Part shown: piece after piece, positions 1-64,000 of the stretch | Numbering within the stretch: position 1 is the stretch's first letter | Layout of the letters: the number at the start of each line of letters is the position of its first letter | Assembly (NCBI RefSeq): GCF_030159955.1 | Contig: NZ_BSNK01000002.1 | Location: 310,001 to 374,000, forward strand | DNA: 64,000 bases | Direction of reading: 5' to 3' | Source of the DNA: Algimonas ampicilliniresistens | Lineage (GTDB): Bacteria; Pseudomonadota; Alphaproteobacteria; Caulobacterales; Maricaulaceae | Notes under the pieces: model-generated | The model's input: the letters and a program-made list of their open reading frames with translations, nothing else | Told to the model about the DNA's origin: nothing | Database searches by the model: none | Position numbers and translations under genes: made by a program

Positions 1-3
1 GAC

Positions 4-372
4 GTGATTAAAATTGGCGGTGTTATTGCTGTCGGAACGGTGGTGCTCAGTTTCATTTTTTGGACCGTGACCCATTGGCGAAGAAAGGGTTCAGTCCGTG
101 CGCCTATTCGGGGAGCAATCGCAGGGCTGCTTACGGCGCTCTGTGTCATCCCGCTTCCGGTCTTTGCGTGGAAACTGAAATCGGATGTTCTGGCTGCCTA
201 TGCCAATGACCAAACTCACCTCATCGCCGCTTTTTTTGAGGCGCTGCCGGCCGCGATAGGGACGGGTCTGCTGACCTTTGAGGTCATGACCAAAGCGTCT
301 CTAATCGCCATGGTTCTCAGCGTGGGTCTTGGTTATTCTGTGTCGCGCTGGGGTCCGGACCGGGCCGTCTAA
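4..372 (+). CDS. Hypothetical multi-pass membrane protein (possibly 5' partial)
   Basis: This 122-codon frame opens with GTG at the very edge of the window, so the true start may lie upstream. The product is hydrophobic, with probable transmembrane helices near residues 4-22, 37-56 and 80-113 and a basic loop (HWRRKG) after the first helix. I recognise no family. Its 3' end overlaps the convergent avidin-like gene by 56 bp, which is unusual but credible because both frames look like genuine protein. Function unknown; an integral inner-membrane protein is all the sequence supports. Confidence 0.55.
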   Translation: MIKIGGVIAVGTVVLSFIFWTVTHWRRKGSVRAPIRGAIAGLLTALCVIPLPVFAWKLKSDVLAAYANDQTHLIAAFFEALPAAIGTGLLTFEVMTKASLIAMVLSVGLGYSVSRWGPDRAV

Positions 373-760
373 ACGTCGCCGCACCAGCCGTGATCGAGCG
401 CCAGAGATCTTCGATCTCATCCTCTTCCGCAATGTCGCGCGTATGCTGCCAGAGTGTACGAATGAACTCGCCCTCTTCGTCCGCGCTCAACTGACCCGAC
501 CAGCTCGTGATCGAGCCAAAGCTGGTAAAGTTGACAGAAAATGCCACCACATCGCCCTGCGCCCAACCCGTCAGAGCGAATTGACTCTCCGCATCAGGTT
601 TGCCGAGTTCCGTCTGATAATACCCGCTTAGTGAGCCGTCTTCAGCGACTGAGATTTGAACTGCCGACCCGGCTTCATTAATCCAGAGACCGTCTAGATC
701 GTTTGCATAAGCGGCTTCACACCCGCCTAGCAGGATGGCCATGAGGGCGATTTTACGCAT
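317..760 (-). CDS. Avidin/streptavidin-family secreted lipoprotein
   Basis: A 147-aa protein with a short signal sequence and lipobox-like LGGC (Cys14), followed by one avidin fold. Aligned by eye to streptavidin, it keeps the beta-1 motif WINEAGS (Asn28, Ser32 = N23, S27), GYYQT (Tyr48, Thr50 = Y43, S45), SITSW (Ser83, Thr85, Trp87 = S88, T90, W92), TLW (Trp104 = W108) and W..(S).TAGAATF (Trp120 = W120). Streptavidin W79 is replaced by Phe78 and the biotin ureido ligand D128 by Ala128. Avidins bind biotin outside the cytoplasm; weaker binding or another ligand is possible here. The ATG overlaps the nhaC stop by 8 bp, so the gene is probably translationally coupled to it. Confidence 0.85.
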   Translation of the reverse strand: MRKIALMAILLGGCEAAYANDLDGLWINEAGSAVQISVAEDGSLSGYYQTELGKPDAESQFALTGWAQGDVVAFSVNFTSFGSITSWSGQLSADEEGEFIRTLWQHTRDIAEEDEIEDLWRSITAGAATFRRPGPDPSATQNNQDPR

Positions 761-2207
761 AGGTGAAACCCAGTACGAGATAGGCTGCGACAGTCACACC
801 CCCGGCCAGAAGCGCGTAGGGCAGTTGAGTCCTAATATGGTCGATATGATCGGAGCCCGATGCCATTGAGGCTATGATCGACGTGTCACTGGTGGGACTA
901 CAATGGTCGCCAAAGACGCCGCCGCCAATAGCTGCCGCAATGGCGAGTGAGGGATCGATACCGTAGCTAGCCGCCAGAGGCACGGCGATCGGGATCATGA
1001 TGGCAAACGTGCCCCAACTGGTCCCTGTCGAGAACGCGACGAAACAGCTAATTAAAAAGACAAGCGCGGGCATCAAAGCTGGAGACAAGAAGGCCGATGT
1101 GACCTCTGCCGTAAACACGCCCGTACCCAGCGTTCGGCACAGGCTGCCGAGCGCAAAGGCGAGCAGCATCAAGATGGCCAGCGGCAGCATGCCGCCCATG
1201 CCCTTGATCGCTGTGTCGGCGCTTTCACGGACGCCCAGCACACCTTGCGCCTTATAGAGAATGATGGCGAGCGCCACGGCGATTGAGGTCGAATAGAGTA
1301 TGGCAGACGAGCCCGAACCGTCCTGCATCCGCGCGAACCAGCTATCGCCTTCACCGGTCATAATCAGGAATATCGGCACTAATACGACCATTGTCAGGAT
1401 CGGCATGATCATGTTGAGCGCCCGCGGGGTTGCGCCGGGCGCAGGCGGAATGTCTGAAGCCTCATCCGAGATCATCGGGACAGCGCCCTCACGCAATAAT
1501 GTGCCCCTCGCTTCCGCTGTTTTCATCTCACCAATGTCGCGACGCGTCAGAATGACGACCAACAATATAACAATGATCAGCATAGGGTAGAAGTTGAACA
1601 GGGCCGCTTGGATTAATTGCGAGAAGGGCTGGCTCAATCCTTCAGCGGCAATCAATCCCATTAGATAGGCCCCCCAGGCATTGAATGGGATCAGCACGCA
1701 AGACGGGGCAGACCCCGTATCGGCAATCAAGGCCAGTTTTTCGCGCGGCATACCGAGCTTGTCTGTCACAGGCCGGAACAGAGTCCCGACCGTCAGGATT
1801 GAAATATTGCTTTCTATAAAAAGAAGCAGACCCATGCCCAAAGCGAACAGTTCCACCAGAACTCGCTGGTCTTTTGATTCCGCGCTCTTCACGCGCCGAT
1901 CCAGCCATGCCAGCAATCGTTCGATAAAACCCGCCACGCCGCCTGAACGCTGGATCAGCGCAATCAACGCCCCAATCACGAGCGTGAAAATAATGACTCG
2001 CGTATTGCCCGCATCCGAGAAGACCGCGACGGCGGCATCTATCGTGTCGAAAGTCGCGGTGATCGGATTGCCGCCCGCAAGGATCAGATAGCCTGATGCG
2101 ATACCGAGCCCGAGGCTTAAGAAAACTTGTCGCGTCAATAACGCTAAGCCAATGGCAAGAACGGGAGGGAGTAGCGACCACCACCCGGCAGTTTGTGAGA
2201 TATCCAT
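753..2207 (-). CDS. NhaC-family Na+/H+ antiporter
   Basis: A 484-aa polytopic inner-membrane protein with about a dozen hydrophobic segments. The glycine-rich transport core GGGVFGDHCSPTSDTSI near residues 425-445 is typical of the NhaC/YuiF ion antiporter superfamily, as is the repeated fold with FIESNISILTVGT and GTSWGTFAIMIP segments. Members exchange sodium (or amino acids and dicarboxylates in some branches) for protons; the exact substrate cannot be read from sequence. It is the first gene of a two-gene unit with the avidin-like gene and is divergent from the peptide exporter operon across about 100 bp. Confidence 0.85.
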   Translation of the reverse strand: MDISQTAGWWSLLPPVLAIGLALLTRQVFLSLGLGIASGYLILAGGNPITATFDTIDAAVAVFSDAGNTRVIIFTLVIGALIALIQRSGGVAGFIERLLAWLDRRVKSAESKDQRVLVELFALGMGLLLFIESNISILTVGTLFRPVTDKLGMPREKLALIADTGSAPSCVLIPFNAWGAYLMGLIAAEGLSQPFSQLIQAALFNFYPMLIIVILLVVILTRRDIGEMKTAEARGTLLREGAVPMISDEASDIPPAPGATPRALNMIMPILTMVVLVPIFLIMTGEGDSWFARMQDGSGSSAILYSTSIAVALAIILYKAQGVLGVRESADTAIKGMGGMLPLAILMLLAFALGSLCRTLGTGVFTAEVTSAFLSPALMPALVFLISCFVAFSTGTSWGTFAIMIPIAVPLAASYGIDPSLAIAAAIGGGVFGDHCSPTSDTSIIASMASGSDHIDHIRTQLPYALLAGGVTVAAYLVLGFTYA

Positions 2208-2234
2208 GACACGCGCTTTGCCCCCCCGACGCGC

Positions 2235-2263
2235 GCTTTACAAGTCGGACGCTTTACTTGTTC
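2235..2263. promoter_or_regulatory. Repeats in the divergent nhaC / peptide-exporter promoter region
   Basis: GCTTTAC occurs twice 16 bp apart (2235-2241, 2251-2257), and ACAAGT (2240-2245) and ACTTGT (2256-2261) form an inverted repeat with a 10-bp spacer. The 8-mer ACTTGTTC (2256-2263) recurs exactly upstream of the leader-peptide gene (4643-4650). This suggests an operator for a regulator shared by the exporter operon and the peptide gene; no clear -10/-35 pair was identified. Confidence 0.4.
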
Positions 2264-2309
2264 CGCCGGGACGCTAGGCGTGATTCATGCGTCGAAAGGG
2301 GGCAGCGCC

Positions 2310-2501
2310 ATGAGTCAGCTATTCCGTAAAGAAGCGATGGAGCGACGGTCGCGCGCTTTATTCGGGGAGGTCGTGTTGCGTGGACCCTTACCCGCATGGG
2401 CTGTGATTGGACTACTTCTAGCCAGTTGTGGGCTCATCGCCGCAATTCTCTTTGGTATTCGCGTTGATGGCGAGACCGTCTGGACCTGGCTCAATGGCTA
2501 A
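2310..2501 (+). CDS. Truncated HlyD/CvaA-type membrane fusion protein (N-terminal stump)
   Basis: The 63-aa product starts like the CvaA/HlyD adaptor of bacteriocin exporters: MSQLFRKEAMERRS, then FGEVVLRGPLP, one transmembrane helix (about residues 27-49) and only 13 residues after it before the stop. The normal periplasmic hairpin and lipoyl/beta-barrel parts (about 350 residues) are absent and no remnant is visible, because the exporter gene starts at once. The ATG at 2310 follows AAAGGGGG at a 7-nt spacing, a strong ribosome-binding site, so the stump looks expressed. It probably contacts the ABC exporter in the membrane without bridging to an outer-membrane channel. It could instead be a decaying remnant. 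Confidence 0.65.
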   Translation: MSQLFRKEAMERRSRALFGEVVLRGPLPAWAVIGLLLASCGLIAAILFGIRVDGETVWTWLNG

Positions 2502-2517
2502 ATTTTTTGGGGCTGAT

Positions 2518-4596
2518 ATGTTCAAGCCAAAACTTCCAGTCATTCTTCAAACCGAAATGACGGAATGTGGCTTGGCCTGCCTTGCCATGGTGTCACGCTT
2601 TCACGGTCATGATGTCGACCTCAACAGTCTGCGCGAGAAATATTTACTCTCCATGCGCGGCACGTCGCTTAAGCAAATTATCAAGATCGCCGGCGAACTT
2701 TCGCTTTCGCCGCGCGCCTTGCGGGTTGATCTCGACCAACTTCATAAACTGGCCACACCTGCCATCCTGCATTGGGATCTGAACCATTTTGTCGTGTTGA
2801 AAGGTGTGCGCGGCGACCGCGTGGAAATCCACGATCCCGGCATTGGCAAACGGGTGCTTCCGCTCGCTAAGGTTTCCGACCATTTCACGGGCGTGGCGTT
2901 GGAATTGTCGCCTGCGGCCGAGTTTCAACCGATCACTGACCGTATTCGACCAAAACTGTCTGATCTCTGGTCATCACTGGTCGGGGCGAAGCGCGCTGTG
3001 GCGCAGACACTTCTTTTATCGCTGGCCCTGCTGGCGACCATCTTGATCTCTCCGTTTCTCTTCCAGCTGATCGTCGATGCCGTTCTGCCTTCGCCGCAAA
3101 CTCCGGACGGAGACCGTAGTCTGTTGATTGCGCTAGCCATTGGTTTTGGTGGATTGGCGGTCATGCGCGCACTTGTTGAAGCGGCGCGGGGCTACACAAT
3201 CGTGACCTTTGGCGCGCAGCTATCCCGGCAAATGGTCGGTAACATCTTCCGCCACCTGGTCCGCTTGCCTGTCCGTTATTTTGAGCGTCGCCATGTCGGC
3301 GACATTATTAGTCGGATGAATTCGACCCAGCCCATTCAGGAGGCTCTGAGCCAATCCGTTGTCGCAGTTCTGATTGATGGGGCGATGGCGCTACTCATGC
3401 TGGGCGTGATGATCCTGTTCTCGCCCCTGCTGGCGCTGATCGTCATCATAACGTCCGCTCTGCTCATGCTCGCCACTCTGCTGATTTACCCGAAACTGCG
3501 CAGCACGCAGGAAGAAGCTATCTATGCGCGCGCGCTGGAGAATAGCCATGTCATTGAAAGCATTCGCGCATCGACTACCGTCAAACTATTTGGGCGCGAA
3601 GCCGAACGCGAAGCCAGCTGGGCCAATCTGTTCACCGATTTCATCAATGCCGATGTGGGTCATCAGCGCTGGCAGGTGACGCAAACCTTTGCCCAAACTT
3701 TGATGATTGGCTTGCAGGTTGTGGCCGTCGTCGTAGCCGCCGCGTGGATGATGACCCAATCGGATTCCACCTTCACTGTGGGGATGCTCGTCGCCTTCTT
3801 GATTTATCGACAATATTTCGCTGACGCGGTGGTGCAGCTCGTCACCAAGGGCAATGAGTTCAGGTTGCTCTCGCTTCATCTCGACCGCTTGGCGGACATA
3901 GTTCACGCCGCACCGGAACGAGCGGCAGATGGCTATGAACCGCTCGGTGAGTTGAAGGGACGTGTGACGCTCGACCATGTCACTTTTGCCTATTCGCCCG
4001 AAGACCCGATTGTCGTGAAAGATTTTAGTTTGGACATCGCGCCCGGCGAAATGGTGACGCTGACCGGACCCTCTGGTGGCGGGAAGACCACGCTGATGAA
4101 GCTGATGCTGGGTCTGTATGCGCCCATTGAGGGCCAAGTGCAGGTCGATGGCCGCGATCTGACAACCATTGATCCGAACGATTGGCGAAGCCGCGTGGGC
4201 GTGGTCATGCAGGATGATCGGCTCCTATCGGGAACGATTGCGGATAATATCGCCTTCTTCGACCCAGAGATTGACATGCAGCGTGTCATGCGGGCGGCGA
4301 ACGCGGCGCGTATTCACGATACTATCGCGACGATCCCGATGAACTACCTCGCCTTGATCGGGGATATGGGGTCGATCTTATCGGGCGGTCAGAAGCAACG
4401 TCTTTTGCTGGCGCGCGCGCTCTATCAGCAGCCGGATGTGCTATTTCTCGATGAAGGAACAGCGAATTTGGATGTTGAAACTGAGGGCGAAATCGTTGCG
4501 CTTGTCGCTGGTTTGAAGATTACGCGGGTCATCGTCGCGCACAGGCCCGCCTTTTTGGAGGCGAGTGATCGCGTCATCCACGTGTCACAATCATAG
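2518..4596 (+). CDS. C39-peptidase-containing ABC exporter of a double-glycine peptide (PCAT)
   Basis: This 692-aa protein joins three domains. An N-terminal C39 peptidase (residues 1-125) has oxyanion Gln11, catalytic Cys17 in TECGLAC, His90 in NHFVVL and Asp106 in IHDP. A six-helix exporter domain follows (about 150-420). The ATPase has Walker A GPSGGGKTT near 517, signature LSGGQ near 621, Walker B VLFLDEG near 641 and an H-loop AHRP. Such proteins cut leaders after Gly-Gly and export the core peptide. The frame extends to 2428, but ATG 2518 (or 2494, overlapping the upstream stop) fits family starts. It is coupled to the HlyD stump and followed about 200 bp later by a matching leader-peptide gene. 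Confidence 0.92.
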   Translation: MFKPKLPVILQTEMTECGLACLAMVSRFHGHDVDLNSLREKYLLSMRGTSLKQIIKIAGELSLSPRALRVDLDQLHKLATPAILHWDLNHFVVLKGVRGDRVEIHDPGIGKRVLPLAKVSDHFTGVALELSPAAEFQPITDRIRPKLSDLWSSLVGAKRAVAQTLLLSLALLATILISPFLFQLIVDAVLPSPQTPDGDRSLLIALAIGFGGLAVMRALVEAARGYTIVTFGAQLSRQMVGNIFRHLVRLPVRYFERRHVGDIISRMNSTQPIQEALSQSVVAVLIDGAMALLMLGVMILFSPLLALIVIITSALLMLATLLIYPKLRSTQEEAIYARALENSHVIESIRASTTVKLFGREAEREASWANLFTDFINADVGHQRWQVTQTFAQTLMIGLQVVAVVVAAAWMMTQSDSTFTVGMLVAFLIYRQYFADAVVQLVTKGNEFRLLSLHLDRLADIVHAAPERAADGYEPLGELKGRVTLDHVTFAYSPEDPIVVKDFSLDIAPGEMVTLTGPSGGGKTTLMKLMLGLYAPIEGQVQVDGRDLTTIDPNDWRSRVGVVMQDDRLLSGTIADNIAFFDPEIDMQRVMRAANAARIHDTIATIPMNYLALIGDMGSILSGGQKQRLLLARALYQQPDVLFLDEGTANLDVETEGEIVALVAGLKITRVIVAHRPAFLEASDRVIHVSQS

Positions 4597-4616
4597 TTAA
4601 CATAAAATTTATCTGC

Positions 4617-4648
4617 AACTTGTAAGAGAACTTGTCTTTAAAACTTGT
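4617..4648 (+). promoter_or_regulatory. Three AACTTGT direct repeats upstream of the leader-peptide gene
   Basis: AACTTGT occurs at 4617-4623, 4629-4635 and 4642-4648, spaced 12 and 13 bp. A possible -10 element, TACAAT, lies at 4674-4679 with no good -35 box, which would suit activator-dependent transcription from sites placed upstream. The same core appears in the exporter operon promoter region at 2256-2263. The 207-bp intergenic stretch is AT-rich compared with its neighbours. Confidence 0.5.
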
Positions 4649-4803
4649 TCAGCGTGTTGGGAACCGATGCATTTACAATGCGTTAACTATGATAAGTGCC
4701 ATTTCGAGCCATTTTTCGCTTGAGGCACGTACTGACGATTTGCTTAGGTCGTCATCCGTGATCGGAATCCTCCGGTTGCGTCACACAAAGAGGATCAACA
4801 CAC

Positions 4804-4878
4804 ATGCGTGAACTCACTGTTGAAGAACTCGAAGTCGTCACCGGTGGCCTGCCCATCGTTATTGACGGCGAGTGGTAG
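4804..4878 (+). CDS. Double-glycine leader peptide precursor, 24 aa with 9-residue core
   Basis: This short frame encodes the leader MRELTVEELEVVTGG followed by the core LPIVIDGEW and a stop. The leader matches the class recognised by C39 peptidases: M-R-E-L-T, hydrophobics at the -4, -7 and -12 style positions (Val, Leu, Leu) and Gly-Gly before the cut. GAGGA lies about 9 nt before the ATG and a strong terminator follows 44 bp after the stop, making a compact monocistronic unit. Nine residues is very short for a bacteriocin and closer to a signalling peptide. The core is acidic and hydrophobic, with no Cys, Ser or Thr for lanthionine or disulfide modification. It lies between a C39 exporter and a sensor kinase. 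Confidence 0.8.
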   Translation: MRELTVEELEVVTGGLPIVIDGEW

Positions 4879-4922
4879 ACACTCTGGCAGCTAAGGCTGC
4901 CCCCTGAATATGTGGACGCAAA

Positions 4923-4946
4923 CCCGCTCTCAGAGCGGGTTTTTTT
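4923..4946 (+). terminator. Rho-independent terminator of the leader-peptide gene
   Basis: CCCGCTC (4923-4929), loop TCA, GAGCGGG (4933-4939), then seven T residues (4940-4946). It separates the peptide gene from the histidine kinase, which therefore needs its own promoter or read-through. Confidence 0.9.
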
Positions 4947-5030
4947 ATGGCCGCAAACGGCTCGCCTTCCCAAAAACGAAGATACGCTTCCTTAAGGCAA
5001 ACATCGTATCAGACTGTCATTGGGACCGAT

Positions 5031-7706
5031 GTGACTACAGCTCTGCGATATCTCCTTCTAGCGACCCTCATAGCCATAGGGTTACCCATGACAGTGTGGG
5101 CGCAGCAAGCCGAGCCCTATTCGACCGACTCCGTTCTCCAATTTTTTGAACAAACGCAGACCCTTCCGGCTCCGGATCAGGTCCAAAAGGTTGAAATCGA
5201 GAGCCGCTCGGTCGCCCTCATGGATGACGTCATCGAGTCTGTTGCGAATAATGACGTCGAACGTCTCTCAGCAGCCATCAAAAAAGCGCGAGGTCTTCAG
5301 GGTGTCAATGAAAGCGATTGGCCAACTGCGCTTCGTCTCGCCGAAGGTGTTCTTGAGGCTCTAAATTCGACAACGGAGTCCAGAAATAGCGATCAGCTCC
5401 TCCAATTCCTTGATGATTTCGACGCGCAAGGGAACTGGTATGTCCAGTCTTTGGCTCAGAGTATCTCGGGATACATCTTTATTACGCGCAATCAGCTTCT
5501 CGTCGCAGCCCGTTACATCGATGACGCAATGCAACTCATCCCAACCGAACTGTCTGACCGTGTAACCAATGCGCGACTTCGGACGTCGGACATCTCGATG
5601 ATTCTACATGGCGCGCAGGGCAATCCTCAGTTCCTTCTGGAAGCCGCAAAAGTGCAGCGCGACGTCAAGGCTGAGATTGGCGAGACGATCAATCGCTATG
5701 AATTGATGACAAATTTTGTGTTCACGCTCAACCGGGTCCGGGATTTTGAAGGGGCCGCCAAAATTGCCGAATTATTAGTCCTAGAAGACCGTCCCGAAGA
5801 CAGTCTTCCGGGCCTCGCTGAAGGCTATATGGCAGAAACGTTCAACGAATTGCACGATTACGCCAGAGCCCGACAATTGTCCGAGCGCGCCCTAGCCTTG
5901 TCCGAATATCCAGTGGTCGTGACACGCGCCAATTATATGTTGGTCGTCGCCCTCGCCGGCTTAGGGCGGGAAGATGAAGCCCATGCCATCATGGATGAAC
6001 AGGGGTGGGACCATGACCATGACGCGCTGCTAACCCAGATTAACGCGCAGGCGATCCTGCATGCCGAAGCATTACTCGCCATGCATCGAAGCGACCCGAA
6101 ATTTGCCTTGTCGCTAATGAAGCGCCGCACCGACCTTCTGGTTCAGCGCGTTCAGCGCTCCAACTCCGCCGACATGACCTCCTTGTTGAGCAATCTAGAG
6201 AACACGCGCGAACGTCAGTCTGAACGCGAGAGCGCCATTCAACGTGAGGCCGAATTAAGAGCAGTTCAGCTTGAGCAGAAAACGAATTTGAACAGATTAC
6301 TTTGGGCGTTGATCGCTGTGCTCACTATCGCCTTCAATCTGCTGCTCGCCTTCCTGCGTTACCGCGAACGTCTCAGCGGCAAGGTTCAGGGACTACAGAA
6401 AGACGCGCTGTCTGCCGAGAAGATGAAAACGGAATTCCTCGGCGTCATCAATCATGAACTGCGCACGCCGCTGAACGGCATCATCGGGATCAGCGACGCC
6501 ATGATTCATCATGCCAAAGATCCGACGATGCAGGCTCAAGCGTCCGCCGTGCAGGAAAGTGGTCAGCTCCTCTTCGATCTACTTGATAGCCTGATCACCA
6601 TGTCGACCATTGAAGGCAATCGACTGACGCTCGAAACGGAAGCGGCTAACCTGTCCAAGGCGATCGCGAATGAAGCTCAAGATTGGGCCGCACCGGCTGA
6701 GAAAAAAGGGCTTACATTCACAACCTTCATCGCGCCTGAACTAAGCGAAACAGTGATCGCAGACGAAAAGCGTCTACGCCAATGCGTCCGCTTCATGCTC
6801 TCCAATGCGGTGCGCTTTACGCATGATGGCCGCATACATCTTCATGCGACAGCAGCACCGGATGCCGAAGGTGATTTGGCTGTCAAAATCATCGTCGCCG
6901 ATACAGGTCAGGGCATGAGTGAGGACGTGCAGTCCCGCCTCTTCAAACCCTTCTTGCAAGCCGATGCGATGATGACACGCAAATATGGTGGTGCAGGCCT
7001 GAGCCTCGCAATCGGACGTAAGCTCGCCCGTATGATGGATGGTGATCTTGATGTGACATCCCGCGAAGGCGCGGGATCAGAGTTTGTGCTGACTGCCAAA
7101 CTCCCCATCGCCACCCCCGTAGCAGCAACCAAAGCAGCAACCAAAGCAGCCAAATCTAACTCTGCTGAAATCCACCCTATAAAAGTAGAGAAGACCTCTG
7201 CCGTTCCACCTCAAACTTTAGGATCTGTGCCAACGCTCATCTTGGACGATGTTGTCGAACCGGAAGAGATCATCGACTTGATGCTAGAAGAACAACTCTT
7301 TAGCCCGCCGGCCGGTTCTGAGACCCGTATGACTGTTCTTCTCGGTGATGATGGCGGCGTACAAACTCAAGACCTGCGGTCATCCCTCCAAGATTTGGGA
7401 TGTCGTTGTGTTCAAGCCGAGACGAGCCCTCAGCTTCTCAAGCGATTGGACGACCGCCAAATTGATGTCGTCATGCTGAACGTGCAGCTATCCGGTCTAG
7501 ACGCCGTCGATACGATTGTGGAAATTCGCCAACGCAGCGATCAAGGCTATCCCATACTGATTGTCGGTCTCGTTGCTGATGAAAGTCCGGCGATAAAGGC
7601 CAAGCTGTTCTCAGCCGGTGCAGACTTATTGCTTGATCTCCCGCTCAAGCCAAACCGCTTGGCTGATGCGTTGCAACAGGCCCGGTCGCTCCGCACGGCC
7701 GCTTAA
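5031..7706 (+). CDS. Periplasmic-sensing hybrid histidine kinase with degenerate receiver
   Basis: I choose GTG 5031 (891 aa), because the frame opening at ATG 4947 sits on the terminator T-run and would place 28 polar residues ahead of the signal sequence. In 891-aa numbering there is a signal peptide ending VWA|Q near 24, a large helical TPR-like periplasmic domain (to about 400), a coiled coil, one transmembrane helix (423-442), HisKA with His475 in INHELRTPLNG, and an HATPase with NAVRF, DTGQGMS and GGAGLSL. The C-terminal receiver-like domain has Asp773/Asp774 and Lys873 but Asn817 in place of the phosphorylated Asp (MLNVQLSG). No response-regulator gene adjoins. The peptide exported next door is a plausible ligand, by inference. 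Confidence 0.85.
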   Translation: MTTALRYLLLATLIAIGLPMTVWAQQAEPYSTDSVLQFFEQTQTLPAPDQVQKVEIESRSVALMDDVIESVANNDVERLSAAIKKARGLQGVNESDWPTALRLAEGVLEALNSTTESRNSDQLLQFLDDFDAQGNWYVQSLAQSISGYIFITRNQLLVAARYIDDAMQLIPTELSDRVTNARLRTSDISMILHGAQGNPQFLLEAAKVQRDVKAEIGETINRYELMTNFVFTLNRVRDFEGAAKIAELLVLEDRPEDSLPGLAEGYMAETFNELHDYARARQLSERALALSEYPVVVTRANYMLVVALAGLGREDEAHAIMDEQGWDHDHDALLTQINAQAILHAEALLAMHRSDPKFALSLMKRRTDLLVQRVQRSNSADMTSLLSNLENTRERQSERESAIQREAELRAVQLEQKTNLNRLLWALIAVLTIAFNLLLAFLRYRERLSGKVQGLQKDALSAEKMKTEFLGVINHELRTPLNGIIGISDAMIHHAKDPTMQAQASAVQESGQLLFDLLDSLITMSTIEGNRLTLETEAANLSKAIANEAQDWAAPAEKKGLTFTTFIAPELSETVIADEKRLRQCVRFMLSNAVRFTHDGRIHLHATAAPDAEGDLAVKIIVADTGQGMSEDVQSRLFKPFLQADAMMTRKYGGAGLSLAIGRKLARMMDGDLDVTSREGAGSEFVLTAKLPIATPVAATKAATKAAKSNSAEIHPIKVEKTSAVPPQTLGSVPTLILDDVVEPEEIIDLMLEEQLFSPPAGSETRMTVLLGDDGGVQTQDLRSSLQDLGCRCVQAETSPQLLKRLDDRQIDVVMLNVQLSGLDAVDTIVEIRQRSDQGYPILIVGLVADESPAIKAKLFSAGADLLLDLPLKPNRLADALQQARSLRTAA

Positions 7707-7712
7707 ACCGGC

Positions 7713-8195
7713 CTAGGTCTCGCGCGGCTGACTGGCACTTTGACGCGCCGTGAGCATTGCAAAAACCAACCCGCCAACTGCGCCCGCAATCATCTGTAAG
7801 CCAATGCCGAACCCGTCACGCGCGCCCGCGATCATATGAATATCAAAGAAGGCTTGTTTCATCGCCATCAGCATAACCAACATAGCCACAGCACCCGCCA
7901 CAGCGAAGATGATCCACCGTCCGAAACCCGCCAATCGGTAGACGAGTAGTCCAAACAAATAAGCCACCAACATCCCGATTGCGATGAAGATGATATAAAA
8001 TGAGCCGAGACGGAAAACATCATAGGCGCTCATAGCCAGCCGTTCCCCTAAACCGATCTCAGCGCCGATCCCGTTCAATCGGCCAATCACCGCTTGAGTC
8101 TGTAGCAGCACAGCCAAAACTGTTGTGGCGACCGCTCCCGCTAGCCATGACGGGATAAAGCGACCGATAGCCCGGCCTGTTGTCAAAATGCCCAT
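7713..8195 (-). CDS. Hypothetical four-helix membrane protein
   Basis: The 160-aa product has four probable transmembrane helices (about residues 13-32, 63-86, 91-115 and 130-150) and a polar C-terminal tail. GAGGAG precedes the ATG by 8 nt, so the start is well supported. It converges with the histidine kinase gene, leaving 6 bp between the stops. I do not recognise a family and infer only an inner-membrane location. Confidence 0.7.
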   Translation of the reverse strand: MGILTTGRAIGRFIPSWLAGAVATTVLAVLLQTQAVIGRLNGIGAEIGLGERLAMSAYDVFRLGSFYIIFIAIGMLVAYLFGLLVYRLAGFGRWIIFAVAGAVAMLVMLMAMKQAFFDIHMIAGARDGFGIGLQMIAGAVGGLVFAMLTARQSASQPRET

Positions 8196-8284
8196 AGTGG
8201 CGTCTCCTCAGAATTGCCCGGCGGCTTGCCTATCGCGCAGCTAAGCCTAGAGTATCGGTCAGGTCAAATGGGTAGGAGCGAACA

Positions 8285-9453
8285 ATGGATCGGCGATCTA
8301 ATATGAAATGGCTGTCCGTCGCAGTGACAGCGACATGGCTCACTGCCTGCCTTGAAGCGCAACCAGCGCCTGACCTTCCGACCCGCACCATATCAGATTT
8401 TCAGTTGGAGACTGTCGTCGACGGTCTGGAGCGACCTTGGGCAGTGGCAAGCTTGCCAGAGGGCGGCTATCTCATAACAGGAAAACTGGGCAAGCTCTGG
8501 CGGATCGAGTCTGGCACGGCGCGAGAAATTGAGAATCTTCCGATGGAGATCGGGGCTTTTGCTGGAAACCGTGTCGCTGAAGGCGGGCAAGGTGGACTAT
8601 TGGATGTCGCGCTCGCGCCTGATTTTGCGACCAGCGGTGAGATTTATCTATCCTATGCCTATGGCAATTGGAACGCCAACGGCACAGCGCTTCTTCGTGC
8701 CTACTTGGATGGCGACCGAATTGTTTCGTCGGAGACGGTTTTCCGAGTTAGTCCCGCCAAAGCAGCGGGAAGTCACTTCGGCGGCAAAATTCTGTTCTTG
8801 AACGATGGCACGCTGCTGCTCAGTCTCGGGGACGGCTTCTCGCTGCGCGAAGAAGCACAAAAGCCTGCCTCCATCTCGGCTCCATTGTCCGCCTCACGCG
8901 CGATGGCGGCACGCCGACTGATAATCCCAATTTCGGCGACGCGGCCAAGCCGCAACTGTTCAGCATCGGTCACCGCAATGTTCAGGGCTTGGCATTAGAT
9001 TCGGTCACCGGAGCCATCTGGGAACATGAACATGGGCCGCGCGGCGGGGACGAGCTGAACCAACTGGAAGCGGGCGCCAATTATGGCTGGCCGATCGTGA
9101 CCTATGGGCGTGATTATCAAGGCGCCCGCATCAGCCCGATTGAAGAGGATGCGCGCTTTACTGGACCGGTCCATCATTGGACGCCGTCCATCGCGCCGTC
9201 GGGCCTCGCCATATATCGCGGCGATTTGTTTGCCGACTGGAACGGACACGCACTGATCGGGGGTCTGGCATCGGGCGACCTACGCCGCGTCGACCCGGAG
9301 ACGGGCGAAGAAGTGATCTTGCTGAGCGATGCCAAGACGGAAACTGATCCATTCCGCGTCCGTGATGTAGACATTGATACGGACGGGGCCGTTCTGCTGC
9401 TCATCGAAGACGGCACCAATGGTCGCCTGATTCGGATGACGCCTGGCGGCTAA
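8285..9453 (+). pseudogene. PQQ-type glucose/sorbosone dehydrogenase-like lipoprotein, frameshifted
   Basis: Two frames together make one soluble aldose sugar dehydrogenase-like beta-propeller (YliI/GSDH family). The first has a lipoprotein signal (LTAC, Cys22) and RPWAVASLPEGGYLIT, GGLLDVALAPDF and LSLGDG. The second has FSIGHRNVQGLAL, HEHGPRGGDELN, GANYGWP and PSIAPSGLAIY, the last block being typical of the family. Frame is lost near 8868-8873: reading resumes as HLGSIVRLTRDGG one base out, consistent with a single missing base after the Lys-Pro-Ala codons. AGGAG precedes the 8285 ATG. Both halves are otherwise intact, so a sequencing error or very recent mutation is as likely as an old pseudogene. 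Confidence 0.8.
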
Positions 9454-9513
9454 CAAATAGCCGGGCCGATAAGGTCGGCCCGGCTGGGGGTTTATCCTGA
9501 AACCGGTGCAGGT

Positions 9514-10260
9514 TCACCGACGATAATAGCGGTCATATTCGGCTTGGCTGATGGTCCGGCTCGCGCCTGTCTGCGGATCAACAATCTGCAACTGACCTGA
9601 TGACGCCCCATAATAGCTGCCCTGATAACTTCCCTGCGTCACGGTTGAAACCGAGCTGGAATAGTGCGGTTGGGGGTAATGGCGCGGCGCGACATAGGTC
9701 GCGGGTTGATAAGACGGCTGGCTATACCGCGTCGTCGGGTAGTGCGTCCGCGTGTAAGTTGACGGCTGATGCGTGACGTGACGATAGCTTGGCTGCGAAT
9801 AGGTCCGCGTCGGATGGCGGCCCGTGTAAGTCCGCTGAGTGTAAGTCGGCTGGGTGTAGGTCCGCGTCGGATAGCTTTGCGTATAGGTTGGCTGGACATA
9901 GGTCGTGGTCCGATATGGCTGCGGCGCACGATATTGCGACGTGTTATATTGCGTGCAATTCCGGTTGCCCAAACGGGCGCCCGCATAGGTCCCTAAACCC
10001 GCGCCAACGACTGTGCCGACCGTGCCGTCACCCTTATCGATTTCATTGCCGAGCAGACCGCCAACGACGCCGCCAAGGACACCTCCGATGATTTGAGTCG
10101 TATCGTCACGACGCTCACATTGCTCATACGCCGCCGTATTGGACGAATAATATTGAGCGAACGCTGGCGTGTTGGCCAACATAGGTCCGGCGAGTGCGCC
10201 GATGGCGAGAACGGCCTTGGCCGTTGTGAAGGTCGTCTGTCTAGATCGTGTCCGGGTCAT
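9514..10260 (-). CDS. Secreted glycine-zipper protein with Thr/Tyr/Pro-rich repeats
   Basis: The 248-aa product has a signal peptide ending AFA|Q near residue 36. A glycine-zipper block of the 17-kDa surface antigen type (IIGGVLGGVVGGLLGNEID and GAGLGTYAGARLGNRNC) spans about residues 57-101. About 110 residues of low-complexity sequence follow, built on YTQPTYTQ- and YSQPSYR-like units, and the protein ends with LQIVDPQTGASRTISQAEYD. Glycine-zipper proteins usually sit in or at the outer membrane; the repeat region may interact with the envelope or with other proteins. GGAG precedes the ATG. Confidence 0.8.
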   Translation of the reverse strand: MTRTRSRQTTFTTAKAVLAIGALAGPMLANTPAFAQYYSSNTAAYEQCERRDDTTQIIGGVLGGVVGGLLGNEIDKGDGTVGTVVGAGLGTYAGARLGNRNCTQYNTSQYRAPQPYRTTTYVQPTYTQSYPTRTYTQPTYTQRTYTGRHPTRTYSQPSYRHVTHQPSTYTRTHYPTTRYSQPSYQPATYVAPRHYPQPHYSSSVSTVTQGSYQGSYYGASSGQLQIVDPQTGASRTISQAEYDRYYRR

Positions 10261-10350
10261 GTCGCGCTCCTATATCATTGCGATAAGGATTGATTGCAGC
10301 ACACTGCCCGAACGGATGCTGAGTGATGTGTTCAGACTTAATTCACCATA

Positions 10351-10390
10351 AAAAAAGCCCGGCCTCAGAATTATCCGGGGCCGGGCTTTT
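10351..10390 (-). terminator. Rho-independent terminator after pnp
   Basis: The inverted repeat GCCCGGCC (10357-10364) / GGCCGGGC (10379-10386) is flanked by A runs on one side and T runs on the other. On the minus strand it gives a GC-rich hairpin followed by six or more U, 24 nt past the pnp stop. Confidence 0.9.
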
Positions 10391-10413
10391 CAAATTTGTG
10401 GTTGGGTTAAACC

Positions 10414-12627
10414 CTAGTCTTCGTCTTTGCGCGGTGAACGGCGACGACGCGGACGCTTCGGCTTATCACCACCATCGGCGTCGTCATCATCCCGCTTAGC
10501 GCGCGGCTTGTCTTCAACTTCGATCTCTTCGCCGGAGTCCTGATCGACATGTTTCATGGACAGGCGAACCTTGCCGCGATCATCGAAGCCCATCAGCTTG
10601 ACCCAAACGTCCTGACCTTCTGTGAGGAAATCAGACGGGTGGTTCACGCGCTCAGGCTTAATCATAGAGACATGGACGAGACCGTCTTTCTTGCCGAAGA
10701 AGTTCACGAAAGCACCGAAATCGACAACCTTCACGACCTTGCCTTTATAGACTTTGCCCGCTTCTGGCTCTTCCGTCAGGCTAGAGATCCACGCTTTCGC
10801 GGCATCGATAGACTTCTGATCGTTAGAGGCAATTTTGATGTTACCGTCATCTTCGACAGAGACGCGTGCGCCTGTAGTGTCGACGATTTCGCGGATGACT
10901 TTACCGCCGGAGCCGATGACGTCACGGATCTTATCGACCGGGATCTGCATCTGCTCGATACGCGGAGCGAATTCACCCACACTGTCACGAGATTCTGTCA
11001 GCGCATCATTCATGCGGTCCAAAATGTGGAGGCGACCCGCATTGGCTTGAGCCAAGGCCGTTTCCATGATGTCTTCGGAGATACCTGCAATCTTGATGTC
11101 CATCTGCAAAGACGTGATGCCTTCGGATGTACCCGCGACTTTAAAGTCCATATCGCCGAGGTGATCTTCGTCACCTAGAATATCGGACAGGACGGCAATC
11201 CCGGCGTCATCCTTGATGAGGCCCATAGCAATACCGGAAACCGGACGCTTGAGCGGCACACCAGCATCCATCATCGCCAGTGAACAACCACAGACTGTCG
11301 CCATTGACGACGAGCCGTTGGACTCAGTGATCTCAGAAACCAAACGGATTGTGTAAGGGAAGTCTTCAGCCGTTGGCAGGACCGCCTGAAGCGCGCGCCA
11401 TGCGAGCTTACCGTGGCCATGTTCGCGGCGTGACGTTCCGCCCATGCGACCTGTTTCCCCAACCGAGTATGGTGGGAAGTTATAGTGCAGCATGAACTTG
11501 TTCTTCATCGTGCCCGTCAGCTGATCAACGAACTGTTCGTCATCCGACGTGCCCAACGTTGCGACACATATGGCCTGTGTTTCGCCGCGTGTGAACAAGG
11601 CGGAGCCGTGTGTGCGAGGCAGAAGCCCAGCCAGCGCTTCAATCGGACGAACTTCGTCCAATTTGCGACCGTCAATCCGCTTCTTAGTCTTAATGACTGA
11701 GGTCCGAACTGTTTCGGATTCAACCGATTTAAAGACGTCATTAAAGACAGACTCAGACATGCCGTCAGCATTGTCATCGGACTCAACCAATTCCGTCTTA
11801 GCGGCAGATTTGGCTGCACGCAGAGCGTCCTGACGCTCCATTTTGTCTTTCATCTTGTAAGCAGCCTTGATGCCTTTTTCGGCGGCTTTCTTGACAAGTT
11901 TCTTCTCTGCGGAGTGATCTGGTGCGTTAAACTCAACAACTGGCTTGCCAGCTTTTTCGACCAGCTCATTGATCGCTTCGATCACGTCTTGGCAGGCTTC
12001 GTGGGCGAACATGACAGCGCCGAGCATTTGCTCTTCCGTCAGTTCCTGAGCTTGGCTCTCAACCATCATGACCGCGTCATGTGTACCGGCAACAACGAGA
12101 TCGAGCTCACTGTCTTCCATTTCGTCGAGCATTGGGTTCAGAACATAGTCGCCATCGATCAGGCCAACGCGCGCGGCGCCGATTGGGCCTGCGAACGGAG
12201 CACCTGATAGCGCCAGAGCTGCAGACGCGGCCACGATGCCGATGATGTCGGGTTCGTTTTCAAGATCGTGTTGCAAGACCGTGATCACGACCTGAACTTC
12301 GTTCTTATAGCCCTTTGGGAAGAGCGGGCGGATCGGACGGTCAGTCAGGCGAGAGATCAGCGTCTCACGCTCAGTCGGACGACCTTCGCGTTTGAAATAA
12401 CCACCCGGCACTTTACCGGCCGCGTAGAATTTTTCCATATAGTTGACGGTGAGCGGGAAAAAGCTCTGACCGGGGCGTTCGCTCTTGGCGAAGCAGGCCG
12501 TGGCGAGCAGTTTCGTGTCGCCATAAGTGGCGTAAACTGCGCCGTCAGCTTGGCGGGCGATGCGGCCCGTTTCTAGTGTGAGCGGTCGTCCCGCCCAGTC
12601 AATCGTGACAGATTGCGTATCGAACAT
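10414..12627 (-). CDS. pnp: Polyribonucleotide nucleotidyltransferase (PNPase)
   Basis: A 737-aa 3'-5' phosphorolytic exoribonuclease and degradosome component in the cytoplasm. Two RNase PH-like domains are evident ([19 protein letters not shown]; second core with [19 protein letters not shown] and [12 protein letters not shown]). They are followed by a KH domain with [12 protein letters not shown] near residue 572 and an S1 domain ([21 protein letters not shown]) near 627. The tail is Arg/Lys-rich. The start [11 protein letters not shown] fits the family better than the 16 residues upstream in frame. It lies downstream of rpsO as in most proteobacteria, with a hairpin between them. Confidence 0.97.
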
Positions 12628-12718
12628 AAGTCTTTCTTTCGTCGTACGTGCTGCGCCGTAACCGGATGGCCTCATTGCCTTGGGTTGGCGCGATTTTCAG
12701 ATGCGCTGGATGCGCGAA

Positions 12719-12744
12719 AGCCGCCGAAGCTGTCTCCGGCGGCT
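12719..12744 (-). terminator. rpsO-pnp intergenic hairpin (partial terminator or processing site)
   Basis: AGCCGCCG (12719-12726) pairs perfectly with CGGCGGCT (12737-12744) around a 10-nt loop. The following T-run on the minus strand is short (TTTCGC), so partial read-through into pnp is expected. In E. coli an RNase III-processed hairpin lies upstream of pnp; the same role here is an inference. Confidence 0.6.
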
Positions 12745-12766
12745 CTATAAGTCCTGGAGCGTGGGC

Positions 12767-13036
12767 CTAGCGGCGCAGTTCCAGACGTTTGATGAGGTCC
12801 TGATAACGGCTCTCATTTTTCTTTTTAAGATAGTCGAGCAAGCGGCGACGCTGCGTGACCATGGCGAGCAGACCGCGGCGGGAATGATTATCCTTAGCGT
12901 TCGTCTTGAAATGCTCTGTCAGGTTTTTGATGCGGTGCGTCAGCACGGCAACCTGAACTTCTGGGGAGCCGGTATCGCCCGGCTTCGTGGCGTATTCTGT
13001 AATAAGAGCGGCTTTGCTCTCTGGTGTAATCGACAT
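12767..13036 (-). CDS. rpsO: 30S ribosomal protein S15
   Basis: The 89-aa protein has the standard S15 length and helical sequence, with [14 protein letters not shown], the [11 protein letters not shown] segment near residues 42-54, and LLDYLKK near 67. It binds 16S rRNA early in platform assembly. It sits between truB and pnp in the usual order. The 250 bp upstream presumably hold its promoter, but no confident boxes were found. Confidence 0.97.
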
Positions 13037-13286
13037 CGTGGTTATCCTTGATCATTGACTACGGCCCGGGATTGGACCTCGCGAGAGATTAGAGCTGGAG
13101 GAGGGATCTTCCGTCCCGATCACCGGGATGTCGTCCAGTGAACCATCGGGAAGAACATTGTTTATCTTGGGTCCGCCTACCGGCCCGTCATCTCTTGCGT
13201 ACGCGCGGCGCATACGCGAAGCCCCAACGCGCGTAAAGCCCCTAATAACGGCTGTTTCGTCCCCGCTTAATAGAGTGGGTAGCCTC

Positions 13287-14204
13287 TTATTCTGGGCTAT
13301 TTACGGCGAACACCCGGCGTGGGTGGAACAAGCCGTCGTCACACGCCCCAATCGCAACCAGCTGCTCGTTCAAAAACACGCCGACCTCGGTCCCATCTGG
13401 ATAAGCCATATCGACGGGAATATCGCGACCGAACCGCAATTCTTTTGCCTGCACTTCATCTATATAGAGCCGGGGTAAGTTCGGCAGAGCGGCAGCGACA
13501 GCACGCAGAGCCGTGATGCGGTCCTCATCGGCTTCAAGTGCCTCTAATGTAACAGACTGCGAGACATCGAACGGCCCAACGCGGGTTCGGCGAAGGCGCG
13601 AGACATGGCCCTGCGCACCCAACGCTTCGCAAATATCGCGCGCGAGTGAACGAACATAGGTCCCCTTGCCACAATCCACCGTGAACGATGCGATATCGCC
13701 AGACTGCCCAGTGAGTGACACAGCATCGATCCGCACGATACGGGTTTTCATCTCCACCGCTACGCCAGCACGAGCCAAATCATAAGCACGTTTTCCATCG
13801 ATTTTAATGGCGGAATATTTGGGCGGCACTTGCTCTACATTACCTATGAAGCGCGGTAGCACGGCTTTAATAGCGTCAGCCTCAGGTCGCACATCCGAAC
13901 GGCCCGTCACCGCCCCTTCCGCATCCAGTGTTTCGGTGCTGAGCCCGAAGGTAATGTCAAATTCATAAGCTTTGGCTGCATCGACCAGAAACGGGACCGT
14001 CTTGGTTGCCTCGCCCAAGGCAATGGGCAACACACCCGTGGCGAGCGGATCGAGTGTCCCAGCATGCCCCGCCTTTTGCGCTTCAAATAGCCAGCGTACA
14101 CGCCCCACAGCTTTGGTGCTGCCCAACCCCAAAGGCTTATCCAGCACGACCCAGCCGTGAACCGGATTGCCGCGTTTGCGTCGATTACGTCCGTTGGGAT
14201 CCAT
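13287..14204 (-). CDS. truB: tRNA pseudouridine(55) synthase
   Basis: The product makes pseudouridine-55 in the T-loop of tRNAs. It has GWVVLDKPLGLGS, the catalytic-Asp motif HAGTLDPLATGVL, YSAIKIDGKRAY and a KGTYVRSLARDI motif. I choose the ATG at 14204 (305 aa), because MDPNGRNRRKRG then leads directly into the family start; the frame runs on to 14333 without similarity. A plus-strand lipoprotein gene separates it from rbfA. Confidence 0.95.
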   Translation of the reverse strand: MDPNGRNRRKRGNPVHGWVVLDKPLGLGSTKAVGRVRWLFEAQKAGHAGTLDPLATGVLPIALGEATKTVPFLVDAAKAYEFDITFGLSTETLDAEGAVTGRSDVRPEADAIKAVLPRFIGNVEQVPPKYSAIKIDGKRAYDLARAGVAVEMKTRIVRIDAVSLTGQSGDIASFTVDCGKGTYVRSLARDICEALGAQGHVSRLRRTRVGPFDVSQSVTLEALEADEDRITALRAVAAALPNLPRLYIDEVQAKELRFGRDIPVDMAYPDGTEVGVFLNEQLVAIGACDDGLFHPRRVFAVNSPE

Positions 14205-14360
14205 GGGCGCGAATTGGCTGCGCATGTCCGTGCAAGCAACAAGAAAACGCGGCGTTTTACCGAAGATTGAAACTTGGTCAGATTCTGCGTTGTATAATTG
14301 CGGGATTATCTCCCCCCAACCTACGCCTGACAAACGGGCGAATTTTACTTGGGGACTATC

Positions 14361-14789
14361 ATGACTTTCAGACTACTGGCGATGTCCGCCGCAACTCTCT
14401 GCCTTGGTGCCTGTTCAACCGTTGTGAATGGCAAAAACCAGCGCGTGGCGTTCGACACGGGCTCCGTGACCGGAGCTGACTGCACGGCCACGGGCGGTTC
14501 GGACTTTGCCGTGAACAAACAATTCCAGACACCGGTCGAGGTCAAGCTGCCGCGGTCCAGCAAAACGATCGATATCACGTGCAACAAGACGGGCTATCAA
14601 ATGGCGAGCCGGAGTATCTCCGGTAAAGTCGAGGGCTCGACTGCGGGTAATCTTGTCTTGGGTGGCCCGATTGGGGTTGGTGTCGATGCGCTCACTGGGG
14701 CGATATATAAATATCCTGATACGGTTTCGATTCCAATGGAAGCGAACCTCACAACACCCACTGTAACGGGCGAGCCCATTGCACCCTAG
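14361..14789 (+). CDS. Small lipoprotein of unknown function
   Basis: The 142-aa product has a type II signal peptide with lipobox LGAC (Cys18), followed by STVVNGKNQRVAFDT. A domain with paired cysteines (ADCTATGG and ITCNKTGYQ) and a C-terminal glycine-rich segment (LVLGGPIGVGVDALTGA) follow. GGGGA lies just upstream of ATG 14361, which I prefer to the frame opening at 14349. It is probably anchored in the envelope. It lies on the opposite strand inside the rbfA-truB series and has its own terminator. Confidence 0.75.
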   Translation: MTFRLLAMSAATLCLGACSTVVNGKNQRVAFDTGSVTGADCTATGGSDFAVNKQFQTPVEVKLPRSSKTIDITCNKTGYQMASRSISGKVEGSTAGNLVLGGPIGVGVDALTGAIYKYPDTVSIPMEANLTTPTVTGEPIAP

Positions 14790-14827
14790 CTGGGCACTAT
14801 AATCTATAGCGCACGCAATCGTTTCAG

Positions 14828-14854
14828 CCGTCTCCCATCAGGAGACGGTTTTTT
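14828..14854 (+). terminator. Terminator of the lipoprotein gene
   Basis: CCGTCTCC (14828-14835), loop CATCA, GGAGACGG (14841-14848), then six T residues. It abuts the 3' end of the convergent rbfA. Confidence 0.9.
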
Positions 14855-15245
14855 ATTCCTCTTCGCCGCCTAAATCGCGAACGACATCCGGTTGCGCCAA
14901 TAAGCGCGCCATATCGTCAGCGACTTCAAACGTTGTATCCAGACGGAAAACCAGGCGCGGCGTGTTTTTCATGTCAAGCTCGCGCCCTAACCGTCCACGC
15001 AGAAAACGACTACAGCGCTTTAAACCCGCAATCACAGCCTCTCCGTCGGCGTCCGGTCCAAGCGGGGCCGCGAAGACCGTGGCAATCTTAAGGTCTGGCG
15101 CAGCGCGCACTTCGGCAATCGTTACACTGACACCCTTCAGCGCGGGATCGCGCAGATCCTCACGATTAATAATATCCGCCAAAGCGCGGCGAATAACTTC
15201 ACCTGCTTTGAGCTGCCGTTGGGAGGGGGGTCTATTTCGAGCCAT
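14853..15245 (-). CDS. rbfA: Ribosome-binding factor A
   Basis: A 130-aa 30S maturation factor with a KH-like fold: RQLKAGEVIRRALADII, then LKGVSVTIAEVRAAPDLKIATVFAAPL, then RFLRGRLGRELDMKNTPRLVFRLD. Length and motif order match RbfA. It acts on free 30S subunits during 16S rRNA processing and cold adaptation. It would follow infB in a standard operon; here an OmpW-like gene on the other strand lies between them. Confidence 0.95.
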   Translation of the reverse strand: MARNRPPSQRQLKAGEVIRRALADIINREDLRDPALKGVSVTIAEVRAAPDLKIATVFAAPLGPDADGEAVIAGLKRCSRFLRGRLGRELDMKNTPRLVFRLDTTFEVADDMARLLAQPDVVRDLGGEEE

Positions 15246-15393
15246 GCGCGATTAGATAGGGACAGTGATGCACAAAGACCAGCCTGCACATCCAGTCAGG
15301 CCTGTAATCCTCCATCCGCAATCGTGTCCGTCGTCACATCTTAGACGCGGCCAAAGTGCGAATAGCCAGAGTGTCAGAAACAAGGAGGTTTCC

Positions 15394-16068
15394 ATGCTGA
15401 CCCGCTCTCTTTTCACACGATCCGCCCTCGGACGATCGGCATTGGCCGGATTGATTGCCGCACCACTTATGACGGCGATCGCTGCCCCCACCGCGTTGGC
15501 GGGGAGTGACGTCGAGGACCCTTGGTTGATCCGCGTTCGCGCGATTAATGTCATGCCAGATGAGGATGCCACCATCACGCCCATTGGCGGCTCTGTAGAG
15601 ATCGAAAATCAGATCGTTCCAGAACTCGACATTAGTTATTTCCTGTCGGAAAATTTCGCGTTCGAGCTGATCCTCGCAACCACACCGCATGATGTCAGCG
15701 CGGTTGGCACAACGGTCGGCAATGTCGATCTCGGTGATGTCTGGTTGCTTCCGCCGACCTTGACCGCACAGTATCATTTTGCACCGCGGGCCAGTGTGCG
15801 GCCATATATTGGTGCCGGGATCAATTATACGATCTTTTATAATGAGGACCCAGGTGCGGTGACGAGCATTGATTACGATAATAGTCTAGGCTTCGCGTTG
15901 CAGGCTGGTGTCGATGTGCCTGTGGGTGACACGTATTTTCTCAATCTTGATGTGAAGAAGGTCTTTCTCAGCACTGACGTGTCGATCAATGCAGGCGGGA
16001 CAGCCGTGTCCGCTGACGTTGACATCGACCCTTGGATCGTCGGTGTCGGCATTGGGCGCCGCTTCTAA
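15394..16068 (+). CDS. OmpW-family outer-membrane protein
   Basis: The 224-aa product has a long signal peptide ending near ALA|G (about residue 36) and the 8-strand OmpW pattern: PWLIRVRAINVMPDEDA, VPELDISYFLSENFAFELILATTPHDV, LGDVWLLPPTLTAQYHF, VRPYIGAGINYTIFY and a final GVGIGRRF ending in Phe, as expected for BAM-dependent insertion. AGGAGG precedes ATG 15394. OmpW proteins form narrow hydrophobic channels. The gene sits on the plus strand between infB and rbfA. Confidence 0.9.
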   Translation: MLTRSLFTRSALGRSALAGLIAAPLMTAIAAPTALAGSDVEDPWLIRVRAINVMPDEDATITPIGGSVEIENQIVPELDISYFLSENFAFELILATTPHDVSAVGTTVGNVDLGDVWLLPPTLTAQYHFAPRASVRPYIGAGINYTIFYNEDPGAVTSIDYDNSLGFALQAGVDVPVGDTYFLNLDVKKVFLSTDVSINAGGTAVSADVDIDPWIVGVGIGRRF

Positions 16069-16107
16069 AAAAGCGGCTCATCATTCCCGCACGGACGGAT
16101 GTGGGGC

Positions 16108-16134
16108 GATGAGGGCGCTTAAAGCGCCCTCATC
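16108..16134. terminator. Long perfect hairpin downstream of the OmpW-like gene
   Basis: GATGAGGGCGCTT (16108-16120) and AAGCGCCCTCATC (16122-16134) are perfect inverted repeats with a one-base centre, 39 bp after the stop. No T-run follows directly on the plus strand, so it may stabilise the 3' end of the mRNA or act together with the next hairpin. Confidence 0.6.
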
Positions 16135-16186
16135 TGCAAATTTAATTATTTTAAAAACCAAGGTCGGCACCTTGCTCAAACAAATA

Positions 16187-16214
16187 AAAAAGGGAGGCCA
16201 AGGCCTCCCTTTTT
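16187..16214. terminator. Bidirectional terminator between the OmpW-like gene and infB
   Basis: AAAAAGGGAGGCC (16187-16199) and GGCCTCCCTTTTT (16202-16214) form a hairpin with A and T runs on both flanks, which would end transcripts from both convergent genes. Confidence 0.9.
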
Positions 16215-16236
16215 ACAGTCTGAATAATCGATTAGA

Positions 16237-19110
16237 TTAATCTTCTTCAGCTTTCGCTTGCGCTTTCGCCTCAGCAGCTGCCTCCATATCGGTCAGGGCC
16301 ACATCTTCGAGGGACCGGTCGATCATTTCGACGGTAAAGCACTCGATCTGATCGCCTTTGCGAATGTCTTCGTAATTCTCAAAGGCCATACCACATTCCA
16401 TGCCCGCTTGGACTTTCTCGACTTCTTCCTTGAAGCGTTTGAGCGTCTTGAGCGTGCCTTCGTGGATCACAACATCGTCGCGCAAGAGACGGACGCCGGA
16501 CCCGCGTTCCACACGACCATCCGTAACGCGACAACCCGCGACCTTGCCGAGTTTGGAAATGTTGAACACTTCCAGGATTTCGGCGTAACCGATGAACGTC
16601 TCGCGACGCTCCGGTTTGATCATGCCCGTCAGTGCGCCTTCGATCTCTTCGATCAGTTGGTAAATCACTGAATAGTAACGGATTTCTACACCTTCACGCT
16701 CTGCCAACTCCTTGGCTTGCTTGTTGGCGCGTACATTGAAGGCGATGATCGGCGCTTCGGCCGTTTTGGCCATCTGCACATCGCTTTCGGAAATACCACC
16801 GGCTGCCGAGTAGATGACATTGGCTTTGACTTCCGAATTGGACAACCCTTCGAGCGACGCTTTGATCGCTTCGGCAGAACCTTGAACGTCGGCTTTGACC
16901 AGCAGAGGAAGTTCGGACACTTCCTTGTTCTGCAGCTTCGCCATCATCTGTTCCATCGACGCCAAAGCTGACGGCACAGCGGCGAGGGCCTGCTTTTTCT
17001 TACGCTGACGATATTCGACAATTTCGCGGGCTTTCTGTTCGCCATCGACAACGGCAAATGGTTCGCCCGGCATTGGTGCACCGTCCAAACCCATGACTTC
17101 GACCGCCATACTCGGGCCGACCTTTTTAAGCTGCTTGCCGCGCTCATCCATCATGGCCTTGACCTTGCCCATATATTCGTCGGCCACGATCATATCGCCG
17201 CGTTGCAGCGTGCCGCGTTTGACAAGCAAGGTGGTGACAGCACCGCGACCTTTTTCGAACCGGCTTTCGATCACAAGACCATCCGGATTGCGTTTCGGAT
17301 TGGCTTTCAGTTCCATCAGTTCGGCTTGAAGCGAAATCGCCTCGGCCAGCGCATCCAGTCCTGTGCCTTCTTTGGCAGAGACCGGAATGGCTTGGACATC
17401 GCCCGACATGGATTCTGTGATGACCTCATATTGCAGCAAGTCAGTTTCGATTTTCTGCGGATTGGCCTCATACGTATCCATCTTGTTGATGGCGACGATG
17501 ATCGGCTTGCCAGCTGCGCGCGCATAACGGATCGACTCGATGGTCTGAGGTTTCACGCCGTCATCGGCAGCAACAACCAGAACCACGATATCAACCGCTT
17601 CGGCACCGCGTGTGCGCATTTGCGCGAATGCGGCATGGCCGGGCGTGTCCAGCACGGTGATCTTATCGCCAGACTTAAGCTGCAACTGATAAGCACCAAT
17701 ATGCTGGGTGATACCACCCGCTTCGCCAGCCGCCACATCGGTTGAGCGCAAGGCATCGAGAAGTGACGTTTTACCGTGATCGACATGACCCATAATAGCG
17801 ATGACAGGGGCCCGCGGCTTGCGGTCCTTTTCTTGGCTCGGTGTATCGTCGATCAGGAAGTCATCTTCGACATCGGCTTCGGAGACACGTTTCACAACGT
17901 GGCCGAAATCTTCAACGATCACTTGCGCCGTATCCGCGTCGATGACGTCATTCAGCGTGGACATCGTGCCCTGCTGCATCAGATATTTCACTACGTCTGC
18001 ACCGCGTTCAGCCATCCGGTTGGCCAGATCAGCAATCGTAATCGTTTCCGGCACGACCACTTCGCGCTGCACTTTCTCACGTGAGCCAGAGCCACCCATT
18101 CGGCGCTGACGTTCACGTTCGCGCTTGCGTTTGACCGCTGCGAGGGACCGTTGGCGATCTTCATTATCGGATAGAGCCGAAACAATCGTCAGCTTACCAC
18201 GACGACGTTTCTGTTCGCCTTTGGAACGGGTCGGCGGCGGCGTGTTGCGTTTCTTCTTGATCCGTCCACCCGCTTTTTCGATCTCGGACAGATTCTCTTC
18301 ACTGCCGTCTTTGCGCTCAAGCGGCGATCCGACAGATTTACGCTGCAAGCGTTCCTGTTCTTCCTTCTCTTTAAGCCGACGTTCTTCTTCTTCTTTCTCA
18401 ATGCGCTGCAGCTCGGCCTCTTCTTCGGCCTTCTTTTTGGCTTCGAGCATTTGCTGCTCATCGCGCATACGGGCTTGGCGAGCTTCGGCTTCTGCGGCCT
18501 TCTTGGCGGCGCGTTCTTCGGCCTGAGCTTGAGCTTGAGCGAGCGCTTGCTGACGGGCGCGATATTCAGCTTCCGACAGACCCAATTCACGTGCAGCCGC
18601 TGCGACGGCGTCGGCACTCATGACTTTGGGTTTTGGTTTGGGCTTAGGCTTCGGTTTAGCTGCGGCAGCCGTTTTGATCGGTGGCGCCAATGTTGCCGGC
18701 TTGGCCTTCGTCTCGGTTGGCTTCACAGCCTCAGGCGTAGCGCGGCGAGCGACAGCGCCTTCAGGTGCCGGAATTTCGACCGCTTTTGGTTCGGCTTTTG
18801 CCACAGGCTTAGGCGCTGCCGTCGTCGCGGCGGCAGGCGTGGGCGTTGGTGCGGCAGGCGTGGGCGTAGGTGTAGGTGTAGGTGTAGGTGTTGCCGCAGG
18901 CGCTGTGCGCGGCTTCAACTGGATTTTCGGCTTCGCGCCAGTCGACCCGGCCGCGCCAGCACCTGGTTTAACCAAGCGCTTTTTCTTCTTCTCAACCACC
19001 ACAGCAGATGGACGCGCCGTTGTCCGGCGCGGGCCCCGTGTGGGTCCACCGGGACGGCCGCCGCCAAAACCGCCAGGACGGCGTGGTTTGTTATCGTTAT
19101 TGTCGCTCAT
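16237..19110 (-). CDS. infB: Translation initiation factor IF-2
   Basis: The 957-aa GTPase places initiator tRNA on the 30S subunit. The N-terminal third is low-complexity: Gly/Arg, then Thr-Pro and Lys-Pro repeats (residues about 70-165), then a charged coiled coil with [21 protein letters not shown]. An IF2_N segment follows ([21 protein letters not shown]). The G domain starts near residue 438 with [20 protein letters not shown] and NKMD, followed by domains II-IV with [14 protein letters not shown]. The N-terminus starts [11 protein letters not shown]. It is expressed from the rimP-nusA-ylxR operon. The repeat-coded segment may vary in length between strains. Confidence 0.97.
18866..18889. 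repeat. Four perfect GTAGGT hexamers inside infB
   Basis: Four tandem GTAGGT units on the plus strand encode the (Thr-Pro)n tract of IF-2 on the minus strand, flanked by imperfect copies. A second imperfect repeat at about 18624-18660 encodes Lys-Pro repeats. In-frame slippage would only change linker length. Confidence 0.8.
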
Positions 19111-19258
19111 TCTATTCTTTCAAATCATCATATCGTCAAAACGGGTCCTGGGTTGCCATCAGCCAGGTTTTATATGGGCCAGGACGCCCGCTTTCAAAGC
19201 CGTTAAATTCCGGCCCCTCTCTGCGACGGGCCGCAACCTAGCGGGAAACTCTAGTTTT

Positions 19259-19993
19259 TCAACCGCCCTTGGGGGGCGGTCTTTTTAGGGGCGGAGGCTC
19301 CAAACTAATCTCATGGTGCGCATCTGCCCAATCGCTTGGTACAAGGGGTTCAAACCCGGATAGCCGAACAGCCGAGGCCTTCATCGCCTTAACCATAGGC
19401 CCGACCAATATAGCCGCGTGAACAACCGGATCACGTCCAAGCGCGTTACCAATTTCAAGCGCCGTCAGGCACCCAATCACGGCGGGGTCCGGACGCTCTA
19501 ATTCTCTCGCCGTGGCCAAACTCAATGTTCGCAATTTACCGCGACCATCTGGAGCCCCGTCTGACGCCTCAATCCGCAAAGCCACATCACCGCGCGATGC
19601 AGGCTCTCTCACACCCGTTTGACCGAAAACCAACCGTCCGCCTTTACGGGCCATCGTCAACTGACCCAGCATATGCCGACGCAGCTGATCACGCGTATGC
19701 GCCACGAGCGTATCGGCGTCGACAGCGACTTTCGTTTTGAAACCGCGGGCAAAGCCACCTTTCTTGACGGCCTGACGCAGCAGGGCCTCATTCGCAGACA
19801 CCCAAACACCCCGACCCGGCAATTTGCCATAAACATCCGCCACGACCTGACCGTCTGGCGATAGCACATAGCGCACCATCCGATCGGGATCACGGACCTC
19901 GCCCGTCGCGACGCAGCGGCGCTCGCGCGATTTGTGACCGCGACGATCTTCCTCGGTTTGTTCGAGGTTAGGGATGTCGGACTCGGCGCTCAA
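19259..19993 (-). CDS. ylxR: YlxR-type RNA-binding protein fused to an L7Ae-like domain
   Basis: The 244-aa protein has an N-terminal YlxR (DUF448) domain, with RERRCVATGEVRDPDRMVRYVLSPDG and KLPGRGVWV at about residues 24-68. A C-terminal part has the style of ribosomal L7Ae-like or tRNA-binding folds (about 90-230). It lies between nusA and infB in the standard order. YlxR proteins are thought to act as RNA-binding or regulatory factors linked to translation. The two-domain form is common in alphaproteobacteria. Confidence 0.88.
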   Translation of the reverse strand: MSAESDIPNLEQTEEDRRGHKSRERRCVATGEVRDPDRMVRYVLSPDGQVVADVYGKLPGRGVWVSANEALLRQAVKKGGFARGFKTKVAVDADTLVAHTRDQLRRHMLGQLTMARKGGRLVFGQTGVREPASRGDVALRIEASDGAPDGRGKLRTLSLATARELERPDPAVIGCLTALEIGNALGRDPVVHAAILVGPMVKAMKASAVRLSGFEPLVPSDWADAHHEISLEPPPLKRPPPKGG

Positions 19994-20020
19994 ACGGGCC
20001 GTCCTGGGGCTATAGGCGCA

Positions 20021-21712
20021 TTAAGCGCCCACGCCTTTGTTTTGGGGGCCATCAGTATTAAACAAGGCCTCGGCAGCATCGATGGCACGTTCCGGCGCGA
20101 CATATTCATTCGCCCCCTCTTCGCCTTCAGCCTCTTCCTCATCCTGATATAGGTCTTCCTCACTGATCCAGCCGGCGTGGACACGCGCGCGCATGATCAT
20201 GTTGGTTGCCTCTTCGGCCGTGAACTTCATGCCTTCGAATAAGCCAGGCTCGCGGATTTTTTCACCATCCTTAAACTCGACATAACCCGTCAGATCATCC
20301 GGCACCAAGCCAGCCACATCCTCGACCGAGACAATCTCGTTCTCGCCGAAGATGACAGCCATTGGGAGCGTCACACCATCGATTTCGAGAACGCCGTCCT
20401 CAACACCAAGCTCGATGCGTTTCGCATTCTGCTCTTGTGCGATCTTTTCGAGATATTCGCGGGCGCGGGTTTGTAGCTCTTCCGCCGTTTCATCATCAAA
20501 GCCTTCAATAGAGGAAAGCTCGGCCATTTCGACATAACCGACTTCTTCCATCGTCTCGAAACCCTCAGATACGAGCAACTGCGCGACCATTTCGTCGACA
20601 TCCAGACCCACCATGAACAGTTGGGACCGTTCGCGGAATTCTTGCTGGCGGCGTTCGCTTTCTTGCTCTTCCGTCAGAATATCCAACGCCCAACCAGACA
20701 GTTGCGACGCGAGCCTGACATTTTGGCCGCGACGGCCAATAGCAAGGCTGAGCTGCTCTTCAGGGACAACAACTTCGATCCGGTCATCGGCTTCGTGAAT
20801 GACGACCTTCGCGACAGTGGCAGGCTGCAACGCGTTGACGATAAATGTGCCGACATCTTCTGTGTAAGGAATAATGTCGATCCGCTCGCCTTGTAATTCA
20901 TTGACGACGGCTTGAACGCGCGAACCGCGCATACCGACACAGGCTCCGACCGGGTCGATCGAGCTGTCATTAGAATAGACGGCGATCTTAGCCCGGCTGC
21001 CCGGGTCACGCGCAACGGCAACAATTTGAATTGTGCCCTCATAAACTTCCGGCACTTCCTGCGCAAAGAGTTGCGCCATAAATTGCGGGTGAGCGCGTGA
21101 CAGGAAGATTTGGCTGCCGCGTTGTTCTTCGCGCACATCCATAATGTAGGCGCGGATACGATCGCCTGGTTTGACGTTTTCGCGCGGCAGAGCCTGATCA
21201 CGGCGGATCACGGCTTCAGCGCGACCCAGATCAACAATGATGTGACCATATTCGACGCGCTTGACGATACCGTTGATGATCTCACCGATACGGTCTTTGA
21301 ATTCTTCAAATTGACGTGCGCGTTCGGCTTCACGGGTCTTCTGAGTGATGACCTGTTTGGCGAGGTGTGTCTGAACCCGGCTGGGCTCAATCATTGGCAG
21401 CGGCGTGTTGATTTCTGTGCCGATTTCGGCCTCAGGATTATCCAGCTGAGCCGTCGCAAGGTCGACATCAATATATTCGTTTTCGACTTCTTCGCGCACA
21501 GTCATGACCCGTCGCAGGCTCATCTCACCCGTTTCAGGGTGCAGAAATGCGCGGATATCAAGCTCGGCACCGTAACGCATTTTCGCGGCACGTTCGAAGG
21601 CTTCTTCAATCGCGGCCAGCACGATCTGTTTGTCGATGGCTTTTTCTTCAGCAACCGCTTTCGCGATCTGCAGCCATTCCAGTTTATTTGCGGAAACGCC
21701 GGCAATACCCAT
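20021..21712 (-). CDS. nusA: Transcription termination/antitermination factor NusA
   Basis: The 563-aa protein has an N-terminal RNA-polymerase-binding domain (KLEWLQIAKAVAEEKAIDKQIVLAAIEEAFERAA), then S1 (VKRVEYGHIIVDLGRAEAVI), two KH domains (GVCVGMRGSRVQAVVNEL-like and LAIGRRGQNVRLASQL), and helix-hairpin-helix repeats of the acidic C-terminal region. It binds elongating RNA polymerase and controls pausing, termination and rRNA antitermination. It follows rimP by 4 bp. The acidic tail (DEEEAEGEEGANEYV) is long. Confidence 0.97.
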   Translation of the reverse strand: MGIAGVSANKLEWLQIAKAVAEEKAIDKQIVLAAIEEAFERAAKMRYGAELDIRAFLHPETGEMSLRRVMTVREEVENEYIDVDLATAQLDNPEAEIGTEINTPLPMIEPSRVQTHLAKQVITQKTREAERARQFEEFKDRIGEIINGIVKRVEYGHIIVDLGRAEAVIRRDQALPRENVKPGDRIRAYIMDVREEQRGSQIFLSRAHPQFMAQLFAQEVPEVYEGTIQIVAVARDPGSRAKIAVYSNDSSIDPVGACVGMRGSRVQAVVNELQGERIDIIPYTEDVGTFIVNALQPATVAKVVIHEADDRIEVVVPEEQLSLAIGRRGQNVRLASQLSGWALDILTEEQESERRQQEFRERSQLFMVGLDVDEMVAQLLVSEGFETMEEVGYVEMAELSSIEGFDDETAEELQTRAREYLEKIAQEQNAKRIELGVEDGVLEIDGVTLPMAVIFGENEIVSVEDVAGLVPDDLTGYVEFKDGEKIREPGLFEGMKFTAEEATNMIMRARVHAGWISEEDLYQDEEEAEGEEGANEYVAPERAIDAAEALFNTDGPQNKGVGA

Positions 21713-21716
21713 GGCG

Positions 21717-22271
21717 CTATTCCTCCTCGTCCTTGGCTGCGGCCTGGGTCATTGCCATGGCCGCCTCTTTTTTGCGCTGGCCTTCTTCGACCAACTCATC
21801 CGTAATCAGAAGCTTGGCCTCTGAAATCCAATCAAACGGGATTGACGCGGTCGCGTCCTTTTCGCCGTCCAGATTAATGTCCACATGGCCATCTTCGACC
21901 CCGGCCAGCACGCCGCGAAACCGCTTGCGACCCTCGACCATCCGGTCAAGCTCAAGCCTGGCGAGATAGCCTTCATAGGCCGTGAAATCTTTAATGTCCG
22001 TCAGCGGTCGGTCGATACCGGGACTGCTGACTTCCAAAACATAGGCATCATCAAGCGGATCTTCGACTTCCATGATCGCAGATAATTCGCGCGATAAGGA
22101 CTGACAGTTTTCAATCCCCATCAGGCCGTCGCTTTTACGTTCGGCCATGATCTGTACGGTGCGGCGCTTGCCCGCCATGACGCGCACGCGAACGACCCGA
22201 AGACCCAAGTCTTCGGCAATAGGCTCTGCGAGCTCTAAAACGCGTTCGTCGATATGTGTCTTGGTTTTCAG
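21717..22271 (-). CDS. rimP: Ribosome maturation factor RimP (probable CTG start)
   Basis: RimP assists 30S assembly. The conserved core is clear (EDLGLRVVRVRVMAGKRRTVQI, NCQSLSRELSAIM, YVLEVSSPGIDRPL). The first ATG, GTG or TTG in frame (TTG at 22208) would remove the first helix. The same frame extends upstream as KTKTHIDERVLELAEPIA, exactly the expected N-terminal helix, and is closed by a TAA two codons ahead of CTG at 22271-22269. AAGGA lies 6 nt before that CTG. I therefore call a CTG start and a 184-aa protein. This is a rare start codon; a sequencing error is the main alternative. Confidence 0.85.
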   Translation of the reverse strand: MKTKTHIDERVLELAEPIAEDLGLRVVRVRVMAGKRRTVQIMAERKSDGLMGIENCQSLSRELSAIMEVEDPLDDAYVLEVSSPGIDRPLTDIKDFTAYEGYLARLELDRMVEGRKRFRGVLAGVEDGHVDINLDGEKDATASIPFDWISEAKLLITDELVEEGQRKKEAAMAMTQAAAKDEEE

Positions 22272-22554
22272 TGCTTATCCTTCAATTCGCCAATAAAAAA
22301 ACGGCCCGCCGTTGCCGGGGGCCGCCTGGCTGGCAACTGCCAGAACCGGCGATGTTGTGCTGCATGTAGAGAGCTTTATCCAGTTTTTCAAGAGATGTTG
22401 GCACTCGAATATTTGGGTCGGATTTCGCGTCTCAGCGTCCTTTAATCAAGGCCACTGTAAGCGACTGTGACGTCTATATTGACTTGCTAACACTATTGTT
22501 ACACTTTTGCGACAAGATCGTCACACAAATGACATGCGTATAGAAGGCAAATTT

Positions 22555-23145
22555 ATGACTGAGTCCCTCACATTGCTTCAATTTCAATCGCCTTGGCAGG
22601 GTCGAGCGGGCTTTGCACGCTTCACACTTGACCCAACGACAGGTCAGGTCGCTGAGTCCAAATCGATCAAAGTGAAGAAGATGCTTAAAAAAGGGAAGGG
22701 CGGTATCGACGGCCTAATCCTGCAGCCCGCTTGGCCGACCAACCGGCATCTCTGCGTCCTTCCATCTGAAAACACGCTTCACTTGCGTGAAGTCGTTGGC
22801 GGACAGATTGATTTTAACGTCGATCCAATCGATATTTGCGATCCATCTTATAAGGGAACGATCAAGGAGCGCTTGCTTTATCGGTCTTTCGCCTTTGAGA
22901 CGGGCTCCAACCGCATTGTCTTCTCTGATTTGGAAGGTCGTTTGTTAGGGCCAGAACGCACCGCGTTTGATATTTTCCCGACGACTGACTTCTCTCCTTT
23001 TGCGCGGCTGGTCCGGATGATTGACGATCCGCAGGCACGCCAAAAACTGATCGAAGATCTCCAAAACCACCGGTTTGAATATCCGGATTGGATCGAAGCG
23101 GGTCGCAGCGGAGTGCTTAACTCCGTACACGCTGCTGCGAATTGA
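22555..23145 (+). CDS. Hypothetical cytoplasmic protein
   Basis: The 196-aa product starts MTESLTLLQFQSPWQGRAGF. It has no signal peptide or membrane helix and contains a basic stretch (KSIKVKKMLKKGKGG) near residue 45. I do not recognise it. GAAGG precedes ATG 22555 by about 8 nt, preferred over the frame opening at 22507. It is divergent from rimP and convergent with trmB. The 283-bp upstream gap holds AT-rich sequence (for example GTCTATATTGACTTGC) that probably carries promoters for both directions, but no box could be fixed. Confidence 0.6.
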   Translation: MTESLTLLQFQSPWQGRAGFARFTLDPTTGQVAESKSIKVKKMLKKGKGGIDGLILQPAWPTNRHLCVLPSENTLHLREVVGGQIDFNVDPIDICDPSYKGTIKERLLYRSFAFETGSNRIVFSDLEGRLLGPERTAFDIFPTTDFSPFARLVRMIDDPQARQKLIEDLQNHRFEYPDWIEAGRSGVLNSVHAAAN

Positions 23146-23158
23146 GGTTACATCGCCG

Positions 23159-23830
23159 CTACAGGCGATCGAACTCAAACCAATAGGGGGTGCGCCCTTC
23201 GCGACGCGCCTTCGCCTCATATTTTGTCCCAGGCCAACCCTCTGGCGGCTGTTTGGGATCGCCGCCCGCCCAGTCAAATCCGCCGCCTACCTTATGGGAA
23301 TGCGTCCGGAACCGAGTCAGCGCCCAATCTACATAATGTGGAATATCTGAGGCGAAGGTTAGGCGCCCGCCTGGCTCAACAACCCTATAGAGCTCTTCGA
23401 TGAAAGCAGTTCGGATCAGGCGCCGCTTATTGTGCCGCGCCTTTGGCCACGGGTCCGGGAATAGAATGTAAACGCGCGACAGACAGCTATCCGGCATCTC
23501 AGCCATCAACTCACGCACATCCCCGCGAAATAGGTGGACATTGTTCAGGCCGCCATCCGCTACGGCCTTAACCGCTTTGGCCGTCCCGTTCAAAAACGGC
23601 TCCGCGCCGAGAATTGAAACCTCGGGATGAGTTTTCGCCAAGTGAATGAGATGCGTTCCGGTGCCGTAACCGATTTCAAGCCAACGCGGCGCAGGCGGTA
23701 GAGCATCCCCAGGCTTGATCTCCAGCCGCGGCCAATGTGTCTCTATAAGTTCGGCTTGCGCAGGCGATAAAGTGCGGCCTTTGGCGCGGCCAAAGGTACG
23801 AAAACGATCTTGTTCCGGGTTAAAACTCAT
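23159..23830 (-). CDS. trmB: tRNA (guanine-N7)-methyltransferase
   Basis: This SAM-dependent enzyme makes m7G46 in tRNA. It shows LEIGYGTGTHLIHLA (SAM-binding motif I), GAEPFLNGTAKAV and the TrmB signature LFPDPWPKARHNKRRLI, ending TKYEAKARREGRTPYWFEF. I choose ATG 23830 (MSFNPEQDRFRTFGRAKGR, 223 aa), which matches family starts; a TTG at 23866 would add 12 residues. It lies downstream of the lnt/XRE genes on the same strand. Confidence 0.93.
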   Translation of the reverse strand: MSFNPEQDRFRTFGRAKGRTLSPAQAELIETHWPRLEIKPGDALPPAPRWLEIGYGTGTHLIHLAKTHPEVSILGAEPFLNGTAKAVKAVADGGLNNVHLFRGDVRELMAEMPDSCLSRVYILFPDPWPKARHNKRRLIRTAFIEELYRVVEPGGRLTFASDIPHYVDWALTRFRTHSHKVGGGFDWAGGDPKQPPEGWPGTKYEAKARREGRTPYWFEFDRL

Positions 23831-23895
23831 GCCCGCGCACTGGCCGCGATTGACCCCTTGAGTCAACCAGCCGTCAACCGTTGCAGCGCCTACAG

Positions 23896-24321
23896 CTAGC
23901 CGTCCTTGTCGGCACTATCTTTGGCGAGACTACGCGCCAATTCAAGGATCTGACGGCGAACCGCCTTATTGGTGATTTGCGACACGGCTTTGGCCAACGC
24001 AACGCCGTCTGAGCTATTGATGAAATCATAGACGATCGGCATCTGATCATTCTCAGAGAACTCACCAGCTTCAATCTGATTAGTCATGCCTTCAAAGAAA
24101 TAGCTAATCGGCACATCCAGAACCTGCGACAGACGCCAGAGACGTGACGCACCAACGCGGTTGGTCCCGCGCTCATATTTCTGAACCTGCTGGAAAGTGA
24201 CGCCGAGCTGGTCGCCAAGTTTTTCTTGGCTCATTTTGAGAATTTGACGCCGCAAGCGAACACGCGCGCCGACGTGTACATCGACCGGGTTCGCCGATCG
24301 CGGTGCATGTTTATTGATCAT
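23896..24321 (-). CDS. XRE-family DNA-binding regulator
   Basis: The 140-aa protein has a helix-turn-helix of the Cro/C1 type (about residues 20-75: VGARVRLRRQILKMSQEKLGDQLGVTFQQVQKYERG) and a C-terminal helical part. Proteins of this form are widespread in alphaproteobacteria, often with unknown targets. ATG 24321 (MINKHAPRSANPVDVHVG) fits homologous starts better than the frame opening at 24363. It follows lnt by 55 bp on the same strand and precedes trmB. Confidence 0.85.
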   Translation of the reverse strand: MINKHAPRSANPVDVHVGARVRLRRQILKMSQEKLGDQLGVTFQQVQKYERGTNRVGASRLWRLSQVLDVPISYFFEGMTNQIEAGEFSENDQMPIVYDFINSSDGVALAKAVSQITNKAVRRQILELARSLAKDSADKDG

Positions 24322-24376
24322 TATACCTATACCCCTTGGCGTAAGATCCGTTCCAACGGTCACGCCAATGCCGTTC

Positions 24377-25978
24377 CTAGCGGCGGCGTAGGCCGATCAT
24401 CCCTAGTAATAATAAACATAGATTAAGCAAGCTCAGCGCTGCGTTGACCCATGTCATCGGGAGCTTAGGACCCAATGGTAGCGGTAACACTGCGTCAATA
24501 TGCCCATCTAGACTACCGTCCAGAACGCGGTCTGCGCGCCCAAATGGGTCGAAAACACCGCTAATGCCGTTTGACGCGGACCGGATCAGAGGCAAACCTT
24601 CTTCAATAGCCCGGTAGCGCGCGATAGCGGCGTGTTGGGCCGGGCCGATTGTCCCGCCAAACCAAGCATCATTGCTTTGATTAAGAATAGCCTGCGGCGC
24701 AGCCTGGCCGTTTTGACCACCCCGGGGCGTTAGTCCCGGAAAAATGACCTCATAGCAGATCTGCGGTGAAATCGGGGGCAGGCCCGGAAAGTTCGCGATA
24801 CGCTTGTCCGAGGCTGGCGAGATCGAGCCCAAAGCTGTCGACACTAATCGCGCGCCAATTCGCTCAACCCATTCACCCCCTGGAATGAACTCGCCAAACG
24901 GGACGAGCTTAGCCTTATCATTGGTCGCAGCAACAGCCGGATTGCCGAATTCATCAAAGGTGATCGCGACAGAGCTATTATAATAGCGGCGCTTCGGACG
25001 ACCTTCGCCATCTGGACTCACTTCGATGCGCAGAGAATTCATGAGCCAGACCGGGGGCGTCGCTGTTCTCTGGGTCAACAAAGCCCCCATCGCGCTTAGA
25101 AGCGGCTCATTCTCAATCGCCAGACCGTTCACTGCGCCTTCAGGCCAGACCAGATGTGTCACCGTTTCTATGCCCGGCTCCAAACTCGCCGCAATGTAAC
25201 GGTTTACGATCTGAACAGATGTGTCCGGGTTCATTTTCTCTGACTGTCGGAACGGCACATCGACCAGCCGCAAGGTCACGCCGGGTTGCGTCTCAATCGT
25301 CGCGGTCGACAGACGCCAGCTGCCAAAACCGATCATTCCAGCGAGAATGAGGACCACGCCCAGCGCCGGGCGCCAGTCGCGCAATAACACCGCAATACCG
25401 ATCAAAGCAGCGGCGATATAGATGATCATCGTCAGCCCATAAACACCGATCAAACTCGCCACCTGACTGGTCGCGCCGCCAGGTTCGAAAGCATAGGCGG
25501 CCATATTCCAAGGGAAACCGGATAGGATATGACCGCGGGCCAGCTCCGCAATCATGAAAGCCGCCACAAAAATCAGCCCGGCACGCCAGATCGACGCGCC
25601 GCCCATCATTCGGGCGGCAACACTCCCCGCCACAGCCCAAAACAGCGCCAGCACAACCGCCAACCCACCGACCAATGGCGGGATCATCGGCAGAAATTCA
25701 GGCCCCCGTTCGATGAAAGCAGACGCGATCCAAAAACAACTGGCCGAGAACCAGCCGAGACCGAACAGCAAACCAGTCCAGAACCCCGCCCGACCCGGAC
25801 GCGCCCAGCGCGACACACCGATGAGGCGGACAAACAAAATGGTGAGGGACAGGAGCGTGACACCCCAAAAGTGAAATGGGGCAAAACCGAGAACCGCAAT
25901 CGCACCAGCGGCGATCATAGCGAGCCGGGGACCCCAGCCTTGCGCCGTCCACCCGCGTGAGCGGTCGGATGACATCAT
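24377..25978 (-). CDS. lnt: Apolipoprotein N-acyltransferase
   Basis: A 533-aa inner-membrane enzyme that adds the third acyl chain to lipoproteins. An N-terminal multi-helix membrane domain leads to a periplasmic nitrilase-like domain with the expected catalytic triad: Glu in VWPEGAV (about residue 283), Lys in NDKAKLVPFGE (about 354) and Cys in PQICYEVIFP (about 406), followed by SNDAWFGGTIGPAQH. Its ATG overlaps the corC stop by 4 bp. It serves the many lipoproteins of this window, such as the avidin-like, DUF302 and amidohydrolase products. Confidence 0.96.
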   Translation of the reverse strand: MMSSDRSRGWTAQGWGPRLAMIAAGAIAVLGFAPFHFWGVTLLSLTILFVRLIGVSRWARPGRAGFWTGLLFGLGWFSASCFWIASAFIERGPEFLPMIPPLVGGLAVVLALFWAVAGSVAARMMGGASIWRAGLIFVAAFMIAELARGHILSGFPWNMAAYAFEPGGATSQVASLIGVYGLTMIIYIAAALIGIAVLLRDWRPALGVVLILAGMIGFGSWRLSTATIETQPGVTLRLVDVPFRQSEKMNPDTSVQIVNRYIAASLEPGIETVTHLVWPEGAVNGLAIENEPLLSAMGALLTQRTATPPVWLMNSLRIEVSPDGEGRPKRRYYNSSVAITFDEFGNPAVAATNDKAKLVPFGEFIPGGEWVERIGARLVSTALGSISPASDKRIANFPGLPPISPQICYEVIFPGLTPRGGQNGQAAPQAILNQSNDAWFGGTIGPAQHAAIARYRAIEEGLPLIRSASNGISGVFDPFGRADRVLDGSLDGHIDAVLPLPLGPKLPMTWVNAALSLLNLCLLLLGMIGLRRR

Positions 25979-26916
25979 GTTTGCGGCAGCAAGTGAGGCA
26001 CGTCGCCAAGACCGCCTTCGTCCCGATTGGGCATTGTCACGCGCAAGCGTTTAACGCGCCGCGGGTCCGCATCAATGACTTCCATTTCCACCCCTTCGGG
26101 ATGGACAATAATCTCGCCGCGTTCTGGCACGCGTCCGGCCAGCGTGAAGACCAAGCCGCCCAGAGTGTCGACCTCGTCTTCCTCGTCCGTTGTTGCAAAG
26201 TCGCGACCAATCGCCTCTTCAAAATCATCGATGCTCATGCGGGCATCAGCGTCCCAGCAGACCTTACCGCCATCGAGCACGATCCGTTTGAGCTCATCAT
26301 CAAGCTCGTCATGTTCATCTTCAATATCGCCCACGATCGGCTCAATTAGATCTTCAATCGTGACCAGGCCATCCGTGCCGCCATATTCATCGACAACAAT
26401 CGCCATATGGATCCGGCGCGCTTGCATCCGCCGCAGCAGATCCTGCGCCAGCATGGAGGGCGGCACATAAAGGACCGAGCGCTTGATCGTTCGAATAACT
26501 TTGCGATCCGGATAAGTCTTGGCCGTGCGTCCCCGCGCATCGAACATCAGGTAGGGCAGCAGATCCTTGATGTGGACCATCGCAATAGGATTATCGAGCG
26601 TATCTTCAAAGACGGGCAGTCGTGAATGGCCCGCATCGCGAAACGCCTTGGACAATTCCTTGAGTGTCGCCGTCTTCTCGATCGCAACGATATTGGCACG
26701 CGGCACCATCACATCATCGACGCGCAGTAGGTGGAACCGCTCAGCAGCATCCATCATCCGTTCTTGCGCGGCAGCCTTTTCAGTCGGAGAGGCGGCTTCG
26801 GAGTCACCTGAACGGCGACCGTTGCCACGGCGAAAAATCTTACTGAAGAAGGATGATCCGTTCCGCTCGGGTGCCAGCTCAGGCGACGAGGGGGACGACG
26901 TGGGGTCGGTGGTCAT
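25975..26916 (-). CDS. corC: CorC/HlyC-type CBS-domain protein
   Basis: The 313-aa soluble protein carries a CBS pair ([28 protein letters not shown], and [35 protein letters not shown]) and a C-terminal CorC_HlyC domain ([18 protein letters not shown]). Such proteins are linked to Mg2+/Co2+ efflux or membrane transport. It lies between ybeY and lnt in the widely conserved order, overlapping lnt by 4 bp. Confidence 0.93.
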
Positions 26917-26922
26917 AGCGGG

Positions 26923-27378
26923 CTAGCGATTATCCGACCTATAGGGATTGTCAATCGACAGACGCGCCAATGCGCAGACTTCGCGCGCTTCCATATCCTG
27001 CGCGTCCGCGTCCGTTTCATGGTCGAGACCCTGTAAATGGAGAACACCGTGGACCAGCAAATGGGTAAAATGGTCGGCAAACATCTTACCTTGCGCCTCA
27101 GCCTCACGGGTAATGGTCTCAAGCGCGAAGACGACATCGCCCATCAGACCGGTCTCAGAAGGCATCGGGAAAGACAGGACATTGGTCGGCTTATCCTTAG
27201 CCCGGTAGTCGCGGTTGAGCGTTTGAACATGCGCGTCGTCACTCAGCACGACCGACAACTCGCCCCAATGCGGTGCCTCCAACTCTGCTAGAGCTGCGTG
27301 TGCCGCTGGGGCGATCAGCGCTTCAACCTCTGGCCAATCCGGGCAAGGACGGGCGATATCAATGACGAAATCGCCCAT
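26923..27378 (-). CDS. ybeY: Endoribonuclease/rRNA maturation factor YbeY
   Basis: The 151-aa metalloprotein is involved in 16S rRNA 3'-end maturation and ribosome quality control. The zinc-binding signature HLLVHGVLHLQGLDHE is present near residue 110, and the N-terminal half has LSVVLSDDAHVQTLNRDYRAKDKPTNVLSFP. ATG 27378 is chosen; the frame extends four codons to a TTG. It precedes corC by 6 bp and follows fba. Confidence 0.94.
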   Translation of the reverse strand: MGDFVIDIARPCPDWPEVEALIAPAAHAALAELEAPHWGELSVVLSDDAHVQTLNRDYRAKDKPTNVLSFPMPSETGLMGDVVFALETITREAEAQGKMFADHFTHLLVHGVLHLQGLDHETDADAQDMEAREVCALARLSIDNPYRSDNR

Positions 27379-27396
27379 AACCCGCTTCAAGCTGCC

Positions 27397-28446
27397 TTAT
27401 GCATCGACTTCGGCGTCGATGTCCGCGGACCATTCGCCTTTGGACGCAAGACCGTTCATTTTGGCCCGGTGCGTAAAGGCCGCCTGAGCCGCTGCGTAAT
27501 TCTCTGCCTTGCCTTGCCACGCAAATAGCGCCGATTGCTGCAGCGCCCGGCCATAGGAATAGGTCAGCTTCCACGGGAAACCGCCAATCTTATTCATCAT
27601 GTCGAGATTACGTGTCGCTTCTTCGTTTTCCTGCCCACCGGACAAGAAGGCGATGCCAGGCACAGCGGCTGGAACTGTGTCCTTGAGCACTTTAATCGTG
27701 CGGGTCGCGATCTGCTCGCGCGTCGGCTGTTCGGCGCATTGTTTGCCCGCCACAACCATATTCGGTTTGAGGATAGTCGCTTCTAGCGCCACGCCTTGCT
27801 CATAAAGCTCGGTGAAGAGGGAGTTGAGCGCGCGTTCCGTTACTTCGTGGCAGCGTTCGACCGAATGCGCGCCGCCCATCAGCACTTCAGGTTCGACGAT
27901 GGGGACAATGCCTGCTTCCTGACACAACGCCGCATAGCGGCCCAGCGCATGAGTGTTGGCCTTGATACCGCCTTCGGTCGGCGTCCGGCCAACCGTGACG
28001 TCAGGATGGGAAATTTCGATCACGGCCCGCCACTTGGCGAAGCGCGCGCCGAGTTCGTAATATTCAGCCAATCGTTCGCGCAGACCATCGAGGCCTTGGG
28101 TGATCGTTTCGCCCGGACGACCCGCGAGCGGCGTGATGCCCTTATCGACTTTAATGCCTGGAATAGCCCCCGTCGCCTTGATCAGCTCAACCATGGACGT
28201 ACCGTCGGCAGCCGATTGGCGAAGCGTTTCGTCATAGAGAATGACGCCAGAAATATGGTCATCCATCGCGGGGCGTGTGCGGAACAACATGTCGCGCCAA
28301 TCCCGCCGGTTGGTTTCTATATTCTCCGTGCCGATTGAGGCGAAGCGCTTGCCGATCGTGCCGGTGGATTCGTCTGCCGCGAGAATACCCTTGCCCGGTT
28401 TGACCATAGCTTCCGCCACAGCGACCATATCATCTAGTCGGCTCAT
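27397..28446 (-). CDS. fbaB: Class I fructose-bisphosphate aldolase
   Basis: The 349-aa glycolytic enzyme cleaves fructose 1,6-bisphosphate. It is a Schiff-base (class I) aldolase, shown by GILAADESTGTIGKRF near residue 20, RPAMDDHISGVILYDETLRQ, VEPEVLMGG, the lysine segment ATILKPNMVVAGK and GIAFLSGGQ. Eukaryote-like class I aldolases of this type are found in several alphaproteobacteria. ATG 28446 (MSRLDDMVAVAEAMV) overlaps the pgk stop by 4 bp. It forms an operon with gap and pgk. Confidence 0.95.
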   Translation of the reverse strand: MSRLDDMVAVAEAMVKPGKGILAADESTGTIGKRFASIGTENIETNRRDWRDMLFRTRPAMDDHISGVILYDETLRQSAADGTSMVELIKATGAIPGIKVDKGITPLAGRPGETITQGLDGLRERLAEYYELGARFAKWRAVIEISHPDVTVGRTPTEGGIKANTHALGRYAALCQEAGIVPIVEPEVLMGGAHSVERCHEVTERALNSLFTELYEQGVALEATILKPNMVVAGKQCAEQPTREQIATRTIKVLKDTVPAAVPGIAFLSGGQENEEATRNLDMMNKIGGFPWKLTYSYGRALQQSALFAWQGKAENYAAAQAAFTHRAKMNGLASKGEWSADIDAEVDA

Positions 28447-29666
28447 GCCCCATTTCCCTTCGTTACGATGTCCACACCTGGAAGGGGCTTCCCTTCCATC
28501 CATTCCAGAAACGCCCCACCCGCCGTCGAGACGAAGGTGAACTCATCAACCACATCAGCGGCGTTGAGTGCCGCGACTGTGTCGCCGCCGCCCGCGACAG
28601 CAATGAGCTTGCCCGCGCGTGTCAGCCGAGCCGCATATTTTGCCGCCTCAATGGTCGACGTATCAAAAGGCGGCGTTTCGAACGCGCCCAGCGGCCCATT
28701 CCAGATCAGCGTCTTTGACTTATCCATCGCGTCCATCAACTCAGTGACCGTGTCTGGACCAACATCAAGGATCATTTCACCCGCTTTGACCGTGACTTTA
28801 GCGGCGTCTGTCATCGCGACGACGCGTGTATCCGCACCCTCTTTGAATTCCGTTGCGCAGACGGCGTCGACGGGTAGGATGATTTCGCAGCCAGCTTTGC
28901 GCGCTGCCTTTAAAATATCCGTCGCCTTGCCGAGCAAATCGGGCTCTGCCAGTGATTTGCCGACATCATGACCCTTAGCCAGCAGGAAAGTGTTGGCCAT
29001 GCCGCCCCCAATGGCGAGACGGTCAAGCTTGGTCACCAGGTTTTCGAGCAGGTCGATCTTGCTGCTAACTTTCGCTCCACCAACAATCGCCATGACCGGT
29101 TTTTCGGGGTGATCGAGCGCTTGCGCTAAATGATCCAATTCCCGCGCCATAGAGAGCCCGGCATAAGTTGGTAGATGGTCAGCAATACCAGCAGAGCTAG
29201 CATGCGCGCGGTGTGCGGCAGAAAACGCGTCCATGACGAATAGGTCGCCGAATTGCGCCAGCTCCTTTGCCAGATCAGGATCATTCTCTGTCTCGCCTTT
29301 CAGAAAGCGCGTATTCTCCATGATCAATACGTCGCCGGGCCCTAGATCATCCAGCACATTCATATTGGGTGTGGTCAGAAACCGGACTGGTGCTTCAATC
29401 GCTTCGGCGAGCGGACCCGCAACGAAGGCCAGTGACAGAGCGGGATCAGGTTCACCCTTGGGACGACCGAAATGCGACAGGAGAATAACCGCCGCGCCCT
29501 TTTCACGCAGAAAATTGATCGTCGGCAAGGCCGATTGCAGTCGCGTATCGTCAGCAATCGACCCGTCTTCGCGGCGCGGAAGATTGAAATCGACCCGCAC
29601 GAGCGCAGTCTTGCCTGCCAAACCTCCGGAAGTCTGGTCGGCCTCTTCGAGGCGACGAATATCCAT
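28443..29666 (-). CDS. pgk: Phosphoglycerate kinase
   Basis: The 407-aa glycolytic kinase makes ATP from 1,3-bisphosphoglycerate. Markers are KTALVRVDFNLPRREDG, HFGRPKG, MENTRFLKGE, AIVGGAKVSSKIDLLENL, a second-domain TLIWNGPLGAFE and VAGGGDTVAAL. It lies one base after the gap stop and overlaps fba by 4 bp, so the three genes are almost certainly co-transcribed. Confidence 0.97.
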   Translation of the reverse strand: MDIRRLEEADQTSGGLAGKTALVRVDFNLPRREDGSIADDTRLQSALPTINFLREKGAAVILLSHFGRPKGEPDPALSLAFVAGPLAEAIEAPVRFLTTPNMNVLDDLGPGDVLIMENTRFLKGETENDPDLAKELAQFGDLFVMDAFSAAHRAHASSAGIADHLPTYAGLSMARELDHLAQALDHPEKPVMAIVGGAKVSSKIDLLENLVTKLDRLAIGGGMANTFLLAKGHDVGKSLAEPDLLGKATDILKAARKAGCEIILPVDAVCATEFKEGADTRVVAMTDAAKVTVKAGEMILDVGPDTVTELMDAMDKSKTLIWNGPLGAFETPPFDTSTIEAAKYAARLTRAGKLIAVAGGGDTVAALNAADVVDEFTFVSTAGGAFLEWMEGKPLPGVDIVTKGNGA

Positions 29667-29667
29667 A

Positions 29668-30678
29668 CTATGTCAGCTCCAAGCGCTGGCCCATGGTCCG
29701 GGCGACATCGATCATTCGGTTCGCGAAGCCCCACTCATTATCGTACCAAGCAATGACTTTGACCAGATCGCCATCCATGGATTTGGTCAGCGGGCTGGCA
29801 TAAATCGCACTGTGCGGATCATGGTTGAGGTCTGAGCTGACCAGCGCATTGCGCGAATAACAGATGATACCCTTCATATTTCCGTTGGCCGCCGCCTGCA
29901 TGGCCTCATTGAGGCCTTCCGCTGTCGTTTTCATCTCGGGCTGGAACGCTAGATCGATCATGGAGACATTCGCCGTTGGCACGCGTACGGCAGCACCTGC
30001 GAGGCGGCCTTCCAGTTCCGGAATGACTTGCCCGACAGCTTTAGCAGCCCCGGTACTGGTTGGGATCATGTTCAGCCCGGCCGCACGGGCGCGGTAGAGA
30101 TCCTTATGCGAATTATCGAGAATCCGTTGGTCTTGCGTATAGCTGTGCACTGTCGTCATAAAACCGCGGCGAATACCAACAGCGTTCAAGATGACTTTGG
30201 CGATCGGGGCCAAACAATTCGTCGTGCAAGACGCACAAGAGACAAGCCGATCATTCGGGCCAAGCTGATCGTCATTGACGCCATAGACGATGGTTTTGTC
30301 GACGTCTTCGCCGGGCGCGGAAATCAGCACGGCTTTGGCGCCGCCGTCGAAATGCGGCTGGCACCGCTCACGTGATCGGAACAGGCCCGTACATTCCATC
30401 ACCAGATCGGCTTCGCCCCAGGCGACGTTGGCAGGATCGCGTTCATGCGTCATCCGCACGGGTCCGCGTCCGAAATCAATCATGCCGTCGCCTTCAACGA
30501 CTTTGGCGCTAAAGCGGCCATGAACAGAGTCGTAGCGTAACAGATGCGCCGACGTTTCAATGTCGCCGGGCGAGTTGATCAGAACCAGCTCGACATCATC
30601 AATGTCATATTCGTGCAAGGCGCGCGCAACCAGACGGCCGATCCGTCCAAAGCCGTTAATGGCGATTTTAAGAGTCAT
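29668..30678 (-). CDS. gap: Glyceraldehyde-3-phosphate dehydrogenase
   Basis: The 336-aa enzyme has a Rossmann start INGFGRIGRLV and catalytic Cys151 in the segment SCASCTTNCLAP. It also has HSYTQDQRILD, the RARAAGLNMIPTSTGAAKA phosphate-binding region, RVPTANVS and WYDNEWGFANRM. Position 36 after the second strand is Ser (LINSPGD) where NAD-specific GapA enzymes normally carry Asp (IND). This hints at relaxed or NADP+ preference. The residue before the catalytic segment is Cys148 rather than the usual Asn. It leads the gap-pgk-fba operon. Confidence 0.95.
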   Translation of the reverse strand: MTLKIAINGFGRIGRLVARALHEYDIDDVELVLINSPGDIETSAHLLRYDSVHGRFSAKVVEGDGMIDFGRGPVRMTHERDPANVAWGEADLVMECTGLFRSRERCQPHFDGGAKAVLISAPGEDVDKTIVYGVNDDQLGPNDRLVSCASCTTNCLAPIAKVILNAVGIRRGFMTTVHSYTQDQRILDNSHKDLYRARAAGLNMIPTSTGAAKAVGQVIPELEGRLAGAAVRVPTANVSMIDLAFQPEMKTTAEGLNEAMQAAANGNMKGIICYSRNALVSSDLNHDPHSAIYASPLTKSMDGDLVKVIAWYDNEWGFANRMIDVARTMGQRLELT

Positions 30679-30797
30679 ATCAGAGGGAAGGTTCCTGAAT
30701 TTTCACGCGATGGACAGATTCCGATCGAATGGTGATGTGCCGGAAAAACGTCCTTGGAATTGCGCGCAGGGTTACGCGGATCATCCCGCAAGGGCAA

Positions 30798-30819
30798 TAA
30801 AATACCCCATAAAATACCC
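30798..30819. promoter_or_regulatory. Direct repeat TAAAATACCC x2 upstream of gap
   Basis: TAAAATACCC occurs at 30798-30807 and 30810-30819, a 12-bp period, in the roughly 200-bp region between divergent gap and the DUF4164-like gene. A binding site for a carbon-metabolism regulator is plausible but not identified. Confidence 0.4.
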
Positions 30820-30879
30820 TTGGCGAACGGCAATTCTTGCGCCATTCAGGGTAAAAATGAGGACTTTAACCACAAGCCG

Positions 30880-31191
30880 ATGAATGACAGCGCTGACATG
30901 AAACAAGCGAGCCTCAAGGATGCCGCGAACGCTTTGCAAAGCGCGCTCTCTGCGCTTGAAAAATCGCTCGATCCAATGCTGGGCCGATTGGCTCTGTTAG
31001 AGACCAAAGCCCGTGAGGCGGAAGGATTTTCCGAGGACCGATCGCGACTAGCGGCGGAGTTGGACGAAGCGTTGGAAAATCGCCGGGTTCGTGAAGCCGA
31101 GTTTGAAGCCCTATCCAAACAAACCCGCGCTGAACTCGACATGACCATTCATGCGCTCAAGGATGCACTGGCAGGAGGCGTCGATGGGTAA
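30880..31191 (+). CDS. DUF4164-like coiled-coil protein upstream of zapA
   Basis: The 103-aa helical protein (MNDSADMKQASLKDAANALQ; ALEKSLDPMLGRLALLETKAREAEG; a C-terminal LDMTIHALKDALAGG) matches the short coiled-coil DUF4164 proteins that precede zapA in many alphaproteobacteria. The start is uncertain: the frame extends to 30754 and an alternative ATG lies at 30898. Its end overlaps the zapA ATG by 8 bp, so translation is coupled. It probably acts with ZapA at the division ring (inference from context). Confidence 0.75.
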   Translation: MNDSADMKQASLKDAANALQSALSALEKSLDPMLGRLALLETKAREAEGFSEDRSRLAAELDEALENRRVREAEFEALSKQTRAELDMTIHALKDALAGGVDG

Positions 31192-31555
31192 GGTTAGCCT
31201 GAACATTAATGGCCGTGCCTACGGTCTCGGCTGCGAAACGGGTGAAGAAGAGCGGCTGATGCGGCTCGGCCAGAAGCTCGATGAACGCGTCGCCCAGATG
31301 GCCAATCAATTTGGACAGATCGGCGATCTGCGCCTTTTGGTCATGGCTGGGATTACCCTGCTCGACGAAATGGAAGACCCGGTCAGTTCTGTTGAAGCCC
31401 AAGTCAAGAAACGCCTGAATACGCTCGAAACCGAAACAGAGGCTGCGACGGAGGCGCGAGAGCGCACCGAAGTCGAGGCTGTCGAAAGCCTGATGAGCGC
31501 CGCGCAACGCATCGAACGGCTGGCCGAGCGGCTGTCCGAAGCTGACCCCAGATAG
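31184..31555 (+). CDS. zapA: Cell division protein ZapA
   Basis: The 123-aa FtsZ-ring-associated protein has the ZapA N-terminal domain (VSLNINGRAYGLGCETGEEERLMRLGQKLDERV), MAGITLLDEM and a coiled-coil tail rich in Glu. AGGAGG lies 5 nt before ATG 31184, so this start is preferred over the in-frame 31151. ZapA bundles FtsZ protofilaments in the cytoplasm. In many bacteria the 6S RNA gene follows it. Confidence 0.92.
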   Translation: MGKVSLNINGRAYGLGCETGEEERLMRLGQKLDERVAQMANQFGQIGDLRLLVMAGITLLDEMEDPVSSVEAQVKKRLNTLETETEAATEARERTEVEAVESLMSAAQRIERLAERLSEADPR

Positions 31556-31574
31556 AAAAATTTGGCTGCTACGC

Positions 31575-31770
31575 GTAGTCTCTGACCTGCATTCGCGCTT
31601 GCACGGCGCGCGTCTGAGCCCCACATAGTCCCAGACGGTTTCTGCGGGTTGCGTGAATGGCACTAATCCACCGGACCTTACTGTATCCTTAGGGAACTGG
31701 CTCTGTTCGGACCGTGGTCCGTTTAATTCCGGTGCCCACCTCAAATTGAGGTTCATGAGGATTTTTAAGC
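31575..31770 (+). ncRNA. Structured noncoding region, candidate 6S RNA (ssrS)
   Basis: The 342-bp gap between zapA and the thiolase gene (31556-31897) has no credible gene. CATTCGCG (31590-31597) pairs with CGTGAATG (31652-31659), and inside it CGTCTG (31611-31616) pairs with CAGACG (31632-31637). Next, CACCGGA (31669-31675) pairs with TCCGGTG (31728-31734), enclosing the tight hairpin CGGACC/GGTCCG. 6S RNA commonly follows zapA in proteobacteria, which is the main reason for this call. The helices I find do not form one clear 6S-like long rod, and ends and strand are guesses. The remaining part (31771-31897) shows nothing clear. Confidence 0.4.
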
Positions 31771-31897
31771 CGCCACGAACTTTGCGGGGCCGTCACTCAC
31801 CGCTCGTGTGCCCGATAGGATCTACGACGCCATAGGCGACGTCACTCGCGCTGTTTGTAACAATCTCATAGACTTCGTGGCCTTTGACCCCGCCGCG

Positions 31898-33157
31898 CTA
31901 AACTCGCTCGATGATAATCGCAGGCGCCATGCCGCCAGCCGCACACATCGTCACGAGAGCGTAACGACCACCCGACCGCTCTAACTCATCCAGCGCCGTA
32001 CCAATCAGAATAGATCCGGTCGCACCAATCGGATGGCCAAGCGCAATCGCACCGCCATTAATGTTCACCTTGGCCCGGTCGAGATCGAGGTCACGGATGA
32101 ACTTTTCGGCCACAACGGCAAACGCTTCATTGATCTCCCAGACATCAATATCATCCTTGGTCAGTCCAGCACGGGCCAAGGCCTTTCTCGCCGCTGGAAC
32201 CGGGGCGTTCAACATCAAGGTCGGATCATCGCCCATATTGACGGCCGTGACGATGCGGGCGCGTGGCTTCAGCCCGTTATCGTCTGCAAATTCTTTAGAC
32301 GTCAGTAGCAAAGCCGCCGCCCCGTCGACGACGCCTGAACTATTGCCAGCGTGGTGGACATGCTGCCACGCCCCTTTTAATTCCGGATAGCGCTGTTCGA
32401 CAAGCTGGCCATATGTCGTGCCTTGCTCATCAACCGGAATATCCTTCCACATAGAAAACACCGTCTTGAGCTGGCCGAGGCCGTCTTTTGTCGTCTGCGG
32501 CCGGGGGAATTCTTCACGGTCGAGCGCAACGGAACCGTCTTCATTGTGAACTGGGACCAGCGAGCCGTCGAAGCGGCCTTCCTTAATAGCCGTGGCGGCA
32601 CGGTGCTGACTGGTCAAAGCTAGATCATCAAGCACGTCCCGCTCTATGCGGTCCAGCTTTGCGATCGCGTCCGCCGCAACGCCCTGTTGTGTCTGTGGGT
32701 GCTTAGCGCGCAGAGATAAGTTCTGCGCATCCAGCATGGGCGGCACTTTGGGATCAGCAATAGAGGTTGTGTAGCTCATCATCTCGCAGCCACCCGCAAT
32801 CACGCAATCTTCCATGCCCGACATGATCTGTGAGGCAGCGAGGCTAACGGACGTAATACCAGACCCGCAAAACCGGTCCAGCGTCATGCCTGACGCCCGG
32901 ACATCATAGCCCGCATCCAGCGCCGCCATCCGCCCTATATCCGTGCCCTGCTTGCCAACCTGTGTGCTGGTTGCCCAGATCACATCATCAACCTTGGCCG
33001 TGTCGAGCGCGTTGCGTGCGGCAATGGCTTTGAGAACAGTCGCGGAGAGATGTTGCGGATGGAGATGGGCGAGCGCGCCGCCCTTCTTCCCATTTCTGGC
33101 GACCTTGCCGATGCCGCGCGGTGTGCGGACAGCGTCGATAATATAGGCGTCGGCCAT
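31898..33157 (-). CDS. Acetyl-CoA C-acyltransferase (thiolase)
   Basis: The 419-aa thiolase has acylated Cys97 in DRFCGSGITS, the active-site His in NGGAIALGHPIGATGS and the deprotonating Cys in MCAAGGMAPAIIIE at the C-terminus. It cleaves or condenses acyl-CoA and acetyl-CoA; FadA-like beta-oxidation or PHB-type synthesis cannot be separated from sequence alone. The relatively long loop with DREEFPRPQTTKDGLGQL suggests the degradative (FadA/FadI) group. ATG 33157 follows GGGAGA. An IclR-type regulator lies 31 bp upstream on the same strand and may control it. Confidence 0.93.
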   Translation of the reverse strand: MADAYIIDAVRTPRGIGKVARNGKKGGALAHLHPQHLSATVLKAIAARNALDTAKVDDVIWATSTQVGKQGTDIGRMAALDAGYDVRASGMTLDRFCGSGITSVSLAASQIMSGMEDCVIAGGCEMMSYTTSIADPKVPPMLDAQNLSLRAKHPQTQQGVAADAIAKLDRIERDVLDDLALTSQHRAATAIKEGRFDGSLVPVHNEDGSVALDREEFPRPQTTKDGLGQLKTVFSMWKDIPVDEQGTTYGQLVEQRYPELKGAWQHVHHAGNSSGVVDGAAALLLTSKEFADDNGLKPRARIVTAVNMGDDPTLMLNAPVPAARKALARAGLTKDDIDVWEINEAFAVVAEKFIRDLDLDRAKVNINGGAIALGHPIGATGSILIGTALDELERSGGRYALVTMCAAGGMAPAIIIERV

Positions 33158-33188
33158 GATAAATCTCCCGATGTTTCGTCGGGTGTGA

Positions 33189-34115
33189 CTAGGCGGGGCC
33201 CGTCCCTCTTGCCAACGCGGCACGGCCCAATATCGCATCTTCGATGGAGCGTGGTAAGCCCGCCACGAAGCCGCGCAAGACGGGCGCGATCTCGGCCCCC
33301 TGTTCGCGGATCACATCAGCGGGGCCGCCAACCCCGACGCATAGATGTCGCCGAACGCCGCGCGATGGCAGCGCCACAGCAATGCCGCCCGTGCTACTAT
33401 GGCTTGGCCCGACCGCGATCGCATAACCCTTGGCGCGCGTGTCGCGAACGCCGTCGACCGCCGCCAGCGCTGTTTCCTTCCAGAAACTATTTTCGACTTC
33501 ATGCACGGTGCGGCGCACCAGCTTGCCGATGTCTTCATCGGTATCACCGGTCAGCATGGCATAGCCTGTCGCTGAACAGACAAGCGGGCGGACCGAGCCG
33601 GTTTCAATATGTTCGCGCACCGGCCCGGGACGATGATGGGTGTAAATATACTGGGAGTAGATGCCGTTACGCATGGCTAGAAAAACGGTCTCGCCAATGG
33701 TCTCGGACAGTCGCGCCAAATTGTCGGCGAAACCCTCGGGTAGACCTGCCATCCGGATCAGCCAATCACCAAGAAAGGAAATCCGCAATGTCGGATAGAA
33801 AGCCCGACTTTCTACATCGCGCTGAAGATAGCCGCTTTCTTGCAGCGACTTGGTCAACGCGGAGGCTGAGGATTGCGGCATATTCAAATTATCGGCGATC
33901 TCACCGATTGAGGCCGGGCGTTTCACGTCGGCGAAGAATTCAAACAGCGCCATGGTCCGAAAGCTCGATTTGAGCATGTTTTCGGCGTCATCCAATCGCA
34001 GCGCCTGACCCGGTGTTACATTTCCCGGCGTTACGCCCGCTAGCGGCGCGACCGACAGGCCAAGATCGTCGTCTTCAGGATCGATAGGGGCGCTCATAGG
34101 CGGAGCTTCTGCCAT
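33189..34115 (-). CDS. IclR-family transcriptional regulator
   Basis: The protein has an N-terminal winged helix-turn-helix (FRTMALFEFFADVKRPASIGEIADNLNMPQSSASALTKSLQESGYLQRD) and a C-terminal IclR ligand-binding domain (LARLSETIGETVFLAMRNG, SVRPLVCSATGYAML, GYAIAVG). A hydrophilic, low-complexity N-terminal extension of some 40 residues precedes the HTH. The start is uncertain (GTG 34139, ATG 34115 or ATG 34097). IclR regulators control catabolic genes; the adjacent thiolase, 31 bp downstream, is the obvious candidate target. Confidence 0.88.
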   Translation of the reverse strand: MAEAPPMSAPIDPEDDDLGLSVAPLAGVTPGNVTPGQALRLDDAENMLKSSFRTMALFEFFADVKRPASIGEIADNLNMPQSSASALTKSLQESGYLQRDVESRAFYPTLRISFLGDWLIRMAGLPEGFADNLARLSETIGETVFLAMRNGIYSQYIYTHHRPGPVREHIETGSVRPLVCSATGYAMLTGDTDEDIGKLVRRTVHEVENSFWKETALAAVDGVRDTRAKGYAIAVGPSHSSTGGIAVALPSRGVRRHLCVGVGGPADVIREQGAEIAPVLRGFVAGLPRSIEDAILGRAALARGTGPA

Positions 34116-34163
34116 GCGCGCCGAAGTTTCGCCAGTCACATCCCCTCGACATTTATGAATATG

Positions 34164-34195
34164 AAAAAGCCGTCCGTGCAGGACACGGACGGCTT
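34164..34195 (-). terminator. Terminator of the YciE-like gene
   Basis: AAGCCGTCCGTG (34167-34178) and CACGGACGGCTT (34184-34195) form a 12-bp hairpin with loop CAGGA. On the minus strand it is followed by a run of five U. Confidence 0.92.
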
Positions 34196-34216
34196 GTTTC
34201 GTCGTTACGAGATCGC

Positions 34217-34717
34217 TTAGGCGGCCATCGCGTCTTTATTGATGGAAGCTTGCGCCAGTTTCGTGAAGTGCAAGTCGCCCTCCATCGTCTGTTCTTTACA
34301 CTGCTCCAATGTTTGAGCGTTTTCGAGATCGCCGAGGCGCTTAGCAAAGGCTTCAACCGTGCCGTAGCCCGTGATCGCATAGTGGGCCAGACGCTGATAT
34401 TGGCTAATCAGCATCGCGTCGCGGACGGAATCGTCGCCAAACTCTTCTTTCAAAACGTGTTTTTCGGCTTCCTTGGTTAGACCTTTCATGCCGAGACAGG
34501 TTTCATCGCCAACGCCTTCACCGTGGCTATCCAGGATCGATTTGATCTGCTTATTGCCATCTTTTGTGCCGTCGATGGAATTTTTCAGCGCGTCTTTCAG
34601 ATCGGGACAGCTGGCAGCATCGATCAATTTTTCGACCGTCGCATTGGCCTGCTGGTTCGCATCATACAGGTCTTGCAGTTCAGCAATATAAAGCTCTTTA
34701 AGATTGTTAATAGCCAT
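34217..34717 (-). CDS. YciE/YciF-type ferritin-like stress protein (DUF892)
   Basis: The 166-aa protein is a four-helix ferritin-like bundle of the DUF892 family: LKELYIAELQDLYDANQQ, DGNKQIKSILDSHGEGVGDETCLGMKGL, and ISQYQRLAHYAITGYGTVEAFAKRLG with E/H positions typical of di-iron sites. Such proteins are general-stress genes in alphaproteobacteria. The start ATG 34717 lies 8 nt after GAGGAG. An EcfG-type promoter about 65 bp upstream supports stress induction. Confidence 0.9.
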   Translation of the reverse strand: MAINNLKELYIAELQDLYDANQQANATVEKLIDAASCPDLKDALKNSIDGTKDGNKQIKSILDSHGEGVGDETCLGMKGLTKEAEKHVLKEEFGDDSVRDAMLISQYQRLAHYAITGYGTVEAFAKRLGDLENAQTLEQCKEQTMEGDLHFTKLAQASINKDAMAA

Positions 34718-34781
34718 CGTCATATCTCCTCAGATTTCGTGGCTCGGGCTGGCGGCGCCGAGCAAGTGGGTTCACTCAATC

Positions 34782-34807
34782 AACGGGAACGTGTGGTGGA
34801 TTGTTCC
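34782..34807 (-). promoter_or_regulatory. EcfG-type (general stress sigma factor) promoter for the YciE-like gene
   Basis: On the minus strand GGAAC (34807-34803) and CGTT (34785-34782) are separated by 17 bp, the alphaproteobacterial sigma-EcfG consensus GGAAC-N16/17-CGTT. Expected transcription starts some 50-60 bp before the ATG at 34717. Confidence 0.75.
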
Positions 34808-34840
34808 GAGACTCTTCGATCTTCGGCGCATGTGTGTAGC

Positions 34841-34899
34841 AAATCGGTTCTGATCTGCTCTGACAGATCGGTCAGGTAGGTCCATTTGGCAGATCGGTC
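34841..34899. repeat. ATCGGT direct repeats between the stress genes
   Basis: CAGATCGGTC is repeated exactly at 34864-34873 and 34890-34899 (26 bp apart), with a related AAATCGGTTC at 34841-34850. They lie upstream of the GlsB-like gene and may be operator sites; no known regulator was matched. Confidence 0.4.
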
Positions 34900-34973
34900 T
34901 GGGAGATCAGGATTGACATTGGGTTGCGCGACCGAAGCTGCTACACGCACTCACATCATACACGGAGAACCCC

Positions 34974-35222
34974 ATGAACATTTTAATGACCATTATCATC
35001 GGTGCTTTGGCTGGTTTTGTTGCGAAGATTATTTTGCCCGACAAACATGAGCCGAAAGGCTTGATCATGATGATTCTGGCCGGTGTGATCGGTGGGGTCG
35101 TTTTCACTTATCTCGGTCAAATGCTGGGCCTTTATGGTCCCGGCGACGCAGCCGGCTTTATCGGCACAGTCATTGGCGCGATCATTGTCTCCGTCATCGC
35201 ATCGAAGATTTTTAAGCGCTAG
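34974..35222 (+). CDS. GlsB/YeaQ/YmgE-family small membrane protein
   Basis: The 82-aa protein with three hydrophobic, glycine-rich helices (IIIGALAGFVAKIILP; MMILAGVIGGVVFTYLG; FIGTVIGAIIVSVIASKIF) belongs to the transglycosylase-associated/GlsB family often induced by stress. GGAG precedes the ATG. It is divergent from the YciE-like gene. No EcfG promoter was found on this strand. Confidence 0.9.
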   Translation: MNILMTIIIGALAGFVAKIILPDKHEPKGLIMMILAGVIGGVVFTYLGQMLGLYGPGDAAGFIGTVIGAIIVSVIASKIFKR

Positions 35223-35237
35223 CGTCCAAAAACAACG

Positions 35238-35278
35238 CGCCTCGGTCCCGCGCCTTATACTCGGGCCGGGGCGTTTTT
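35238..35278 (+). terminator. Terminator after the GlsB-like gene
   Basis: CGCCTCGGTCCCG (35238-35250) pairs, with one bulge and a G-U pair, with CGGGCCGGGGCG (35262-35273). Five T residues follow. It overlaps the end of convergent mutT. Confidence 0.75.
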
Positions 35279-35729
35279 AAGTCAAAAACCGCCGTCCTTT
35301 TGGCAGGCGCGCCGCCAGTTGCTGGGCGAGTGGAACATCGGCGGGCACAAGCGGTAAGCGGACAATGTCCTCCGCCCACGCCCACTTCGTCGCCTGCCCT
35401 TCCGTGGGCCGCACGAAGCCATCCCACTGACGACAGACATAGGTCGGCATAATCAAATGAAAATCGAGATAGGCGTGACTGGCGAACGTCAGAGGCTCTA
35501 AGCAATCGAGACAGGGCTCTACCGACAATTCCTCGTATAGCTCGCGCACCAGCGTTTGCTCCGGGCTCTCACCCGGTTCGATCTTGCCGCCCGGAAACTC
35601 CCACAGCCCCGCATGATCCTTACCTTTGGGTCGTTGTGTGACCAGCACGCGACCATCTGCGTCGATCAAAGCGCAGGCGGCGACCCAGACAACGGGGCCT
35701 TTAAATTTTTTCGAAACTTGGGGCGTCAC
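35277..35729 (-). CDS. mutT: Nudix hydrolase, 8-oxo-dGTP diphosphatase (MutT)
   Basis: The 150-aa protein has the Nudix box GGKIEPGESPEQTLVRELYEELSV near residues 45-67 and the MutT context RPKGKDHAGLWEFPGG, as well as a C-terminal LPLVPADVPLAQQLA. It removes oxidised guanine nucleotides. The GTG start at 35729 (GTGA) overlaps the argJ stop by 4 bp. An argJ-mutT pair is a common alphaproteobacterial arrangement. Confidence 0.9.
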   Translation of the reverse strand: MTPQVSKKFKGPVVWVAACALIDADGRVLVTQRPKGKDHAGLWEFPGGKIEPGESPEQTLVRELYEELSVEPCLDCLEPLTFASHAYLDFHLIMPTYVCRQWDGFVRPTEGQATKWAWAEDIVRLPLVPADVPLAQQLAARLPKGRRFLT

Positions 35730-36964
35730 GAGCGGTAGTCGGCGTTGATGTCGATGTAGCGGTGGGTGAGATCGCACGTGTAGACCGTCGCCGCACCGCC
35801 CCCCAGACCCAGATCAATGGCGATCTCAATCTCCGCTTCTTTCATATAGGTCGCGCCCATTTCCTCAACATAATCCGCGTCAGGCTGACCTTGGCTCGCA
35901 AGGCAGTGCGGTCCGATATGGATCGACAGACTATCGCGCTCCGCAGGTTCGCCCGCCTTCCCAACCGCCATAACAATCCGGCCCCAATTGGCGTCCTCCC
36001 CGGCAATCGCTGTCTTCACTAACGGAGAATCCGCAACAGATTTGGCGACTCTGTAAGCGCTCCCATCACTGACCGCGCCGGAGACGCGGATGGTGACGAG
36101 TTTGGAAATACCTTCCCCATCGCGCACAATCTGCTGCGATAAATCGAACATGACGGCGCGCAACGCACGGCAGAAATCCGCCAGACGCGGATCATCGGCT
36201 TGTGAGACGGGCGCATGGTCGGCTGCACCGCTCGCCAGAAAGAGCAGCGTGTCAGACGTCGACGTATCGCTGTCCACCGTCACCGAATTGAAGGTCGGAC
36301 CAACCAGATCATTCAGCAGGTGCTGCAGCACCGGTTGATCCAATGTCGCGTCGGTCGCCACATAGGCCAGCATAGTTGCCATATCGGGCGCGATCATACC
36401 GGAGCCTTTGGCAATCCCGTTGATCGTAACGGGAACGCCGTCGATCTTGGCCTGAGCTGTCGCCCCCTTCGGGTAAGTGTCCGTCGTCATGATGGCGCGG
36501 GCGGCGGCTTCCCAGCCATCCGGCGTCATCCGGGTCGCCATGCCCCCGAACTGATCGACAAGTTTTTCAGCCTCCAGCGCCACACCAATGACACCCGTTG
36601 AGGCGATCTGAATAGCCTCCGCATTGCCGCCAAATGCAGCGGCCGCACCTTGCGCGGTGGCGACCACCGCATCACGCCCGGCCTGACCCGAAAAAACATT
36701 CGCCGTCCCACTATTCACGACAACCAAGCGCGGCCCATTGGAGGCGACCGTCAGCGCGGCGCGCGACCAATCAACAGGTGCACCGGGACAGCGATTTTGC
36801 GTGTAAACACCCGCGACCTCTGTGCCGGGCTCGCCGCGCAGCACCCAAAGATCGGTTCGACCCCGATATTTCACGCCCGCTTCTGCCGTCGCCATAGTGA
36901 AACCGCGCAACGGGGGCAGTTTAGGAAAGCCGTCCGGTGCGAACGGGCTGATCATGTCGTTCAT
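35726..36964 (-). CDS. argJ: Ornithine acetyltransferase / N-acetylglutamate synthase
   Basis: The 412-aa self-cleaving enzyme recycles acetyl groups in arginine biosynthesis. It has VNSGTANVFSGQAGRDAV and the autocleavage region KGSGMIAPDMATMLAYVATDA, where the nucleophilic Thr lies near residue 191, then FNSVTVDSDTSTSDTLLFLASG and GEDANWGRIVMAVGKAGEPAERD. It overlaps the upstream parvulin gene by 4 bp and mutT by 4 bp. Confidence 0.95.
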   Translation of the reverse strand: MNDMISPFAPDGFPKLPPLRGFTMATAEAGVKYRGRTDLWVLRGEPGTEVAGVYTQNRCPGAPVDWSRAALTVASNGPRLVVVNSGTANVFSGQAGRDAVVATAQGAAAAFGGNAEAIQIASTGVIGVALEAEKLVDQFGGMATRMTPDGWEAAARAIMTTDTYPKGATAQAKIDGVPVTINGIAKGSGMIAPDMATMLAYVATDATLDQPVLQHLLNDLVGPTFNSVTVDSDTSTSDTLLFLASGAADHAPVSQADDPRLADFCRALRAVMFDLSQQIVRDGEGISKLVTIRVSGAVSDGSAYRVAKSVADSPLVKTAIAGEDANWGRIVMAVGKAGEPAERDSLSIHIGPHCLASQGQPDADYVEEMGATYMKEAEIEIAIDLGLGGGAATVYTCDLTHRYIDINADYRS

Positions 36965-37878
36965 TCTTCAGCATCCGTATCGGATTCGGGCGCGTCCTCT
37001 TGATAAAGCCGCTCGACTTCGGCCTGATCGCGCAGATCCGTCATCAGGGCTTCAATCGCGTCAAAGGTCATGAAGCGGACGATATCTTCCCGCGTATCCT
37101 CAAAACTGCGTTGGTTCGGGACGCGGCGATCCAGCACTTCGATAATATGCCAGCCTGCGTCAGTCTGAACTGGCTCCGCACGCGCGCCGACATCGGTGGT
37201 AAAGACGGGACTCCGTAATGGGGCTGGCAATACATCACGGCTGAGCCAACCCAGCTCTCCACCGCGGTCGCGCGTGACAGAGTCTATTGAGAGTTCTGTC
37301 ACAAGCGCGGCAAAATCTTCTTCATCGTTAAGGCGGCCAACGACCGCTTTGGCTGTCTCTTCATCCGCCACAACAATCTGACGCGCGCGGCGCTCTTCGC
37401 CGGGTCCTGACAGGCTTTTCTGTGCCTCATAGAGTTCGCGGATCGTCTCATCATTCACAGTTTCGGCCAAATAGGTTTCAACCCGGAGATTACCGAGAAT
37501 GCGTTCACGCGCCGCCGCCAGACGCCGTTGCGCTTCTTCTTGCTGGGCCACGCCCGCGCGCCGTGCGTCGAGCGCCAGTAAGCGCTGATCGATCAATTCT
37601 TCGACGGTCACGCGAAAAACCGGATCGCTGACCTCAACTTCGCTATCCGCGCCAATGAGTCCCTGCGCGGCGGCAGCGCGCTGCACGTCGGACGCATAAA
37701 TGAGCGTGCCTTCAACGCGCGCCACAACTGGATCCGTCATGCGCGAGATTATTACAGGTCGATCTTCGTCCGGAATCGTCGAAGAATTTTCTGCGCACCC
37801 TGCGATGCCCGCCATGAGAAGAATCGCCACTATGCCTCTAGAAATCGTAGTTTCTAATCTCATCATCGCCCTATTCAT
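36961..37878 (-). CDS. Periplasmic parvulin-type peptidyl-prolyl isomerase (SurA/PrsA-like lipoprotein)
   Basis: The roughly 305-aa protein has a lipoprotein signal (MAGIAGC) and an N-terminal chaperone-like helix region (VEELIDQRLLALDARRAG). A rotamase domain follows (ARQIVVADEETAKAVVGRLNDEEDFAALVTELSIDS, GELGWLSRDVLPAPLRSPVF, VQTDAGWHIIEVLDRR). It probably folds outer-membrane proteins. The start is uncertain (ATG 37902, 37878, 37866 or 37863). It is divergent from secA; both belong to protein export. Confidence 0.85.
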   Translation of the reverse strand: MNRAMMRLETTISRGIVAILLMAGIAGCAENSSTIPDEDRPVIISRMTDPVVARVEGTLIYASDVQRAAAAQGLIGADSEVEVSDPVFRVTVEELIDQRLLALDARRAGVAQQEEAQRRLAAARERILGNLRVETYLAETVNDETIRELYEAQKSLSGPGEERRARQIVVADEETAKAVVGRLNDEEDFAALVTELSIDSVTRDRGGELGWLSRDVLPAPLRSPVFTTDVGARAEPVQTDAGWHIIEVLDRRVPNQRSFEDTREDIVRFMTFDAIEALMTDLRDQAEVERLYQEDAPESDTDAEE

Positions 37879-38038
37879 TGCAGTCGCCCCATCATCAACC
37901 ATGCCCCCTTCCGTTGACTTAAGGGAGGGCCGTTCTTAAGTCACGCCTAAGCGAAGACGACTTGCGAAACCCTTTACTATTTGATGGGGGTTTCATGCGA
38001 GCCGCAGACCTCTTCCCCGTATTCGGCAAGGACCACCC

Positions 38039-40750
38039 ATGCTCGGCATCGCCAAGAAGCTTTTCGGCACGGAAAATGACCGTAAGCTCAAGAAACTCCG
38101 CCCCATAGTTGAGCGTATTAATGCGCTTGAGCCGCAGATGGAGGCGATGAGCGACGATCAGCTCAAAGCCCAGACAGATCTGTTCAAGGCGCGCCTCGAA
38201 AAAGGCGAGACATTGGATGATCTGCTCGTCGAAGCCTTTGCGACTGTGCGGGAAGCCGCCAAACGAAGCCTCGGCCAGCGTCATTATGATGTGCAGCTGA
38301 TCGGCGGCATTACGCTGCACCGCGGCGAAATTGCGGAAATGCGCACGGGTGAGGGCAAAACGCTTGTCTCGACCCTTGCGGCTTACCTTAATGCGCTATC
38401 TGGACGCGGCGTTCACATCGTCACCGTCAACGACTATCTGGCCAGCCGTGACGCGGAGTGGATGGGCCGCGTTTATAATTTCCTCGGCCTCACCGTCGAT
38501 TGCATCAATAATCACGACGCATATGGCCCCGGCCGCAAAGCCGCCTATGATGCCGATATTACTTACGGCACCAATAATGAGTACGGCTTCGATTATCTGC
38601 GCGATAATATGAAGCTCTCCGTCGCAGAGATGAGCCAGCGCGGCCATGTTTACGCGATCATCGATGAAATTGACTCGATCCTGATCGATGAGGCGCGCAC
38701 ACCGCTGATCATCTCAGGTCCGACAGAAGACCGGGCTGAGCTTTACCGCACACTGGACGCGATCGTCCCTCTGATCGACGAAAGCGGCTATGAAGTCGAT
38801 GAAAAGGCCCGCAGTGCAACCTTCAATGAAGAAGGCAATGAACAGCTTGAGCAGATTTTGCGCGATCGCGACCTGCTGGAAGGCGAGAGCCTTTATGACA
38901 TTGAGAATGTCACCATTGTTCACCACGCCAACCAAGCGCTGAAGGCGCACCGCCTCTACACAGCCAATAAAGACTATATCGTCAAAGACGGCGAAGTCGT
39001 TCTGATCGATGAATTTACCGGTCGTATGATGCAAGGTCGGCGTCTGTCCGAAGGTCTGCACCAAGCCATTGAGGCCAAAGAAGAAGTCGATATTCAAGCC
39101 GAAAACCAGACGATGGCGTCGGTTACGCTACAAAACTATTTCCGCCTGTATAAGAAACTGTCCGGCATGACCGGCACAGCCGAGACGGAAGCGGGCGAAT
39201 TTCACGAAATCTATAAGCTCGAAGTCCTGGTGATCCCAACCAATCGTCCGATCCAGCGGATCGATATTGAAGACGTAATCTACCGCACTGAAGACGAGAA
39301 ATTTGCCGCCATTGTCGACGAAATCGCAGAGTGTAAGAAAAAGGGCCAGCCTATGCTGGTCGGTACGGTTTCAATCGAGAAATCCGAAAAGCTGTCCGAG
39401 TTCCTGACCGCACGGGACGTCGAGCATAAAGTGCTCAATGCCCGCTACCACGAACAAGAAGCTGAAATCGTCGCCATGGCCGGTGTTCCGTCGGCAGTGA
39501 CCATCGCCACCAATATGGCGGGTCGCGGGACTGATATTCAACTCGGCGGCAATGTCGATATGCGCATTGAGGCGGAAACGCCCGAAGACGCGGATGAAAA
39601 AACCCGCGAACGGATCGCTGAGAATATTCGTAGCGAAGTCGCGGCGCTTAAGGAACAGGCGCTCAAAGCCGGTGGTCTTTATGTGCTAGGCACAGAACGG
39701 CATGAAAGCCGCCGTATTGATAATCAGCTTCGCGGTCGGACAGGCCGCCAAGGTGATCCGGGCACATCCAAATTCTATCTCTCGACCGAAGATGATCTGA
39801 TGCGCATCTTTGGCGGCGACCGCCTTAAGAATATGATGGGCAAGATGGGCTGGGAAGAAGGCGAAGAGCTGACCAACCGTTTCATGACCAAGGCCGTCGA
39901 GCGCGCGCAAGGCAAGGTCGAGGCACGCAACTTCGATATTCGCAAAAATCTGCTGAAGTTCGATGATGTCATGAACGATCAGCGTAAGACCATTTTTGAA
40001 CAGCGTATGGAGTTCATGACCGACGACGATGTGTCGGACGTCATCCAGGATTTCCGCCATCAGCTATGCGAAGACCTGATCCTCAAACACGTGCCTAAGA
40101 AGGCCTACGCCGAACAGTGGGACATTAAGGGCCTTAGCGAAGCCGCCAAGGAAGCGATGAATATCGAATTCCCCTTCGCCGCTTGGGCTGAGGAAGAAGG
40201 CATTGCCGACGAAGAAATGTCGAACCGTTTCAAGGATGCGTCGGACCGTGTCGCGACGGAATTAGCAGACGGGATTCCTGAAGACGAAATGCAGCGCGTT
40301 GAGAAACAAGTGCTGTTGCAGGTCATCGACCGCAATTGGCGCGAACATTTGCAGCAACTCGATGCGTTGAAATCCGTGATCGGCATGCGGGCCTATGGCC
40401 AACGCGATCCACTCAACGAATATAAATCTGAAGCGTTCACTCTGTTCGACAAGCTGCTGATCAGCTTGCGCGAAGATGTGACGGCGGCGATCTTCCGGCT
40501 GTTGCTGAACACGCAAATCCAACGTCAGCAAATGCGTCAGCAGGCTGAGAGCCAAGCGACCCCACAGCCCGCGCCGCAAGCGCTGAGCGGAGCGCGGTCA
40601 CCGATGGAGCTTATGGGCGCAGCCCCTGGCCCTGGCGAAACGCTAGCACCCGCGCCAGATGCGCAACAGCTGGCCGAACTGCCGCGCAATGCGCCGTGTC
40701 CCTGTGGGTCAGGTAAAAAAGTCAAGCAGTGCCACGGGAAAGTGGCTTAA
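38039..40750 (+). CDS. secA: Preprotein translocase ATPase SecA
   Basis: The 903-aa motor drives proteins through SecYEG. It shows [20 protein letters not shown] (Walker A near residue 101), [19 protein letters not shown] (DEAD-like box), [14 protein letters not shown] and [12 protein letters not shown]. The C-terminal zinc-binding SecB/ribosome motif [14 protein letters not shown] is near residues 886-899. A Pro/Gln-rich linker precedes this tail. Divergent to it lies the parvulin gene. Confidence 0.98.
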
Positions 40751-40763
40751 TCAGACGGGATTT

Positions 40764-40786
40764 CAGGCCCGAAATTGGGCCTGTTT
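40764..40786 (+). terminator. Terminator-like hairpin after secA
   Basis: CAGGCCC (40764-40770), loop GAAATT, GGGCCTG (40777-40783), then TTT. The T-run is short, so termination may be incomplete. Confidence 0.6.
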
Positions 40787-40951
40787 GATCTCGATCTAAC
40801 GCTTGGAAGCCCGATTCGGGTGCGAAACCGGGTTCAATCGCGCACAGTTTCGAGGCGCTGACAGACAGACTCCTGCAATTGGCCCCGTGCGGCTCGCGGC
40901 GGCCCGGCCCCCTGCTTTACGCACTGAGGCGACAAACGCAGGGAGCCTGTC

Positions 40952-41746
40952 ATGAACATCAAGAAAACTATCCTTGGCGCATCCTGTGCCAACATCGCCC
41001 TTACCAGTCTCGCCCTTACCAGCCTTACGGTGACAACACCCGCCTATGCGGGCGACGTGAATTGGTCGCTCGGGACTGATCTGGTGAGCGAATATGTCTT
41101 TCGCGGGGCCAGCCTCGGCACCGAATCCGTCCAACCTTTTGTCGAAGTCTCGACTGGTAACTTCACCGCCGGGGCTTGGTTCTCGACACAAGTCGGCTCC
41201 AGCTCAGAGCTATCGGCTGACGAAGTTGATCTTTATGCTGGCTATAGCGTGCCGCTGGATGGGCCGATCACGGTCGATCTCGGTGCAACCTATTACCACT
41301 ACCCACAGACAGGCGCTTTGTTCGCCACGGATGACGGGGCTGCTGGCACATATGAATTTTCGATTGGCCTCGGCCTGTCGGAAGATACCCCGCTATCCCC
41401 CTCCGTCGCTGCCTATTATGATGTGACACTGGAAGCTTTCACGCTTGAAGGGGCCGTCGGACATTCTGTCGGGTTTGGCGAAAAACAAGGCGCGGATTTG
41501 GGTCTGACCGTTGGCCTCGTTGATGGAGATGGGTTCTCTTATCAATGGGCGACGGCGTCTGCGGCTCTCACCCATTCGATCACAGATGATGCGTCAATCT
41601 ATATTGGGGCGAACTTCACGCTCAACTCTGACGACAACACACTTGATCTCGAGAAGTTTGCGGACCCGGTCAGCGGCACAGCCTTTTTGTCTGCGACCGA
41701 CGATACACTGCTGTGGTTCGGCACAGGTATTTCGACCAGCTTCTAG
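40952..41746 (+). CDS. TIGR02001-type outer-membrane beta-barrel protein
   Basis: The 264-aa secreted protein has a signal peptide ending AYA|G (about residue 33). The N-terminal motif WSLGTDLVSEYVFRGASLGTESVQPFVE is typical of the Gcw_chp/TIGR02001 family. Alternating beta-strand patterns follow (YAGYSVPLDGPITVDLGATYYHYP) and the C-terminal residue is Phe. Function in the outer membrane is unknown. It lies alone, followed by a UUCG-type terminator. Confidence 0.85.
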   Translation: MNIKKTILGASCANIALTSLALTSLTVTTPAYAGDVNWSLGTDLVSEYVFRGASLGTESVQPFVEVSTGNFTAGAWFSTQVGSSSELSADEVDLYAGYSVPLDGPITVDLGATYYHYPQTGALFATDDGAAGTYEFSIGLGLSEDTPLSPSVAAYYDVTLEAFTLEGAVGHSVGFGEKQGADLGLTVGLVDGDGFSYQWATASAALTHSITDDASIYIGANFTLNSDDNTLDLEKFADPVSGTAFLSATDDTLLWFGTGISTSF

Positions 41747-41780
41747 GTTTCTTCCTCTCTGGGAGGACGGAAGGAAGAGG

Positions 41781-41810
41781 GCCCGGACAGTTCGCTGTCC
41801 GGGCTATTTT
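41781..41810 (+). terminator. Terminator with UUCG tetraloop
   Basis: GCCCGGACAG (41781-41790), loop TTCG, CTGTCCGGGC (41795-41804), then TATTTT. Confidence 0.9.
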
Positions 41811-41853
41811 CATGGTCGTATCCTCATAGCCGTGCCGTGAGCTCGCCCAGGGA

Positions 41854-42789
41854 CTATTTCGCGCCCGGTAATGTCCGTCCGATATTGAGGAATTTTTCAC
41901 GTCGGCGTTCCAGCAAATCCATCGGCTTGAGCGCAGACAGTGTGTCGAGCCGGGTTGCAATCATGGCTCCAACCCGTTTCATCGTCTCGTCAGGCCGGCG
42001 ATGCGCGCCGCCGGCTGGCTCTTTAATGATGCCGTCAATGACACCGAGCTTTTTGAGGTCTTGCGCGGTTATTTTCATCGCCTTGGCCGCATCCTGCGCT
42101 TTGGTCCCATCGCGCCACAGGATCGACGCGCAGCCTTCTGGTGAAATCACCGAATAAATGGAATGTTCGAGCATCAGCACCGCATCTGCTGCCGCAATCG
42201 CGACCGCGCCGCCCGATCCACCTTCGCCCGTAATGATCGAGATAAACGGAACTTTGAGTGACAGACCCCGATCAATCGATCGAGCAATTGCTTCTGCTTG
42301 GCCACGCTCTTCTGCACCGCGACCGGGATAGGCCCCTGCCGTATCGACAAAACTGATGACGGGCAGGTTGAACCGTTCCGCCAAATTCATCAACCGCACC
42401 GCTTTGCGGTAACCTTCAGGCCGCGCCATGCCGAAATTATGCTTGAGCCGCGTCTCTAAATCCGTGCCTTTTTCATGGCCCATGACGATCACGGACCGTC
42501 CGTTGATTTTCCCCGGACCGCCGAGCAAAGCATGATCGTCCCCGAAGGTGCGGTCGCCAGCCAACGGAGTGTAATCCGTCACGAGAGCGTCAACATAGTC
42601 GGAATAATGTGGGCGCGCCGGATGGCGGGCGACCTGCGTCTTTTCCCATGGGCCGAGCTTGCCATAGAGGCGTTTAAGCTCCGCAGAGGCCTTCGCCATA
42701 ACCGCTTTAGCCTCGGCGCCCTGAAGCGCGTCCGCTTGCTTATCGAGCTCCGCGACGGCCCGTTCAAAATCGAGATAGGTCTGAACCAT
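41854..42789 (-). CDS. accA: Acetyl-CoA carboxylase carboxyltransferase subunit alpha
   Basis: The 311-aa subunit pairs with AccD to make malonyl-CoA for fatty acid synthesis. It shows [79 protein letters not shown] and [11 protein letters not shown]. It is the last gene of a minus-strand series that includes xerD. Confidence 0.97.
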
Positions 42790-42849
42790 TCGCGCCTGAT
42801 AACGTCCGGAACGTATCTGTCCAGCCTGTAGCTGTGAGCCGACGCTCCC

Positions 42850-43122
42850 TTACAGACGATAGTCCCGACGCGTGATCTCATGACCATAGCGCTGCACGAA
42901 CCGGCGTTTGATGCGACGTTCCCAGCTGGCGCGGGGGCCGTGTAGTTCGCTTTCCGCGTTCAAGACGGAATCGGTGAAATGTTTAGAGGTCAACGGTTTG
43001 GCCCCCTGCACCAGATCAGCCCCGCGCACACCGGCGCAAAAGTCCCAGTCCGCACAGAGCGCATCAAGCAACAAGTCGAGATCGCGGATCAGGTCCGTGT
43101 CGCGGTCTTTTGGGATACTCAT
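42850..43122 (-). CDS. Hypothetical protein between xerD and accA
   Basis: The 90-aa charged soluble protein (MSIPKDRDTDLIRDLDLLLDALCADWDFC; SWERRIKRRFVQRYGHEITRRDY) begins inside the xerD stop (4-bp overlap), which supports its reality. I recognise no family. It is likely co-transcribed with xerD and accA. Confidence 0.65.
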   Translation of the reverse strand: MSIPKDRDTDLIRDLDLLLDALCADWDFCAGVRGADLVQGAKPLTSKHFTDSVLNAESELHGPRASWERRIKRRFVQRYGHEITRRDYRL

Positions 43123-44048
43123 CGGATGGTCTCATTCTTAGCCATAGGGTGCGCACTTTCGACCAACGCCTTGAGGCGGGCGTCCAGCACATGCGTATAA
43201 ATCTGAGTTGTCGAAATGTCAGCATGGCCGAGCAGCGTCTGCACGGCGCGCAAATCGGCGCCGCCTTCGAGCAAATGGGTGGCGAAGGCGTGGCGCAGGA
43301 CATGCGGGCTAATTCGTGACGGCTGCAGCCCGGCATCGCGGGCGAGGTCCTTTAGGAGTTGGGAGAAGCGTTCACGCGTCAGGTGACCAAGCTTGCCGTT
43401 GGATGGAAACAGGAACGGTTTCGCGCGCGCCGCCGCATCCACTCCGCCGGGCAGGGTTTTGTCGCGCACGGTCATCCATCGCGCCAATGCGTCCAACGCT
43501 GGCTCCGTCAATGGCACGAGCCGCTCGCGACCGCCCTTACCCTTGATCATCAAACACCCATCGCGACGCCGCATTTGCGCGGTTCTCAGACTGACCAATT
43601 CGGATACTCGCAAGCCACCTGCATAGAGGATTTCCAGCAAAGCCATCATCCGTAGACCTTTGGGCGTCTGATCCGTTGCGGCATGGTCGAGTAATCGATC
43701 CACCTCATCTTGGCTCATCCCCTTCGGTAAGGGTTTGGCCGCTTTCGGCGCACGGAGACGGTGGGCGGGATTATCGGCGCGTAAGCCTTCGGTCTGAGCG
43801 AACAGGCAATATTGCTTCATCGCTGAGAGTTTGCGCGCCGCCGTTGATGCGCCGAGGGCGGGCTCTCCGTTCAAGCCTTGCGCCCAAACCGCCAGCACAC
43901 CTTCCAAATGACCGGTCGACGCGCTCAGTAAGGTCTGCGGGGCCAAGGCCGCCGACCAATCGCGCAAGTCCCGGCCATAGGCGGCCAACGTGTTGGCCGC
44001 TGCGCCGCGTTCAGCGCTCATCATCTCGAGAAAAGCGTCGACGCTCAC
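43119..44048 (-). CDS. xerD: Tyrosine recombinase XerD
   Basis: The 309-aa site-specific recombinase acts at dif with XerC and FtsK to resolve chromosome dimers. The catalytic set is visible: Arg147 (GGLRVSEL), Lys171 (KGKGGRER), His249/Arg252 (HVLRHAFATHLL), His275 (LLGHADISTTQIYTH) and Tyr284. The N-terminal SAM-like core-binding domain precedes it. XerC versus XerD is judged from the xerD-accA/aroK neighbourhood common in alphaproteobacteria. Confidence 0.92.
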   Translation of the reverse strand: MSVDAFLEMMSAERGAAANTLAAYGRDLRDWSAALAPQTLLSASTGHLEGVLAVWAQGLNGEPALGASTAARKLSAMKQYCLFAQTEGLRADNPAHRLRAPKAAKPLPKGMSQDEVDRLLDHAATDQTPKGLRMMALLEILYAGGLRVSELVSLRTAQMRRRDGCLMIKGKGGRERLVPLTEPALDALARWMTVRDKTLPGGVDAAARAKPFLFPSNGKLGHLTRERFSQLLKDLARDAGLQPSRISPHVLRHAFATHLLEGGADLRAVQTLLGHADISTTQIYTHVLDARLKALVESAHPMAKNETIR

Positions 44049-44051
44049 CGG

Positions 44052-45659
44052 CTAGAGTCCGCGCAAATATTCATAGGCCGCGAGCTGTCCGGCAGTGTCA
44101 GAAAAGCCTGCATCTCTTAGGCGTCGGATCGTTCGGTAGATCGTCCAGCTGTCCGCGACCTTGTCATTTGCGATCTGGTCATTCGCGACCTGATTAATGG
44201 CGATGTCATCACTGGCGACTTGCTCGGCCAGACGCAGCAGGCTCTCTGCCCGCGCGCCCCGGTCGATCGCGTGATCGATGCCAATCCAATCCGCGTCCAC
44301 CGTCCCCGGCAGCACAGCCTCTGCCAGCATGGCTTCAACCGGTTCTGTGAGGTCAGCCCCTAGAGCAAGCGCCATTAAGACATCACGACTGGCATTTGGT
44401 GCCGTCTCAGCCAGAGCGAGCTCCAGCCCAGCACCCAATGGTCTACCAATAAACCCGTTGCCCATCGCATCGGAGGCGAGCGCCAATCGTTCACGGGTCA
44501 ATTCATCCGTTGTGGCGTCAAACAAGGCTTGCATCATGGCGATGTCCCGCGTGACGACAGCATAGCGCGCAAAGAGTGGCAGATTGGCGACCGCCATATC
44601 AGCCGGATCTAGAATGGCGGGAATGCGGGACAAAACACGCGCAGTATCCAGACCATTGGCCTCAGCGCGAGCAACAAATTCTGACACAGCCCGCGCATCA
44701 CCGTCACGCCCGAGCAGATAGAGTTTCGCCGTCGCTTCCGGTGACATGTCGGTCAACAATGCTGTCAACTCTGATCCAGCCTCAGCCCCGTTGTCAGTAT
44801 CAACGTCCGTCACATCATCTGAAACGATGGTATCGGTTGAAAACGGCACACCGACTTCAATGTCGTCCAGAACATCTTCTGGAATATCGGCAGACGTGCC
44901 TCCGGCAGGATCCGTCTGTGAAATTGTATCCGAGCTGATTTCAAACGGTGACGGCCCCACCAGCGAGGCGGGCGGGGCGGGCATGTCGAGGTCGCTGGCC
45001 AAATCGGTCATGAAACGATCCAGCGCGGCCGCATCAAGTTCCATCGCCTCGATCCAGAAGCCTTCCGGCGGGTCAGGCACAACCAAAACGGGCTCTTCGC
45101 CGCGACTGCGCAACAGTTCCTGCGCGAGGTCAGCCGCAGCGGTTTCACCGCGCGCCATGTGACAGGCTGCGCGCAGACGCACCCAACCCGACTCGCCGCG
45201 ACCTTGTGTGATCGCGTCTGAAATTTCGCAGGCCGCATCAAGGTTGCCGCGTGCAATATAGGCGTCGACGCGCAGCGCCGGGTCTTGCGCGACGGGATTA
45301 CGGGCCGTGAACCGTGCATATTCATCCGGGGTCGCCAGTATTTGCGCCGCTTGAATGCGCGCGCGTTCAAAGGCCGGATCAGATCCAGACGGCGAGGCGA
45401 GTCCAGCCAGCACGACGCGGCGCAGCATATCTCGCACAATCGGATGCGACGTCTCAGCCGGAATTTCTTGCAATAATCGGGTCGCCCGATCGGCGGACGT
45501 GCCCGCCCAAGCCTCTGCATTCAAACCGCGCGCAACCTCAATACCGGGCGTGAAAGCTTTTGCAGCCTCCAGCCCTTCAACCGCAATCGATTGAGCCGAG
45601 GCGGAACCAGCCAGCGCAACCAGGGCGCTAGCGGACAGAAAGAGCGCTCTAATTGCCAT
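44052..45659 (-). CDS. Secreted hypothetical protein with helical repeats
   Basis: The 535-aa product has a signal peptide ending ASA|Q near residue 23, mostly helical sequence with TPR-like organisation, and an acidic disordered linker (about residues 230-290, rich in Asp, Thr, Ser and Val). Its function is not known to me. ATG 45659 overlaps the upstream small membrane protein gene by 11 bp, and the stop lies 3 bp before the xerD start, so it belongs to that operon. A periplasmic location is likely. Confidence 0.7.
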   Translation of the reverse strand: MAIRALFLSASALVALAGSASAQSIAVEGLEAAKAFTPGIEVARGLNAEAWAGTSADRATRLLQEIPAETSHPIVRDMLRRVVLAGLASPSGSDPAFERARIQAAQILATPDEYARFTARNPVAQDPALRVDAYIARGNLDAACEISDAITQGRGESGWVRLRAACHMARGETAAADLAQELLRSRGEEPVLVVPDPPEGFWIEAMELDAAALDRFMTDLASDLDMPAPPASLVGPSPFEISSDTISQTDPAGGTSADIPEDVLDDIEVGVPFSTDTIVSDDVTDVDTDNGAEAGSELTALLTDMSPEATAKLYLLGRDGDARAVSEFVARAEANGLDTARVLSRIPAILDPADMAVANLPLFARYAVVTRDIAMMQALFDATTDELTRERLALASDAMGNGFIGRPLGAGLELALAETAPNASRDVLMALALGADLTEPVEAMLAEAVLPGTVDADWIGIDHAIDRGARAESLLRLAEQVASDDIAINQVANDQIANDKVADSWTIYRTIRRLRDAGFSDTAGQLAAYEYLRGL

Positions 45660-45789
45660 AGGTATCGGGCAGTTCGATTGTGCGGACATCTTGCGGCGCG
45701 GTCTCTGGGCCGACTGAACCCGCCAGCCAGACCAAAATAGCGATCAGCAGCAGCAATAGCCCCCCGACGATGAATAGCATTTTCTTCAT
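45649..45789 (-). CDS. 46-aa single-pass membrane protein, previously too short to be listed
   Basis: This 46-codon gene opens with ATG at 45789, preceded by AAGGG. The sequence starts MKKMLFIVGGLLLLLIAILV and continues with WLAGSVGPETAPQDVRTIEL. One hydrophobic helix (residues 4-22) is followed by a short polar tail. It overlaps the next gene by 11 bp and heads the minus-strand operon, divergent from aroK. The overlap, ribosome-binding site and membrane helix make it a credible small protein, but its function is unknown. Confidence 0.65.
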   Translation of the reverse strand: MKKMLFIVGGLLLLLIAILVWLAGSVGPETAPQDVRTIELPDTYGN

Positions 45790-45882
45790 GATGACCCTTA
45801 TCGCGTTTAAATGTTGAGCAGGCGTTGATAAGACCCCATACTCTAGCCTGACTTATGACACTCTGCGGCCTGCGCCGCAGCT

Positions 45883-46470
45883 ATGAGAGACACGTTGGCA
45901 GACACAAGGGCTTTAACGCCAGAAAATACAATTGAATCAGTCCGTTCACGCCCTATCGCGCTCGTCGGCTTGATGGGTGTGGGCAAAACAACCGTCGGGC
46001 GGCGTCTGGCTAAATCCCTCGAACGCGACTTTTTCGACTCAGATGAAGAGATTGAACGTGCGTCTGGACGCACTGTTGCGGGCTATTTTCGCGATCATGG
46101 TGAAGCGGCCTTTCGCGACGGGGAACGCCGCGTGGTCGAGCGCCTGCTGATGGAGCCCAATATTGTCATGGCAACGGGCGGGGGGGCCTTCATCCATCCG
46201 GAAACGCATGAATTGTTGAAGTCGCGTGCGCTTGTCATCTGGCTAAAGGGAGATTTTGAAACCCTGATGGAGCGGGTCTCGCGGAAGAATACGCGACCCT
46301 TGCTGCAAGTGCCTGACCCCCGCGCCCGGATGCGTGAACTGATGGAAGAGCGCGAACCGATCTATGCACGCGCCCATATCACTGTCACGGTTGCTAAAGG
46401 CCCGCACACACGAACGGTCGGACGGATCGAACGCGCGTTAGACGCCTATGAGGTCCCCAAAAATGGATGA
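45883..46470 (+). CDS. aroK: Shikimate kinase
   Basis: The 195-aa kinase phosphorylates shikimate in aromatic amino-acid synthesis. It has the P-loop GLMGVGKTTVGRRLAKSL (residues 29-46), DSDEEIERASGRTV, GEAAFRDGERRVVE and GGGAFIHPET. The start at ATG 45883 gives an N-terminal tail of some 20 residues. Its stop overlaps the aroB start by 8 bp. Confidence 0.95.
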   Translation: MRDTLADTRALTPENTIESVRSRPIALVGLMGVGKTTVGRRLAKSLERDFFDSDEEIERASGRTVAGYFRDHGEAAFRDGERRVVERLLMEPNIVMATGGGAFIHPETHELLKSRALVIWLKGDFETLMERVSRKNTRPLLQVPDPRARMRELMEEREPIYARAHITVTVAKGPHTRTVGRIERALDAYEVPKNG

Positions 46471-47596
46471 TGTGACCCCCACAAACTCTCAAATTAACAG
46501 CGAAGTCGTCCGAGTCGATCTCGGGTCTCGGGGCTATGATATTGTCATCGGTCAGGGTGAGCTATCGCGACTGGGCGATCGCCTTAAATCCATCACCGCA
46601 TCGGATCGGGTCGCCGTCGTCACGGATGAGACCATTCATGCCTTGCACGGCGGAGCGATTGCAGAGGCTCTGTCCGATTTCCGCACCCATATGATTATCC
46701 GCCCAGCCGGTGAAGATCAAAAAAGCATGGCGGGTCTCGACGCGGTGCTGGATTCGCTCTTTCGTGCCGGATTTGATCGCTCTGATACGATTCTGGCCTT
46801 TGGCGGCGGTGTGATCGGCGACCTGACCGGATTTGCCGCCAGCGTGTTCAAGCGCGGCGCAACCTTTGTGCAAGTTCCCACAACCCTCTTGGCCCAAGTC
46901 GATAGTTCGGTCGGTGGCAAGACCGCGATCAATAATGCGTATGGCAAGAATCTGGTCGGGGCCTTCTATCAACCACGACTCGTCTTAATCGATACGAACC
47001 TTCTAGCCACGCTGCCTGTCCGGCAGATCAAGGCGGGCTATGCAGAAATCGTCAAATATGGGTTGATTGATCGGCCCGAATTTTTTGAGGCGTTAGATGA
47101 CGGAATTGGCGCTGACGTGCTGAGCTTGGAGCCGAATGCCTTGCGCGAAGCCATTTCCGTCTCTTGCGCGGCCAAAGCTGATGTTGTCGCCCAAGATGAG
47201 CGTGAAGGCGGCGTGCGCGCCCTGCTAAATCTTGGCCATACATTTGCTCACGCTCTGGAATTGACGGCAGGCTATGGCGGGGCCTTGCTGCACGGCGAGG
47301 CGGTCAGCGCTGGCATGGATATGGCGTTTGAGTTTTCAGCCCGGCTTGGTCTTTGTCCCGTGCCGACAGCAAAACGTGTGCAGGATCATTTGTCACATCT
47401 ATCCATGCCGATACGCGCGGATATGGCCCCGTTTCTGACAGACCCCGACACATTGTTGAGCCACATGCGGCAGGACAAAAAGAATGAAGGCGGCAATATC
47501 ACGCTCATTTTAGCGCGCGGTATCGGCCAGAGCTTCATCGAAAAATCGGCCTCAGAGGCCGAGCTTAAAGCCTATCTGAAGGATATCGCGACATGA
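46463..47596 (+). CDS. aroB: 3-dehydroquinate synthase
   Basis: The 377-aa enzyme catalyses the second step of the shikimate pathway. It shows RVAVVTDETIHALHGG, PAGEDQKSMAGLDAVLD, FGGGVIGDLTGFAASVFKRG, PTTLLAQVDSSVGGKTAIN, YAEIVKYGLI and LNLGHTFAHALE, the NAD+- and metal-binding blocks of the family. ATG 46463 is preferred to 46448 because GAGG lies 9 nt before it. Confidence 0.97.
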   Translation: MDDVTPTNSQINSEVVRVDLGSRGYDIVIGQGELSRLGDRLKSITASDRVAVVTDETIHALHGGAIAEALSDFRTHMIIRPAGEDQKSMAGLDAVLDSLFRAGFDRSDTILAFGGGVIGDLTGFAASVFKRGATFVQVPTTLLAQVDSSVGGKTAINNAYGKNLVGAFYQPRLVLIDTNLLATLPVRQIKAGYAEIVKYGLIDRPEFFEALDDGIGADVLSLEPNALREAISVSCAAKADVVAQDEREGGVRALLNLGHTFAHALELTAGYGGALLHGEAVSAGMDMAFEFSARLGLCPVPTAKRVQDHLSHLSMPIRADMAPFLTDPDTLLSHMRQDKKNEGGNITLILARGIGQSFIEKSASEAELKAYLKDIAT

Positions 47597-48891
47597 CCGC
47601 TCTCTTAGAGCCGCAAAATCTAATCTTGGTCGGCATCATCTTGATGCTCCTGATCTTTTCGGGCTTCTTTTCTTCTTCTGAGACCGCGCTGACCGCCGCC
47701 TCTCGCGTGCGGATGCATGCAGCGGAGAAAGACGGCGACCGCCGGGCCACCATCGTAGCGCGGCTGATGAATGTGCGTGAGCGTCTGCTGGGCGGCATTT
47801 TGCTGGGCAATAATCTTGTCAATATTCTGGCGTCGGTTCTGACCACCGTGCTGTTCACCAATCTGTTCGGAGATAGTGCCTTAGCGTTGGCCGCCGCAAC
47901 CGGTGTGATGACGGCGTTGATTCTGATCTTTGCGGAAGTCCTGCCGAAAACTTACGCCATTTCGCAACCCGATAAGCTGGCGCTCATCGTGGCGCGCCCG
48001 ATCAGCCTGATCGTGACAGTCCTCAGCCCGATCGTTTCGATGGTCCAATGGATCGTCAATGGGGTGCTGCATGTTTTCGGGATTGATACCAATGCCAGCG
48101 CTTGGACCGCTGCTGATGAAATCAAAGGCGCCGTCGACCTTCATCTGCAAGAAGGCGGCGTGGCCAAGCGCGCCCGTGATCAGATTTACGGTGTGCTAGA
48201 GATTGGTGAGCTGGCCATCGAAGACGTTATGATCCACCGCTCCAACCTATCTATGGTGGCTCTCGAAAGCCCCCCGGAGGATTTGTTCAAGGAAGTCTTG
48301 GCCTCAGGACATTCGCGACTGCCCGTTTACTCCAACGATTCTGACAATGTCGTCGGCGTTATTCACGTCAAAGATTTGCTCGCCGCGCTCACCAAAGCGG
48401 GCGATGCCGCCTCTGTTGATGTGAAGAAGTTGCTGCGGCAGCCTTGGTTCGTTCCAGAGACCACATCGGTCGTCAAACAACTGCGCGCGTTTCAGAGCAA
48501 ACGCGAACATTTCGCCCTCGTTGTCGATGAGTATGGCGCATTGATGGGCGTTATCACGCTGGAAGATATTCTGGAAGAAATCGTCGGCGATATTCAAGAT
48601 GAATATGACGAAGAACTGGCCGGTGTGAAGCGGATGAAAGAGGGCGGCGCCGTCGTGCGCGGCGATGTCGCGATCCGGGATCTCAATCGGGCCATGGACT
48701 GGAAACTGCCCGATGATGAAGCCGTCACTATTGCGGGCCTTGTTATCCATGAAAGTCAAACCATCCCGACACCGGGTCAGACATTTGCCTATCATGGCTA
48801 TCGCTTCGAAATTCTGACGCGCGAACGCAATCAAATCCAATCCCTGCGCGTGCGCAAAACCTTCGAGCCAGACCAGAGGAAAAACGCATGA
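47593..48891 (+). CDS. CNNM-domain/CBS protein (HlyC/CorC family)
   Basis: The 432-aa protein has an N-terminal CNNM membrane domain with four helices (FSGFFSSSETALTAASRVRMH), a CBS pair (IGELAIEDVMIHRSNLSMVAL; FALVVDEYGALMGVITLEDILEEIVGDI) and a CorC_HlyC C-terminal domain. CNNM proteins are linked to Mg2+ or other cation transport. It overlaps aroB by 4 bp and the amidohydrolase gene by 4 bp, so it belongs to the aro operon. Confidence 0.92.
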   Translation: MTALLEPQNLILVGIILMLLIFSGFFSSSETALTAASRVRMHAAEKDGDRRATIVARLMNVRERLLGGILLGNNLVNILASVLTTVLFTNLFGDSALALAAATGVMTALILIFAEVLPKTYAISQPDKLALIVARPISLIVTVLSPIVSMVQWIVNGVLHVFGIDTNASAWTAADEIKGAVDLHLQEGGVAKRARDQIYGVLEIGELAIEDVMIHRSNLSMVALESPPEDLFKEVLASGHSRLPVYSNDSDNVVGVIHVKDLLAALTKAGDAASVDVKKLLRQPWFVPETTSVVKQLRAFQSKREHFALVVDEYGALMGVITLEDILEEIVGDIQDEYDEELAGVKRMKEGGAVVRGDVAIRDLNRAMDWKLPDDEAVTIAGLVIHESQTIPTPGQTFAYHGYRFEILTRERNQIQSLRVRKTFEPDQRKNA

Positions 48892-50579
48892 GATCTCTCC
48901 TGATTGCCGCGTCTATCAGCGCTCTCCTGACGGGCTGTGGCGACACTGTTGTGCCTGACTCGCGACTGATTATCGGCGCGACCCTGATCACGATGGAGGA
49001 CGGACCCGCGCCAACAGCGATGCTGATTGAGGACGGAAAGATCGTAAGCCTTGGCACAGAAGACGAACTCCGCGCCCGTAATCCGGGCGTGATCTTGACT
49101 GACCTGACAGGAAAGACCGTTATTCCGGGTGTGGTGGACAGCCATGTTCATGTGCGCGAGCTCGGCATGGACGCGATCAAGGTCGATCTGGTCGGCGTAA
49201 AAACGGTCGACGACATTGTCGCTCGGCTTCGCGACCAACGTCCAGATGTGCCGGCGGGTGATTGGATCATTGGGCAAGGCTGGGACGAGGGTGCGTTTGC
49301 CGATGCAGGCGGTCCCGGCGGTTACCCAACCACAGAGGCTATAACGGTCGCCTTTCCTGACAATCCCGTCGCATTAGAAAGCCTGCACGGCTTTGGCGCG
49401 ATGGCCAACGCGGCTGCGCTGGCGCGGGCGGGAATCAACGCCGACACGCCGGACCCCGAAGGCGGAACCATCCTGCGCGGCGAGGACGGTGAAGCGACGG
49501 GCGTTCTTTTGACGCTTGCACAAGCGCTTCTGTTTGATGTCGTGCCGGACTTAGATCAGGATCAGATTGAAGCGGCCATCAAGGCGGGATTGACCCAAAT
49601 GGCGGCGGCGGGCGTGACATCCGTCCATGAAGCCGGGATGGAAGCCGAAGATGTCGCGGCATTCAAGGCTCTCGCTGAACGCGGCGAACTACCAATCCGC
49701 GTTTTTGGGATGCTCAACGGCAATGATGCTGAATTGATGGCGCAATGGTTCGACAGTGGCCCGCTGGACGATCCTGAAGACTGGCTCGATATTGGCGGGA
49801 TCAAAGTCTTTTATGATGGCAGTCTCGGCTCTCGCACGGCGCTGATGCGCGACCCTTATTCAGACCAACCTGACGCCGCCCGGCCAACCGCGCGCATCGC
49901 TTTGGAAGATGTAGAGCGGCTGGGCGAAAATGCCCGCGAGCATGGGTTTCAAATGGCCGTTCACGCGATTGGCGACGCCGGCAATGATTTTATCATGACG
50001 AGCTATGAGCGGCGTCTCGCCCCCGATGCGGCAGGCGAAGTTCCCGATCACCGCTGGCGCATCGAACATGCACAAGTCGTCCGACCAGATTTTGCTGAGC
50101 GCGCGGCCGCGCTGGGCGTCATCGCCTCGATGCAGCCCAGCCACGCTATGGGCGATTCCGATTGGGCCGAAGACCGGGTCGGACGGCGCCGTATTCAACG
50201 CGCCTATAGCTGGAAAACGTTTCAAGACGCAGGCGTTCCGATCATTTTCAATTCGGATTTGCCGGGCGAGCCTTGGGAGCCGATGCAGACGCTTCACTTC
50301 GCTGTGACGCGGACCAAACTCGATGGATCACCAGAGGGTGGCTGGTATGCGACCGAAGCTTTGGACCGCCGAGACAGTCTGCGCGCTATGACCATGTCCG
50401 GCGCGCACGCCGCGTTTCAAGACAACACGCTGGGAAGCCTGGCCGAAGGTAAATGGGCAGACTTTGTTGTGCTGTCCGACAATCCGCTGACCGCCGCGAA
50501 CATTCCTGACATCCACGTAGACGCGGTCTATGTCGCCGGCGAACTCATTGTCGCGCCGACGACCGATACGCCCGACTAA
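48888..50579 (+). CDS. YtcJ-like amidohydrolase lipoprotein
   Basis: The 563-aa protein has a lipoprotein signal (LLTGC, Cys17) and an amidohydrolase 3 fold: VDSHVHV metal-binding His pair near residue 85, GGIKVFYDGSLGSRTALM, VHAIGDAGN, HRWRIEHAQVV and FNSDLPGEPW near the final Asp region. The substrate is unknown. The 4-bp overlap with the CNNM gene places it at the end of the aroK-aroB operon. It converges with the XRE gene (4-bp overlap). Confidence 0.88.
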   Translation: MRSLLIAASISALLTGCGDTVVPDSRLIIGATLITMEDGPAPTAMLIEDGKIVSLGTEDELRARNPGVILTDLTGKTVIPGVVDSHVHVRELGMDAIKVDLVGVKTVDDIVARLRDQRPDVPAGDWIIGQGWDEGAFADAGGPGGYPTTEAITVAFPDNPVALESLHGFGAMANAAALARAGINADTPDPEGGTILRGEDGEATGVLLTLAQALLFDVVPDLDQDQIEAAIKAGLTQMAAAGVTSVHEAGMEAEDVAAFKALAERGELPIRVFGMLNGNDAELMAQWFDSGPLDDPEDWLDIGGIKVFYDGSLGSRTALMRDPYSDQPDAARPTARIALEDVERLGENAREHGFQMAVHAIGDAGNDFIMTSYERRLAPDAAGEVPDHRWRIEHAQVVRPDFAERAAALGVIASMQPSHAMGDSDWAEDRVGRRRIQRAYSWKTFQDAGVPIIFNSDLPGEPWEPMQTLHFAVTRTKLDGSPEGGWYATEALDRRDSLRAMTMSGAHAAFQDNTLGSLAEGKWADFVVLSDNPLTAANIPDIHVDAVYVAGELIVAPTTDTPD

Positions 50580-51034
50580 ACAGTCTCATCGCTATGATTG
50601 AAGCGAACGACAATCGTTACGATGAAAACCGTCAGAGCATGACCGGCGAGGCCGACCGTCCACCACAGGGCGGGGACAAGCATGACGAAACCATTGCCGC
50701 CAGAGCTCGCGCTGATCGCCAGAAAGATTATCATCCCTAATATATAGCTGCCCAAATGGATCCAGAAAGACAGCCGGACCGCAGCCACAGCCTTAACCGC
50801 CTCAGCTTTCTCATGGGCTGCGGCTTGATGGGTTGGATCCACTGTCAGCGCCACGACATCGACATTAAAGGCGGCCGCCAGAGCCATGACAGATTCGTAT
50901 GAGGCCTTCTCGCCGTTCTCAATGCGTTGCACCGTTCTGGATCCAATGCCCGCTAGGTCGGCGAGGTGATCCTGTGACCAGTGACGTTCTTCGCGCCAGC
51001 GTTTGATTTTCGCGGCGTCTGGGTGAAATTGCAT
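50576..51034 (-). CDS. XRE-type regulator with C-terminal transmembrane helices
   Basis: The 152-aa protein has an N-terminal helix-turn-helix (IKRWREERHWSQDHLADLAGIGSRTVQRIENGEKASYESVMALA) joined to two transmembrane helices (FWIHLGSYILGMIIFLAIS and ALWWTVGLAGHALTVFIVTIVV). Such membrane-tethered XRE proteins probably couple membrane state to transcription. ATG 51034 follows GAGGAG by about 6 nt; the frame extends seven codons to 51055. Confidence 0.85.
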   Translation of the reverse strand: MQFHPDAAKIKRWREERHWSQDHLADLAGIGSRTVQRIENGEKASYESVMALAAAFNVDVVALTVDPTHQAAAHEKAEAVKAVAAVRLSFWIHLGSYILGMIIFLAISASSGGNGFVMLVPALWWTVGLAGHALTVFIVTIVVRFNHSDETV

Positions 51035-51172
51035 GTTACGCTCCTCGTATTTCATAGCAGCGCGAAGGTGGCTGCTGTGAGGATGGGTTAGGCTGTAGAT
51101 CGTTTAATCCCAACGCCACCGGGGCGCCAGCCACCCGTCACGAGCCCGCCACGCTTACGCCGCCACCTTTAA

Positions 51173-51448
51173 TTACGCCTCAATCGTTAGCCTCAGCGCG
51201 TGCAGTTTTTTAACCTCATCGGCGATGGCGTCCATCACGGCGCGGTGACGGGCCAGACGCGACAGATCCCGAAACGCCTCTGACGTGATGGCAATATGAA
51301 CATGGCTGGGCGTGTCACCGAACTCGGCTTGATGCTCTGCCGCGCCGCCATGTCCCGCATGGAGGTGGGATTCATTTTCGACCCTCAGCACATCCGGCGC
51401 AAAAGCCGCACGGAGTTTCGTTTCGATAGATGCAAGAATATCGGACAT
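51173..51448 (-). CDS. BolA-family protein
   Basis: The 91-aa protein has the BolA fold, with LRVENESHLHAGHGGAAEHQAEFGDTPSHVHIAITSEAF and ARHRAVMDAIADEV. The loop with His is typical of glutaredoxin/[2Fe-2S]-linked BolA proteins. It is divergent from the J-domain protein gene. The pair is a conserved alphaproteobacterial neighbourhood. Confidence 0.92.
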   Translation of the reverse strand: MSDILASIETKLRAAFAPDVLRVENESHLHAGHGGAAEHQAEFGDTPSHVHIAITSEAFRDLSRLARHRAVMDAIADEVKKLHALRLTIEA

Positions 51449-51634
51449 AGGTGCGCCCTAGCTGACCCAAGGAACCACGTCGATGGGTTGGGCTCTATCT
51501 TGTCTGTATCCGGGTTACATCTGGGCGCTGCCGCTCAAACAGGGCCCAGCCGCCATCTTCCCTTGATTTGAGACGCCTCTCCCGCCATGTTGCGCAGTCC
51601 GAAATTCCTCCTTTTAACTACCCCGGAGTGCCAC

Positions 51635-52249
51635 TTGGCCTACGACTGGAAATCCAAAGGCATCGACATTAGCGCTGCCAAAGCGAAGAAAAAGAAGAAG
51701 CCGACCGAAGAGCCTTGCGAATGGGCTGGATGTGACAAGATGGGGGGCTGCAAAGCGCCGAAATCACCGGACCGGCTACGTGAATATCATAATTTCTGTC
51801 AGGCCCATGCGCGCGAATATAATAAGAACTGGAATTTCTTCCAAGGCATGAGCGATGCTGACATCACGGAATGGCAGGTGGGCGTACGTCATGGCCATCG
51901 TCCGACCTGGGATGTGCGTAAGAATACAGCCGAACGGGCTCAGGCCAATAAGCGCCGCAAAGCGGGCGCCACGGCCTCCACGGCTGAAGGTTACACGATC
52001 TTCGGCGACGGCGTTGATCCGGGCAGCAGCGATGCGAAACCTCGCCACAGCGTGTCAAAGATGGCGCTCAAGGCGCTGCATGATCTCGGCCTCGACGAAG
52101 GCGCAACGCCGGACGAAGTGCGCAAACGCTACACCAAGCTGGTCAAACAATTCCACCCCGACGCCAATCAGGGCAAGCGCGACGCGGAAGAAAGCTTCCA
52201 ACGCGTCCTGAAAGCTTGGAAAATTCTTAAAAACGCCAATTTAGGCTAA
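51635..52249 (+). CDS. J-domain (DnaJ-like) co-chaperone
   Basis: The roughly 204-aa protein has an N-terminal cysteine-rich segment (PCEWAGCDKMGGC and FCQAH, possible metal ligands) and a C-terminal J domain with the HPD motif (KQFHPDANQGKRDAEESFQRVLKAW). It would stimulate an Hsp70. I choose TTG 51635, 7 nt after GGAG; ATG 51587 would add 16 unlikely residues. It lies between bolA and, farther along, cobS, as in other alphaproteobacteria, although here an ArsR/SRPBCC pair intervenes. Confidence 0.88.
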   Translation: MAYDWKSKGIDISAAKAKKKKKPTEEPCEWAGCDKMGGCKAPKSPDRLREYHNFCQAHAREYNKNWNFFQGMSDADITEWQVGVRHGHRPTWDVRKNTAERAQANKRRKAGATASTAEGYTIFGDGVDPGSSDAKPRHSVSKMALKALHDLGLDEGATPDEVRKRYTKLVKQFHPDANQGKRDAEESFQRVLKAWKILKNANLG

Positions 52250-52306
52250 GCCTTTCGGGCTGTCGGTTTGTCCGACAGCCCAATTATCAGAGTGGTTCGG
52301 GCGGCC

Positions 52307-52789
52307 TCAGCCCGTTTTTACGAGCGCGGCCAACTTATCGAGCGCTTGCGCCCAGCCGCCTGCACTGGATGATCCTGCTGGCACGCCGACATGCGTCAAC
52401 TTCAGATGCGTCTGCCCATCGATTTCATCTAGCTCAATGATGACTTCGGTGACCTCAGGGTGGCCTTCAGGCATGCCCATGCTTTGCGGATTGATTACAT
52501 TGCCGTCAGCATCGCACATACTTTCCGTGTAGATCAGTTGGGTCGGGACGCTCACCTCTTTATATTCTCCCGTAAACCACATCGTCATGACGCGATCCGG
52601 CCGCTGCATCTCCATGCAAATCTTCCGCCGCCCACCAGGCCGAACATCCATTTCCGCAACGGGGATTGTCATGCCGTTGGGTCCATACCATTGTGAAAAC
52701 AGCGCAGGATCCGTCCACATAGCCCAGACCTGTTCGATCGAGGCATCGACCGTGCGTTCAATTCGCAGCCATTCCATATCAGCGGTCAT
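52307..52789 (-). CDS. SRPBCC/AHSA1-family protein
   Basis: The 160-aa START-like protein (WAMWTDPALFSQWYGPNGMTIPVAEMDVRPGGRRKICM) has the AHSA1 pattern in the hydrophobic-cavity fold. It overlaps the ArsR regulator by 11 bp. ArsR-SRPBCC pairs are common; the ligand is unknown. Confidence 0.88.
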   Translation of the reverse strand: MTADMEWLRIERTVDASIEQVWAMWTDPALFSQWYGPNGMTIPVAEMDVRPGGRRKICMEMQRPDRVMTMWFTGEYKEVSVPTQLIYTESMCDADGNVINPQSMGMPEGHPEVTEVIIELDEIDGQTHLKLTHVGVPAGSSSAGGWAQALDKLAALVKTG

Positions 52790-53120
52790 CCAAATTCTCC
52801 GTCAGCGCCATTAAGCAGCGTTCCATTGCGTCCAATCGGGTTTCCCAGATCGGCCTATATTGCTCAGTCCATGACGCGACCGCCCGCAAAGGGGCGGCAT
52901 TCACCGTGCAGCGACGATATTGCGCGTTTTTTTCCTGTTGGATCAGCCCGGCCCGTTCGAGCACCTTTATGTGCCGAGACACGGCGGGCAGGCTCATATC
53001 AAAGGGTTCGGCTAAAACGTTTACCGTCGTCCCACCTTCGGCCAATCGCGCCAAAATAGCCCGTCTAGCTGGGTGGGCGAGCGCAGAGAAGGTTGCGCTT
53101 AAGGGATCGGTTCTATCCAT
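52779..53120 (-). CDS. ArsR-family winged-helix regulator
   Basis: The 113-aa protein has the ArsR DNA-binding domain (SALAHPARRAILARLAEGGTTVNVLAEPFDMSLPAVSRHIKVLERAGLI) and no visible metal-binding Cys, so it is probably of the non-metal, SRPBCC-linked type. It leads a two-gene operon (11-bp overlap). Confidence 0.9.
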   Translation of the reverse strand: MDRTDPLSATFSALAHPARRAILARLAEGGTTVNVLAEPFDMSLPAVSRHIKVLERAGLIQQEKNAQYRRCTVNAAPLRAVASWTEQYRPIWETRLDAMERCLMALTENLDDR

Positions 53121-53302
53121 AATTTTAACTTAACAACTATGTTAATTAACACAAGCGTTAATTACAAATAGCCGAATGATCTGTAAATGTTTGGCTGCTG
53201 TGCAGTTTATCTTAGATCGCCGTGCTTGGATTTTGCGTATGCAAGAGCTAGAGCCGCTCCACAGACATTTTGGCTGACCCTTTTTCCCATAAGAAGATTC
53301 CC

Positions 53303-54289
53303 ATGAGCACCGACCAGTTTCCTCTGTTTCAGCCCGACACCACCGTGTCCGCGCGCGAAACATTCGGCGTCGATTTCGACATGCAGGTTCCGGCTTTCTC
53401 AAAAGCGAGTGAGTTCGTTCCGCCGATCGACGACGCCTACCGTTTCGACACACCCACGACGCAGGCGATCTGCGCGGGCTTCGCTTTTAACCGGCGAGTG
53501 ATGATCCAAGGTTATCACGGGACCGGGAAATCGACCCATATCGAACAGGTCGCAGCACGGCTGAACTGGCCGATGGTACGGATCAATCTGGATAGCCATG
53601 TCAGCCGGATCGACCTGGTCGGTAAAGACGCAATTGTGCTGAAAGACGGCAAGCAAATCACCGAATTCCGCGAAGGCCTGCTGCCTTGGGCGCTGCAAAA
53701 TCCGGTCGCGCTGACTTTTGATGAATATGATGCGGGTCGCCCCGACGTCATGTTTGTGATCCAGCGCGTACTGGAAGCCCAAGGTCGCCTGACCTTGCTC
53801 GACCAGAACAAGGTTATCACCCCGCATCCAGCGTTCCGCCTGTTCGCCACGACCAATACGGTCGGCCTTGGCGATACATCCGGGCTGTATCACGGCACAC
53901 AGCAAATCAACCAAGGTCAGATGGACCGCTGGTCGATCGTCTGCCAACTCAACTATCTGCCGCATGATGAGGAAGAGAAGATCGTGCTCGCCAAGAGCCC
54001 GACTTATGACAATGCCGAAGGCCGCGATGTCATCGCCTCTATGGTTCGCGTCGCCGATATGACCCGCAACGCCTTTATCAATGGCGACATCTCGACCGTG
54101 ATGAGTCCGCGTACCGTCATGAACTGGGCCGAAAACGCCCGCATCTTCGACGGCGATCTGGCCCAAGCTTTCCGCCTGACTTTCCTGAACAAATGCGACG
54201 AACTGGAACGCCCCGTCATCAGCGAGTTTTACCAGCGCGCCTTTGGTGAGGATTTACCGGAAAGCGCCGCAAGCGTAATGGTCGCGTAG
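53303..54289 (+). CDS. cobS: CobS-like AAA+ ATPase (cobaltochelatase subunit)
   Basis: The 328-aa AAA+ protein has Walker [10 protein letters not shown] (70-78), [22 protein letters not shown] and [12 protein letters not shown], the pattern of CobS. In cobalamin synthesis it works with CobT and CobN to insert cobalt. In alphaproteobacteria cobT usually follows directly; here it does not, and no cobalamin gene is in the window. ATG 53303 is chosen; the in-frame TTG at 53270 would add 11 residues. Confidence 0.9.
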
Positions 54290-54317
54290 CGATCTGAAAA
54301 GCCAAAAAGCTCGATAA

Positions 54318-55583
54318 TCAATCGGACATGTCGACATAAGTTTCGGCAAAATACAGCGCTTGAGATTCAAGGAACTCAATCGACTTCTTCCGACTTTTGA
54401 TCGCGGACGATGCGCCAGTGGGCGTGTATCGAATGATAAGCTCGCGCAGATCGCGATCTGAGTCAACGAACTCAATGTCCTTCAATGTTCCGTCGTGCAA
54501 ATTCAGTAAAGCATCGGACATTGGAATATCAGTCAGTGTCCGCTTCCTCGCCCACCTAGCGAATAGGCGTACATCGGAATGATCGCCCCATTCATCGGGG
54601 TTATCGGAACTCACAAACATTTTCAGGAAATGCTCGACCTGCTTGGATGAGGTCTTAACTCTATCTGTAGGTTTGTGAGCCGTTTCAAACCGGAAACAAC
54701 GTCCATCAATGTCGAGATCGACTTGTAAGTAAGACTTGTTGGGAAGAGCAAAGCGAGCGCTCAAGTCCCGATCTTTTTCAAAACGGTTTTCCGCCTCTTC
54801 TTTTCGAAGTTCCGCGCTCGGCGATTCTATGACTTGGGAGACATTTACATCCAACGCTTCGGTCAAAATCATAGAAAGATCAGCGGACTCTTGAAACCAA
54901 CCTGCAATGACATCGTCGATGTCATCGTTTGATGGCGTTCCTTTGTCACGAACCGTATCGACGAATTGCGGCCAGCAGGTCGGCATGGCATGATACCCAT
55001 TGACCTTTGACGCGCCATGTTGAAGAAAATCGATGAATTGGATTAGGATCGCGGACTCGACAGGATCCAGCGTTTCATCTTGTAGCACTTCCTGAGCTTG
55101 ATGAGTCAGATAACGCCAAGACCAATGGAAGTGATCAATTTTGCGAAGTCTTTTTTCAGCAGGCTTTAGCCGCAAAGGTGGCATGGCCGGATCAGCGCAC
55201 ATCTCGTTAGATACGGTGATCAACGCATCAACTTTTTGTTCGATAGCCCGGTTGAGATAACGACCAAGCTGAGGCTGATCTAGGTCAGCCGAACCGATCT
55301 TCACTTCGACCAATGCTTCCCATCGGGTTTTTTGATCCAGAATTATTTTGGCGTCAGGGATGTCTTTGTCGCTGAGCCGCCCTCCAATCGAAGGTCGAAG
55401 GACACAAGTGTAGTCATTGCCGTTTTTATAGGCAGACTTTCCAACTGACCTTAGCAGTCTGTCTCGATAAGGGTGAACCAAGCCGATAACAGCGAAAAAG
55501 ATTGATGTCGCAGCGTCTTCAGATCCTGCTTTCATCATCGGAAAAAGAGTCGGTTCCTGACCCCCCTTGAACGGCTCAGCCAT
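54318..55583 (-). CDS. PD-(D/E)XK-like putative nuclease, possible defence gene
   Basis: The 421-aa protein has IPDAKIIL (Asp77), a run of 15 residues, then ALVEVKIG (Glu93, Lys95) and DLDQPQLGRYL, the D...EXK...QxxxY layout of PD-(D/E)XK nucleases (numbering from ATG 55583). The remaining C-terminal 300 residues are unrecognised. Base composition appears lower in GC than the flanking genes, which suggests transfer. It sits on the opposite strand where cobT is expected after cobS. Other gene products with this fold act in restriction or repair; I infer defence only loosely. Confidence 0.55.
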   Translation of the reverse strand: MAEPFKGGQEPTLFPMMKAGSEDAATSIFFAVIGLVHPYRDRLLRSVGKSAYKNGNDYTCVLRPSIGGRLSDKDIPDAKIILDQKTRWEALVEVKIGSADLDQPQLGRYLNRAIEQKVDALITVSNEMCADPAMPPLRLKPAEKRLRKIDHFHWSWRYLTHQAQEVLQDETLDPVESAILIQFIDFLQHGASKVNGYHAMPTCWPQFVDTVRDKGTPSNDDIDDVIAGWFQESADLSMILTEALDVNVSQVIESPSAELRKEEAENRFEKDRDLSARFALPNKSYLQVDLDIDGRCFRFETAHKPTDRVKTSSKQVEHFLKMFVSSDNPDEWGDHSDVRLFARWARKRTLTDIPMSDALLNLHDGTLKDIEFVDSDRDLRELIIRYTPTGASSAIKSRKKSIEFLESQALYFAETYVDMSD

Positions 55584-55650
55584 AATCCCCTCCGCAAACA
55601 TCGTTTGCGAGCATTCTTGGGTTTAGCAACGCAAAGTCAAGGGTCGTGCG

Positions 55651-56133
55651 TTAACCCGCCGCCTCTTTCGCGACATCCTTCAGCATCCGTGCGATCGTCT
55701 TCAACCGCTCGTCCTGATCTTCGATGTTGTGGCGAGCGGCGAGAGTTTTGATGTCGGTATAGCTGATCCGCGTTTTGCCGCTTTTATCTGTGAAGATTAG
55801 CATTTTGAGCGGCAGGTCGAGACCCATTTCCGGGCTAGCCTGCAGGAGCGGTGTGCCGCCTTCAGGATTGCCGAAGACGAACAGTTTAGACTGGCCGATA
55901 TCGCGCCCAACATAAGTGGCGCCCGCGCCATGATCGATCACAGTGAACAGCGTCAGGTCACGCGCGCCGATCGCGGCGCGCAGCCGCGCTTCGGTCGCAA
56001 CGAAACTATCCGATACAGAGATCGATTTATGATCCGGTTCAGGCGCAGTGCTGGCGCATGCGGAGACCGTTAGGGCGGAGAGGATCAGGGTGGAGGCAAT
56101 CAGTAAATGTTTCACGTGAAACAAATGGCTCAA
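55651..56133 (-). CDS. DUF302-domain lipoprotein
   Basis: The 160-aa protein has a lipoprotein signal ending VSAC (Cys26) and a DUF302 domain (RLRAAIGARDLTLFTVIDHGAGA, LFVFGNPEGGTPLLQASPEMGLDLPLKMLIF). DUF302 proteins are found in the periplasm and envelope with unknown function. The first codons overlap a perfect parS site, so the Phe-His-Val-Lys residues near position 5-8 are partly dictated by the site. Confidence 0.88.
   Translation of the reverse strand: MSHLFHVKHLLIASTLILSALTVSACASTAPEPDHKSISVSDSFVATEARLRAAIGARDLTLFTVIDHGAGATYVGRDIGQSKLFVFGNPEGGTPLLQASPEMGLDLPLKMLIFTDKSGKTRISYTDIKTLAARHNIEDQDERLKTIARMLKDVAKEAAG
56108..56123. other. parS centromere-like site for ParB
   Basis: TGTTTCACGTGAAACA is a perfect 16-bp palindrome identical to the bacterial parS consensus. 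It lies within the first codons of the DUF302 lipoprotein gene. parS sites cluster near the replication origin, so this window probably lies in the origin-proximal part of the chromosome. Confidence 0.95.
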
Positions 56134-56152
56134 AGTCGAGCGCGGTTCCAGC

Positions 56153-56785
56153 TTAAATCAAAAATGACGCTAGCCAGCCAAACAGGCCGAGCGAAATACT
56201 GAGCGCGATGAGCATGAGAATGCCGTCGCGGGCGATCAGCGCCAACCCGATCAGGCCAAGAATGGCCGCCGCCGGAACGACGCCAAACGGGATTAGGCCA
56301 AGCGGTACCATGGCCGCTGACAACAGGACCGCGACGAGGGCCGCAAGAACCAACATCGCCCCGTCCGTGGCCCAAGCTAAACGCGGCTGGATGACGTTAT
56401 CCACCTTAGCCAACCACGGGGACACGCGACCATGAACCTTGGCGACGCGGGTGTGAGGCACACGGACCTTAGCCAAAATATCCGGCACCCATGGATAAGG
56501 TCGCCGCGCGAGAAGCTGCACGGCGAAAGCAATATTGATTAGACCAAACGCTGCGGGCAGCCCCGGGATCGCGCCAAGCGGCGTCATCAGAAACAGGCCG
56601 CACAATACCATAACTGGGCCAAACGCACGGTGGCCGAGCGAGATAACAATATCCTGCAGATTACTGTCTTCACCGTCCATTTCGGACAAAACATGGGCGA
56701 GCACGCCCTGTAACGGAGCCTCCTCCATAGGCGGCTTTGGGTGCGGGTCTGGCGGAGGTTCATTATTGTTGGACGGGCCAGTCAT
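56153..56785 (-). CDS. exoD: ExoD-family exopolysaccharide synthesis protein
   Basis: The 210-aa membrane protein has a Pro-rich N-terminus (about 25 residues) and the ExoD core (LAHVLSEMDGEDSNLQDIVISLGHRAFGPVMVLCGLFLMTPLGAIPGLPA; then several glycine-rich helices). ExoD is needed for proper exopolysaccharide production and alkaline tolerance in rhizobia. It ends some 19 bp before the DUF302 start on the same strand. Confidence 0.9.
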   Translation of the reverse strand: MTGPSNNNEPPPDPHPKPPMEEAPLQGVLAHVLSEMDGEDSNLQDIVISLGHRAFGPVMVLCGLFLMTPLGAIPGLPAAFGLINIAFAVQLLARRPYPWVPDILAKVRVPHTRVAKVHGRVSPWLAKVDNVIQPRLAWATDGAMLVLAALVAVLLSAAMVPLGLIPFGVVPAAAILGLIGLALIARDGILMLIALSISLGLFGWLASFLI

Positions 56786-56863
56786 AACGGTGACAGATAG
56801 GGCGGGCGCTGTTAGGGCGCTACCGCTAATGCAGGCACAGAGTCAGGTGGGCGGAACACAGAT

Positions 56864-57475
56864 TTGGAATTCGATGTCTGGCTCAGTCTGGTCGTGCTCT
56901 TTACTGTTGGCGGGCTAACGCCCGGCCCGGCGGTGATGCTCGTCATGGCGAGTTCTTTTCGCTATGGATTCCGGCCCGCCATGCTGCCCGCCCTGGGTAT
57001 CGCCTCGGCCAACGTCTTATGGTTAATCCTAGCGGCGTCCGGCACGGCGGCCTTGTTGACGGCTTTCCCCAGCGTGACGCTTGGCCTCAAAGTCTTGGGT
57101 CTGCTCGTTATTCTCTATCTTGGCCTGTCGACTATTTTCGGGCCGCCGCCGGATATGAGCGTGAGTTCCGGCGACGCGCCGAAACGGACCGGGCTTTATG
57201 CACGCGGTGTGGCATTGCAGATCAGCTCACCGCTACCGCTGGTCTATTTCGGTATGTTGCTGCCGCTTTATTTCGACGCGGACAAACCGATCTTGCCACA
57301 ATTCGGGATCATGCTGGCGACGGTCACTTGGTTGGAGTTGCAGGGTCTCGCGGTTTACGCGGCATTTGCCCGCTGGATCCGCGCGAAGCTACAAAGCCCC
57401 AAAGCGGCAAAGATATTCAACGCCATGATTGGCGTGGTCATGATTGCGTCTGGAGTTTGGGCGATCTTCGCATAG
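56864..57475 (+). CDS. LysE/RhtB-family amino-acid exporter
   Basis: The 203-aa protein has five or six helices and the LysE signature (FTVGGLTPGPAVMLVMASSFRYGFRPAMLPALGIASANV, residues 14-52). It probably exports amino acids or similar solutes; the substrate is unknown. The TTG start at 56864 follows GGGCGGA. No in-frame ATG fits, so TTG is likely genuine. Confidence 0.88.
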   Translation: MEFDVWLSLVVLFTVGGLTPGPAVMLVMASSFRYGFRPAMLPALGIASANVLWLILAASGTAALLTAFPSVTLGLKVLGLLVILYLGLSTIFGPPPDMSVSSGDAPKRTGLYARGVALQISSPLPLVYFGMLLPLYFDADKPILPQFGIMLATVTWLELQGLAVYAAFARWIRAKLQSPKAAKIFNAMIGVVMIASGVWAIFA

Positions 57476-57484
57476 CCCTACAAT

Positions 57485-57511
57485 AAAAAAGACGCGCCAC
57501 AGGGGCACGCC
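57485..57511 (-). terminator. Terminator of the ahpC-ahpD operon
   Basis: On the minus strand GGCGTGCC pairs with GGCGCGTC (two G-U pairs) around a 5-nt loop, followed by six U. Confidence 0.75.
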
Positions 57512-57541
57512 TTCAAAACTCAGATTAGAAATCTGACTATT

Positions 57542-58072
57542 CTATGTAGCAGCCTCGATCTCAAGTGCCTGCGCCGCAGCGCTCAGCACAGCGCCAATTC
57601 GGATCGCGGTTTGCACGCCTTGTCGCGTTACGCCGCCCTTGATCACTTCGGCGACATGCGCGTCCATACACATGCCGCAGCCATTGATGGCCGAGACAGC
57701 AAGGCTCATCAATTCGAAGTCGATCTTGTCGATGCCCGGATTGCCGATCACATTCATGCGTAGATTGGCGGGCATTTTGGCATATTCGCCGTCACTCACC
57801 AGATGGACGAAGCGGTAATAGACATTGTTCATCGCCATCACGGTCGCGGCGGCCTTGGCGGCGTCCACGATTTCGGACGATGCATCCACCTCTTCCGTGA
57901 TCGCAGTGATCACGTCTTTATGCTTCGTCGCATAGGCGGAGGCGAGCGCAATGCCCGCCACCGCGTCTCTGGACAGCCCGTCCATCCCGTCAGCCGCGAG
58001 AACGCGGCCGAGGTTGAGCTTAATGTCCTTAGCATAGCTCGGCAGGGCCGATTTTAGCTCAGCAAGCGCCAT
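57542..58072 (-). CDS. ahpD: Alkyl hydroperoxidase AhpD
   Basis: The 176-aa protein has the CXXC active site Cys132/Cys135 with His139 (NGCGMCMDAHV) typical of AhpD. It recycles AhpC through its redox-active cysteine pair, with lipoamide as donor in known systems. It starts 2 bp after the ahpC stop in the same operon. Confidence 0.94.
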   Translation of the reverse strand: MALAELKSALPSYAKDIKLNLGRVLAADGMDGLSRDAVAGIALASAYATKHKDVITAITEEVDASSEIVDAAKAAATVMAMNNVYYRFVHLVSDGEYAKMPANLRMNVIGNPGIDKIDFELMSLAVSAINGCGMCMDAHVAEVIKGGVTRQGVQTAIRIGAVLSAAAQALEIEAAT

Positions 58073-58074
58073 AG

Positions 58075-58638
58075 TTAGGCGGCCTTCTGCAGGTCGATAA
58101 CCTCGTCACCTTTGGACCAGTTACATGGGCACAGCTCATCTGTTTGCAGAGCGTCGAGCACGCGCAGAACTTCCTGCGGGTTCCGGCCGACATTCAAGTC
58201 GGTCACATAGATGAAGCGTACAACGCCGTCTGGGTCCGCAATAAAGGTCGCGCGTTGTGCTACACCTTCAGCTTCATCGAGAATACCGAGCGCCGTCGTC
58301 AGCTCACGCTTAATGTCCGCCAGCATTGGGATTGGCAGATCGCGCAGCTCGTCTTGGTGCTTGCGCCAGTTCCAGTGGGTGAACTCTGAATCCGTCGAGG
58401 CGGTCAACAGAACCGTATCGCGGTCTTCAAACTCTTCGTTCAGCGCGCCAAAGGCCGCAATCTCGGTTGGGCAAACGAAGGTAAAGTCTTTTGGATAGAA
58501 GAACAGGACGGTCCATTTACCTTTCAGATCGTCATTCGAAACAGTCTTGAAAACATTGTCGATCGTGATCTCGTCAAACGGCTTTCCGTCAACGGCGGTC
58601 AGAGAAAATTCAGGGAGTGTATCGCCGATTTTGATCAT
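58075..58638 (-). CDS. ahpC: Peroxiredoxin AhpC
   Basis: The 187-aa 2-Cys peroxiredoxin reduces hydrogen and alkyl peroxides. The peroxidatic Cys56 lies in DFTFVCPTE and the resolving Cys (170 or 172) in ELCPCNW. ATG 58638 (MIKIGDTLPEF) is chosen; the frame extends to 58692. The 267 bp upstream, to the ppa start, contain the hairpin GGGGCTGCGCCCC and probably the promoter, but no OxyR site could be recognised. Confidence 0.95.
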   Translation of the reverse strand: MIKIGDTLPEFSLTAVDGKPFDEITIDNVFKTVSNDDLKGKWTVLFFYPKDFTFVCPTEIAAFGALNEEFEDRDTVLLTASTDSEFTHWNWRKHQDELRDLPIPMLADIKRELTTALGILDEAEGVAQRATFIADPDGVVRFIYVTDLNVGRNPQEVLRVLDALQTDELCPCNWSKGDEVIDLQKAA

Positions 58639-58905
58639 GGCAGTCAGTTTCCTTTTGGGAATAAGTGAGTGTGATTCGTTTAAGACGACCACATATTGGA
58701 TCGTCGGGGCTGCGCCCCTAGACCCACACTTACGGCTCGCCCAATCGTTTGTTCCAATCAGGTCGATAGGTGTGGCCGAAGGGTATGGAGGGGATGAAAA
58801 TCTGGGCCGTTCTGCCCTGATTATGGACAGTTGCGAAGGCTTGCCGTAGCGGCTGACGCCTTTTATGGCCCGCCCGCCGAGACTTATAAAATAGAGCGCC
58901 GCATC

Positions 58906-59427
58906 ATGAACCTATCCGCCATTCCTGCCGGTGAAAATCCGCCCAATGACATCAACGTCGTGATCGAAGTCCCGCTCGGCGGCGAGCCGATCAAATATGA
59001 ACTCGATAAAGCCAGCGGCGCCATGTTCGTGGACCGCTTCCTTTACACATCCATGCGTTACCCTTGTAATTATGGCTTTATCCCGCACACATTGTCCGAT
59101 GATGGCGACCCGACAGATGTGTTGGTTGTCGGCCAGCGCGCATTGATGCCGGGTTGCATTGTCCGGGCGCGGCCTGTCGGCGTGTTGATGATGGAAGATG
59201 AAGCCGGGCTGGACGAAAAGATCGTTGCCGTGCCGCATCCCAAACTGACACGCTATTACGACCAGATCGAGACCTATCGCGATCTACCACAAGTCCTGCA
59301 GGATCGGATCCCGCATTTCTTCGCTCATTATAAAGACCTTGAGCCCGACAAATGGGTCAAAGTGCTGGGCTGGGGTGATCTCGACAAGGCGCGCGAGTTG
59401 ATCGCCAGCGGAATTGCGGCGGCCTAA
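58906..59427 (+). CDS. ppa: Inorganic pyrophosphatase
   Basis: The 173-aa family I pyrophosphatase (VVIEVPLGGEPIKYELDKASGAMFVDRFLYTSMRYPCNYGFIPHTLSDDGDPTDVLVVG) has the active-site DGDPTDVLV segment. It hydrolyses pyrophosphate in the cytoplasm. ATG 58906 (MNLSAIPAG) matches family starts; an in-frame ATG exists at 58831. Confidence 0.96.
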   Translation: MNLSAIPAGENPPNDINVVIEVPLGGEPIKYELDKASGAMFVDRFLYTSMRYPCNYGFIPHTLSDDGDPTDVLVVGQRALMPGCIVRARPVGVLMMEDEAGLDEKIVAVPHPKLTRYYDQIETYRDLPQVLQDRIPHFFAHYKDLEPDKWVKVLGWGDLDKARELIASGIAAA

Positions 59428-59485
59428 ACGCCTTCGCTTGCCGAAACGACCCTATTCGTGACATCTCGGCCTTAGGAGGCCGTCA

Positions 59486-60427
59486 ATGCGCCATTGGGTT
59501 AGTTTCATTGCCAGCGCGCTTGTCTTTGCAGGCTGTGCCACATCGAACCCCGTCGAGCGGACGCCGCTCGAGGATCAACTTGCTCTATTTCTAGACTGGT
59601 TTCCGGGCCGCTATGACAGCGCCGCGCAAGTCCTCCGCGACACGCGGGAGGGCACCGCTGAGGCAGAGCGGAATTATCGTCGCCATTCGATCTTCCGTCA
59701 GGTCGAACTGCCAGCGTTTGGTGAGACGGTTTTCCTAGCGCATCAATATCGCGACGGCGATCCAGCCAAAGTTTATCGCCAACGCCTCTATACCTTCACC
59801 CTCGATGAGGCTGAAAATGCGTTTCGACTACGCGTGCATGTCCCCAAAGATGCCGACGCGCTGAAAGGGGCCTATCGCAACCCATCTCGCTTAGCCGGAT
59901 TAACACTCGAGGATTTCACTGTCTGGGAGGGTTGTGACCTCTTCTGGCAGCTTGAAGACGGCCGTTTTGTCGGGCGGTTGAAACCTGGCGCATGCCGGTT
60001 CAATTCCAAAGCCTTCGGCCAAGAGATTGTTCTCGACGAGACATTGACCCTGATGGAGGATCAAATCTGGTTCGCAGATCGAGGCTTGAGCCTGTCGGGC
60101 GATTATCTGTTCGGGATGCGCGGGACGACGCCGAACATGTCGCTCAAGGCTCGGCCCTTTATATGCGAAGACGGCAAGGGCGCGGCTTGGCTTCACGACC
60201 AAGGCGGCATGTCCAAAGCGCTAGGTTACCACATAAAATTGGAGCGGCTCAATCAGGCCGATGAAGCTGGGGAAGCTGTCGGGTTACGTCTGACGGTCTC
60301 GATGATCGGCCGCCGTGATTTAACCGTTCTGGCTGATCATGACGCTGAGACTCTGGCGATTGATGTCGGCCCAGATCGGCTAAGCTGTCGTCACGCGCCC
60401 GATACGCTCTATTCAGAAAATAGCTAA
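59486..60427 (+). CDS. CpcT/CpeT-like lipoprotein
   Basis: The 313-aa protein has a lipoprotein signal (FAGC, Cys17) and a CpeT/CpcT domain (DWFPGRYDSAAQVLRD, YRQRLYTFTLDEAENAFRLRVHVP, GAYRNPSRLAGLTLEDFTVWEGCDLFWQLEDGRFVG, GACRFNSKAFGQEIVLDETLTLM). In cyanobacteria this fold attaches bilins to phycobiliproteins. Nothing here suggests phycobiliproteins, and a secreted lipoprotein location fits another role, such as binding a hydrophobic ligand. Heterotrophic homologues exist with unknown function. Confidence 0.82.
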   Translation: MRHWVSFIASALVFAGCATSNPVERTPLEDQLALFLDWFPGRYDSAAQVLRDTREGTAEAERNYRRHSIFRQVELPAFGETVFLAHQYRDGDPAKVYRQRLYTFTLDEAENAFRLRVHVPKDADALKGAYRNPSRLAGLTLEDFTVWEGCDLFWQLEDGRFVGRLKPGACRFNSKAFGQEIVLDETLTLMEDQIWFADRGLSLSGDYLFGMRGTTPNMSLKARPFICEDGKGAAWLHDQGGMSKALGYHIKLERLNQADEAGEAVGLRLTVSMIGRRDLTVLADHDAETLAIDVGPDRLSCRHAPDTLYSENS

Positions 60428-60434
60428 GCCGCGT

Positions 60435-61790
60435 TCAAACGTCTTGGTTCAAATGCGCGGTGATGCGTGGGTAATAGATCGCCAGCGTTAGCGCGCGAAC
60501 GGCATAGTAGAATAGGAAGGCAAGCCAAATCCCGGCGGCGCCAAAGCGAGGCACGATCAGGAAATGCGCACCAATATAGAGCGCGACCGCCACCAACCCC
60601 GCATTGCGCATTTCCGCCGTGCGGGTCGTGCCGATAAAGATGCCGTCAATTTGATAGGCGGCAAAACCGATCACGGGCGCAAGCGCGGCGTAAGGCAAAT
60701 AGGTCCGCGCCATGTCGCGCACAGCCGGATCCACCGTCAGCAGATCGATCAGCAAGGGTCCGCCGAGCCAGATGACTGCGCCGATGAGAATGGCAAATAG
60801 CGCCGAAAATTTCGTCGTGAGTTGCACCGCCCGGTTAAACCGTTTGCGGTCTCGCGCCCCATACGCGGCCCCCGTCACCGCTTCTGCCGTATGAGCAAAA
60901 GCATCGAGGACAAGCGCGCTCATGGTGATGAGCTGCATATGGATGTGGTTGGCCGCCATGAACAGCGAGCCTTCGCTGGCGGCTGCATTACCGAAGAAAT
61001 TGAAGCCCAGCGTCAAGGTCAGAGTGCGCACGAATATATTCGAATTGGCAATCCCAAGTCGCTTTAACTGGGTCGGGTCCAGCAAGTTGGCGCGCGTGAT
61101 AACTCCAGGCTGCAAACCGCCGCGCCGGACGAACTCGCGTCGCATTAACATCAGGCCCATCAGGAAACCCGCCCATTCGGCCACGGCGGAGGCCAGACCG
61201 ACGCCGTAAAGTCCCGCCCCAAAGACGATGACGAAGAGTGGCGACAGGATGATATTGACCAGATTGAGGACGATCTGAAGCTGTAGTGCCAAACCCGCCC
61301 GGCTAATCCCGACAAACCAGCCCATTAAGGCAATGGTACCGAGCGTGGCGGGCAGCCCCCATAGACGCGCTTGAATATAGGTCGCGGCAGAGCTTTCCAA
61401 TTCAGGCGACGCCGTAAAGACGGCGAAAGCAGCGGGCAACAGCAAGAGCTGCAGCACGAAAACGAGTGACCCGATGAGCAGGCCGAGCGGAATAGCGCGC
61501 AAAATATGGCCCTGCACGCCCGCCACGTTCCCGGCGCCGTCATCCTGAGCGGCGAGACCCGCCGTGCTCATGCGAAGAAAGCCGAAGCCCCAATAGACGA
61601 TGCCGTAAATCACCGCACCAAGCCCAATTCCGGCCAGCGCCTGCGTGCCGACAAAGCGGCCAATTACCAACGTATCTACCAAGCCGACGACCGGCGCAGC
61701 CGCATTGGCCAACATTATCGGCCAGCTCTGATTAAACACGGCCCTCGCCGTGAGCGGCTGAGCCGTCACAGGCTGAGATGTGGCGGTCAT
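60435..61790 (-). CDS. MATE-family efflux transporter (DinF-like)
   Basis: The 451-aa protein has twelve likely helices and MATE features (FNQSWPIMLANAAAPVVGLVDTLVIGRFVGTQALAGIGLG; a second-half ALVLDAFAHTAEAVTGAAYGARD). Sequence style fits the DinF branch. It exports cationic or other organic compounds by Na+ or H+ exchange. The gene starts 37 bp after the yebC stop on the same strand. Confidence 0.9.
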   Translation of the reverse strand: MTATSQPVTAQPLTARAVFNQSWPIMLANAAAPVVGLVDTLVIGRFVGTQALAGIGLGAVIYGIVYWGFGFLRMSTAGLAAQDDGAGNVAGVQGHILRAIPLGLLIGSLVFVLQLLLLPAAFAVFTASPELESSAATYIQARLWGLPATLGTIALMGWFVGISRAGLALQLQIVLNLVNIILSPLFVIVFGAGLYGVGLASAVAEWAGFLMGLMLMRREFVRRGGLQPGVITRANLLDPTQLKRLGIANSNIFVRTLTLTLGFNFFGNAAASEGSLFMAANHIHMQLITMSALVLDAFAHTAEAVTGAAYGARDRKRFNRAVQLTTKFSALFAILIGAVIWLGGPLLIDLLTVDPAVRDMARTYLPYAALAPVIGFAAYQIDGIFIGTTRTAEMRNAGLVAVALYIGAHFLIVPRFGAAGIWLAFLFYYAVRALTLAIYYPRITAHLNQDV

Positions 61791-61827
61791 GATTATTTAC
61801 CGCCCCAGATCATGAGCAGGTCGTCAC

Positions 61828-62604
61828 CTATTCCGCGTCCAGCTTCGCCGCCGCTTCCTCTGTCATGTCGAAATTATGGAAGACGGATGACACATCATCG
61901 AGATCTTCGAGCGCATCGTTAATCCGCATCACTTGCGCGGCAAGATCCGGGTTATCAATGTCGTTCTGGGCTTTCCAGACGAGGTTGACCGATTTCGCTT
62001 CGCCAAATTTTGCTTCGAGGTTTGACGCCACTTCGCCCAGATCATCACGTTGGGTATAGATGGTGTGTACGGGCTCATATTCGTCCCATTGATCATCAGA
62101 CGCTTCGTCATGTTCGACATCATCTGCGCCAACTTCGATAGCCACTTCCATCACCGTGTCTTCGTCCGCGATGTCGAGCGGATATTCAATTTTACCGATC
62201 TGATCGAACATGTAGGCGACAGAACCCGTCTCCCCCAGATTGCCGCCATTTTTGGAAAAGGCCGTGCGCACTTCCATCGCTGTACGGTTCGTATTGTCCG
62301 TGGAGGCTTCAATGATGAAGCCAATGCCGCCCGGGCCAAAGCCTTCATAGCGAAGCTCTTCATAATCCGCGCCTTCACCGCCTGCGCCTTTATCGACAGC
62401 GCGTTGGATATTGTCCTTGGGCATGGATTGGCCCTTGGCGTTATTGATCGCCAAACGCAGACGCGGATTCATGTCTGGGTCCGGACCGCCCATTTTAGCG
62501 GCCACAGCGATATCTTTGGCAAGTTTAGAAAACAGCTTGGAGCGCAACTTATCCTGGCGACCTTTGCGGTGCTGGATATTGGCCCATTTGGAATGGCCGG
62601 CCAT
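61828..62604 (-). CDS. yebC: YebC/PmpR-family protein
   Basis: The 258-aa protein starts [18 protein letters not shown] and has [25 protein letters not shown] and [19 protein letters not shown], the standard YebC/TACO1 blocks. Members regulate transcription or help translate proline-rich stretches. Length is normal. The low-complexity tail is short. Confidence 0.95.
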
Positions 62605-62877
62605 GGGGAACCTCGTTCTTAATCAGTCTTGTTCGGAGTTGCGTCCCTCTAGCGGGATGACGACGCGGCGGCAAGACAAGCGAACCGCCCGATCTCGCCT
62701 CTCCCAATCTCGAGATTATCTCTCCTTACGCTCACACGCCTGTGATGCGCTGTGAAAAGACGTTACTGGAATGATCGGTCCATATCGTGTCTTAGGGCTT
62801 TGTCAGGCGACATCGCCCGGCGCCCAGACCGAACAAAAGTCGGCTGGGGTTCAATCGAAATGAAAAGAGAGCGCATC

Positions 62878-62988
62878 ATGTCGGAGAGCCACACACTGTC
62901 TCATTTGATCACCTTTGCCCTGTTGGGCGGGATCACGATCACTCTCGCCTGCCTGCTGCTGCACTCCGGCGGCGGGCTCTACGCCTAG
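62878..62988 (+). CDS. 36-aa small membrane protein
   Basis: The frame MSESHTLSHLITFALLGGITITLACLLL (28 residues, given in parts: MSESHTLSHLITF and ALLGGITITLACLLL) continues HSGGGLYA and stops. One helix spans residues 9-28. ATG 62878 follows GAGAG; an alternative ATG at 62860 would add six residues. It precedes the DM13 gene by 41 bp and is likely co-transcribed. Function unknown. Confidence 0.5.
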   Translation: MSESHTLSHLITFALLGGITITLACLLLHSGGGLYA

Positions 62989-63029
62989 CCTAGACCTTTT
63001 CACTCATCCCCGTCACAAGGACCCAGACA

Positions 63030-63533
63030 ATGACTCTTAAAGCCTCACCCCCCGCAAAAGCCCGCCTCGCCACTCTGGCGGCTATCGGCGTTATCTACCC
63101 TGTCGCCGCGCTTGGCGCAGCGCTCTGCGCCACGACCATGTTTTCTGGCTCGGCTTATGCCGCAGAAGCGCCAGCCGCCGTGGTTCAAATGGCTAAAGCC
63201 GACGCCCAACCCGTCAGCTTTCAAAAGAAAACTTACGCGCTGAAAGGCTCCGTCACTGTCGAGCAACGTGGCAACCGCACCGTGATTGTGTTCTCGGACG
63301 ACTTCAAAACTAAAAAAGGTCCGGACCTGAAAGTCTTCCTATCGAAACATGACATCGCGAACGCCACGGGTGACAACGCCACTACGGACGCCGTCCGTTT
63401 GGGCGCGCTACAATCCAATAAGGGCGCTCAAGAGTATATCCTACCCGAAGGTGTGAACTTGACCGACTTCAACTCTGTCCTCGTCCATTGTGAGGCTTTC
63501 TCTAAACTTTGGGGCGGCGCAGACGTTTCATGA
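63030..63533 (+). CDS. DM13-domain secreted protein
   Basis: The 167-aa protein has a signal peptide ending near AYA|A (residue 44) and a DM13 domain (KTYALKGSVTVEQRGNRTVIVFSDDFKTKKGPDLKVFLSKH; LPEGVNLTDFNSVLVHCEAFSKLWGGA). The Cys in VHCEAFS corresponds to the conserved DM13 Cys. DM13 domains are predicted to take part in redox or electron transfer outside the cell. Its stop overlaps the TetR start by 4 bp. Confidence 0.88.
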   Translation: MTLKASPPAKARLATLAAIGVIYPVAALGAALCATTMFSGSAYAAEAPAAVVQMAKADAQPVSFQKKTYALKGSVTVEQRGNRTVIVFSDDFKTKKGPDLKVFLSKHDIANATGDNATTDAVRLGALQSNKGAQEYILPEGVNLTDFNSVLVHCEAFSKLWGGADVS

Positions 63534-64000
63534 ACTCAGTGACGACACCACAGGCATCCAGACTTAAAGGTCGCCCCGCCCTCTTCGACTCAGACCGAGT
63601 CGAAGAGCAGGTGGCCGACTTGTTCTGGGCGCGGGGCTATGACGGGGTATCAATCTCTGACATCACGTCGGCCACCGGCCTGTCGAAATCGTCGCTTTAT
63701 AATAGTTTTGGCGGCAAGGATGACCTCTTCCGCAAGGCGCTCACCCGCTACCATAAGTCAACCGTGCAAGCGGGGGCCGACTGGCTCGCTGCAGACGATG
63801 AAGCCGATCCGATGGAAAAACTGGATCAGCTACTCCGTGGACCCGCCGACGATGTGCATGGCCGGGATGACACGCGCGGATGCTTTCTCTGCAATACATC
63901 CGCGGATGGGTTAGGCCGAGCCCCGGATATCGACACGCTGGTTGGTGACGGCTTTGCCAAACTCGAAGCCGGGATGACCGCTCTATTCCGACGTCATGCG
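63530..64000 (+). CDS. TetR/AcrR-family regulator (3' end cut by the window)
   Basis: From ATG 63530 the frame is open to the last base (157 codons). The helix-turn-helix is clear (VADLFWARGYDGVSISDITSATGLSKSSLYNSFGGKDDLFRKAL, residues about 29-72) and the C-terminal part has GCFLCNTSAD, as in the YcdC/TetR_C_16-like group. The 4-bp overlap with the DM13 gene suggests that it regulates its own operon. The C-terminus lies beyond the window. Confidence 0.9.
   Translation, partial: MNSVTTPQASRLKGRPALFDSDRVEEQVADLFWARGYDGVSISDITSATGLSKSSLYNSFGGKDDLFRKALTRYHKSTVQAGADWLAADDEADPMEKLDQLLRGPADDVHGRDDTRGCFLCNTSADGLGRAPDIDTLVGDGFAKLEAGMTALFRRHA

Follow-up and report, generated by a model that had tools for sequence, protein, structure and literature searches.

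What does a gene of 24 codons do between a peptide exporter and a sensor kinase? Such a gene lies in the DNA analysed here, a stretch of 64,000 nucleotides (the window), in a compact locus whose elements are all on the plus strand. The reading that we favour, at a probability of roughly two in three, is a peptide-ligand signalling cassette, in which an exported core peptide would be read by an RRNPP-like receptor kinase.

The locus opens with a HlyD stump (2310–2501; ATG at 2310, stop at 2501), a single-TM protein of 63 aa that resembles the HlyD N-terminus. The initial annotation held that it has no periplasmic adaptor domain, and this is borne out: no full periplasmic adaptor (HlyD) was found at the window exporter, the 63-aa stump only. 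The exporter (2518–4596) is a C39-peptidase ABC exporter (PCAT) with C39, ABC membrane and ATPase domains (Pfam PF03412, E 5e-35). Its catalytic triad C17/H90/D106, read from the ATG at 2518, is intact as first described, and the same triad occurs in 44 of 44 stump-bearing loci. The 24-codon ORF at 4804–4878 is confirmed as MRELTVEELEVVTGG|LPIVIDGEW, a double-glycine leader (4804–4848) whose reading frame is conserved in related loci, then the core and stop codon (4849–4878), likewise placed by reading frame and related loci. The core has a computed MH+ of 1041.56. Both control elements claimed for the peptide gene were located: a ribosome-binding site AGAGG at 4789–4793 (a G/A-rich block stands at −12 to −9 in 33 loci), and an intrinsic terminator between peptide and kinase at 4922–4948, a perfect hairpin with a T-run. 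The gene for the hybrid sensor histidine kinase (5031–7706) encodes a signal-like N-terminus, a predicted periplasmic TPR domain, a TM segment and, by profile, HisKA, HATPase and receiver domains; some 400 residues precede the single TM. The listed kinase start, 4947, falls inside the T-run of the terminator, so GTG 5031 is the likelier start from the sequence.

The genome (3.26 Mb, 99.65% complete) has a single C39 match at E 0.001, and no second copy of the peptide was found in it at E 10. A leader motif scan of the 64-kb window gave one further ORF, at 46132, that is not leader-peptide-like. Genes of 8 to 24 codons are probably easily missed by annotation. Among the neighbours, an NhaC-type antiporter gene flanks the cassette in near relatives, and in the window its end is overlapped by the gene of an avidin-family small protein (317–757, minus strand; Pfam E 2.4e-21). 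A glucose/sorbosone dehydrogenase gene (8285–9453) is broken across two frames, with profile positions 1–144 in one ORF and 186–332 in the next; the frameshift is either real or a sequencing error.

Searching 138 genomes of the window's family for the C39 domain gave matches in 68. We compared 78 stretches round these matches, excluding three distant ones, and selected 44 loci, the window included, that have a stump directly before the exporter (63–108 aa from the first ATG). Contigs end before the peptide in eight of them; a leader is present in all 36 readable loci and whole in 33. One peptide has a GA site in place of GG (L091, core GPVIDW), one leader stands at a contig end with its core, IPIVINF, read on another contig of the same genome (L098 and L180), and one runs to the contig end, cut after MRELTLEEIEVV, before the GG (L074). 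The initial annotation would have fallen had relatives lost the frame or its Gly-Gly site, or kept exporter and kinase without the peptide. Apart from the one GA site and the one cut leader, frame and site are kept in the 36 readable loci, and none of these has exporter and kinase but lacks the peptide. In loci extending that far, the next large ORF beyond exporter and peptide encodes the sensor kinase. The expected co-occurrence of stump, peptide and kinase stood only in part: peptide and kinase are always paired where readable, but stump and exporter can be absent.

Leaders are typically of the type MR[ED]L...GG. Over 33 loci their variability at codon positions 1, 2 and 3 is 0.186, 0.055 and 0.317, and codons differing from those of the window number 135 synonymous and 104 not; as judged from these alignments, the leader is constrained as protein. 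In the exporter tree those with a stump group in a single clade (39 of 79 rows, SH-aLRT 99). Seven exporters without a stump neighbour this clade, and a HlyD-like frame of 406–412 aa precedes five of the seven; HlyD truncation and mini-peptide therefore go together. Outside the clade, a non-stump exporter (L143, genome G130) has MRELTINEMEQVSGG|IVNMAG, with a 6-residue core, on the opposite strand.

The core was first described as far below bacteriocin length, and so it is across the family: core or repeat unit has 5–9 residues in 39 of 41 loci (11 in L072, 31 in L097), a count in which the core start of leaderless genes was set by hand. Proline stands at core position 2 or 3 in 36 of the 41 loci. 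There are 39 distinct core sequences among them; APIIVDF, LPIVIDF, NPIVIDF and FPIIIG are typical. Eight precursors hold two to four identical copies (FPIIIG ×3, RSIKT ×4, FPIDIEV ×2, IPVIDF ×4, TPIDIEL ×3, LPADIEW ×4, SGPVIIET ×3 and LPIDIEV ×3), with short spacers or none, and the last copy ends at the stop codon. Although repeat units were picked as identical peptides, no decayed copy is found in the eight precursors, and the differences between copies are synonymous in all 95 codon comparisons (a pairwise sum, hence not independent). Because copies differ only synonymously and none has decayed, what selection maintains is the short peptide itself. Spacers in multi-copy precursors (e.g. L116, L104, L088 and L114) commonly have small residues at their end (ATA, GKA, TSA, VSA), and their sequence suggests a second cut there by a protease preferring small residues.

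The kinase was followed separately, with a search profile from 30 sensor domains (alignment A1). It is found in 44 of the 138 family genomes at E 1e-10. Upstream DNA is missing in four of these (G047, G058, G048 and G007); a mini-peptide gene lies directly upstream of the kinase in 40 of 40 genomes where that DNA is readable. Within the group, core and kinase are never seen apart where both sides are readable. Outside the family but within the order, the best sensor match has E 3e-25 (399 genomes sampled), and a class-wide search at E 1e-10 returned only the window's own genome among 385 sampled. Fourteen weakly related kinase loci, a subset of many weak matches, were inspected for a mini gene beside the kinase; outside the family none was seen in 13 of the 14 (families f3–f5), and the sensor family thus extends beyond the pair.

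The exporter is absent from the stretch at four of the 40 readable loci, in three lineages. In L178 (G005) the order is clpB, a GG-leader gene with the triple repeat SGPVIIET, and kinase; L208 (G006, of the same genus) has the leaderless MTKNPIIIG at the corresponding place. L177 (G049, of the window's genus) reads NhaC, MRGPIIIL, kinase, with stump and exporter gone and no C39 match in its genome; the mini gene retains ATG-CGT, core and terminator. In L190 (G023) MSIRKQPIVDF precedes a very divergent kinase. The leaderless genes of L177, L190 and L208 are each known from one assembly. When the intergenic DNA was shuffled (dinucleotide type), a core-like mini ORF arose in 35 of 4000 shuffles for L177 and in 3 of 4000 for L208. 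A scan blind to the core (size, ribosome-binding site, terminator) returned MSIRKQPIVDF alone from the 14 weakly related kinase loci; the scan is leaky, recovering 21 of 32 known peptides and two more with an upstream start, with eight tiny ORFs outside the 21 of 32, and in control stretches it gave some tiny ORF in 22 of 199, none with a core. The pairing is more than chance. In trees L177, L178 with L208, and L190 take three separate positions, that of L190 being unsure on its long branch. L177 nests among exporter-bearing loci, which makes a loss there likely. L208 and L190 may reflect either loss or original absence of the leader. The association thus seems to need neither leader nor exporter, and the leaderless forms are without a known export route. 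The link between kinase and peptide, drawn in the initial annotation from adjacency only, is now stronger: the pair persists without an adjacent exporter in three lineages, and three of these exporter-less loci have the core but no leader.

The proposed peptide receptor is the N-terminal domain of the kinase (5100–6287), predicted as a periplasmic TPR superhelix from an AlphaFold model starting at 5052 (pLDDT 87.6, pTM 0.81) and from PDB matches. The Foldseek list itself mixes RRNPP entries with Tom71, designed TPR, COPI and LGN; only a second look at these matches with VIA-align puts Rap/NprR pheromone receptors in the first eleven places, ahead of LGN by a Z of about 2 at an rmsd of 5–6 Å, TPR being a common fold. 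A consensus TPR profile matches with E 1.4e-5, and Pfam TPR models match a minority of the 30 sensor members. An asparagine is conserved in a TPR helix A of the domain; Asn221 is also present in eight of ten related kinases without a peptide (alignment A2). The sensor domain is predicted to resemble Gram-positive peptide-pheromone receptors. A signal-like N-terminus is predicted in 33 of 33 kinases, and a TM segment between sensor domain and HisKA in all 27 sequences reaching the His box; the TPR domain is predicted to face the periplasm, not the cytoplasm.

The cassette reading draws on the observed genes, their conservation and co-occurrence, the leaderless cores and the repeats, together with the predicted fold; from these we infer cleavage, export, binding and signalling. 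The C39 domain would cut the short precursor after Gly-Gly and the PCAT would move the linear core of 5–9 residues across the inner membrane; the HlyD stump would serve as accessory subunit in place of a bridge to the outer membrane. Once in the periplasm, the core would bind to the neighbouring hybrid histidine kinase, in the groove of its TPR superhelix, comparably to Phr, NprX and arbitrium peptides in RRNPP receptors. Bound core would alter kinase or phosphatase activity, and the receiver domain would then feed a phosphorelay. Multi-copy precursors would give a higher dose per transcript and would need the second cut in their spacers. The 31-residue core of the L097 precursor is an odd case for this reading.

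Whether such a signal would leave the cell bears on the first alternative, a private periplasmic signal: the peptide would stay in the cell, and its level would report exporter activity, energy state or envelope condition. The stump lacks the adaptor domain to reach an outer-membrane channel, and the predicted orientation of the sensor is towards the periplasm. Five core masses were computed, at 573 to 1042 Da (MH+); the porin size limit lies near or below this range, which favours retention. Small cores could nevertheless pass porins, elsewhere the genome encodes a single complete type I HlyD as well as several channel proteins of the outer membrane, and a fast-diverging sensor would fit communication equally well. 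Stump and periplasmic receptor may permit a private signal, as small core size may permit escape from the cell. We consider retention unlikely, if far from negligible, and the autocrine timer that it would imply instead of a population signal is doubtful to the same degree.

A second alternative takes the peptide as a built-in structural ligand or partner subunit, serving folding or basal activity of the kinase and not acting as a variable signal. The strict pairing even without an exporter would suit it, as would a core motif that is conserved while the sensor diverges. Mean identity is 27% for the sensor, 45% for the kinase core and 66% for the exporter, and in all 325 pairs compared the sensor domain has diverged further than either exporter or kinase core; rapid evolution of sensors is common. 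Specificity coevolution of core and sensor was tried as an explanation and is not supported, since Mantel tests, plain and partial, gave no signal: for core against sensor distance r is −0.03 (p 0.62; 26 of 40 loci), and the partial r is negative. Core distance is weakly correlated with the distances of kinase core (r 0.19, p 0.008) and exporter (r 0.16, p 0.026). This lack of coevolution favours a structural ligand too. Against it, a dedicated exporter, multi-copy precursors and a terminator of the peptide gene's own point to regulated dosage, and we hold it to be quite improbable.

No common output gene after the kinase was found, downstream ORFs differing across 11 loci. A similar ORF does stand right after the kinase in L081, L084, L086, L090, L092, L095, L096 and L097 (seven loci of one genus, and L097); it has 271–288 aa in most and is cut short in L092, and it appears to be a PhzF-type isomerase.

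A small microcin-like antimicrobial, with the kinase sensing envelope damage or giving self-protection, would account for the double-glycine leader and the C39 exporter, which are commonly paired in bacteriocin export, and a longer GG peptide does lie beside two of the seven sister exporters (L110 and L111). The cores of 5–9 residues, the identical-copy repeats and the leaderless cores that adjoin the kinase alone speak against it, and exporter and kinase have no other large gene between them. A long core with an immunity gene was not found: 39 of 41 cores have 5–9 residues and the next large ORF is the kinase. An antimicrobial is therefore most improbable.

A terminator-like hairpin follows the peptide within 160 nt in 28 of 33 loci, as against 13 of 330 coding control windows. 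Upstream, a short hairpin lies at 4757–4780 of the window, with similar ones about 25–45 nt before the peptide start in other loci; the signal is modest (mean z −1.25; under −1.5 in 13 of 33 loci), and the hairpin may stabilise or regulate the mini mRNA. That these elements make the mini ORF an RNA or kinase attenuator whose peptide is unimportant is scarcely credible beside the codon-position bias in the leader, the purely synonymous differences between repeats and the leaderless core-like mini ORFs where the exporter is absent.

The cassette, then, is to be compared with known peptide systems. The conserved pair, which occurs in marine relatives of Caulobacter and usually with a dedicated exporter, suggests an undescribed Gram-negative form of peptide signalling. 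No earlier description of such a system was found in the open-access literature, judged by titles and abstract openings, with subscription papers and most preprints outside this range. That it represents a separate Gram-negative class, in which unmodified pheromones of 5–9 residues act on RRNPP-like TPR histidine kinases in the periplasm with no re-import, is a tentative proposal to which we give slightly less than even odds, as we do to the idea that precursors of that class are sometimes tandem multi-copy and sometimes leaderless. If true, a ribosomal mini-pheromone with its receptor kinase across a marine alphaproteobacterial family would break the division between Firmicutes and Proteobacteria; the 39 distinct cores, exporter-less loci and leaderless versions are natural material for tests.

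RaxX-RaxABC-RaxHR of Xanthomonas also combines, in a Gram-negative, a GG-leader peptide with a PCAT and two-component genes, but with a long sulfated peptide and full HlyD and TolC, unlike the cassette. Type I secretion and microcin export (PCAT, HlyD and TolC) share the C39 PCAT and the HlyD N-terminus; in the cassette HlyD is cut to a single-TM stump and the substrate is a mini-peptide. ComABCDE and class II bacteriocin induction share the GG leader, C39 exporter and histidine kinase receptor. These Gram-positive systems use pheromones of about 17–27 residues and polytopic kinases without a TPR domain, whereas the cassette has a peptide of 5–9 residues and a predicted periplasmic TPR sensor. 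The RRNPP(A) systems (Rap-Phr, NprR-NprX, PlcR-PapR, AimR-arbitrium) are like the cassette in the TPR superhelix, here a modelled one, in the short linear peptide encoded beside the receptor and in the conserved Asn in a TPR helix A. They are cytoplasmic regulators, whereas the cassette receptor is a membrane histidine kinase with its TPR domain predicted in the periplasm, and the Gram-negative cassette differs further in having no re-import step and in GG/C39 export instead of Sec or PptAB. RRNPP systems are presented for Gram-positive Firmicutes and their mobile elements in the part of the source consulted, which describes peptide quorum sensing mainly for Firmicutes and the signals of Proteobacteria as typically enzyme-made small molecules (PMC10075063). 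HetC of Nostoc is a Gram-negative PCAT whose C39 domain is active and for which export of regulatory peptides has been suggested; its substrate is unproven and the sections consulted mention no TPR kinase partner (PMC10986499). In its proposed workings the cassette resembles an RRNPP pair coupled to a ComAB-type exporter, but it belongs to neither class: the receptor is a histidine kinase with a predicted periplasmic sensor, and HlyD is reduced to a stump.
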